Shown here piece by piece: positions 1 through 32,652 of a stretch of 32,652 bases of DNA. Within the stretch, counting starts at the first letter, position 1, and the number at the start of each line of letters is the position of its first letter. The stretch covers positions 1-32,652 of IMG/VR virus record IMGVR_UViG_3300028550_003449; one strand, given 5' to 3'. The translations under genes were made by a program, and so were the position numbers. The notes beneath the pieces are model-generated. The model searched no databases and had not been told where the DNA came from. It saw only the letters and a list, made by a program, of their open reading frames with translations. The DNA is from a virus.

Positions 1-99
1 ACAAAACACAAACTCAGAATATAATAAAGCTATATATAATTGGCTAGGTAATACGATTGTTTGGAATACTGAAAACGATCAAACATATATCAATGATGG
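1..99. repeat. Terminal direct repeat, left copy
   Basis: The first 99 bases are identical to bases 32554-32652. The portal reading frame continues without a break from the right copy into the left one, so this is an overlap of a circular map rather than two copies of a gene. The odd length of 99 is typical of a k-mer overlap left by an assembler on a circular contig. Real phage ends are not shown by it. Confidence 0.95.
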
Positions 100-1342
100 G
101 TATAGAAAAAATGCAACTGTTTACTCATTAGTTAATATTATAGCTAAGGCGGCGTCGGGGATCCCATTTAACATATATGAAAAGGTAAACGATAAAAGTT
201 ATAAGAAATATAAGGCGATGACTAGCGGGGTTATTGATGCCAATGTTATGTATAAAGCTAAAATGCTAAAAAAAGACGCCTTAGTTGAAGTTGAGCATAC
301 TGAATTACAAAAATTATTAGATCGACCAAACCCAGCTCAATCGTATGCTACATGGATAGGCGAGTTAGTAGCATTCGGAAAACTAACAGGAAACCGATAT
401 ATATACGGAATAGGACCAGAAACAGGCGATAATATAAACAAATACACTGAGCTTTATGTAATGCCAAGCCAGATTATGGAAATAAATTCAGGCGGTATAA
501 TGAAACCAGTGGAATCCTATACCATTGAATATAATGGGACTGTACACATACCAGCGGAGCAAATATGCCATATAAGTGATTTTAATCCTTTTTATGATGG
601 TACTGGCTCTCATTTATACGGACAATCCCCATTAAAAGCGGGATTAAGGGCCATGACAACTAATAATGAAGCAGTCGAAACAGGCGTAAAATACTTACAG
701 AATCAAACATCGAGAGGGATTTTAATGAGTGAAGAGGGGGATCTAAATGAGGTCCAAGCTCAACAATTAAAAGATAAATTTAAACAACAACACCAAGGAA
801 CTAAAAATGCTGGGGATATTATTATTACTCCTAAAAAATTATCTTGGGTTAATTTTGGATTAAATGCTTCAGATCTTAGCTTAATAGAGCAATACAACGC
901 ATCAATTAAAGATTTATGTAATATTTATAATGTACCCGTTCAGTTACTTAATAATACTGAGGGATCTACTTATAATAACATGAAGGAAGCTAAAAAGGCA
1001 TTATATCAAAATTGTGTTATTCCTGAGCTTATTAAAATACAAGATGAGTTAAATAGGTGGTTAACACCTAAATATGGGGAGAATTTATGTATTGAATATG
1101 ATTTTAGTGTTATTCCTGAGCTACAAGAGGAGGCGGACAAGATAGTTGATCAAATGTCGAAAGCATGGTGGCTAACACCAAATGAAAAGAGAGCGGCCAT
1201 GAGCTATGGAGCTGATGAGGATAATCCAATATTAAATGAGTATTTTATTCCAGCAAACTTAATCCCAGCATCTGAGGAGCCAATTGATATGCCAGATCCT
1301 GAGCCAATTAGAGTGGATATTAACGAGGAAATTAATGAATAA
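2..1342 (+). CDS. HK97-family portal protein (main part; 5' end lies at 32507)
   Basis: The frame is open from base 2 and ends with TAA at 1340-1342. Its true start is ATG 32507 across the circular junction, giving 462 residues in all. An internal Met at 218 is residue 89 and should not be taken as the start. The sequence has features expected of HK97/lambda-type portals: an N-terminal stretch ending in AxGIPFNIYE-type residues, then RPNP followed by GNRYIYG, and a long C-terminal stem/clip region. The portal forms the dodecameric ring at the capsid vertex through which terminase pumps DNA. It follows terL directly and its stop overlaps the start of the minor head gene (TAATG). The family call is made by reading, not by search. 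Confidence 0.93.
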   Translation, partial: QNTNSEYNKAIYNWLGNTIVWNTENDQTYINDGYRKNATVYSLVNIIAKAASGIPFNIYEKVNDKSYKKYKAMTSGVIDANVMYKAKMLKKDALVEVEHTELQKLLDRPNPAQSYATWIGELVAFGKLTGNRYIYGIGPETGDNINKYTELYVMPSQIMEINSGGIMKPVESYTIEYNGTVHIPAEQICHISDFNPFYDGTGSHLYGQSPLKAGLRAMTTNNEAVETGVKYLQNQTSRGILMSEEGDLNEVQAQQLKDKFKQQHQGTKNAGDIIITPKKLSWVNFGLNASDLSLIEQYNASIKDLCNIYNVPVQLLNNTEGSTYNNMKEAKKALYQNCVIPELIKIQDELNRWLTPKYGENLCIEYDFSVIPELQEEADKIVDQMSKAWWLTPNEKRAAMSYGADEDNPILNEYFIPANLIPASEEPIDMPDPEPIRVDINEEINE

Positions 1343-3078
1343 TGCCAAAACCAACAACAGGCGAATCAAGGAGACATTTTATAGCTAGATGCGTTATAGA
1401 CGATGAGGCAAGATCTGATTTTCCAGATGCTGACCAACGAATTGCTTTTTGTTATTCCCAATATGAAAACAAAGCTGAAACAATTTTAATAAAAAATGCT
1501 TTAGATAATAAGTATTTAAACGCTTTTGATAAACAGGTTGATACTATTGAGGATAAAAACATTAAGGAATTAACTAAATATTATCAAAAAAACTATAATG
1601 AAGGAATTAAAAACTATTTAGAATATGGCGTTACTAAGTGGGAATCATTATTTACAAATAATTCATTAGAAAAGGAATATCAAAAAATGTATATATCAAT
1701 AGGCAATCATATTGCTCAATGGTATTTTAGAATATTTAAAACATATATAAGCAAAGCGGATTCAAAACCTTATAGGACCGAATGGGAAAAATCTTTTGCT
1801 AATTATGGCGGTCAGGTTGCGGCTACTAATGTCACAGGGGTTTCAAATACAGCCAGAAAAACACTAATAAAGATTACTCAACAATTAATGAGGGATCCAG
1901 AGTTTATGATATTAGGAGAGAGAGAGAAGGCGAGAATATTAAGATCAAAATTCAATCATTATAGTAAATTTCAAGCAGAGAGATTAGTTAGAACTGAAAG
2001 CACTAGAGCGGCCAATTTTGCGGCTGAAAAAAGCGCCAAAACATTATTCTCTGAAGATGATTTGTCAAAAAGATGGTTGACCATTATGGATGGTCGAGAG
2101 CGCCCATGGCATCAAGCGGCTAACGGGCAAACAGTACCAATGTCACAAAATTTTATTGTTGGTGGTGAGGAAATGCCACGACCTGGAGAGGGATCAGCTA
2201 GAAATGTTATTAATTGTAGATGTCGAATTTTACCAATACCAGTCGAGGGCGCTATTCCAGTAACTGAGCTGGATAATATTGGTGTTAGTTTAGGCAGAAA
2301 CAGATTAGAGGATTTTAGTTTAAATGGCTTATCCAATACAGTTGAGGAAATGATTGTTAGTGTAGCTAATCGCCAAGTAACTGAAAAAATATCCCAAAAA
2401 GAATTAATGCGCCCAGATAATTGGGATGATATTGTTAAAGGTGCCAAGGTAAACGATGATTATTTAGAATTATTAACTGAAAAACCTAGATTAATTAGGA
2501 CAACTGGAAGATCCGAACAAAGGGGTTTGAGTATTAAAATAAATACTGAAAGGTATTCAGAGGGAATGATTGATTCAATTTTATCTCACGAAATTGGTCA
2601 TTTAATACACACACAAAGGGGTTGGATAACTGAATGGAGTGTTAATCCACTTATTAACGATTTATTTATAAAACATAGGAAAGTTTTTGGTGCTAATTTA
2701 AGGGGTGCAAAAAGGGTGGCACATCAAAAAAGATTTAAAGAATTGTTTGGAAATGGTAGCGGACCAGGTGCGTGGAATTTAGATGAATTTAATGAATTAA
2801 GAAAAAAATTTCCTAAACTTTCAAACAGACAATTTAAGGAAAAATACATGGACATTTCCGATTATATGGGATCAATTACAAAAGAACAAATAGGTTTTGG
2901 GCATGGAAAGTCGTATTATAGAACAAAAAATTGGCAAATGTTCGAAATGTTTGCTCACATAATGGAAAATAAATACGCTAAAAATGAAGTGTTTGAATAT
3001 TTATACCCAAAATTATATAAGGAGGGGATTGAAATGTTAGATAAATTAATATTAGAGTATAAAAATATAAAGCCATAA
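1342..3078 (+). CDS. MuF-like minor head protein with C-terminal zincin metallopeptidase domain
   Basis: The 578-residue protein has three parts. Residues 1-45 form a short module (MPKPTTGESRR ... CYSQY) often seen at the start of structural proteins in this phage group. Residues about 70-300 are a phage Mu F/SPP1 gp7-like head morphogenesis domain, with RLVRTESTR at 214-222 and the closing NCRC at 291-294. Residues about 380-578 contain HEIGH at 416-420, the HExxH zinc and catalytic motif of zincins, followed by a second conserved block (FGHGKSYY at 519-526, EMFAHIMEN at 535-543) that could supply the third zinc ligand, perhaps E535. MuF proteins sit at the portal inside the head, and some carry C-terminal enzyme or toxin domains that may be injected with the DNA. 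An injected peptidase is therefore possible, but a head-maturation role is not excluded. It overlaps the portal stop by one base. Confidence 0.88.
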   Translation: MPKPTTGESRRHFIARCVIDDEARSDFPDADQRIAFCYSQYENKAETILIKNALDNKYLNAFDKQVDTIEDKNIKELTKYYQKNYNEGIKNYLEYGVTKWESLFTNNSLEKEYQKMYISIGNHIAQWYFRIFKTYISKADSKPYRTEWEKSFANYGGQVAATNVTGVSNTARKTLIKITQQLMRDPEFMILGEREKARILRSKFNHYSKFQAERLVRTESTRAANFAAEKSAKTLFSEDDLSKRWLTIMDGRERPWHQAANGQTVPMSQNFIVGGEEMPRPGEGSARNVINCRCRILPIPVEGAIPVTELDNIGVSLGRNRLEDFSLNGLSNTVEEMIVSVANRQVTEKISQKELMRPDNWDDIVKGAKVNDDYLELLTEKPRLIRTTGRSEQRGLSIKINTERYSEGMIDSILSHEIGHLIHTQRGWITEWSVNPLINDLFIKHRKVFGANLRGAKRVAHQKRFKELFGNGSGPGAWNLDEFNELRKKFPKLSNRQFKEKYMDISDYMGSITKEQIGFGHGKSYYRTKNWQMFEMFAHIMENKYAKNEVFEYLYPKLYKEGIEMLDKLILEYKNIKP

Positions 3079-3080
3079 TT

Positions 3081-3266
3081 ATGATAAACAATTTAATTGA
3101 CGAATATATTGTTCAATTTCCAAAAACAGGGTTTCCAATGCAATTATTATATGCATACGGAGAGGATCAAACTGTTGTTATATTAAAAGAGAGAGAAGGG
3201 CGCCAAATAAAATGGATTATTGCTGATAAGGATGTTAGAGACGGCGGTGAATTTATATATGTTTAA
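3081..3266 (+). CDS. Small hypothetical protein in head module
   Basis: 61 residues, starting 2 bp after the minor head gene and so probably translated with it. It is a mixed, charged, soluble-looking sequence with no signal peptide or membrane segment. The pattern TVVILKEREGRQIKWII suggests beta strands. Short proteins at this position between MuF and the prohead protease are common in related phages, but I know no function. Confidence 0.7.
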   Translation: MINNLIDEYIVQFPKTGFPMQLLYAYGEDQTVVILKEREGRQIKWIIADKDVRDGGEFIYV

Positions 3267-3273
3267 TTTTTAG

Positions 3274-3281
3274 TAATTTTG
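3274..3281 (+). promoter_or_regulatory. TAnnTTTG -7 box before prohead protease
   Basis: TAATTTTG lies 15 bases before the protease ATG, in a short gap after the 61-aa gene. It fits the Bacteroidetes -7 consensus. No clear -33 TTG is visible at the usual spacing. Confidence 0.45.
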
Positions 3282-3296
3282 TAAAAAAGTATAATT

Positions 3297-3974
3297 ATGG
3301 ATTTTATTTATAAAGCGGCTCCAATTGATGGGGATTTAATGGATTTTGATGAGAAAAATAATATTGTAAAAGGTTACGGATCTTTTTTCGATAATAAAGA
3401 CAGCGACCAGGATATTATAAGAAAGGGAGCATATTTAAAAACCATTAAAGAAAATGGCGAGAGAGTTAAGTATTTATATCAGCATGATATGATGCAACCA
3501 ATTGGAAAAATGAAGGAGCTTTATGAGGACCAAAAGGGGTTAGTATTTGTTGCTGAAATTCCAAAAACTCAATTAGGTACAGATGTTATTGAGCTTATGA
3601 AAGCTGGAGTAATAACAGAGAATAGTGTTGGTATTATGCCAATAGTAAAGGAAATGAAATCCGATTACAGAGAAATAAGAGAGGTTAAACTATATGAAAT
3701 TAGCGCTGTAACTCTAGCGGCAAACGATCAAGCAAAAATCCTGGATGTAAAAGGATTACATAATATAGATCAAGTTTACAAAAGATATGATAATATATGT
3801 AAACTACTAAGAAAAGGCAATATTTCTGACGATATGGGATATGCCTTAGAAAGCGAAATACTCAAACTAAAAACATATTTCATTAATGCCACTCAGCCAG
3901 CCATTGAGGTTACTGAGCCGACTGTAAAGATGTCCCAGGTTGATATTTATAAATACTTAATTAACAAACTTTAA
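3297..3974 (+). CDS. Prohead protease, HK97 gp4-like (peptidase U35)
   Basis: 225 residues. The HK97-type prohead protease pattern is clear: VKGYGSFFDN near residues 24-33, YQHD with candidate catalytic His63, ITENSVGI with candidate nucleophile Ser110, and LYEIS with Glu134 as a possible third member. This enzyme removes the N-terminal scaffold (delta) domain of the capsid protein during maturation and then digests itself. It lies directly upstream of the major capsid gene, as expected. The C-terminal 70 residues are helical and probably guide packing into the prohead. Confidence 0.93.
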   Translation: MDFIYKAAPIDGDLMDFDEKNNIVKGYGSFFDNKDSDQDIIRKGAYLKTIKENGERVKYLYQHDMMQPIGKMKELYEDQKGLVFVAEIPKTQLGTDVIELMKAGVITENSVGIMPIVKEMKSDYREIREVKLYEISAVTLAANDQAKILDVKGLHNIDQVYKRYDNICKLLRKGNISDDMGYALESEILKLKTYFINATQPAIEVTEPTVKMSQVDIYKYLINKL

Positions 3975-3991
3975 AAAAATTCATTATTAAA

Positions 3992-5191
3992 ATGGAAGAA
4001 AATGTAAAAAAACAGCTAGATCAGTTAGGCGATATTATAGACGCTAAACTTGAGAAAGCTCATGGACAGGCAGTCGAATCAGCGACTGGCAAGGCAGACG
4101 ATGCCCTTAAGGGAGAAATCGCAAACCTAACACAAAAATTCACTGACAGAATGGATGCTATTGAAGTATCTAGCAAAAAAAGATTTGAAGCTAATAAAAT
4201 AGAAGATAAATCATTTGCTGGAAACTTAACAAAAGCTATCAGCGAGGGTGCTTTAGAATCAATGAGAAACGGATCTAGTAGATCATCATCTTTTGAAATT
4301 AAAGCGGATATGACTGTTGCGGCTGACTTTACTGGTGCGGTTATCCCACCACAAAGAGTGCCAGGATACAAATTTGATCCTACAACATACCAAAACATAA
4401 GAAACTTAATCCCAATTGGTTCAACTAATTCGGATGTGGTTAAATATGTTAAAGAAAGTGGTTATAATAATGCGGCGGCTCCAACTGCGGAGGGTGCGGC
4501 ATTGCCACAATCTGACTTTGATATGACGGCTGTAGATGCTAACGTACAGAAAATAGGTACTTACTTAAGAATTTCTGACGAAATGCTACATGACACGCCT
4601 CAAATCACTAGCTATTTATCAGCTAGAGTGCCAGCTAAACTAATGGAGGTTGAAGATGACCAAATTTTAGGCGGAAATGGTACATCACCTAATCTTAATG
4701 GTTTAGTAACTGCATCGTCTGACTTTGATGTTTCATCGGCTGGTAAATTTTACCAATCAGTTGAAGCGGCTAACCAGTTTGACGTTTTAGTTGCGGCTCT
4801 TAACCAGTTAACAATTGCTAACTATAGAGCTGATTATATTATGCTTAATCCTACTGATTTCCATAAGATCCTATTATTAAAAGATACTACGAACAACTAT
4901 CTTAAGGATCAAGTTTATCAAGGGTTACAACCTAACTTTTTAGGAACTCCAATCGCTGTTAATAACGAGATTACAGCGGGGACATTCTTAGTAGGAAACT
5001 TTGCTCAAGCGGCTCAATTATGGGTTAGAGATAACGTATCTATTGAGTTCTTTACTCAAGACGGAATCAACGTAAGAGAAGGGTTTGTTACTGTAAGAGT
5101 AATGGAAAGAGTTGCACTAGCGACTTATTTACCAAATGGAATTATAAATGGAACTTTCTCAACTGCAATAGCAGCACTAGAAACTCCGTAA
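3992..5191 (+). CDS. Major capsid protein, HK97 gp5-like fold
   Basis: 399 residues. Residues 1 to about 104 are charged and coiled-coil-like, matching the delta/scaffold domain. A likely maturation cut lies near Lys104 (SFEIK followed by ADMT), close to the place where HK97 gp5 is cut, and is followed by TGAVIPPQR, a usual start of the mature capsid domain. Later blocks include the TAEGAALPQSDF region, GTYLRISDEML, DDQILGGNGTSPNLNG and MLNPTDFHKI, all typical of HK97-type capsid proteins. It is followed by a strong terminator, consistent with high expression. Confidence 0.96.
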   Translation: MEENVKKQLDQLGDIIDAKLEKAHGQAVESATGKADDALKGEIANLTQKFTDRMDAIEVSSKKRFEANKIEDKSFAGNLTKAISEGALESMRNGSSRSSSFEIKADMTVAADFTGAVIPPQRVPGYKFDPTTYQNIRNLIPIGSTNSDVVKYVKESGYNNAAAPTAEGAALPQSDFDMTAVDANVQKIGTYLRISDEMLHDTPQITSYLSARVPAKLMEVEDDQILGGNGTSPNLNGLVTASSDFDVSSAGKFYQSVEAANQFDVLVAALNQLTIANYRADYIMLNPTDFHKILLLKDTTNNYLKDQVYQGLQPNFLGTPIAVNNEITAGTFLVGNFAQAAQLWVRDNVSIEFFTQDGINVREGFVTVRVMERVALATYLPNGIINGTFSTAIAALETP

Positions 5192-5211
5192 TAATCACCA
5201 TTATTATAATT

Positions 5212-5238
5212 AAAGGGGTATTTATTACCCCTTTTTTT
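5212..5238 (+). terminator. Intrinsic terminator after major capsid gene
   Basis: Stem AAAGGGGTA / TACCCCTTT (9 bp) with a 5-base loop, running into a T7 tract. It ends the head operon 20 bp after the capsid stop. Confidence 0.9.
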
Positions 5239-5282
5239 ATGGAGTAAAGTGAAATAAACATAAAAATAAATACAAAATATTC

Positions 5283-5312
5283 TTTGTAATTGAAAAAAAA
5301 GTTTTATATTTG
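5283..5312 (+). promoter_or_regulatory. Bacteroidetes-type promoter (TTTG-N18-TATATTTG)
   Basis: TTTG at 5283-5286 and TATATTTG at 5305-5312 match the -33 and -7 elements of Bacteroidetes primary sigma promoters, with 18-base spacing. It lies between the capsid terminator and a 64-aa gene. The leader that follows ends in three AAAC repeats just before ATG 5354. A near-identical arrangement occurs at 30494-30523. Confidence 0.72.
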
Positions 5313-5353
5313 TATTATAATTGCAATGAAGCAGTTAGGCAAACAAACAAACA

Positions 5354-5548
5354 ATGAAACATTTAATTTTAAACAATGGTAAATTCTTAAAAAAGAGCTT
5401 TTCAATTATGGGTATGATTATACCACAATTTTCTAACTCTTCAGAAGCTCAACAATTTAATAGTATTAACGATGCTCAATTAGAATTAAACAAGATACCT
5501 AATGGCAATAGAGATATGAGAATAGTATTGGATTTAAATTCTATATAA
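5354..5548 (+). CDS. Small hypothetical protein, monocistronic unit after capsid
   Basis: 64 residues, basic N-terminus (MKHLILNNGKFLKKSF) and a polar C-terminal half. It has its own promoter at 5283-5312 and a hairpin terminator at 5555-5577, so it appears to form a single-gene transcription unit. No membrane segment or domain is recognised. The strong signals suggest substantial expression. I cannot assign a function. Confidence 0.68.
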   Translation: MKHLILNNGKFLKKSFSIMGMIIPQFSNSSEAQQFNSINDAQLELNKIPNGNRDMRIVLDLNSI

Positions 5549-5554
5549 AACTAA

Positions 5555-5577
5555 CGGGGGTGTAAAAACCCCCTTTT
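5555..5577 (+). terminator. Short hairpin terminator after 64-aa gene
   Basis: GGGGGT / ACCCCC stem with a 6-base loop followed by four T. The T tract is short, so termination may be partial. Confidence 0.6.
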
Positions 5578-5589
5578 AAAAACTTAGAT

Positions 5590-5703
5590 ATGTTTGATAT
5601 GTATAAAAAATTCTTAAAACAAGGTCCTAACAACTGGATGTGGCTTATAGCAATTCATGTAGTTGTTTATTCAATAATATTAATACTAATAATAGATTTT
5701 TAA
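5590..5703 (+). CDS. 37-aa single-pass membrane protein
   Basis: ATG 5590 to TAA 5701-5703. The first 16 residues are polar and basic (MFDMYKKFLKQGPNNW). The rest is one hydrophobic helix (MWLIAIHVVVYSIILILII) ending in DF. It stands at the head of four tightly packed tiny genes. Possible roles include superinfection exclusion or interference with a host membrane target, but this is only inference from size and topology. Confidence 0.6.
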   Translation: MFDMYKKFLKQGPNNWMWLIAIHVVVYSIILILIIDF

Positions 5704-5705
5704 TT

Positions 5706-5843
5706 ATGGCAAATAAAGAAAAATTTTTACACAATATAAATAAAGCCAAAAGGCAAAGAGAAAACCAAAGGCAATTATTAGAGCAAAAATTCATGAATAC
5801 TTTTAATCCATTCAATACAGCTAACTTAAAAGAAGATGCATAA
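5706..5843 (+). CDS. 45-aa basic hypothetical protein
   Basis: Starts at ATG 5706, two bases after the previous stop (TAATTATGG). A longer frame from 5640 exists but would lie inside the membrane protein gene in another frame, so I reject that start. The product is helical and rich in Lys, Arg and Gln (NKAKRQRENQRQLLEQKF). Function unknown. The next gene starts eight bases before its end. Confidence 0.6.
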   Translation: MANKEKFLHNINKAKRQRENQRQLLEQKFMNTFNPFNTANLKEDA

Positions 5844-5985
5844 AGACAACGTAAAGCACTTAATAGCCGGTTTAATGCTATTTATGGCGGTAAGGGTCAT
5901 ATTACTATACTCCGACTTTTTAACATCCACTATACTAACTATTTTCGCAATATCAGTATTAACAAATGAAACGGAAAATGATTGA
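5836..5985 (+). CDS. 49-aa membrane protein, probably two helices
   Basis: ATG 5836 to TGA 5983-5985, overlapping the previous gene by 8 bases. Hydrophobic stretches are HLIAGLMLFMAVRVILLY and STILTIFAISVL with a short YSDF turn and an acidic tail (NETEND). The overlap at both ends supports it as a real coupled gene. Function unknown. Confidence 0.58.
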   Translation: MHKDNVKHLIAGLMLFMAVRVILLYSDFLTSTILTIFAISVLTNETEND

Positions 5986-6106
5986 TATTGATGATATAGT
6001 GCAAAGCTCAATTGATCCATTATTATGGGAAAAATTGCCAGCTATTAAAAAATTAAATGTACTTCAAAAATTAACTGAGATTGAAAAAATAATATATTCA
6101 CAATAA
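5966..6106 (+). CDS. 46-aa hypothetical protein
   Basis: ATG 5966 lies 20 bases before the previous stop, and the gene ends with TAA 6104-6106. The product is amphipathic and helical (IQSSIDPLLWEKLP-type pattern, then KLNVLQKLTEIEKII). It is the last gene of the tiny-gene cluster; a terminator follows 42 bases later. Function unknown. Confidence 0.55.
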   Translation: MKRKMIDIDDIVQSSIDPLLWEKLPAIKKLNVLQKLTEIEKIIYSQ

Positions 6107-6147
6107 TTTTGTTTTTAAATTTGTTTGTTTGAATCCTGTGAATGTTG

Positions 6148-6179
6148 AAAACCGATTATTAATTTAGTCGGTTTTTTTT
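6148..6179 (+). terminator. Intrinsic terminator after tiny-gene cluster
   Basis: AAAACCGA / TCGGTTTT 8-bp stem with a 12-base loop, running into a T tract. It separates the tiny genes from the nuclease-like gene. Confidence 0.85.
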
Positions 6180-6192
6180 ATATATTGACATA

Positions 6193-6573
6193 GTGAACGA
6201 CAACCAAAAGGGATGTTATGCAGAGTATATTTTTTGCACTATGGCTATGGAGCAAAATTTTAACGTCTGTATGCCGCTTTTAGGAGCTTCTCACTATGAT
6301 TGTATCGTTGAGAAAAAAGGCAAACTCTTTAAGATCCAAATTAAGTTTATAAGCAAAGACAGAATTAAAAGTAATTATAATCGTTACTCAGAGCAATGCG
6401 TTTTAAGAAGTTCAGGGCGATACTATAAAAAAGAGTATGTAGATTTTTTCGCCTTATATCACCAGCAATTAAATGGATTTTTTATAATACCAAATATTGA
6501 GCAAAAAACAATAAGAATTAGGGCCGATGGTATTTATAAAGAAAATTTCAATAACTTTGACCTGATTTCATAA
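6193..6573 (+). CDS. PD-(D/E)XK nuclease-like protein
   Basis: 126 residues starting at GTG 6193. An ATG-initiated form would start at residue 17 and lose the first conserved acid. The pattern is that of small PD-(D/E)XK proteins: Glu11 in CYAEYIF, Asp36 in SHYDCIVE, then Gln49 and Lys51 in KIQIK, with an aromatic-rich tail. Such proteins include restriction-like endonucleases and Holliday junction resolvases. Here Q49 replaces the usual acid of the ExK pair, as in several families that use QxK. It sits alone between two terminators within the structural region, so an accessory role such as host DNA attack, anti-defence or packaging-linked cleavage is possible. Confidence 0.65.
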   Translation: MNDNQKGCYAEYIFCTMAMEQNFNVCMPLLGASHYDCIVEKKGKLFKIQIKFISKDRIKSNYNRYSEQCVLRSSGRYYKKEYVDFFALYHQQLNGFFIIPNIEQKTIRIRADGIYKENFNNFDLIS

Positions 6574-6581
6574 ATAAGTTA

Positions 6582-6620
6582 AGGCGCTACTAGATTAAAA
6601 ACTTAGTGGCGCTTTTTTTT
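6582..6620 (+). terminator. Intrinsic terminator after nuclease-like gene
   Basis: AGGCGCTACTA pairs with TAGTGGCGCTT through an 11-bp stem with two wobble pairs, followed by a T tract. It insulates the accessory island from the connector operon. Confidence 0.88.
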
Positions 6621-6636
6621 TATCTTTACATAAAAT
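6621..6636 (+). promoter_or_regulatory. Module promoter motif, copy 1 (connector operon)
   Basis: TATCTTTACATAAAAT lies directly after a terminator T tract and 8 bases before the first connector-operon ATG. It differs at one base from copies at 18307-18322 and 32482-32497, each of which precedes the first gene of a structural block. Confidence 0.6.
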
Positions 6637-6643
6637 AAGTATC

Positions 6644-6853
6644 ATGAAAATAAAACTTTTAACATCAATTTCTAAAGAAGGTCGTAATTATAAAGAGGGC
6701 GATATAATAGAGATTAACGAATCTAATTTATCAAAATGGATTTCAATGGGTTGGGGTGAAGCTATTGCAAAAAAAGAAGCAAAGCTAAAAAAAGAAACTA
6801 AGGAGCTAAAAATTGATTCAAAAGAAACCAAAAATGAGACAAGTAAAGATTAA
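6644..6853 (+). CDS. Small conserved head-tail region protein
   Basis: 69 residues. The N-terminal half (MKIKLLTSISKEGRNYKEGD then IIEINESNLSKWISMGWGEA) resembles short SH3-like proteins that often precede the head-tail adaptor gene in Bacteroidetes phages. The C-terminal third is a Lys/Glu-rich helix. It is the first gene of the connector operon and overlaps the adaptor gene. Confidence 0.7.
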   Translation: MKIKLLTSISKEGRNYKEGDIIEINESNLSKWISMGWGEAIAKKEAKLKKETKELKIDSKETKNETSKD

Positions 6854-7352
6854 TTCCATAACAGGAAGCGAAATTGTAACTTCAACAGATTTAAAGCTAT
6901 ACGCTAGAATTGAAACATCAGCGGATGACACTATTATAGCTCGACAGATAACACAATCAAGGATTTGGTGTGAAAATTATATATCCAGGGACATTGTAGC
7001 AAAAAATAGATCTTATTATTTAGATGCAACTGAAGGAATATTTAGCATTCCATTTGGTCCTGTTAGCTCAATAGTTAGTATTCATGCGAATGGTGTTGCG
7101 GTTACACATACAAATATAGGTTTAGATAAGGAAACAATTGAGCTTGATGGTGGCCCAGCGATTAAGGTTACTGTTGTTTATATAACAGAGGGATTAAATG
7201 ATTCTTTACTACAACAGGCAATTTTACAATTAGCCGCTACATATTATGAGAATAGATCCGATTTTATTAGTGGTGATGAGAATAATGCCTCAGATTTAAT
7301 CCCTACAGATGTTAGGGATATTTTAAATTCATACAAAACAATGTTTTTATAA
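6834..7352 (+). CDS. Head-tail connector/adaptor, HK97 gp6-like
   Basis: 172 residues from ATG 6834; an in-frame ATG at 6813 would add seven residues that look like translated neighbour sequence, so I prefer 6834. The pattern TSTDLKLYARIETSADDTII, then AxIWCENYISRDI, a YYLDA-FSIPFGPVSSI strand region and a C-terminal LLQQAILQLAATYYENR helix is typical of gp6-like/phiE125 gp8-like adaptor proteins. This protein forms the ring under the portal. Its stop overlaps the next start. Confidence 0.88.
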   Translation: MRQVKINSITGSEIVTSTDLKLYARIETSADDTIIARQITQSRIWCENYISRDIVAKNRSYYLDATEGIFSIPFGPVSSIVSIHANGVAVTHTNIGLDKETIELDGGPAIKVTVVYITEGLNDSLLQQAILQLAATYYENRSDFISGDENNASDLIPTDVRDILNSYKTMFL

Positions 7353-7687
7353 TGAATCCAGGAAAATTAGACACTAGAATTGAAATAAAACACGTTACTA
7401 GGACCAGTGATGGCTATGGTGGTTGGACCAATACACTAACCACTTACGACACTATCTGGGCAAATTTAAAGGAAAAGGCAGGAGATAGATCCTCAGAGTT
7501 TGGGGTTAGAAGTACAAAAACAAGGGTTGAGCTTTATGTTAGAACTAACACGATAAATGCCGCAACGCCAAATAATATTAGTTTTGTTTTTAAGGTTGAG
7601 GGATTTGATGGGGATTATAGAGTTGATGATATTTTTCAAAGTGAATATAAATATTTCACTAAAATAATAGGTATTAAAATTGAATAA
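7352..7687 (+). CDS. Head closure (head-tail joining) protein, SPP1 gp16-like
   Basis: 111 residues. MNPGKLDTRIEIKH, then DGYGGWT, WANLKEKAGDRSSEFG and a closing DYRVDDIF-type strand are hallmarks of the phage head-tail joining family (SPP1 gp16 / HK97 gp7). It plugs the connector after packaging and docks the tail. It is coupled by one-base overlaps on both sides. Confidence 0.9.
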   Translation: MNPGKLDTRIEIKHVTRTSDGYGGWTNTLTTYDTIWANLKEKAGDRSSEFGVRSTKTRVELYVRTNTINAATPNNISFVFKVEGFDGDYRVDDIFQSEYKYFTKIIGIKIE

Positions 7688-8133
7688 TGGGCGCAATAGG
7701 TATAAAAATTGATAGCGGTGATTTATTAAAACTTAATAATAAAATTAAGCAGTTAAAAAAATTATCTACTCAAGATCTAAGCAAGAATATTGCTCATGCC
7801 GCCATATTTATCCAAAATGATGCTATTTTAAACGCTCCTCATGATACAGGGGATCTAAGACAATCTATTGGATCTGAAGCGCAAGGAAACAAAGCCGTTA
7901 TATATGCCAATATTAATTATGCCGCTTTTCAGGAATTTGGGACAGGAAGCAAAGTTAACGTAAAAGATGCCGAAAAATTAGGCATCCCAGGTGCTGAAAT
8001 TCAAAGGTTATTTAAGGGAGCTGGCAACAGAAAAGTAAATATAAATCCTCAACCATATTTTTTTCCAGCCGTTAGAAAAGGATTATATAGATTATTAAAA
8101 AACATCGAAAGAGATATTAAAAAAATATTATAA
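7687..8133 (+). CDS. HK97 gp10-like tail component
   Basis: 148 residues. The pattern NAPHDTGDLRQSIGSE then INYAAFQEFGTG and a C-terminal PQPYFFPAV is diagnostic of HK97 gp10-like proteins, which act at the head-tail interface or in tail completion. It overlaps both neighbours by one base. Confidence 0.92.
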   Translation: MGAIGIKIDSGDLLKLNNKIKQLKKLSTQDLSKNIAHAAIFIQNDAILNAPHDTGDLRQSIGSEAQGNKAVIYANINYAAFQEFGTGSKVNVKDAEKLGIPGAEIQRLFKGAGNRKVNINPQPYFFPAVRKGLYRLLKNIERDIKKIL

Positions 8134-8573
8134 TGTTAGATCCAATAAGAATAATAAGATTAAAGATATTAGCCGCTTTAACGGGGTTTGTAAGTGATAA
8201 TGGTTCTATAGTATCGGTTTATAACAGAGTGCCTAGTAATTCAGTTTATCCGTTTATTAGGGTTTATGGTTTATCTACTAATGCAATAGATGACAATCAA
8301 AGTAAATATAACGTTGAGTGTATTACTCGGGTTGAGGTTGTTACTAGATTTGACGGCGATAGTGGTGGTGATTTAGATTCTAATCAAATAATGAACTCAA
8401 TAACAAATCTATTAATTGACAAAACACAAAGCAAATTTGATTTAAGTGCTTATAATTTTAATTGTTATGCAGTTGAAAATTCAGGAATCCAATACCTTGA
8501 GGAGGATCTAACAGATCACACATATTTTAGAGCAATCTTAGAATTATCAAATAAAGTTGAACAAACCAATTAA
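8133..8573 (+). CDS. Tail terminator / tail completion protein
   Basis: 146 residues. An N-terminal helix (IRIIRLKILAALTGFV) is followed by YPFIRVYGLS, VECITRVEVVTRFDG and IMNSITNLLID, which fits tail completion proteins of the DUF3168/gpU-like type. It ends the connector run. In most siphophages the tail tube gene would follow; here lysis and fibre genes intervene. Confidence 0.85.
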   Translation: MLDPIRIIRLKILAALTGFVSDNGSIVSVYNRVPSNSVYPFIRVYGLSTNAIDDNQSKYNVECITRVEVVTRFDGDSGGDLDSNQIMNSITNLLIDKTQSKFDLSAYNFNCYAVENSGIQYLEEDLTDHTYFRAILELSNKVEQTN

Positions 8574-8574
8574 A

Positions 8575-8712
8575 ATGGAGACATCTAGCATGAAATTATA
8601 TATAATTAACACAATTGCCTTTGGTTTATCATTAACTAACATAGAAATAACATTAAGAATTGTTTTATTATTAGTGAGTATTATCTATACAATTAAAAAA
8701 TTAAAAAAATGA
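8575..8712 (+). CDS. 45-aa membrane protein, possible holin or antiholin
   Basis: ATG 8575 to TGA 8710-8712, whose stop overlaps the endolysin start. Two hydrophobic stretches (LYIINTIAFGLSL and IVLLLVSIIYTI) are followed by a basic tail KKLKK. A short two-helix protein immediately before an endolysin is a common holin arrangement. A larger 3TM holin candidate occurs at 9977, so this could be either a second holin or a regulator. Confidence 0.62.
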   Translation: METSSMKLYIINTIAFGLSLTNIEITLRIVLLLVSIIYTIKKLKK

Positions 8713-9176
8713 TCAGCGAACATATTTCTTACAAGGAAGCGACAAGAAGCGCTACAGCGATGCGTTTAAGCATAGAAAACAAGCCGAATGACTATGAGCT
8801 TCAAAATATGGAATTGATTGCGGAAAAGGTGTTTGAACCGCTTAGAAAGGCAGTTAACGGCCCAATTAAAATAAATTCATTTTTTAGATCGGAAGATTTA
8901 AACAAAGCAATTGGCGGATCTAGCAGATCGCAACATTGCCAAGGCAGAGCAATTGACCTGGATGATAATTATGGTTATATGTCAAATAATGATATGTATA
9001 ACTATATAAAAAATAATTTAGATTTTGATCAACTTATATTTGAGTTTCCAGACAAAAAAGGCAATGCCGCTTGGATCCATGTGAGCTATGTAGATGCTGA
9101 TTCTAACAGAAAAAAATGTTTAAAAGCTATTAAAGAAAATGGTAAAACAAAATATATAGATATAACAAACGAATAA
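8709..9176 (+). CDS. Endolysin, peptidase M15 family
   Basis: 155 residues forming a single M15-type zinc peptidase domain. Zinc ligands and catalytic residues are visible as His76 and Asp83 in SQHCQGRAIDLD and His124 in WIHVSY, with an acidic residue near Glu112. FFRSEDLNKAIGGSSRSQH is the usual run before the first histidine. The enzyme cuts the peptide stems of peptidoglycan. It has no signal sequence, so it needs a holin for export. Confidence 0.93.
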   Translation: MISEHISYKEATRSATAMRLSIENKPNDYELQNMELIAEKVFEPLRKAVNGPIKINSFFRSEDLNKAIGGSSRSQHCQGRAIDLDDNYGYMSNNDMYNYIKNNLDFDQLIFEFPDKKGNAAWIHVSYVDADSNRKKCLKAIKENGKTKYIDITNE

Positions 9177-9186
9177 AATAAATAAA

Positions 9187-9483
9187 ATGAGTTTAATAAA
9201 AAAAAAGGTTGATGTTGATATTGATGGGGATGGGATACCAGACATGAAAGTGAGTTTAAAAGAGATTATTATAATTTTAAGCGGTATAATATCGCTTGTT
9301 ATGACTTACACAACCCTAAAAAATGATATTGAAAAAAATAAAACAGAAATTGAAGTAGCAAAAACTTTGCCGCCTAAAGAATCACATAATTTAATAGATC
9401 AAAAAATTATGTTTTTACAGCAACATATTGAAGCTGAATCAAATAGATTGGATAAAATAGAGGATAAAATATATAAAAGATGA
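9187..9483 (+). CDS. Membrane-anchored coiled-coil protein (lysis cassette; candidate inner spanin)
   Basis: 98 residues. Residues 9-19 (DVDIDGDGIPD) resemble a DxDxDG calcium-binding loop. Residues about 26-43 form one membrane helix (IIIILSGIISLVMTYTTL). Residues 44-98 are charged and helical with heptad-like spacing. One membrane helix followed by a coiled coil, next to a lipoprotein gene, is the outline of an inner spanin subunit. The call as spanin is inference from topology and position only. Confidence 0.62.
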   Translation: MSLIKKKVDVDIDGDGIPDMKVSLKEIIIILSGIISLVMTYTTLKNDIEKNKTEIEVAKTLPPKESHNLIDQKIMFLQQHIEAESNRLDKIEDKIYKR

Positions 9484-9635
9484 GAAATTGGGAATGTGCC
9501 GTATTAGAGAGATTTACTAGCGGGCCATTACTAGGGTTTAGTTACTACCCAGCCGATGAAATTGCTGATTTTACTGAGTTTAATTTATATTTAATATTCT
9601 TTGTAATTCATTTAAAATTTTATGACAATGAATAA
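9480..9635 (+). CDS. 51-aa hypothetical protein in lysis cassette
   Basis: ATG 9480 overlaps the previous stop (ATGA) and the gene runs to TAA 9633-9635, overlapping the lipoprotein start. The product is MRNWECAVLERF followed by SGPLLGFSYYP and an acidic stretch, then a hydrophobic, aromatic end (NLYLIFFVIHLKFYDNE). The pattern of overlaps on both sides supports a real gene. The aromatic tail may associate with membrane. Function unknown. Confidence 0.6.
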   Translation: MRNWECAVLERFTSGPLLGFSYYPADEIADFTEFNLYLIFFVIHLKFYDNE

Positions 9636-9984
9636 ATTTATAACATTAGTATTTATTTTACTTATTATGGCTTGCGGAAACTATGTAAAGCAACCAGTAG
9701 CATCTCACGTGGTTGCCGTTACATTAGAAGGGGACACGATACTAGTGGCAATTGATAAAATACGACCTAATCAATACATTAATTTTTACCCTATCTATAA
9801 CCGCCCTTATTATCAGCCATATAGGTACGATTATCAATGGAGACATTATGGTTATATAGGTAGCTCATCAAATAATATTTATAAACCAGCTCCAACAGGT
9901 GGCACAACATATAATAATAATTCAGGAAAAAGCATATCAAGGATAGATTTTGAAAAACCAATAAAAAGATCAAAAGATGAGTAA
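9622..9984 (+). CDS. Lipoprotein (candidate outer spanin)
   Basis: 120 residues from ATG 9622, or 118 from ATG 9628. The N-terminus is a classic lipoprotein signal (MNKFITLVFILLIMACGN) with the lipobox IMAC. The mature part has a short beta-like region (VVAVTLEGDTILVAIDKIRP) and a Tyr/Pro-rich central segment. A small phage lipoprotein between a coiled-coil membrane protein and the holin fits an outer-membrane spanin subunit. An adhesion or exclusion lipoprotein cannot be excluded. Confidence 0.68.
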   Translation: MTMNKFITLVFILLIMACGNYVKQPVASHVVAVTLEGDTILVAIDKIRPNQYINFYPIYNRPYYQPYRYDYQWRHYGYIGSSSNNIYKPAPTGGTTYNNNSGKSISRIDFEKPIKRSKDE

Positions 9985-10378
9985 AATATTAGCCAAATTA
10001 TTTGGATCTACAGGCGCTGGAATTGCTGAAAAAATCAGTGGAATAGTTGATAAATTTGTGCAAACTAAAGAAGAGAAGGACCAATTTAAAAAAGAAATGG
10101 ATCAAATCTTTATAAATGCCGAAGCGGATATGCAAAAAAATGTTACTGAGAGATGGAAATTAGACAGTCAACAGCATTCGAGCTGGTTGGCTAAAAATGT
10201 GCGCCCTTTAGTTTTAATCTTTTTAGTTGTTTCTACTGTTTTAATGGTGTTTATTGATGCGGGTGTTATATCATTTGATGTAAAAGCAAGCTGGATTGAT
10301 TTATTGCAATTGGTTTTGATAACTGTTATAGGTGCCTATTTTGGTGGTCGCTCTATTGAAAAGATTAGAAAAAAATAG
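9977..10378 (+). CDS. Holin, 3TM family
   Basis: 133 residues. Residues 1-65 are an amphipathic, charged helix (VQTKEEKDQFKKEMDQIF). Then come SWLAKNVRPLVLIFLVV, a second hydrophobic stretch and a third, LLQLVLITVIGAYFGGRSIEKI. The W-x-x-x-x-RP motif before the first helix and the GxxxGxRSIEK end are typical of the 3TM holins known from gene-transfer agents and many phages. It overlaps the lipoprotein gene by 8 bases. Confidence 0.85.
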   Translation: MSKILAKLFGSTGAGIAEKISGIVDKFVQTKEEKDQFKKEMDQIFINAEADMQKNVTERWKLDSQQHSSWLAKNVRPLVLIFLVVSTVLMVFIDAGVISFDVKASWIDLLQLVLITVIGAYFGGRSIEKIRKK

Positions 10379-10393
10379 TTATATGTAATTGCT

Positions 10394-10401
10394 TAAATTT
10401 G
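10394..10401 (+). promoter_or_regulatory. TAnnTTTG -7 box before the tail fibre gene
   Basis: TAAATTTG followed by TAA lies 16 bases before the fibre ATG in the 39-bp gap after the holin. No convincing -33 element is seen. Confidence 0.45.
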
Positions 10402-10417
10402 TAAAAAATACAGATAC

Positions 10418-13400
10418 ATGGCAACATTTACGGGATTAAGAGTTCAGGATACTTATAATGCAATTATAAAAATAGGTGATAACTCATCACTTACAGGAAC
10501 CGCCAAACTTCTTAGCGATGGTTTCGGGAATAGTTCTAGTATTTATTTATCGACTACAAGATTAGGGATAGGAGTAACTCCAACAGAAAATTTACATATA
10601 GGCGGATCCATGCGCTTAACTGGAATATTTAGAGATAAGAATAATGAAGCGGGGACATCTGGGCAAGTATTAACCTCAACAGTAACGGGTACAGATTGGA
10701 AAACTATAGCAGATATTGACGGGGTTACTTCAGCAACTGGCGGAACTGCTAATTATGTGCCTGTATTTACAAGCTCTAGTAATATTGAAAATAGTATTAT
10801 TCAAGCGAGTGCCACCTTAGTAACTATAAGCGGAAATTTAGATGTTAACGGAACGGTTACCTATATAGATACAATTGATTTAAGCGTTAAGGATCCATTA
10901 ATAAAATTAGCTAATGCTAATGCTTCAAATACTTTAGATATTGGATTTTATGGTAAATATGTTGTTTCTGCAACAACTAAATATCTAGGTTTATATAGTG
11001 ATGCAAGTGATTCAAATAAATTTAGATTATTTACAGGATTAGAAGTTGAGCCAACTACGGTTGTTGATTCTAGTCAAGCCACGTTTGCAGTGGGGACCTT
11101 AATAGCTAATTTTGAGGGCAATTTAATTGGAAATGTAACGGGAAATTTAACAGGAACTGCAACAGCAACTTCAATTCTGGCAGATGGCGTAATTGCTACA
11201 ACCCAAGCAGTTGGAGACAGTACAACAAAAATAGCCACTACAGCATTCGTATTAGCAAACTCAGGGGGTGGTGATATATTAGGTTCTGGAACAGGTGGAA
11301 AAGTTCCATTATGGAGTGGATCTGGAACATCGGTAACCTTAACAGATTCCGCAATTACTGAGGAATCTACAAGATTTGTTTTAACAAAAGACATTTATAT
11401 AAATGAAGGTATACCAACAATAACACTTTCGGATAGTGATAGTGCAGGGTCCGCCACTTTAGGAGATATTATTTGGCAAGATAATACCGCAAGTCAAAGA
11501 GCTATCATATCGTTAACTAGCAATGTTTTAGGAATTACTAGTAAACATGGGGGTTTAACTTTAGCCACAAATTCAACTAATGCAGTTACTATAGATGCAG
11601 TTCAAAGGGCAACTTTTGCAGGAGATATAGAAATTGAAGGGACGGTTTATGCTAATGACAATGTAGTTGTTTTAAATGCCTCCAATCCTTATATTGCTGT
11701 AGAAGACAGTACAAATAACACAAGAATATCACTACAGGCATTAGACAGTAGTACTAAATTAGATTTTAATGCTCCTTTAAATTTTGAATATGACAATACT
11801 ATAATTCAGAGAATAGAAAGTACTGGGATTATTATAACAGGAACAATAAATTCAGGATCTATAACATCTACAGGAACTATTAATTCAGGAGATATAACTT
11901 CTAGTGGGAATCAATATTTTAATGGTTCATTTATTGAAGGTGATGGCAAAGAAATGTTTAGATACAGTGATACTTGGCTACGAATAAATGAAGATAATGA
12001 TTTTACAGATGGGATTTATTGTGGAACTGGAATATTAAGAACAGATGGAATATTTCAAATTGGGAGCGGCGGCACTAAAGTAACAGTTGATGCCTCAGGC
12101 AGTATGGGAATAGGAACGTCTAGTCCTAACACTCAATTACAAGTATTTGGAACTGACCCTGTACTTAGAATATCTGATGACGGAACTACTGGTTTATCTT
12201 CATTACAATTATTACAACAAAATGTTACAACAGAGGGGTTTGATTTAATATACAATAGTGGCACAGGTGATACTCACTTTAATAATATTTATTCAGCTGG
12301 AAGCATTAAATTTCATACAGCAGTTGGAAGCTTAGGAAATACGTCTATAAATACAAGAATGGTCATAAATTCCTCCGGCAACGTAGCGATTGGAGGAACT
12401 TTAGGCACTGATTCTCAATTTAGAGTTGAATTAAAACCAGGGGCCACTATACTTGCAGGATTAAGAGTTGGATATAACAATAGTAGTAATAATTATTATG
12501 ATGCTGATACTCATCATTTTAGAGCGGGTAGTGGTGCCGCTGACTTAGTAGTGATTGACTCCGCAGGAACTATTACATCAGGAGCAATAACGTCCACTGG
12601 AGTAATAACCGCAACTGGTGGGAACTCAACTCAATGGAATACAGCATATGCTAATCAAGGGAATTATTTGCCTTTAGCGGGTGGCACTTTAACGGGTGCT
12701 TTAGTAGCCACAACAATTAGATCAGACGATTTGTTTACTAAGGGAATGATAAGAGCAACAGGGTGGTATAATACTAATACAGGAAATGGAACAGGATATG
12801 GTGTGGAAATTGGTCAAAGTGGTGGACAAGGTTATATATTATCATATAGTAGGGATGCTGGTGCTTATCAGATTTTAAATCTTTCTGGAACATATACAAA
12901 TATAAATAATGCAACAAGATCCCCAATATATTACGATTCAGATGATACAGGTTATTGGGTCAATCCAAACTCTATTTCCTCATTATATGGGGTGGCTATT
13001 AGAGGAGATGCTTCTCCATCAGCCACACCAAACCAAATCTTTTTTTGGGGAAATAGCGGAACAACAACTTCTGCAATAGGATTTAAATCAAATGCTGGAA
13101 ATTTTGCTAATCCCACAGGTCAAGGAGATGGATATAATACATATCTAACAATGGATACCGCCAATAGAGGGTGGGTGTTTAGGCGTGGAACTGGTGGCAC
13201 TGACTTCACGGCGGCATACACTTCAGGATGGATTTTAAATACTGGTGAATGGCAAGCAAACTTAAGCATGAAAGCACCTATATATTATGATTCTGCTAAT
13301 ACCGCTTACTATGGGGATTTCGCTGGTCAAAGCATATTAAGTTCATTTAAAATAAGTGGGTCCGCAGGACCTTTATTTAATATATATAATGACAGAAATG

Positions 13401-15916
13401 TCAGAATTACAGGGGGATCATCAAGCGATGTTGGATTAAGTTTAGTTGGATCGGGAGGAGGGCATAGGGTGCAATTATATGGATCAGGATCAGATTATGG
13501 ATTTTTGAATGGGGAATGGGGATCTTGGGATATAAGAAAAGTAAAAAACGGAAATTTATATCTAAATAATAGTACTACTTATTATTTAAATCCGCCAAGT
13601 ATTTCAATTTTAAATGATGTAAGAGCTAATATTTATTATGATCAAAACAATACAGCTTATTACGGAGATTTTGCTGGTACATCTTATATTTCATCTTTAA
13701 AATCTTCTAATGGAATAATGGATCCTAGTTATAATAGGTTTTATAGTCCAGGGGGCGCACATTATGCTACATCTAGTAGTAGTATAACAGGGGCTTTCCA
13801 AATAAAACTCCCCTCTGGTAGTCAAGCTAAATACCCAATGCTTCAGTTTACTATTAATATTTTTAATTACTCAACTGGAACATCATTGCAAATTAGAGTT
13901 GCTGGGCATATTAGCGGAAGTGACTGGCACAATTGGTCCGCTTATGGGATAGGAGACACTGCTCCTGTTTATACAATTAGATTTGGGCATGATAATGCAG
14001 GTGCGGCTTGTGTGTGGGTTGGGGAAACCAATACAGCTTGGATTTATCCTCAAGTAACGGTTACCGACTTTCAAAATGGATATAGCTCTATACAAGAATT
14101 TTGGTCAACTGGCTGGTCTATAACGCCAGTAACATCGTTTGGTTATGTAAGTAGAACTAGGAATGCTTGTATGGCTATAAATACAGGGGACACTAACCAA
14201 TATAAAGGAGCTTTTTTACAATCTAATAGTTCTTTAAGAGCCCCTATATTTTACGATTCAAATAACACCGCTTATTATGGAAATTTTGCTAGTACATCTG
14301 CTTTAAATGCGGCGTCTTTTGCGGGTATTATTGATGCAAATGGCGGTCATGGTGGTATTAATATCACACATACATCAATTTTATCTTCAGCAACTTCAAA
14401 TTGGACGGGTAACCCTGGCGTAGCTGGGAAAATACAATATCACTCTAATAGATGGTATATTGTTGGTGATTCAGCTTCTAATAGAATAGTTCAATTTAGA
14501 CGAAATGGAACAGATACTTCATATATTGCTAATGATGGTAGATTTATGGGTGTAGGAACATCTACAACTGTTTCTAATTTAGCTCCTATTTATTATGATT
14601 CTGCTAACACTGCTTATTACTTAGATCCAGCTGGGTATAGTAATTTAAGCAGTGGTCAACTTGTAGCAACTTGGACGATGGGCACTCAAAAATCTTTAGT
14701 AGCTGGAAATTATGGATCAGGAGTTTATGGGTTATACACTTCAACTAGATTTCAGCACGTTTGGAGTATGGGGACCTCTTATAATTTAGCCGCCGACGGA
14801 ACAGGAACAGGAAATTTATATGGAATGGCGTGGTCACATCCTAATGCTGGGGGACATGCCGCAAATTTAAGTACTCACGGAATGTTAATTATTAATAATG
14901 GGGGTTTTGATGCCGCAATTAGTAGTAGTATTCGTTGTACTGGGGACATGAGAACGCCTATTTATTATGATTCAAATGACACTGCTTATTATGCGGATTA
15001 TGCAGGATATACCTATGGAAAATATTACGGAAGGAGATCCCACTCAACTGGTTTTCAGGTTGGATCATATAATAGTGTAGGCGCTAATTCAGATAAAACC
15101 AACCCTATATATACAATAGGTAGCGCCTATATGCCTACAGACACCAGTTTAAGTAGTATGTATGGTATTGGTTATGCTCATGCAAATCTTTGGGGTAGTG
15201 GAAAAACTCCAGGTTGGGGATTTTATGTTACTGATAATGGTACTGTTAACTGTACTATTGGAGCGGGAGCAACAACTGCATGGTTTCAAAACATAGCTAC
15301 TTCAGCCACTAGTTTCAGAGCCCCTATATTCTATGATTCAACTAATACAACTTATTACACTCGACCAGGAACTTCCAGTTATATGAATTCTATAACAACC
15401 ACTGGACAAATACAATGTGGAACAGGTGGAACAGGAAATTTATGGGTTGGAAATAGTGGGACAACACAAAAATTAAGATTTCATATAGCTTCTGGCGCTA
15501 ATACATATTTTGATATGGATGGCGGAACTATCCAGTGGAGACAAAACAACGGTGTAAGTACTAGATATTGGTTTTATATGAGTACTGGAAACATTACAGT
15601 TGCTGGTAGTTTAACCCAGCTTTCTGACTCAAGATTGAAAGAAAATATAGTTGAAATTGGCGGTTGTATTGATAAAGTAAAAGCCATGAGAGGCGTTTAT
15701 TATAATAGAACAGATATAAACATTGATACTAAAAAAGTTGGTGTTATCGCTCAAGAAGTTGAAGCAGTTGTTCCTGAGTTAGTTTCTGAAAATGATGATG
15801 GTCACAAAGCTGTTAGTTATTCAGAAATTTCAGCAGTGTTAATAAATGCAATAAAAGAGCAACAAATAATAATAGAAGATTTAAAATTAAGATTAGAAAC
15901 ATTAGAAAATAATTAA
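10418..15916 (+). CDS. Giant tail fibre with C-terminal S74 intramolecular chaperone
   Basis: 1,832 residues, the largest gene. The N-terminal part (about 1-240) has the LGIGVTPTENLHIGGSMRL and GTSGQVLTSTVTGTDW patterns seen in fibres that end in S74 chaperones. The middle carries Ser/Thr/Gly-rich beta repeats (TINSGDITSSG). Seven copies of an R-A-P-I-Y-Y-D-S-x-N-T-A-Y-Y block start near residues 834, 952, 1069, 1274, 1388, 1512 and 1634. The C-terminus (from 1736) is a peptidase S74 domain: SDSRLKENI with Ser1736 and Lys1741 in the autocleavage motif, KVGVIAQEVE, and a final coiled coil. The chaperone trimerises the fibre and then cuts itself off, releasing about 97 residues. The protein probably binds the host surface. 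Confidence 0.93.
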   Translation: MATFTGLRVQDTYNAIIKIGDNSSLTGTAKLLSDGFGNSSSIYLSTTRLGIGVTPTENLHIGGSMRLTGIFRDKNNEAGTSGQVLTSTVTGTDWKTIADIDGVTSATGGTANYVPVFTSSSNIENSIIQASATLVTISGNLDVNGTVTYIDTIDLSVKDPLIKLANANASNTLDIGFYGKYVVSATTKYLGLYSDASDSNKFRLFTGLEVEPTTVVDSSQATFAVGTLIANFEGNLIGNVTGNLTGTATATSILADGVIATTQAVGDSTTKIATTAFVLANSGGGDILGSGTGGKVPLWSGSGTSVTLTDSAITEESTRFVLTKDIYINEGIPTITLSDSDSAGSATLGDIIWQDNTASQRAIISLTSNVLGITSKHGGLTLATNSTNAVTIDAVQRATFAGDIEIEGTVYANDNVVVLNASNPYIAVEDSTNNTRISLQALDSSTKLDFNAPLNFEYDNTIIQRIESTGIIITGTINSGSITSTGTINSGDITSSGNQYFNGSFIEGDGKEMFRYSDTWLRINEDNDFTDGIYCGTGILRTDGIFQIGSGGTKVTVDASGSMGIGTSSPNTQLQVFGTDPVLRISDDGTTGLSSLQLLQQNVTTEGFDLIYNSGTGDTHFNNIYSAGSIKFHTAVGSLGNTSINTRMVINSSGNVAIGGTLGTDSQFRVELKPGATILAGLRVGYNNSSNNYYDADTHHFRAGSGAADLVVIDSAGTITSGAITSTGVITATGGNSTQWNTAYANQGNYLPLAGGTLTGALVATTIRSDDLFTKGMIRATGWYNTNTGNGTGYGVEIGQSGGQGYILSYSRDAGAYQILNLSGTYTNINNATRSPIYYDSDDTGYWVNPNSISSLYGVAIRGDASPSATPNQIFFWGNSGTTTSAIGFKSNAGNFANPTGQGDGYNTYLTMDTANRGWVFRRGTGGTDFTAAYTSGWILNTGEWQANLSMKAPIYYDSANTAYYGDFAGQSILSSFKISGSAGPLFNIYNDRNVRITGGSSSDVGLSLVGSGGGHRVQLYGSGSDYGFLNGEWGSWDIRKVKNGNLYLNNSTTYYLNPPSISILNDVRANIYYDQNNTAYYGDFAGTSYISSLKSSNGIMDPSYNRFYSPGGAHYATSSSSITGAFQIKLPSGSQAKYPMLQFTINIFNYSTGTSLQIRVAGHISGSDWHNWSAYGIGDTAPVYTIRFGHDNAGAACVWVGETNTAWIYPQVTVTDFQNGYSSIQEFWSTGWSITPVTSFGYVSRTRNACMAINTGDTNQYKGAFLQSNSSLRAPIFYDSNNTAYYGNFASTSALNAASFAGIIDANGGHGGINITHTSILSSATSNWTGNPGVAGKIQYHSNRWYIVGDSASNRIVQFRRNGTDTSYIANDGRFMGVGTSTTVSNLAPIYYDSANTAYYLDPAGYSNLSSGQLVATWTMGTQKSLVAGNYGSGVYGLYTSTRFQHVWSMGTSYNLAADGTGTGNLYGMAWSHPNAGGHAANLSTHGMLIINNGGFDAAISSSIRCTGDMRTPIYYDSNDTAYYADYAGYTYGKYYGRRSHSTGFQVGSYNSVGANSDKTNPIYTIGSAYMPTDTSLSSMYGIGYAHANLWGSGKTPGWGFYVTDNGTVNCTIGAGATTAWFQNIATSATSFRAPIFYDSTNTTYYTRPGTSSYMNSITTTGQIQCGTGGTGNLWVGNSGTTQKLRFHIASGANTYFDMDGGTIQWRQNNGVSTRYWFYMSTGNITVAGSLTQLSDSRLKENIVEIGGCIDKVKAMRGVYYNRTDINIDTKKVGVIAQEVEAVVPELVSENDDGHKAVSYSEISAVLINAIKEQQIIIEDLKLRLETLENN
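12917..15391 (+). repeat. Seven degenerate repeats coding for the RAPIYYDSxNTAYY block
   Basis: Copies begin near 12917, 13271, 13622, 14237, 14579, 14951 and 15317. Five of the six intervals are 342-372 bp (114-124 codons); one is 615 bp. The copies are alike in protein but differ in codons, so they are old duplications or are kept apart by drift. Confidence 0.88.
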
Positions 15917-15924
15917 TATATTTG
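15917..15924 (+). promoter_or_regulatory. TATATTTG -7 box overlapping fibre stop region
   Basis: TATATTTG ends 6 bases before ATG 15931. If used, transcription would start almost at the start codon, giving a leaderless or nearly leaderless message. Confidence 0.4.
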
Positions 15925-15930
15925 TAGAAT

Positions 15931-16284
15931 ATGGAATTAACATACACTTGGGAAATAACAGCTATGAAAATGGCTCCTTCATTAGATGGTTTAACTGACG
16001 TAGTTACTAACGTCCAATTTAAATATATAGGAACAGATTCAATTTCTGGATTTTCTGGAACTTTTAATGGTGCTATCCCTATAGGAGCGCCAAATCCTAT
16101 TGGTTTTGTTCCATTAGCCGACTTAACTCAGGATGAGGTTATTGTGTGGGTTCAATCAGTTTACCAAATGGACCATCCAAATGATGTGGTTAATAAAGAA
16201 ATAGAAAACCAAATAAGTCCAACAAATACTGAAGCTCCAATGCCTTGGGCACCACCAACTCCACCTGAGCCACCAACGGAATAA
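15931..16284 (+). CDS. Small fibre-associated protein (DUF7936-like)
   Basis: 117 residues. MELTYTWEITAMKMAP, then DVVTNVQFKYIGTDSISGFSG, a FVPLADLTQDEVIVWVQ helix and a Pro-rich end (MPWAPPTPPEPPTE) resemble short proteins next to tail fibre genes in many marine phages. Possible roles are fibre assembly or fibre-tip attachment, based on position alone. No catalytic motif is visible. Confidence 0.6.
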   Translation: MELTYTWEITAMKMAPSLDGLTDVVTNVQFKYIGTDSISGFSGTFNGAIPIGAPNPIGFVPLADLTQDEVIVWVQSVYQMDHPNDVVNKEIENQISPTNTEAPMPWAPPTPPEPPTE

Positions 16285-16304
16285 TTTAATCAAATACAAA
16301 TATA

Positions 16305-16565
16305 ATGAGCAAACTAGAGGAAAAAGAATTAAAACCATTACAAGAAAATCAGAACAAAATTAACAACATTGTTAGTAATCTAGGGATTTTAGAACTTCAA
16401 AGAGAAGGGATTAAAAAAAATAGAGAATCTTTATTTTCTGAAATGGAAAAATTTGACAAAGAACAGCAAGAGTTAAAAAAAGCACTTGAGGAATCTCATG
16501 GTAAAATCTCTGTAAATCTACAAACAGGGGAATATGAGGAAATTAAAGAGGATAGCGATAAATAA
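16305..16565 (+). CDS. Small coiled-coil protein near fibre
   Basis: 86 residues, almost wholly charged helix with heptad-like spacing (LEEKELKPLQENQNKINNI and later FDKEQQELKKALEES). It ends with KISVNLQTGEYEEI, a pattern seen in small coiled-coil proteins of the structural regions of marine phages. No known activity. It stops 2 bp before the first tail tube gene and may be co-translated with it. Confidence 0.65.
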   Translation: MSKLEEKELKPLQENQNKINNIVSNLGILELQREGIKKNRESLFSEMEKFDKEQQELKKALEESHGKISVNLQTGEYEEIKEDSDK

Positions 16566-16567
16566 TA

Positions 16568-17035
16568 ATGTCAGTAATTAATAGCACTAGTTTTCTTTTA
16601 TTAAAAGATACAACAGTGCTAGGGCATTCCACAAGCACTAATATTAGTGTTAATGTCGATTTACCTGAGTCAACCAATAAAGACAGCTTAGGTTGGACCG
16701 AACACATTACAGGAGTACGATCTGGAACTATTAGCTGTGAATGTTTAACAGATTATTCGGATGCTCTTAATTTTGAGCAAATAGCCGACATGATTATTAC
16801 TAAGCAAAAAGCTATTTTTTATTTTAAACAGCCAACAAATACAAGATTAGTTTTAAGGGGTGAGGGGTATATTAGCACTGTTGATGAAACCGCTGAATTT
16901 GAAACTGCAACAAGTTTTAATCTTGAAATTAATTTAACTGGAATATTTACTATAAGTGATATTACAGAGGGAAAAACCTGGGATAGTATTATTCAACAAT
17001 GGGAAAATATAAGTGAAGAGTGGCAAGATGTATAA
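16568..17035 (+). CDS. Tail tube protein paralogue 1 (TP901-1-like) with Trp-rich tail
   Basis: 155 residues. The core pattern VNVDLPESTNKDSLGWTE then ITGVRSGTISCE is that of TP901-1-type major tail proteins and is shared with the next gene. The C-terminal extension (about 133-155) carries three Trp residues spaced by 9 and 8 (TWDSIIQQWENISEEWQDV) that the next gene lacks. It may form part of the tube or a special ring, such as at the tip or terminator end. Confidence 0.8.
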   Translation: MSVINSTSFLLLKDTTVLGHSTSTNISVNVDLPESTNKDSLGWTEHITGVRSGTISCECLTDYSDALNFEQIADMIITKQKAIFYFKQPTNTRLVLRGEGYISTVDETAEFETATSFNLEINLTGIFTISDITEGKTWDSIIQQWENISEEWQDV

Positions 17036-17048
17036 ATTTTTTTATTTG

Positions 17049-17056
17049 TATATTTG
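17049..17056 (+). promoter_or_regulatory. TATATTTG -7 box before tail tube paralogue 2
   Basis: TATATTTG followed by TAA lies 28 bases before ATG 17085 in the 49-bp gap between the two tube genes. A separate promoter would allow the second gene to be made in larger amounts. Confidence 0.48.
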
Positions 17057-17084
17057 TAAAAGATTAATTATAAAAATATAAATT

Positions 17085-17510
17085 ATGGCTACTGTCGGAG
17101 TTTTTAACGGAACGAACTTATTACTTAAATTTGCCGCTGATGGTACGTCACCAGCTACAATCGGGCATTCAACATCTTGTTCACTTTCACTATCTAATGA
17201 TTTGCCTGAGGCAACCACTAAAGATAGCGGAGGTTACCAGAAAGTAATTGCGGGTGTTAGAAGTGGTGAAATTAGTTTTGAGGGATTAGTTGCTTATGAT
17301 GATGCAAATAACGCTATTGAAGCGGCTGATTTGCTTTTAGCTAGAACTAAATTGGATTGGAGCTTTGGTACTGCGGTTACTGGGGATGAGGTTTATTCTG
17401 GTGAAGGGTTTTTATCATCTGTTGAAATGAGCGCAGAAATGGAGTCACCAGTTACTTATTCTGGTTCGATTACAGTTTCTGGAGCAATTTCAAAAGCGGC
17501 TAACGCATAA
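17085..17510 (+). CDS. Major tail tube protein (TP901-1-like), paralogue 2
   Basis: 141 residues. TSCSLSLSNDLPEATTKDSGG then VIAGVRSGEISFEG is the TP901-1 major tail protein signature and aligns by eye with paralogue 1. It lies immediately before the gpG/gpGT chaperone genes, the usual place of the main tube gene, and has its own promoter-like box. It is therefore the better candidate for the main tube subunit. Confidence 0.88.
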   Translation: MATVGVFNGTNLLLKFAADGTSPATIGHSTSCSLSLSNDLPEATTKDSGGYQKVIAGVRSGEISFEGLVAYDDANNAIEAADLLLARTKLDWSFGTAVTGDEVYSGEGFLSSVEMSAEMESPVTYSGSITVSGAISKAANA

Positions 17511-17534
17511 GTAAAATAATACTATAAAATAGAA

Positions 17535-17565
17535 TATGGGTATAGATTAAGGAACTATACCCTAT
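17535..17565 (+). terminator. Hairpin after major tail protein gene
   Basis: GGGTATAG (17538-17545) pairs with CTATACCC (17555-17562), 8 bp with a 9-base loop. The following bases are AT-rich but not a T tract. It may be a partial terminator or a message-stabilising structure that lowers chaperone expression relative to the tube. Confidence 0.45.
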
Positions 17566-17582
17566 AATTATACACTAACATT

Positions 17583-17960
17583 ATGGCAAACAAGAGACGG
17601 GGTTATTATACTCTAAAACTAGGCGGTAAAAGCCGAACTATGCATTTTTCAATGAATTTCTGGGCAAATTTAACCGATAATTTAGGGATCCCACTAGACA
17701 AAATAGGCACTATTTTTGAAAATGGCGTGTCAATTACTGGTATTAGATCCTTAGTATATTCAGGATTAAAAGCATACGATCAAGAGGAGGGCAACGAAAT
17801 TGATTACAATGAATTTAAAATTGGAATCTGGCTAGAAGATTTTGAAGCTGAAAAACTTAATGAAATGGTCGATATTATGATGCAATCCAGGATATTAGGG
17901 AATAATCTTAATATGGGAGTTGCTAGAAATATTAAAAAAACCACAAAAGCGGGAAAGTAA
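17583..17960 (+). CDS. Tail assembly chaperone, gpG-like
   Basis: 125 residues. MANKRRGYYTLKLGGKSRTM then FWANLTDNLGIPLDKIG and GIRSLVYSGLKAYDQEEG fits tail assembly chaperones of Gram-negative siphophages. Its last codons are GCG GGA AAG followed at once by TAA, which places the heptamer GGGAAAG in the phase used for -1 slippage. It coats the tape measure protein during tail assembly. Confidence 0.85.
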   Translation: MANKRRGYYTLKLGGKSRTMHFSMNFWANLTDNLGIPLDKIGTIFENGVSITGIRSLVYSGLKAYDQEEGNEIDYNEFKIGIWLEDFEAEKLNEMVDIMMQSRILGNNLNMGVARNIKKTTKAGK

Positions 17961-18289
17961 ACAGCCAACTTGATTGGGATTCTTTACTTGACTTTTATAT
18001 TGGGCAAGTTGGCATATATCCAGATAAATTTTGGAGACATACTTGGAAGGAAAATCATTTACTAGGTGAAGCATACATGATCCAAAGCAATATTAACTGG
18101 GAGCAAACTAGATACTTGTCCTCTATGTTGTTTAATGTTAATTGTGATAAACGTGGCCAAATGATTACTCCAGAGAAGCTGTTTCCTTTGCCTCAGGATG
18201 TTTACTTAGAACGGGGAAAACCCAAATCAACAAAAGAGGATTTAATTGCGTTTAAAAAGATTTTAGACAAACAAAAGCCATCTAAATAG
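17583..18289 (+). CDS. Tail assembly chaperone gpGT-like, -1 frameshift product
   Basis: Slippage by one base back at 17951-17957 joins 125 residues of the gpG-like frame to 110 residues of the -1 frame, for about 235 in all. The added part has no start codon near its beginning and is open from 17936. It reads VNSQLDWDSLLDFYIGQVG then PDKFWRHTWKENH, as in other T-domain extensions that follow chaperone genes. A Met at 18077 falls in the middle of this conserved stretch, so a separate gene from there is unlikely. The tape measure follows directly. Confidence 0.82.
17951..17957 (+). other. Programmed -1 ribosomal frameshift site GGGAAAG
   Basis: G GGA AAG in the zero frame, immediately before TAA. 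This is the same heptamer, in the same phase, as the phage lambda G-T site. An A7 run at 17934-17940 lies upstream, but a stop in the -1 frame at 17933-17935 and a poor phase make it a weaker candidate. Confidence 0.82.
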
Positions 18290-18306
18290 GTGGCTTATTT
18301 TTTTTG
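18275..18306 (+). terminator. Terminator overlapping end of gpGT gene
   Basis: AGCCATCT / AGGTGGCT stem (one wobble) with a 4-base AAAT loop, then a T-rich run. The 5' arm lies within the last codons of the T-like frame and the loop and 3' arm include its TAG stop. Confidence 0.78.
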
Positions 18307-18322
18307 TATTTTTACATAAAAT
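18307..18322 (+). promoter_or_regulatory. Module promoter motif, copy 2 (tape measure)
   Basis: TATTTTTACATAAAAT lies directly after a terminator and 7 bases before the tape measure ATG. The identical 16 bases occur before the portal gene at 32482-32497; identity extends to 22 bases (18302-18323 with 32477-32498). Confidence 0.62.
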
Positions 18323-18328
18323 TATATT

Positions 18329-20404
18329 ATGGCAAATAATGATTTAAAAGTTAATTTAATTGGGGATGCCTCGAAATTAACCGCCTCATTAAATAAAGCG
18401 ACCTCAAAGCTATCGGCATTTGGTAAAAAGGCAAAAGATGTCGGAAAAAACTTATCATTAAAATTAACGCTTCCTATTGCCTTAGCGGCTGGAGCGGCTA
18501 TAAAATTAGCTAGTGATTTTGACGAAGCTATGAACAAAGTTGATGTTTCTTTTGGAAAATCATCTAAATCAGTTAAAAAATTCGCAGAAACAACACTAAC
18601 GCAGTTTGGTATTGCCGAGGGGTCCGCTTTAGATATGGCATCCATGTTTGGTGATATGGGAACTTCCATGGGTTTTACTCAAAAAGCGGCGGCGGGGATG
18701 AGTGTTTCAATGGTTGGTTTAGCTGGGGATCTAGCATCATTTAAAAATATTGGTATTAGCCAAGCTACAACGGCCCTGGCTGGAGTTTTTACAGGTGAAA
18801 CAGAGTCATTAAAGAAATTGGGGATAGTTATGACCGAGGCAAATTTAAAACAATTTGCATTTAATCAAGGCATTCAAACCAGTGTAAAAGATATGAGCCA
18901 AGCCGCTAAAGTCAGCTTAAGATATGCTTATATTTTGTCAGTAACTGGAAATTCTCAGGGTGATTTTGCTAGAACCTCAGAGGCGGCGGCGAATCAAATG
19001 AAAACATTTGGGCAAGGAATGAAGGAGGTGGGGAATGAGATTGGTCAGATATTATTGCCAGCATTTACAAAAGTTGTCAAATTTGGAAATTCTTTAATTA
19101 AAAAATTTATTTCTTTAGACGATAAAACAAAAAAAATCATTGTTGGTGTTGCTTTATTTGCGGCGGCAATTGGTCCCCTTATTTTTGCAATTGGTTCTTT
19201 GGCTAGTGTTGCAGGGGTTATGGCTACAGGATTTGGATTATTGTCAGCGGCAACCTTATTTTTAAAAGGAAGATTTATTGATTTATATAGAGTTATAATA
19301 GTTAATCCATTTGTAGCGATTGGAGTTGCTTTAGTGGCTTTGACTGCTTTTGTAGTTACTCAAGCTCAAAAAATGACACCTTTAGTTAGTAAATGGAATA
19401 CACTTGTAAACTTATTTAAATCGGGTGGCAATATGACAAAATTTGCCACTTTGCAATTTATAGATCAAGCGGCGGCGCAAAAAGAGGCGGCGCTAGCGGC
19501 TGGAGAAAATGGAGAGGCAACGGAAAAGGAAACGGGGAAAATTGATGAGTTAAAACAAGCGTTATTATCTTTAAATGGAGAGTTAGAAAAGACATCAACA
19601 CTTAAAAAAAAGGTTAGTTCTGTTAGTGCTTTTGAAAACGAAGATCCTAAAAAAAGTATTAATTTTAATACTGGGAAAATGGATAATATGGGCGATCTTG
19701 GATTGGTTTCAACCAATGCTGATCCTATAAAATTATTAGCTGATAGCGTTTCCACTAGCAACGGAGTACTAACCGAAAATTTAAATATAACAAAGGGAAT
19801 ATTAACCCAAAAGGGACTTGAGCTCCAGGAAGCAACATTACAACTTAATGAATCAATGTCCTCAATAATGCAGTCGGGAATGGTAAATATAGCCACTGGA
19901 ATTGGTGAGGCATTAGGTGCCGCAATGTCTGGTTCCGCTTCTTTAGTTGAAGGGTTAAGCTCTGTTTTATTGGGCGGAATTGGTGCGATGGTTTCTCAAC
20001 TAGGGCAATTATTAATTCAAACAGGGATAGGACTTTTGGCAATAAAAAAATCTTTAGAAACTATAAACCCCTATTTAGCAATAGCCGCTGGGATTGCGCT
20101 TGTTGCTTTAGGTGCCGCTTTTGCCGCTGGATCTAAAAAGATCGCATCTGGAGGCGGTGGCGGTGGTGGTCCTACTAAATTCGCAAATGGCGGAATAGTA
20201 AGCTCGCCAACTTTAGGTTTAATGGGCGAATACCCTGGAGCTAGAAGCAACCCAGAGGTTATTGCTCCACTGGACAAATTAAAAAACATGATAGGAGAAA
20301 GAGGAGGATCTAATGTTCAAGTCGCTGGAGAGTTTGTTTTAAAAGGACAGGATCTGGTTGTTGCTTTACAAAGAGCAAATAATAATAGAAATAGAATTAT
20401 ATAA
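18329..20404 (+). CDS. Tape measure protein
   Basis: 691 residues. The N-terminus (DLKVNLIGDASKLTASLNKA) is the usual opening of tape measure proteins. Helical, Ala-rich sequence follows, with hydrophobic segments near 275-360 (IIVGVALFAAAIGPLIFAIG and others) and near 540-605. A Gly-rich turn (GGGGGGGPTKFANGG) precedes the C-terminal LMGEYPGARSNPEVIAPLDK block, which is common in tape measures. At about 1.5 angstrom per residue the tail would be near 100 nm, a siphovirus size; this is a rule-of-thumb estimate. The next gene starts directly at the stop. Confidence 0.92.
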   Translation: MANNDLKVNLIGDASKLTASLNKATSKLSAFGKKAKDVGKNLSLKLTLPIALAAGAAIKLASDFDEAMNKVDVSFGKSSKSVKKFAETTLTQFGIAEGSALDMASMFGDMGTSMGFTQKAAAGMSVSMVGLAGDLASFKNIGISQATTALAGVFTGETESLKKLGIVMTEANLKQFAFNQGIQTSVKDMSQAAKVSLRYAYILSVTGNSQGDFARTSEAAANQMKTFGQGMKEVGNEIGQILLPAFTKVVKFGNSLIKKFISLDDKTKKIIVGVALFAAAIGPLIFAIGSLASVAGVMATGFGLLSAATLFLKGRFIDLYRVIIVNPFVAIGVALVALTAFVVTQAQKMTPLVSKWNTLVNLFKSGGNMTKFATLQFIDQAAAQKEAALAAGENGEATEKETGKIDELKQALLSLNGELEKTSTLKKKVSSVSAFENEDPKKSINFNTGKMDNMGDLGLVSTNADPIKLLADSVSTSNGVLTENLNITKGILTQKGLELQEATLQLNESMSSIMQSGMVNIATGIGEALGAAMSGSASLVEGLSSVLLGGIGAMVSQLGQLLIQTGIGLLAIKKSLETINPYLAIAAGIALVALGAAFAAGSKKIASGGGGGGGPTKFANGGIVSSPTLGLMGEYPGARSNPEVIAPLDKLKNMIGERGGSNVQVAGEFVLKGQDLVVALQRANNNRNRII

Positions 20405-22399
20405 ATGGCATACGGAATTAAATATAAATTGGAGTTTTCTGACGATTTAGAAAATGGCAAAAAAATAGAAATATTAAAAAATAATTATTCTGGCACTGTT
20501 TCCGATCTAGTTGGAACTGGCGATCCTGTTGTTATTAAATGGGAGTCAAATGATAATATTTATTCGCCAGTAAAGGGATCAACTTGCTCAATAAATTTAT
20601 TAGATTTAGATTCTAGCACTTACGATAATTTTTATGAAGCCGATGAAAGAGAATATCAAGTAAAAATTTATTATAAAGATTCATCAAATAATTATCAAAT
20701 ATTTTGGATAGGGTGGTTGGTTACTGACCAATTTAGTGAGGCGGTTTTAAGTAAACCATATCCGTTGACTTTAAGAGCTTATGACGGCTTAGGTTTATTA
20801 GGTGGTTATCAAAACCCAACTGGAACGGCTTACACTGCAAAAACATTCTTAAAATACATATACGATATATTAAACCTTTTAGATTTAGATTTAGACATTT
20901 ATATTTCTAATGACATTTTAAGTAGCACCGCAAATTCAGGGACATACTCTTTATATGATCAAGTTTCAGTGTCACAACGAGCTTATTTCGAGGATGGTTG
21001 GGATTTAAGAAAATCAAAGGAAGTTTTAGAGGCGATTTTAAAATATACAAATGCAAGAATATTCCAATCTTATGGCCGCTGGTACATAATAAATAATTCA
21101 AGCTATTCAGAGCAATCCGTTAAAGATTCTAGCTATACAACTGCAAGCGGTGGGACTATTCCAACAGGAATAAGATCCTCAGAGGCGCAGGCATTAGTTA
21201 ACACAAACCAAGAAGATATTAAGTATATTATTTATAATTATTTAGGAGTTTATCAATCAACATCTACAGTAAATGTGCTTAAAAAAGTACCTTTAAATTT
21301 ACAACCTTTAGAAGCTAATTTAATTAGGGAATATTTACGCCCATTAAAAAGCCACACATTAGAGGTTGATTTGGGCCAAACTCAGCCATTATTGAATATA
21401 AACCCTGGTTTTGAATTTGGTACATCTAATTGGACAGCGTACACAACCAGCACAGCAACCCAATCACCTGGAGAGCTTTCAGATGTTGAAGTTTTCCAAG
21501 GCGATGAATCATGGAAAAATAGTCAAACACAAACCAGCACCGCATTAAGAGACACTTTAATTAGTTTCACAGATGTGCCACAAACACAATTATTAAAATA
21601 TAAAGTAATTATTAACGCTTTTTTATCGGCTCCTTTTACATCTAACGCAAGTTTTATGTATAAATGGAAAGCTAAAATAACAGAAACTGGACCTGGTGCA
21701 ACTGGAGTATTATATTGGAATGCTACCAGTGACGCATGGAGTACAACAGACACTTATAATGAGGTTGATATTGCAACAGCTAAAAAAAATATATGGAATG
21801 TATCATCTAACACGATTGATTCAATACCATCAGCATGGGCGGCGGGAAATTTTGAAATATTTTTAACTGAACCACACACCTCAATAGCTGGCGGATTAAC
21901 CGCAATATATTATGATAATATTTTTTTAGAGTTTACCAATGCCGATGGCAGTAGTTTCTATCCAGATTTTAAAAGTTATAATTTTAGGAGACAGCGAAGC
22001 GATACGGGGGGATTTAGTGGGGTATCAACAACAGAAAAACTGTTAAATTCTACTTTAGGAAGTTTTTTTAGTGGAAATATTACCGAATCTTTTTACAGAT
22101 CTAGGGATGCGGTAAACTTTTTAAAAACAATGGATGAAATTGTTTCTCAACAGGTTTTAAATGATTATAGATATTACTTAATTAGATATGAAGGCACTTT
22201 ATATAATAATGAAATTAATCCAGTTGGATTGCATAATAAAATTTGGGTTGATTTTGGCACCGCTACATTACAGGACCCAGTAAGTTGTTATTTAGATTCA
22301 ATGACTTATAGTGTTAAAAGAAACACATATTCAGTTAATATGCACGTTCCAAATCAAAATGATGACATAAGCTCAACAATTCAAAGGCGATATTCTTAA
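20405..22399 (+). CDS. Large tail-tip protein (distal tail / baseplate hub candidate)
   Basis: 664 residues, starting directly after the tape measure stop. The first 250 residues (YKLEFSDDLENGKKIEI, VIKWESNDNIYSPVKGSTC, IFWIGWLVTDQF) form a beta-rich N-terminal domain known from Bacteroidetes siphophages in this position. The centre (about 330-520) looks like a carbohydrate-binding-type beta sandwich with a FEFGTSNWTAY-like beginning. The end is a second beta domain. Position after the tape measure suggests the distal tail or hub protein, but I see no enzyme motif. Confidence 0.7.
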   Translation: MAYGIKYKLEFSDDLENGKKIEILKNNYSGTVSDLVGTGDPVVIKWESNDNIYSPVKGSTCSINLLDLDSSTYDNFYEADEREYQVKIYYKDSSNNYQIFWIGWLVTDQFSEAVLSKPYPLTLRAYDGLGLLGGYQNPTGTAYTAKTFLKYIYDILNLLDLDLDIYISNDILSSTANSGTYSLYDQVSVSQRAYFEDGWDLRKSKEVLEAILKYTNARIFQSYGRWYIINNSSYSEQSVKDSSYTTASGGTIPTGIRSSEAQALVNTNQEDIKYIIYNYLGVYQSTSTVNVLKKVPLNLQPLEANLIREYLRPLKSHTLEVDLGQTQPLLNINPGFEFGTSNWTAYTTSTATQSPGELSDVEVFQGDESWKNSQTQTSTALRDTLISFTDVPQTQLLKYKVIINAFLSAPFTSNASFMYKWKAKITETGPGATGVLYWNATSDAWSTTDTYNEVDIATAKKNIWNVSSNTIDSIPSAWAAGNFEIFLTEPHTSIAGGLTAIYYDNIFLEFTNADGSSFYPDFKSYNFRRQRSDTGGFSGVSTTEKLLNSTLGSFFSGNITESFYRSRDAVNFLKTMDEIVSQQVLNDYRYYLIRYEGTLYNNEINPVGLHNKIWVDFGTATLQDPVSCYLDSMTYSVKRNTYSVNMHVPNQNDDISSTIQRRYS

Positions 22400-22424
22400 C
22401 TTTTTTCTTTTCCTTGTTTGCTCT

Positions 22425-22465
22425 GAAACCCTCTAGATACTTAAATTTAGGGGGTTTCTTTATTT
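22425..22465 (+). terminator. Terminator at end of tail operon
   Basis: GAAACCCTCTA / TAGGGGGTTTC, 11-bp stem with one wobble and a 12-base loop, followed by a T-rich stretch. It divides the late tail genes from the early region. Confidence 0.88.
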
Positions 22466-22507
22466 AAAATAAATCAAAATAATTCTTTTAATTTAAAATA
22501 TTTTTTG

Positions 22508-22515
22508 TATTTTTG
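22508..22515 (+). promoter_or_regulatory. TATTTTTG -7 box before the early region
   Basis: TATTTTTG followed by TAA lies 20 bases before ATG 22536 and after the tail terminator. It is the likely start of the early operon. No clear -33 TTG is seen. Confidence 0.55.
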
Positions 22516-22535
22516 TAAGCTAAATTATAAAATAT

Positions 22536-22721
22536 ATGATATTTGAATTGCATTTTAGAAAAGAGCTAAAGAGGTTAAATCTTAAGCGATACCAAATTTG
22601 TACAATCTTGGGTTGTACAATGCCAACACTTAAAACGAGAATTGAAAACCCTGGTCGTTTTACTGTTGATGAAATAAAAAAATTAGAAAATCATGGGTTT
22701 AATGTAAGCCGTTTAATTTAA
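22536..22721 (+). CDS. Small helix-turn-helix protein
   Basis: 61 residues. FRKELKRLNLKRYQICTILG then CTMPTLKTRIENPGRF and VDEIKKLENHGF fit a minimal helix-turn-helix of the Cro/XRE type, with the recognition helix near residues 29-37. As the first gene of the early operon it could regulate early or late transcription. The HTH call is by pattern only. Confidence 0.6.
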   Translation: MIFELHFRKELKRLNLKRYQICTILGCTMPTLKTRIENPGRFTVDEIKKLENHGFNVSRLI

Positions 22722-22732
22722 AAATAATATTT

Positions 22733-23221
22733 ATGAAATCACTAAACATTAAAGGAAAAGAATATATTACAGTCAATGAGCGACTGATATATTTTAGATC
22801 AAAACCAGCTTTTAAAGGTTGGAAAATCATTGAGGAGCTTGTCTCTTTAGATGAAAAAGAAGGCATTTTTAAAGTAACTATTATGAACTCTGAAAGGCAT
22901 CAAGTTGTAAATGCTCATGCTCAAGAGTATAGAGATTCAAGTTATATTAATAAAACATCTTTTTTAGAGAATGGTTTTACTAGCGCCCTAGGTAGGGCAT
23001 TAGGTTATTTGGGCATTGGTATAGACACAGCCATAGCATCAGCCGAAGAGGTTGAAACTGCTATTATTAACCAGGAAAAGGATAATCGCCCATGGTTAAA
23101 AGAAAATGAATTAATCGCAACCTTAAAAGGCGCTAAAAAGCAAGGAGAAAATGTGATTAAAAATTACAGAATGAAAAAAGAATACAGAGAGAAAATCAAT
23201 AATCAATTTAATTTAAAATAA
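22733..23221 (+). CDS. Probable single-strand DNA annealing protein (Erf/Rad52-like)
   Basis: 162 residues. YITVNERLIYFRSKPAFKGW, a beta region (GIFKVTIMNSERHQVVNAHA) and ENGFTSALGRALGYLGIG (79-96) follow the outline of small phage annealing proteins, in which the last block matches the conserved helix of Rad52/Erf-type folds. The Lys-rich tail could bind DNA. Context supports it: an SSB-tip protein follows and a RecE-like exonuclease lies 0.8 kb downstream. The family assignment is tentative. Confidence 0.58.
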   Translation: MKSLNIKGKEYITVNERLIYFRSKPAFKGWKIIEELVSLDEKEGIFKVTIMNSERHQVVNAHAQEYRDSSYINKTSFLENGFTSALGRALGYLGIGIDTAIASAEEVETAIINQEKDNRPWLKENELIATLKGAKKQGENVIKNYRMKKEYREKINNQFNLK

Positions 23222-23229
23222 AAAAAAGT

Positions 23230-23499
23230 ATGGAAGCAAATGAAAAAATTTTCGCAGACGGGTTAATTGTTAAACGAAAAGATAGCGCACCCGAGTGGGT
23301 TAAAGCTAACTTAAGCGTTAAAGTAGAGGAGTTTAAAAAATTCCTTGACACTCATAATAAAAATGGATGGGTTAATATAGATGTATTGCAGTCAAAAGGC
23401 GGTAAATTATACGCTGAAAAAAATACATGGGAGCCAAAAGCTCAAGACAATCAAGCGCCAGCACCTACTAATAATGATAGTAGTGATTTGCCTTTTTAA
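23230..23499 (+). CDS. Small ssDNA-binding-like protein with SSB-type C-terminal tip
   Basis: 89 residues. A compact N-terminal part (IFADGLIVKRKDSAPEWVKA, LSVKVEEFKKFLD, GWVNIDVLQSKGGKLYAEKN) is followed by a flexible Gln/Pro/Asn-rich stretch and the ending SSDLPF. That ending matches the acidic-hydrophobic tip (DDIPF) with which SSB recruits partner proteins. The body is shorter than a normal OB-fold SSB, so it may be a minimal ssDNA-binding protein or a mimic of the host SSB tip. Confidence 0.58.
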   Translation: MEANEKIFADGLIVKRKDSAPEWVKANLSVKVEEFKKFLDTHNKNGWVNIDVLQSKGGKLYAEKNTWEPKAQDNQAPAPTNNDSSDLPF

Positions 23500-23510
23500 A
23501 TTTTAAAACT

Positions 23511-23651
23511 ATGGCAATAGATGGGGAAACATTTGAATATTATAGAATTACTGAAAAAGTAAAAGCTATAAAAAACTCAATAGATATATTAAAAAAACAG
23601 GGTTACGTTATAATAGATCTTGAGGGGAATATTTTACGAAAAGAATTGTAA
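23511..23651 (+). CDS. 46-aa hypothetical protein
   Basis: ATG 23511 to TAA 23649-23651. The product is MAIDGETFEYYRITEKVKAI then a helix and a short strand end (GYVIIDLEGNILRKEL), which looks like a small folded domain. It lies 11 bases after the SSB-tip gene and before a terminator. Function unknown. Confidence 0.6.
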   Translation: MAIDGETFEYYRITEKVKAIKNSIDILKKQGYVIIDLEGNILRKEL

Positions 23652-23668
23652 AATAATTTAAATTATTG

Positions 23669-23733
23669 CCCTTTTAATTGATAAGCAAACAAAGGGAATT
23701 AAAAAGGTGTCATTAATTTGATGCCTTTTTTTT
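23669..23733 (+). terminator. Terminator with possible alternative upstream pairing
   Basis: The terminator stem is AAAGGTGTCA (23703-23712) with TGATGCCTTT (23719-23728), with wobbles, and a T tract after it. Upstream, CCCTTT (23669-23674) can pair with AAAGGG (23691-23696). CCTTTTAATT (23670-23679) can instead pair with AATTAAAAAGG (23697-23707), with one bulged A, which would occupy the 5' arm of the terminator. This would allow attenuation. Confidence 0.65.
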
Positions 23734-23796
23734 ATATTTAACTTGATTTATTGAAAATATTTTTTTAATTTTAAAACAATCTTTAAAATTTATTAT

Positions 23797-24012
23797 ATGA
23801 AATTAAATAGAGTAAGCAAAGTTTATCGACCAATGAGAATATTTGGCACATTATTAAAAGACATTTTCTGGATGGGAAAACCTAAAGAAACAAAACATGG
23901 TTGGGTTAGATACCCCTTATATGTTAAAACCAAATACCAACAAAAAAAGGTATTACAAATAATTAATAAAGAAATTAGAGCAAATCAAAAAATAGAAAAT
24001 GAAAATAATTAG
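23797..24012 (+). CDS. Small basic hypothetical protein
   Basis: 71 residues, strongly basic (RVSKVYRPMRIFGTLLKDIF, then KHGWVRYPLYVKTKYQQKK). It is the first gene after the terminator at 23733 and overlaps the exonuclease gene by 14 bases. The charge suggests nucleic acid binding, but no known domain is recognised. Confidence 0.62.
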   Translation: MKLNRVSKVYRPMRIFGTLLKDIFWMGKPKETKHGWVRYPLYVKTKYQQKKVLQIINKEIRANQKIENENN

Positions 24013-24754
24013 AGATAGCAATGAAAAATATCACTCACATAATTCAATTAGTGCCAGTGGTTTAAAAACGATATATAAAAAATCAGTATATCATTTAATT
24101 AATCAAAGATTTAAAGAAACTCCAGCCATGGCGCTAGGGACTGCGGTCCATGCGGCAATACTAGAATCAGATGATTTTTATAATCAATATCATGTAATTG
24201 AAAAAATAGATAAAAGGACCAAAGCTGGAAAAGAGGAGTATTTAAAACAATCAAATCTGGCAAAAGATAAAATAGTTTTAGATCATGAAAATCATGAAAT
24301 CATAAAAAATATATTAGGCGCATATAGAAATCATGATTTAGCACAAAAATATTGCCAGGGTGAAATTGAACTATCTCACTACTCTCAAATCAATGGCGTT
24401 GATGTTAGGGTTCGACCAGATTGTGTTAATAAAATTTCCAACTTTATAAGTGATGTAAAAACCTGTCAAGATAATTCTCCTGAGGCATTTAAAAGAGATG
24501 TTTATAAGTGGGGGTATCATTTACAAGCGGCTTTTTATATGGATGTTTTAGGGATTGAAAATTTTAGATTTATAGCGGTCACTACTTCATTCCCTCACAC
24601 TGTTGAGGTTTATTCTTTAGATGAAAAAACTATTGAATTTGGGCGAAATGCATGGAAACAAGCATTTGAAAACTGGAAAAAATATCTTGATACTGGAAAA
24701 ATGCCAGGATATTCATGGTATCAATTTAATGAAGATGGCTCATATATATTATAA
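23999..24754 (+). CDS. RecE / exonuclease VIII-like PD-(D/E)XK nuclease
   Basis: 251 residues. The signature blocks of the exonuclease VIII C-terminal domain are visible: SISASGLKTIYKKSVYHLIN, ALGTAVHAAILE with His51, VRVRPDCVN with Asp141, FISDVKTC with Asp152 and Lys154, and YHLQAAFYMD with Gln176. The enzyme would resect duplex DNA 5' to 3' and expose ssDNA for the annealing protein upstream, as RecE works with RecT. Confidence 0.9.
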   Translation: MKIIRDSNEKYHSHNSISASGLKTIYKKSVYHLINQRFKETPAMALGTAVHAAILESDDFYNQYHVIEKIDKRTKAGKEEYLKQSNLAKDKIVLDHENHEIIKNILGAYRNHDLAQKYCQGEIELSHYSQINGVDVRVRPDCVNKISNFISDVKTCQDNSPEAFKRDVYKWGYHLQAAFYMDVLGIENFRFIAVTTSFPHTVEVYSLDEKTIEFGRNAWKQAFENWKKYLDTGKMPGYSWYQFNEDGSYIL

Positions 24755-24756
24755 AA

Positions 24757-25203
24757 ATGGAAAAATTTAAAAGATTAGTTGAAAGTCATTTTGGTTATCG
24801 AATAGGAATCCAATCAAGAATATTTAAATATGTTTTTGCTAGAGCTTGTTATTATGATCTTTGTAAAAAAAATAATAGTGTTAGTTTAAAAACAATCGGC
24901 CAAAGTGTTGGGCGTACTCATGCAACAGTTTTGCACGCCCTTAGGGAACTCCCTTATATGCTTTTAAATGATGAGTATTATAAAAATCAATATGCTGAGC
25001 TACAAATTAAAGCTAATAAATTGATTGAGGGCCAAGCTGAAAAAATAAATATCACTCAATTAGTTGTTAATCATAATTTATTAATTATGGAAAATGATCA
25101 GTTAATAAACCAGATAAAAAAACAAACAAAAGAGCTTGATTTATTACTTATTGATAACAAAGAAATGAAACGAATTATTTATATTATGGCCGATACGGAT
25201 TAA
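24757..25203 (+). CDS. DnaA domain IV-like DNA-binding protein with coiled-coil tail
   Basis: 148 residues. Residues about 18-68 match the DNA-binding C-terminal domain of DnaA: a helix with RIFKYVFARACYYDL, SLKTIGQSVGR, then THATVLHALRE (54-64), comparable with the GRDHSTVLHA signature that reads the DnaA box. There is no AAA+ ATPase domain. The rest is a long charged helix. It could bind the phage or host origin and either recruit the phage helicase or block host initiation. Confidence 0.78.
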   Translation: MEKFKRLVESHFGYRIGIQSRIFKYVFARACYYDLCKKNNSVSLKTIGQSVGRTHATVLHALRELPYMLLNDEYYKNQYAELQIKANKLIEGQAEKINITQLVVNHNLLIMENDQLINQIKKQTKELDLLLIDNKEMKRIIYIMADTD

Positions 25204-25210
25204 TTTTTTT

Positions 25211-25218
25211 TAATTTTG
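25211..25218 (+). promoter_or_regulatory. TAATTTTG -7 box before the VRR-NUC gene
   Basis: TAATTTTG followed by TAA lies 12 bases before ATG 25231 in the short gap after the DnaA-like gene. The leader would be very short. Confidence 0.42.
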
Positions 25219-25230
25219 TAAAAAAACTTT

Positions 25231-25605
25231 ATGAAAAGAAACCCATACGCTAAATATCTAGGCAAAGAAGATATATTACAAACTCATGTAATGAGATATA
25301 TAAGTTTAAAATATCCTAAAGCACTTTACACCCATGTAGCAAACGAGGGTAAACGAACCCCATTCGAACAATATAAATTAAAAATTTTAGGCACTAAACC
25401 AGGGATCCCCGATTTAATGATATTTACGCCAAATGCAAATAAAAGCGGTTTAGCGATTGAATTAAAAGCGGGGTATAACAAACCTACCGAAAACCAAAAA
25501 AGATGGCTTAAATGGCTTGAAAATGCGAACTGGGTTGCTGTTTGGCATAATAATTTCGATCTTTGTGTTGAAACAATAGATAAATATTTTAATAATGAGT
25601 TATGA
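25231..25605 (+). CDS. VRR-NUC domain nuclease
   Basis: 124 residues covering one VRR-NUC domain: EDILQTHVMRYISLKYP, HVANEGKRTP, GIPDLMIF with Asp61, AIELKAG with Glu77 and Lys79, then TENQKRWLKWLENANWVAVW with Gln89. These stand-alone VRR-NUC proteins are structure-specific nucleases, some of which cut Holliday junctions. A role in resolving branched replication products before packaging is likely. Confidence 0.9.
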   Translation: MKRNPYAKYLGKEDILQTHVMRYISLKYPKALYTHVANEGKRTPFEQYKLKILGTKPGIPDLMIFTPNANKSGLAIELKAGYNKPTENQKRWLKWLENANWVAVWHNNFDLCVETIDKYFNNEL

Positions 25606-25856
25606 GTAAAAGTAAAAAAGTATATTTTGAGGAGGATTCTCAAAAGGTTAGATGGACCCAAACCGCTACAGACAAATTTAAATATGATTATAAATTTGTA
25701 GGTGAAGCTAGCGAGGCGGAATTTGATTTATTGCTAGAATTATTATGGTTTATGCATGAGGATCACGATATTAGTTATAATCAATTTTTTGATACATTTA
25801 AAGAATTAAGAAATTTTTGCGATCAATTAAAGGGTTTGATTGATAAACCTGAATAA
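25602..25856 (+). CDS. Hypothetical protein downstream of VRR-NUC
   Basis: 84 residues, acidic, with a helical C-terminal part (EASEAEFDLLLELLWFMHED, then FFDTFKELRNFCDQL). It overlaps the VRR-NUC stop by four bases and so is translationally coupled. No known domain is recognised. Confidence 0.66.
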   Translation: MSKSKKVYFEEDSQKVRWTQTATDKFKYDYKFVGEASEAEFDLLLELLWFMHEDHDISYNQFFDTFKELRNFCDQLKGLIDKPE

Positions 25857-25880
25857 ATTTAACAACTTAGCGGCTTATTT

Positions 25881-26738
25881 ATGAAATACAATAAGATTTA
25901 TAAACCAAAGAAATTTGATAATTTCACTATTATTCCTAGCTCTATTTTTAGGTTTAAAGACATTTCAATAGGTGCCACTGGATTATATTGCTGGCTATTC
26001 TCACATACATCAACCCAGGAAATTACTATTGAATTTATATGCGGCCATTTTAGTGAGGGCAAAGATGCCATAAGATCTAAGCTAAATGAATTAATAAAAG
26101 AGGGTTATTTAGTTAGAAAACAAGTAACCGACAAGGGCAAATTTAAAGGATATAATTATTATTTAAATGATAAACCGAAAGCGGATAAACCGAAGGCGGA
26201 AAATCCAGCGCCGACAAATCCGCCACAAAGTAATATTAATAACAATAGTTATAATAATAAAAGTAATATTAATACACAAAATGAAAAATTAGAAAATGCC
26301 TATATCCATTTTGCTAAATTATTTCCTTTAAAATACCAGCCAAAAACTGAGACAGCTAAAAACAATTGGATTAAATGCCTGGATAAATGTGTTAAGATTG
26401 ATAAATATGATTTAAAAGAAATTTATAAGGCGGTTGAGTATACTAGAAATGATGATTTTTGGAAACCTAATTTTTTAACTCTTTTAAAATTAAGGAATAC
26501 AGATAAAAACGGGATTATGTTTATTCACAGATTTATAGAAAATTATAAAAAAGTAAATAAACCCAAATGTTATTGGAAAATTAAGGGGATTGTTGAATAT
26601 AAAATATATTTAGATCCTGACAAGTCCGAAAGGTTGGGAGCTGTAACAAAAACAAATAAACTTAATGAGTTTAATTTAAGCCAGTTTTTAAATAAAAATG
26701 AAATTATTGAGTTAAAATCTTTCGTTAAAAATGATTAA
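25881..26738 (+). CDS. Replication initiator / helicase loader, winged-helix and DnaD-like
   Basis: 285 residues. Residues about 10-96 form a winged helix-turn-helix (GATGLYCWLFSHTSTQEITI then SKLNELIKEGYLVRK and YYLND). A low-complexity linker (97-130) rich in Lys, Pro and Asn has short repeats (KADKPKAENPAP). Residues about 135-215 form a helical domain ending WKPNFLTLLKL, as in DnaD-like/phage replisome organisers. Such proteins melt or mark the origin and help load the helicase. It is followed by a nuclease-like gene and the primase-helicase. Confidence 0.78.
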   Translation: MKYNKIYKPKKFDNFTIIPSSIFRFKDISIGATGLYCWLFSHTSTQEITIEFICGHFSEGKDAIRSKLNELIKEGYLVRKQVTDKGKFKGYNYYLNDKPKADKPKAENPAPTNPPQSNINNNSYNNKSNINTQNEKLENAYIHFAKLFPLKYQPKTETAKNNWIKCLDKCVKIDKYDLKEIYKAVEYTRNDDFWKPNFLTLLKLRNTDKNGIMFIHRFIENYKKVNKPKCYWKIKGIVEYKIYLDPDKSERLGAVTKTNKLNEFNLSQFLNKNEIIELKSFVKND

Positions 26739-27243
26739 AGGCAAAATATATAAATTAGATCAATACGAAAAAATGATTGTTGAGCTTTCTGCTCAGCAAA
26801 GACATAATAATAAAATTAAAACGGGGTGGGATGGCATTAAAACAGTTAATCCAAAAAGTGAGTTAAATTTAAATATAGTAGGGTTTGGCGGTGAGTTTAT
26901 TTTTGCTAGAGAAAACAATTTATATCCAGATTTTAAAATTCATAATACATCAAAAGAATTAAAAACCGATTTATATGATGCTAATTGGATGGGCCACAGT
27001 GTTGATGTAAAAGTTAATAGAAATAAAAATAATCCTTTAATGGTTCCAGAATATGCAAATACTGACTGCAAAATATTTGCCTTGTTTACTGTAAATTATC
27101 CTAAATATACTTTTGAGGGTTTTACTTTAAACAGTATTATTTTTCAAAAAAAGAACTTAAAAAAAACTAGAGTAATGTCCTACGTTTTAGAAAAAAACCA
27201 GCTTTTGGATTTAAAAGAATTGATATTTTTATTAGAATTATGA
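26731..27243 (+). CDS. Second PD-(D/E)XK-like protein, candidate resolvase or endonuclease
   Basis: 170 residues. A possible nuclease core reads Glu55 in GFGGEFIFARENN, Asp83 in YDANWMGH and Asp92/Lys94 in SVDVKV. This spacing agrees with small PD-(D/E)XK enzymes, and the first block GGEFIFAREN resembles the CYAEYIFCTM block of the protein at 6193. The rest is beta-rich. It overlaps the initiator gene by eight bases and precedes the primase-helicase. Function is inferred. Confidence 0.52.
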   Translation: MIKGKIYKLDQYEKMIVELSAQQRHNNKIKTGWDGIKTVNPKSELNLNIVGFGGEFIFARENNLYPDFKIHNTSKELKTDLYDANWMGHSVDVKVNRNKNNPLMVPEYANTDCKIFALFTVNYPKYTFEGFTLNSIIFQKKNLKKTRVMSYVLEKNQLLDLKELIFLLEL

Positions 27244-27254
27244 AAAAATATTTT

Positions 27255-27262
27255 TATATTTA
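27255..27262 (+). promoter_or_regulatory. TATATTTA -7-like box before primase-helicase
   Basis: TATATTTA lies 16 bases before ATG 27279, deviating from the consensus only in the last base. It is a weak candidate. Confidence 0.3.
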
Positions 27263-27278
27263 AAGAAAATTATTATTT

Positions 27279-28958
27279 ATGAATCAATTTAATGATTTAA
27301 TTAACCTAGGGATTGAATTAAAGCGATCTAATGGATCAGTTAAAACAAAATGTCCAAAATGCTCTCACACTAGAAAAAACAAGCGTGATGATTGTTTATC
27401 TGTCAATATAGATGAGGGTTTATATAATTGCCACAATTGCGGTTGGGGTGGCAATGTAAAATTTAAACCAAAACTAGAGTATGTTTTGCCTCCAAAAATA
27501 AATTCTAATATAGCTGAGAGAGTTGTAAAATGGTTTAGCGAAAGGGGTATAACAGAACCGACATTAATTCATTGGAAAATAGGTGAATCTTTAGAATATA
27601 TGCCTCAGGTCCAAGCTAAAAGGCGTTGCATAAATTTTAATTATTACAGAAATAATGAGGTTGTAAATGTTAAATTTAGAGATGGCCAAAAGAATTTTAA
27701 ATTAGTTTCTGGCGCAGAGCTTATTTTTTATGGAATTGATAATGTAAAGGAGTTAGAAAAGTGTTATATAGTCGAGGGCGAAATGGATGCGCTTAGTTTA
27801 CATGAAGCGGGTTTATATTCTGTTTGTTCTGTACCTAATGGAGCTAGTAAAGGATCACAAAAATTGGAGTATTTGGATAATTGCTGGGAATATTTTAAAG
27901 ATAAAAAAGAAATCATTTTATGTACTGATAATGATGATGCTGGTTTACAATTAAGAAATGAACTAGCTAGAAGGTTTGGAAACTATAAGTGTAAATACGT
28001 TGATTTTGGCAATTTTAAGGATGCTAACGAGGTTTTAATTAGCAAGGGAGCGGAAACCTTAAGAAATATAATTAAAGATGCTAAAAACTTTCCATTAGAA
28101 GGCGTATTAAATATTGATAATATTTGGCAAGATGTTTTAAATTTTAATGAAAATGGAATAACTAATTATTCAATTGGTTTGCCTGGATCCGATGAGTATT
28201 TTAAAATGGCTTTTGGTGAGTGGACAGTAGTTAGCGGGATTCCAAATAGCGGTAAATCTGACATATTAGATCAAGTATTATGTAATATAGCCACTAAGCA
28301 CGATTTTAGATGTGCCATGTTTTCACCTGAATCATTCCCTTATGAAGGGCATATAAAAAGAATAGCAAATAAATTAAATAATAAAAATTGTGATAGTGAT
28401 GATCTTAATAATACTAAAGATTTTATTGAGGAGCATTTTTATTGGATTAAAATTGACTTAGAAAATTTAACCTTAAAAGGTATTTTAAATGCATTTAGAG
28501 AGTTGGTATTTCAAAAAGGTATAAATGTTTGTGTTATTGATCCCTGGAATATGCTGGACCACTCAGCGCAACGAGATCATAGTTATGTAGGCAAGATCTT
28601 AAGCCAGATAACTCAGTTTTGTCAGCAAACTAATACACATCTTTTTTTAGTGGCACATCCTAGAAAAATAGAGAGTGAGGGCGGTGTATATAAAAAACCA
28701 ACTTTATATGACATATCTGGCTCGGCTGATTTTTTTAATAAGGCATACAATGGATTAATAACTTATAGATGTATAGGGCAAAAAACAAAATATAAAAGTG
28801 ATGTTGTAAGGGTCCATGTTGAAAAGGTTAAACGAAAAGAAAACGGCCAACTAGGGGAATTTGAAATTGCACCAGATTTTGATAATGGCGGAATATATAA
28901 ACCTGTATACGATAACGATAAAAAATTTGAAGTAATAAAGGATAACGTACCATTTTAA
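27279..28958 (+). CDS. Primase-helicase, T7 gp4-like
   Basis: 559 residues. Residues 25-54 form a zinc-binding module with Cys25, Cys28, Cys51 and Cys54. A TOPRIM primase core follows with VEGEMDAL (Glu167) and CTDNDDAG (Asp217, Asp219). The RecA-like helicase part has Walker A GIPNSGKS (320-327), Walker B VCVIDPW (Asp421) and LVAHPRK (His460, Arg462) near a DnaB-like fold end. It would synthesise primers and unwind DNA in one protein. No phage DNA polymerase is seen in the window, so the host polymerase is presumably used. Confidence 0.94.
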   Translation: MNQFNDLINLGIELKRSNGSVKTKCPKCSHTRKNKRDDCLSVNIDEGLYNCHNCGWGGNVKFKPKLEYVLPPKINSNIAERVVKWFSERGITEPTLIHWKIGESLEYMPQVQAKRRCINFNYYRNNEVVNVKFRDGQKNFKLVSGAELIFYGIDNVKELEKCYIVEGEMDALSLHEAGLYSVCSVPNGASKGSQKLEYLDNCWEYFKDKKEIILCTDNDDAGLQLRNELARRFGNYKCKYVDFGNFKDANEVLISKGAETLRNIIKDAKNFPLEGVLNIDNIWQDVLNFNENGITNYSIGLPGSDEYFKMAFGEWTVVSGIPNSGKSDILDQVLCNIATKHDFRCAMFSPESFPYEGHIKRIANKLNNKNCDSDDLNNTKDFIEEHFYWIKIDLENLTLKGILNAFRELVFQKGINVCVIDPWNMLDHSAQRDHSYVGKILSQITQFCQQTNTHLFLVAHPRKIESEGGVYKKPTLYDISGSADFFNKAYNGLITYRCIGQKTKYKSDVVRVHVEKVKRKENGQLGEFEIAPDFDNGGIYKPVYDNDKKFEVIKDNVPF

Positions 28959-28969
28959 AAAATTAAATT

Positions 28970-29485
28970 ATGATATATAGATTGTTAAGTAAAATTAAAA
29001 TTGAAGTTTGGAAAAACATACTTAGTTTTAAAAATTATCAAGTTAGTAATTTAGGCAATGTAAGGAGTTTAAATTATCGACAAACTGGAAAAACTAAATC
29101 GTTAATTAAGCATTTAAATAATAGAGGCAGATATTCAGTTAATTTATATAAAGAAGGTAAAATGTATGGCAATCAACATATATCTATTTTAGTTGCTAAA
29201 GCATTTTTAAACCATAAACCTAATGGCGGCAAAATAGTTGTTGATCATATAAACAATATAAAAACAAATGATAAACTTTATAATTTACAATTAATTACAC
29301 AAAGAGAAAATACTACAAAAGATAAAAAAGGTACGTCTAAATATGCTGGAGTTTATTGGCATACACGTAGTAAAAAATGGGATTCAAGGATTCAAATTAA
29401 TGGTAAAATAAAGTATTTAGGTGCTTATAAAAGTGAACAAAAAGCATCACAAGCATATCAAAATGCATTAAAAAATATAAAATAA
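28970..29485 (+). CDS. HNH homing endonuclease (NUMOD4-HNH-AP2)
   Basis: 171 residues. Domains in order: NUMOD4 (EVWKNILSFKNYQVSNLGNV, 12-31), HNH (VVDHINNIKTNDKLYNLQLI, 90-109, with D92, H93 and N105) and an AP2-like DNA-binding repeat (SKYAGVYWHTRSKKWDSRIQ, 123-142, to the end). This set is typical of mobile homing endonucleases. It is inserted 11 bp after the primase-helicase gene and 5 bp before the next gene, leaving neighbours intact. No intron is evident. Confidence 0.93.
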   Translation: MIYRLLSKIKIEVWKNILSFKNYQVSNLGNVRSLNYRQTGKTKSLIKHLNNRGRYSVNLYKEGKMYGNQHISILVAKAFLNHKPNGGKIVVDHINNIKTNDKLYNLQLITQRENTTKDKKGTSKYAGVYWHTRSKKWDSRIQINGKIKYLGAYKSEQKASQAYQNALKNIK

Positions 29486-29490
29486 AAATT

Positions 29491-29829
29491 ATGACTAAAC
29501 AAGAATTTCAAGAAACTAAAAATTATATACTTGAGAAAGCTCAGGATATAATGGATGCTAAACAACCCGAATACACTAATAAAAGTGTTGATGTATTAAA
29601 TAACTTTAAAACAACTGGCAAATCGTTAAATGTGGACCCTATGATTGTCTGGGGAATATTTTTTAATAAACAGATTCAATCGATTTTAACTCATGCTAGT
29701 GATCCAAATTTAAAACAAGCGGAACCAATAGAGAGTCGCTATGCGGATGCTTTAAATTATTTGTTTTTGGGGTTTGCATTATTAATAGAGGATGATAATA
29801 AAAAAGATATTATAAGCGGGACCGAATGA
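29491..29829 (+). CDS. MazG/Nmad1-like nucleotide metabolism protein
   Basis: 112 residues, all-helical. The pattern KQPEYTNKSVDVLNNFKTTG, then DPMIVWGIFFNKQIQSIL and IESRYADALNYLFLGFALLI is shared by small phage proteins of the MazG-like/Nmad1 group (nucleotide pyrophosphohydrolase fold). The conserved acids E and D in ESRYADALNY could bind metal. It may trim modified or host nucleotides. The family call is tentative. Confidence 0.6.
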   Translation: MTKQEFQETKNYILEKAQDIMDAKQPEYTNKSVDVLNNFKTTGKSLNVDPMIVWGIFFNKQIQSILTHASDPNLKQAEPIESRYADALNYLFLGFALLIEDDNKKDIISGTE

Positions 29830-30047
29830 ATAAATATTTAAAATCTCAATCCTGGTGTTTAGAGAATAATATAAAAGTTTATATAATTCCTATTAAATTT
29901 AAAAAGGAGTGTTTTGTTGAAATATTTAATAATGGCGCTTTAATTAGATCCCCAAATAAATACAAGGATCAAAGTGCGGCAAGCTATAAAATATGGGATT
30001 TGTACCTATATTTGTATCAAAAAAACAAAAATGATACAAAAAATTGA
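29826..30047 (+). CDS. Small hypothetical protein
   Basis: 73 residues. The fold looks alpha/beta (CLENNIKVYIIPIKFKKECF, then a Tyr-rich helix DLYLYLYQKN). It overlaps the preceding gene by 4 bases and the ParB-like gene by 17 bases. No family is recognised. Confidence 0.62.
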   Translation: MNKYLKSQSWCLENNIKVYIIPIKFKKECFVEIFNNGALIRSPNKYKDQSAASYKIWDLYLYLYQKNKNDTKN

Positions 30048-30480
30048 TATTAGAAAAATAAAAGAAAACAAAGACAACCCCAGATATATAAGAGATAATA
30101 AATTTAAAAAACTTGTTAAATCAATTAAGGAATTTCCTGAAATGTTAGAATTTCGACCTATTATAGTTGATGAAAATATGATTGTTTTAGGCGGAAATAT
30201 GAGATTGAAAGCGTGTAAATCGGCTGGATTGTTTGAAATATGGATTGATATAGTTAAAGATTGGACCAATAAACAAAAACAGGAATTTATAGTAAAAGAT
30301 AATATAGGATTCGGCGAGTGGGATTGGGATATTTTGGCAAATGAATGGGATGTTGAGGAATTAAATGACTGGGGTTTAGATTTACCAGAGTTTGAACCTA
30401 ATAACATTGATGTAAATGAAGCTATTGAGGTTAGTGATGAGGGCAATAAATGCCCTGAATGCGGTAATTTATTAAAATAA
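30031..30480 (+). CDS. ParB-like nuclease domain protein with C-terminal zinc ribbon
   Basis: 149 residues from ATG 30031 (an upstream in-frame ATG at 29974 would read through the previous gene and is rejected). The ParB/sulfiredoxin-type core is visible: KENKDNPRYI, KLVKSIKEFPEM, RPIIVDENMIVLGGNMRLKA. The run EFIVKDNIGFGEWDWDILAN follows. It ends CPECGNLL, half of a zinc ribbon. In many phages this domain is joined to a DNA methyltransferase; here the methyltransferase part is absent. Confidence 0.86.
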   Translation: MIQKIDIRKIKENKDNPRYIRDNKFKKLVKSIKEFPEMLEFRPIIVDENMIVLGGNMRLKACKSAGLFEIWIDIVKDWTNKQKQEFIVKDNIGFGEWDWDILANEWDVEELNDWGLDLPEFEPNNIDVNEAIEVSDEGNKCPECGNLLK

Positions 30481-30493
30481 AAGCAAAATAAAT

Positions 30494-30523
30494 TTTGTAA
30501 TTAAAAGAATATTTGTATATTTA
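30494..30523 (+). promoter_or_regulatory. Promoter TTTG-N18-TATATTTA before 98-aa gene
   Basis: TTTG (30494-30497) and TATATTTA (30516-30523) are spaced by 18 bases, as in the promoter at 5283-5312, and both have GTAATT right after the TTT of the -33 box. The leader is 38 bases. Confidence 0.6.
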
Positions 30524-30561
30524 AGTATAATTAATAACAAAACAATTTAAAAATTACAATT

Positions 30562-30858
30562 ATGAATGAATTAAAATTAAACAAAATTGAAACTTTGCAA
30601 AGTGGTGTTAAACTTGCAAAAATGACTTTAAAAATTAAATCTATAACTACTTATACTGATTTTAATTTAACATCTACTGGTACTGTTTTAAGAGTAGATA
30701 GTAGCCACTTAACTAAAGAGCTTAATGTTTTATTAGAATGGTTAAATAAATCATCTGAAAATGAGGATAATTTAAGAACTAATGAAAGTGAAATTATAAT
30801 TTTTGCAAAAGAAATGTTTAAAGCTAATGACAAGCTAAACGAAATTAAAGAACTATAA
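30562..30858 (+). CDS. Hypothetical protein before terminase
   Basis: 98 residues. An N-terminal beta-like part (LKLNKIETLQSGVKLAKMTL, TYTDFNLTSTGTVLRV) is followed by a helical C-terminus (LTKELNVLLEWLNKSSENED). It has its own promoter and a hairpin-rich 3' region, so it is probably a single-gene unit. No domain is recognised. Confidence 0.66.
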   Translation: MNELKLNKIETLQSGVKLAKMTLKIKSITTYTDFNLTSTGTVLRVDSSHLTKELNVLLEWLNKSSENEDNLRTNESEIIIFAKEMFKANDKLNEIKEL

Positions 30859-30860
30859 AA

Positions 30861-30901
30861 ACCTAATATAAAAAGCCAGGCGAGAGCTATTGGCATTAGG
30901 T
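30861..30901 (+). other. Two-part hairpin upstream of terminase genes
   Basis: ACCTAAT (30861-30867) pairs with ATTAGGT (30895-30901), and GCCA (30875-30878) pairs with TGGC (30891-30894). A 12-base loop contains GGCGAGAGCTAT. It is richer in G and C than its surroundings and lies next to the terminase genes, so it could be an RNA element or a DNA packaging signal. Confidence 0.45.
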
Positions 30902-30906
30902 AAATT

Positions 30907-30936
30907 AAGGGGGATTTTTAATCCCTCTTTTTTTTA
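30907..30936 (+). terminator. Terminator before terminase operon
   Basis: AGGGGGATT / AATCCCTCT stem (9 bp, one wobble) with a 3-base loop, followed by a T tract. It closes the preceding gene unit. Confidence 0.86.
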
Positions 30937-30938
30937 TG

Positions 30939-30946
30939 TAATTTTG
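30939..30946 (+). promoter_or_regulatory. TAATTTTG -7 box before terS
   Basis: TAATTTTG lies four bases before the terS ATG. Transcription would begin at or near the start codon, so the message may be leaderless. Confidence 0.48.
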
Positions 30947-30950
30947 TAGC

Positions 30951-31310
30951 ATGAAAAGAACCAACAAAACCAACACCCTAAAAAAGAGTTTATTATTAGC
31001 TTTGGAGAAATCTTTGGGTATTGTTACAAATGCTTGCAGAAAGGTTGGTTGCAATAGATCAACATTTTATGATTATTATGCAAAGGATATTAAGTTTAAA
31101 AAAGCAGTTGATGACATTCAAAATATTGCTTTAGATTTTGCAGAGAGTCAATTGCATAAACAGATACAAGACGGGAATACAACAGCAACAATATTTTTAT
31201 TAAAAACAAAAGGAAAAAAAAGGGGTTATATCGAAAGGCAAGAAATCCAGCACGATAGCTCCATTGTAAGCAAACTAATTGAATGGACACCAGCCAAAGA
31301 CAAAGAATAA
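30951..31310 (+). CDS. terS: Terminase small subunit
   Basis: 119 residues. The N-terminal helix-turn-helix (KKSLLLALEKSLGIVTNACR then VGCNRSTFYDYYAKD) is that of small terminase subunits, with a helical oligomerisation region after it. It recognises the packaging start on phage DNA and feeds it to the large subunit. It overlaps terL by 28 bases. Confidence 0.88.
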   Translation: MKRTNKTNTLKKSLLLALEKSLGIVTNACRKVGCNRSTFYDYYAKDIKFKKAVDDIQNIALDFAESQLHKQIQDGNTTATIFLLKTKGKKRGYIERQEIQHDSSIVSKLIEWTPAKDKE

Positions 31311-32461
31311 AAGAGTTTTGTAATAAGCAATTTTATCAAGCCGTTAACTCTAAAGCTAGATTAAACATATTTCAGGGCGGAACTAGGTCAGGAAAATCCT
31401 GGTCATTAATGCAATACTGTCTGTATTTAATGACTACCGAAACAGATCCGTTGGTTATATCAATAGTCAGGAAAACGCTCCCAGCACTCAAAAGGTCGGT
31501 TCTTAGGGACTTTCTACATATTTCTAGGCAACTGGGTATATATTGGAGCGGAGTGCATAACAAGTCGGATAATACGTTTGAGTATAATGGTCATATTTTA
31601 GAGATGTTTAGTACTGATGATGCGCAGAAAATTAGAGGATCCTCTAGGGATATTCTTTGGATTAACGAGGGAAATGAAATTTTTAAGGAGGATTTTCAAC
31701 AGTTAGCCATGAGAACAAAATCAAGGATATATATAGATTTTAATCCGAGTGATCCAATCCATTTTTTATATGATTTAGCTGAGAGAGATGATGCCGAGCT
31801 ATTTATTTCAACATATAAGGATAATAAATTTTTACCTAAAGAGTTAATTAATGAAATTGAGAGAATAAGAGAGAGAGATCCAGATTATTGGCGGGTTTAT
31901 GGTGAGGGCCAAAGAGCTGTATTCAGTGATAGGCAAATATTTAAAAAATGGAATTATATTCCTAGATCTGAGTTTCCTGAGTTTGATGATACTGTGCTAG
32001 GCATTGATTTCGGCTACTCTAACGACAAATGTGCCATTGTAGAGGTTGCCAGGATAGGCGATAAATTATATGTACATGAATGGTTATATAAAACTGGAAT
32101 GACTAACAGGGATCTAGCAGAATTTTTAAAAGAAAAAAAATTAAATAATATATTGGCTTTTTGCGACAGTGCCGAACCAAAATCAATAGAGGAGCTCCGC
32201 CAAATGGATGTTCTGGCAAAAGGCGCAATTAAGGGCCAGGGATCAATAAACGCTGGGATCAGTTTAATTAAAGAATTTGATGTTATTGTATCAAGTGAAT
32301 CAAAAAACTTATTAAATGAGCAATTAACATACTTATGGGAGGAGTTAAAGGATGGCACAATAATAAATAAACCTATTGATAAAAATAATCATCTTATGGA
32401 TTCCCTGAGATATTCCGTTTATTCTAGGTATAAAAATAGAAACGATTTCTTTGTGTTATAA
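31283..32461 (+). CDS. terL: Terminase large subunit
   Basis: 392 residues. ATPase domain: Walker A GGTRSGKS (32-39) and Walker B DILWINE (123-129) with catalytic Glu129. Nuclease domain: Asp242 in GIDFGYS, Asp295 in AFCDSAEP and Asp373 in HLMDSLRY. It is slightly shorter than many TerL proteins but has all the key motifs. It pumps DNA through the portal, whose gene follows 45 bp downstream, and cuts the concatemer. Confidence 0.96.
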   Translation: MDTSQRQRIKEFCNKQFYQAVNSKARLNIFQGGTRSGKSWSLMQYCLYLMTTETDPLVISIVRKTLPALKRSVLRDFLHISRQLGIYWSGVHNKSDNTFEYNGHILEMFSTDDAQKIRGSSRDILWINEGNEIFKEDFQQLAMRTKSRIYIDFNPSDPIHFLYDLAERDDAELFISTYKDNKFLPKELINEIERIRERDPDYWRVYGEGQRAVFSDRQIFKKWNYIPRSEFPEFDDTVLGIDFGYSNDKCAIVEVARIGDKLYVHEWLYKTGMTNRDLAEFLKEKKLNNILAFCDSAEPKSIEELRQMDVLAKGAIKGQGSINAGISLIKEFDVIVSSESKNLLNEQLTYLWEELKDGTIINKPIDKNNHLMDSLRYSVYSRYKNRNDFFVL

Positions 32462-32481
32462 AATAAGAATTTATTATTTTG

Positions 32482-32497
32482 TATTTTTACATAAAAT
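32482..32497 (+). promoter_or_regulatory. Module promoter motif, copy 3 (portal)
   Basis: TATTTTTACATAAAAT, identical to copy 2, lies 10 bases before the portal ATG. The gap after terL has no strong terminator, so this promoter would add to readthrough. Confidence 0.6.
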
Positions 32498-32506
32498 TTT
32501 ATATTA

Positions 32507-32652
32507 ATGGCTTCATTTTTTGACCGATTCAGATCACTTATTAGTAGTAAATCACAAAACACAAACTCAGAATATAATAAAGCTATATATAATTGGCTAG
32601 GTAATACGATTGTTTGGAATACTGAAAACGATCAAACATATATCAATGATGG
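32507..32652 (+). CDS. HK97-family portal protein, 5' part (continues at base 1)
   Basis: ATG at 32507 opens a frame beginning MASFFDRFRSLI that runs off the end of the window and joins in frame to base 2. It begins 45 bp after the terL stop and 10 bp after a 16-bp promoter-like motif that is also found before the connector and tape-measure genes. The amphipathic, basic N-terminus is normal for a portal. Confidence 0.9.
   Translation, partial: MASFFDRFRSLISSKSQNTNSEYNKAIYNWLGNTIVWNTENDQTYIND
32554..32652. repeat. Terminal direct repeat, right copy
   Basis: Exact copy of bases 1-99. It lies within the 5' part of the portal gene. Removing one copy gives a unit of 32,553 bp. Confidence 0.95.

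What the first reader, a model, noticed from the sequence alone, without database searches (positions are those of the whole stretch)
5283..6620. Insulated island of tiny genes between capsid and connector genes
A clear promoter, four terminators including the capsid one, and six small genes (64, 37, 45, 49, 46 and 126 aa) are inserted where head genes are usually contiguous. Two tiny products are membrane proteins, and the last is a PD-(D/E)XK-like protein. Separate transcription plus tiny membrane proteins is the pattern of cargo genes for superinfection exclusion or anti-defence. The four central genes are too short for routine gene calling.
Basis: inference. Interest (0 to 1): 0.6.

Follow-up and report, generated by a model that had tools for sequence, protein, structure and literature searches.

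The report
Swappable gene island in marine phages
Between the capsid gene and the head-tail connector genes, a large family of uncultured marine viruses of (probably) Bacteroidota carries its own transcription unit of tiny genes, in which the first gene is swapped from phage to phage while a DNA-cutting enzyme and a few tiny proteins (two of them membrane proteins) are kept; it is a likely store of weapons against competing phages or host defences, but that function has not been tested.

Summary
Promoter, four terminators and six small genes are present at the stated coordinates. The frames are real genes: in relatives they are intact, in the same order, and under purifying selection (dN/dS 0.13-0.52; capsid 0.12). 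The promoter is a Bacteroidota sigma-A type (TTTG-N18-TATATTTG), at a fixed distance (+93 to +96) behind the capsid stop in most relatives.

The island has two zones. Directly behind the promoter lies an exchange slot: dozens of unrelated small-gene families alternate there. DNA on the promoter side is 86% identical, the slot interior 36%. The 64-aa gene is merely this phage's present occupant. Behind it comes a conserved set: a 37-aa one-helix membrane protein (B37), a 45-aa basic protein, a 49-aa membrane hairpin (D49), a 46-aa protein and a 126-aa nuclease. The nuclease is in 105 of 105 distinct capsid-connector intervals. Alleles of the set are exchanged independently of capsid and connector. 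B37 also sits, as a bare ORF, in unrelated phages.

So 'cargo island' is supported for the slot and B37. The nuclease is a core gene, not optional cargo; its closest solved structure is homing endonuclease I-Ssp6803I. Superinfection exclusion or anti-defence is the most likely use, but untested.

The parts
3992..5191 (+). major capsid protein (HK97 type), left neighbour
   Evidence: PF05065 4.9e-40; phrog_10
5212..5234 (+). capsid terminator, left border of the island
   Evidence: kept in 61/61 relatives with B37
5283..5312 (+). Bacteroidota-type promoter TTTG-N18-TATATTTG (-7 box 5305-5312)
   Evidence: strict match at about +93 to +96 behind the capsid stop in most relatives; -7 box within +80 to +135 in 84/105 distinct intervals; -7 consensus TAnnTTTG as in PMC9723704
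5354..5548 (+). A64: present occupant of the exchange slot (S1), 64 aa
   Evidence: found only here and in L003
5556..5573 (.). terminator GGGGG...CCCCC at the slot's right border (inverted repeat; T-rich tail on both strands)
   Evidence: same hairpin in 14/61 relatives at this place
5590..5703 (+). B37: one-helix membrane protein, also a bare mobile ORF in unrelated phages
   Evidence: hydropathy; 57/105 intervals; other contexts; dN/dS 0.16
5706..5843 (+). C45: small basic protein
   Evidence: conserved family; dN/dS 0.44
5836..5985 (+). D49: two-helix membrane hairpin, invariant R20, D27, T30
   Evidence: 96/105 intervals; alignment; model helices 3-25 and 28-43, pLDDT 78; dN/dS 0.42
5966..6106 (+). 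E46: small protein, overlaps D49
   Evidence: 68/105 intervals; alignment; dN/dS 0.52
6147..6176 (+). terminator behind the B-C-D-E operon
   Evidence: hairpin at this place in relatives with paired changes in the stem
6193..6573 (+). F126: PD-(D/E)XK nuclease, I-Ssp6803I/Hjc-like fold; E11, D36, Q49, K51 invariant
   Evidence: PF11645 4.1e-13; model pLDDT 91.5; 2OST best solved match; 105/105 intervals; residues; dN/dS 0.13
6582..6614 (+). terminator behind F126, right border of the island
   Evidence: 48/51 relatives
6621..6629 (+). TATCTTTAC, -7-like box directly behind the terminator: probable start of the connector transcription unit
   Evidence: TATCTTT[AG] in every distinct F-G spacer printed; no -33 box recognised
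6644..6853 (+). G69: small head-region protein, right neighbour
   Evidence: phrog_2616 2.7e-4; 83/105 intervals
6834..7352 (+). head-tail connector
   Evidence: PF05135; phrog_442 and phrog_40

Best explanation
A modular accessory island set into the head operon and insulated on both sides. Shown by sequence: (1) the capsid transcript ends at a conserved terminator, and a conserved promoter of the host's main sigma-factor type starts the island; (2) directly behind that promoter is an exchange slot in which different small genes alternate between close relatives, while the DNA on the promoter side stays nearly identical; (3) next come overlapping tiny genes, among them a mobile one-helix membrane protein (B37) and a conserved two-helix membrane hairpin (D49), then a PD-(D/E)XK nuclease with intact active-site residues (F126), present in every relative examined; (4) alleles of the island have recombined independently of the capsid and connector genes on either side. 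Inferred: occupants are swapped by homologous recombination, the conserved terminator-promoter stretch serving as one arm and the conserved genes downstream as the other; host RNA polymerase can read the island without any phage factor, hence possibly from the start of infection; the swapped products act on the host or on competing phages (superinfection exclusion or anti-defence); B37 and D49 act at the inner membrane; F126 is a structure-specific or recombination endonuclease.
For: Frames real. Promoter position fixed; two exact promoter variants searched in all viral contigs gave 27 contig rows, nearly all already known as members of this lineage. Slot: 154 ORFs in 54 clusters; identity 86% in the border against 36% inside. 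Loci with no slot gene exist: L005, L021, L057, L058. Extra promoter copies inside the slot in L007, L030, L032, L034, L035, L040, L042. Capsid-connector spacing varies (sd 380) while protease-capsid (sd 5.5) and F126-G69 (sd 12.6) do not. Pairwise identities: capsid-connector rho 0.65, capsid-B37 0.07, capsid-F126 0.19, B37-F126 0.64. B37 is about 70-93% identical over the aligned part in phages whose only other detectably shared genes are terminase (large subunit at most 44%), a ParB-like gene and a 71-aa gene. F126 beside ERF-type recombination genes in other phages. Parallels: conserved early promoters mark anti-defence genes in archaeal viruses (PMC11065993); membrane superinfection-exclusion proteins such as HK97 gp15 (PMC10883804).
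Against: No slot gene convincingly matches a known defence or anti-defence family. F126 and D49 behave as core genes, which fits a replication, packaging or lysis role as well. No transcription, translation or phenotype data; these phages are uncultured. The host phylum is inferred from promoter type only. Slot diversity could reflect gene turnover without strong selection. Loci are not independent samples (many near-identical contigs), so counts are of sequences, not events.
Confidence: 0.6

Rival explanations
1. The conserved part (B-C-D-E-F) is a late housekeeping set: F126 cleaves branched DNA (Holliday-junction-like) before packaging or during recombination, and the membrane proteins tune lysis or ejection. 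Only the slot gene is cargo.
For: F126 in 105/105 and D49 in 96/105 intervals; dN/dS of F126 like the capsid's; Hjc is the next-best single-domain fold after I-Ssp6803I; F126 beside ERF/SSB-type genes in other phages.
Against: A VRR-NUC nuclease (25231-25605), a RecE-like exonuclease (23999-24754), a holin (9977-10378) and an M15 peptidase (8709-9176) are already present. Housekeeping genes would not need alleles exchanged independently of the head genes. B37 is not detected in 48 of 105 intervals.
Confidence: 0.25
2. F126 is a free-standing homing endonuclease that drives the exchange of the island, cutting genomes that carry another allele (marker exclusion).
For: Closest solved structure by sequence and fold is homing endonuclease I-Ssp6803I (2OST); catalytic residues intact; island alleles exchanged independently of the flanks.
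Against: No relative lacks F126, so no empty homing site was seen; it is under capsid-like constraint and is an ordinary gene without an intron. In another phage type it lies beside recombination genes.
Confidence: 0.12
3. Slot genes are neutral passengers gained and lost at a tolerant position between two transcription units.
For: No functional family matches; high turnover.
Against: The promoter is kept at a fixed place; the same slot families recur in phages with capsids only 66-71% identical and in unrelated phages.
Confidence: 0.08

Closest known systems
Morons: accessory genes with own promoter and terminator between late operons (e.g. HK97 gp15)
   Same: Insertion between structural genes, own promoter and terminator, small membrane products
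   Different: No integrase was recognised, so probably a virulent phage; several tiny genes in one unit; fixed promoter with an interchangeable first gene; conserved nuclease at the end
Anti-defence genes behind conserved early promoters in archaeal viruses (PMC11065993)
   Same: Variable small genes behind one conserved promoter
   Different: Bacteroidota-type phage; single site inside the head region; no function shown
I-Ssp6803I (PDB 2OST) and Hjc-type PD-(D/E)XK nucleases; Pfam PF11645, phrog_5018
   Same: Fold and E/D/Q-x-K residues
   Different: Free-standing, about 20% identical to 2OST, no intron, universal in this lineage
Hot spots of accessory genes in phages and satellites (from general knowledge, not checked here)
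   Same: Fixed place, changing content
   Different: Genes mostly of 40-120 aa and of unknown families; behind a constant promoter

Membership tests
Moron / accessory transcription unit | own promoter and terminator | tested here: met
   by sequence only:
Moron / accessory transcription unit | present in some, absent in other close relatives at that site | tested here: met
   met for the slot gene and B37; not met for F126 (105/105)
Moron / accessory transcription unit | expressed from a prophage | not testable with these tools
   no integrase recognised among the annotated window genes; no host known
Superinfection-exclusion membrane protein | inner-membrane protein | tested here: met
   predicted only: hydropathy, D49 hairpin model
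Superinfection-exclusion membrane protein | blocks infection by other phages | not testable with these tools
   needs experiment
Anti-defence protein | match to a described defence or anti-defence family | tested here: not met
   PADLOC: one marginal hit, E 0.0077, among 45 proteins
PD-(D/E)XK nuclease PF11645 | profile match above cut-off and intact active site | tested here: met
   50 bits against cut-off 26.1; E11, D36, Q49, K51 invariant
Homing endonuclease | empty alleles in relatives, or intron/intein residence | tested here: not met
   no allele without F126 in 105 intervals; a free-standing ORF
Holliday junction resolvase (Hjc) | fold and junction cleavage | tested here: inconclusive
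   Hjc E 1.9e-4 against 2OST 2e-7; cleavage of junctions not testable

The most novel reading that the evidence does not exclude
Uncultured marine phages, probably of Bacteroidota, share a promoter-driven exchange bay for tiny anti-defence or exclusion genes inside the head operon. A 34-37 aa one-helix membrane protein (B37) is a mobile exclusion peptide spread as a bare ORF among unrelated phages, and the adjoining I-Ssp6803I-like nuclease works in exclusion or in driving the exchange.
Probability: 0.25. Interest if true: 0.75.

Novelty: new variant of a known kind. Interest (0 to 1): 0.55.

Why it matters
It gives a simple rule (look directly behind the capsid terminator for TTTG-N18-TATATTTG) that pulls dozens of unstudied small gene families out of uncultured marine phages, each a testable candidate for exclusion or anti-defence. 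It also shows a protein of 34-37 aa, easily missed by routine gene calling and absent from 50,697 catalogued phage records, moving as a bare ORF between unrelated phages under capsid-like constraint.

Tried and rejected
Near-DNA search of cultured phages: no match. B37 in cultured phages: one chance-level match, E 6; D49: none; G69: none. Capsid-based search of bacterial and archaeal genomes found one contig, in a MAG labelled Woesearchaeota (L083), probably misbinned because this lineage uses Bacteroidota-type promoters; so the host was not identified, and B37 was not sought in Bacteroidota genomes. Pfam, PHROGs and PADLOC on 45 island proteins gave only isolated marginal hits, apart from one PHROG of unknown function. 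The E. coli-type sigma-70 hit at 5290-5318 overlaps the Bacteroidota-type promoter and was set aside in its favour. C45 as an antiterminator (basic helix among terminators) was considered; nothing here tests it. The idea that B37 or D49 is the holin was set aside because a holin family match exists at 9977-10378. In the other phage types that carry B37 no such promoter was found within 1500 bases upstream, so the promoter does not travel with B37.

Full report
What is there. The window is a 32.7 kb virus record with a siphovirus gene order: portal, minor head protein, protease, capsid, the island, connector genes, tail genes, replication genes and, at the other end, terminase. The promoter is not of E. 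coli type: TTTG-N18-TATATTTG at 5283-5312 matches the Bacteroidota pattern with its TAnnTTTG -7 box (consensus in PMC9723704). Two other strict matches on the + strand lie inside genes.

The frames are genes. The capsid protein brought in 80 related loci. B37, C45, D49, E46 and F126 are found there in the same order, mostly with C-D and D-E overlapping, without internal stops. Median dN/dS values are 0.16, 0.44, 0.42, 0.52 and 0.13, against 0.12 for the capsid. Genes C, D and E overlap, which can distort their values.

Architecture is conserved. The capsid terminator is present in 61/61 B37-bearing relatives; the terminator behind F126 in 48/51; the one behind E46 in 32/53 at my threshold, which misses the window's own copy because it has only three G-C pairs. 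Spacers printed show paired changes in the stems (for example ACCGA/TCGGT against GCCAG/CTGGT and CCCAG/CTGGG). Behind the F126 terminator every printed spacer has TATCTTT[AG], a likely -7 box for the connector genes. The island promoter's -7 box sits about +107 to +124 behind the capsid stop in nearly all of the 61 B37 loci and within +80 to +135 in 84/105 distinct capsid-connector intervals gathered from all scans.

An exchange slot. Between promoter and B37 the content differs from phage to phage. Across this slot and a second, optional one between B37 and C45, 154 ORFs fall into 54 clusters; a few of these clusters are divergent C45 or D49 homologues (for example clusters 2 and 50), so the number of true cargo families is somewhat lower. 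The 64-aa gene of the window recurs only in L003. Some loci have no slot gene (L005, L021, L057, L058). DNA from the capsid stop to +125 is 86% identical on average, the slot interior 36%, the 40 bases before B37 43%. Some loci carry a second promoter copy before a second gene. Spacing control: capsid-connector sd 380, protease-capsid sd 5.5.

The whole island is mosaic. Over 51 loci, pairwise identities of capsid and connector go together (rho 0.65), but capsid against B37 gives 0.07 and against F126 0.19, while B37 and F126 give 0.64. Example: L004 shares a 97% identical capsid with the window but a 56% identical F126; L015 has an 85% capsid and an 85% F126.

Conserved members. F126 is in 105/105 distinct intervals, D49 in 96, C45 in 69, E46 in 68, B37 in 57. 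About ten of these intervals came in through an F126 query and are biased for it. The small families are sought with short queries, so absences may be missed homologues.

B37 is mobile. A search with B37 alone found it in 18 loci where neither the capsid nor the other island genes were detected. In those I read in detail it lies behind the large terminase gene, or in L133 behind what looks like a capsid region. Similarity begins and ends with the ORF. These phages detectably share with the window little more than terminase, one ParB-like gene and a 71-aa gene. Slot genes are shared too: cluster 13 at 80% identity with L101 and L104, cluster 1 directly upstream of B37 in both phage types, cluster 30 at 98% with L148.

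F126. The model is confident (pLDDT 91.5). Best solved match is I-Ssp6803I, PDB 2OST, by profile (3.8e-5) and fold (2e-7), followed by Hjc resolvases and SPARDA nuclease domains. E11, D36, Q49 and K51 are invariant. In loci of another phage type (L317, L320, L331, L335) F126 lies between M15-peptidase and holin-like genes and genes that by sequence look like ERF annealing protein and SSB (my reading, no profile search was run on those). This points to recombination or junction cleavage rather than homing.

Mechanism. Best reading: an accessory unit readable by host RNA polymerase, whose first gene is swapped by recombination, its product aimed at competing phages or host defence, with the membrane proteins acting at the inner membrane. 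The anatomy is shown; transcription, swapping mechanism and target are inferred. Close parallels are morons such as HK97 gp15 (PMC10883804) and promoter-marked anti-defence genes of archaeal viruses (PMC11065993). No slot family has a convincing known match.

Limits. Loci are contigs from public metagenomes, many near-identical; counts are not independent events. The host phylum rests on promoter type alone. No expression or phenotype data exist.

Noticed in passing
window 23797-24012: 71-aa ORF in the early region resembles a tiny ORF upstream of B37 in unrelated phages (36% over 69 aa, E 5e-16, to L154; found in 8 of 18 such loci).
   Followed up: partly
window 23511-23651: 46-aa ORF in the early region resembles a slot gene of L044 (50% over 32 aa, E 9e-10), so slot families also occur outside the island.
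   Followed up: partly
window 6613-6671 and 18299-18357: 77% identical stretches (T-run, promoter-like box, start codon) before G69 and before the tape-measure gene: possibly a shared late start signal.
   Followed up: partly
L083: A relative of this phage (capsid 68%) lies in a public genome labelled Woesearchaeota; probably a misbinned phage contig.
   Followed up: no
L046-L050: A capsid clade (74-75%) lacks detectable B37, D49 and E46 but keeps a C45-like gene and F126.
   Followed up: no
L022, L030, L053, L064 and 15 other loci, between B37 and C45: A second slot holds a conserved 88-98 aa family (NLKLKDAFKLAM...) of unknown function in 19 loci.
   Followed up: no
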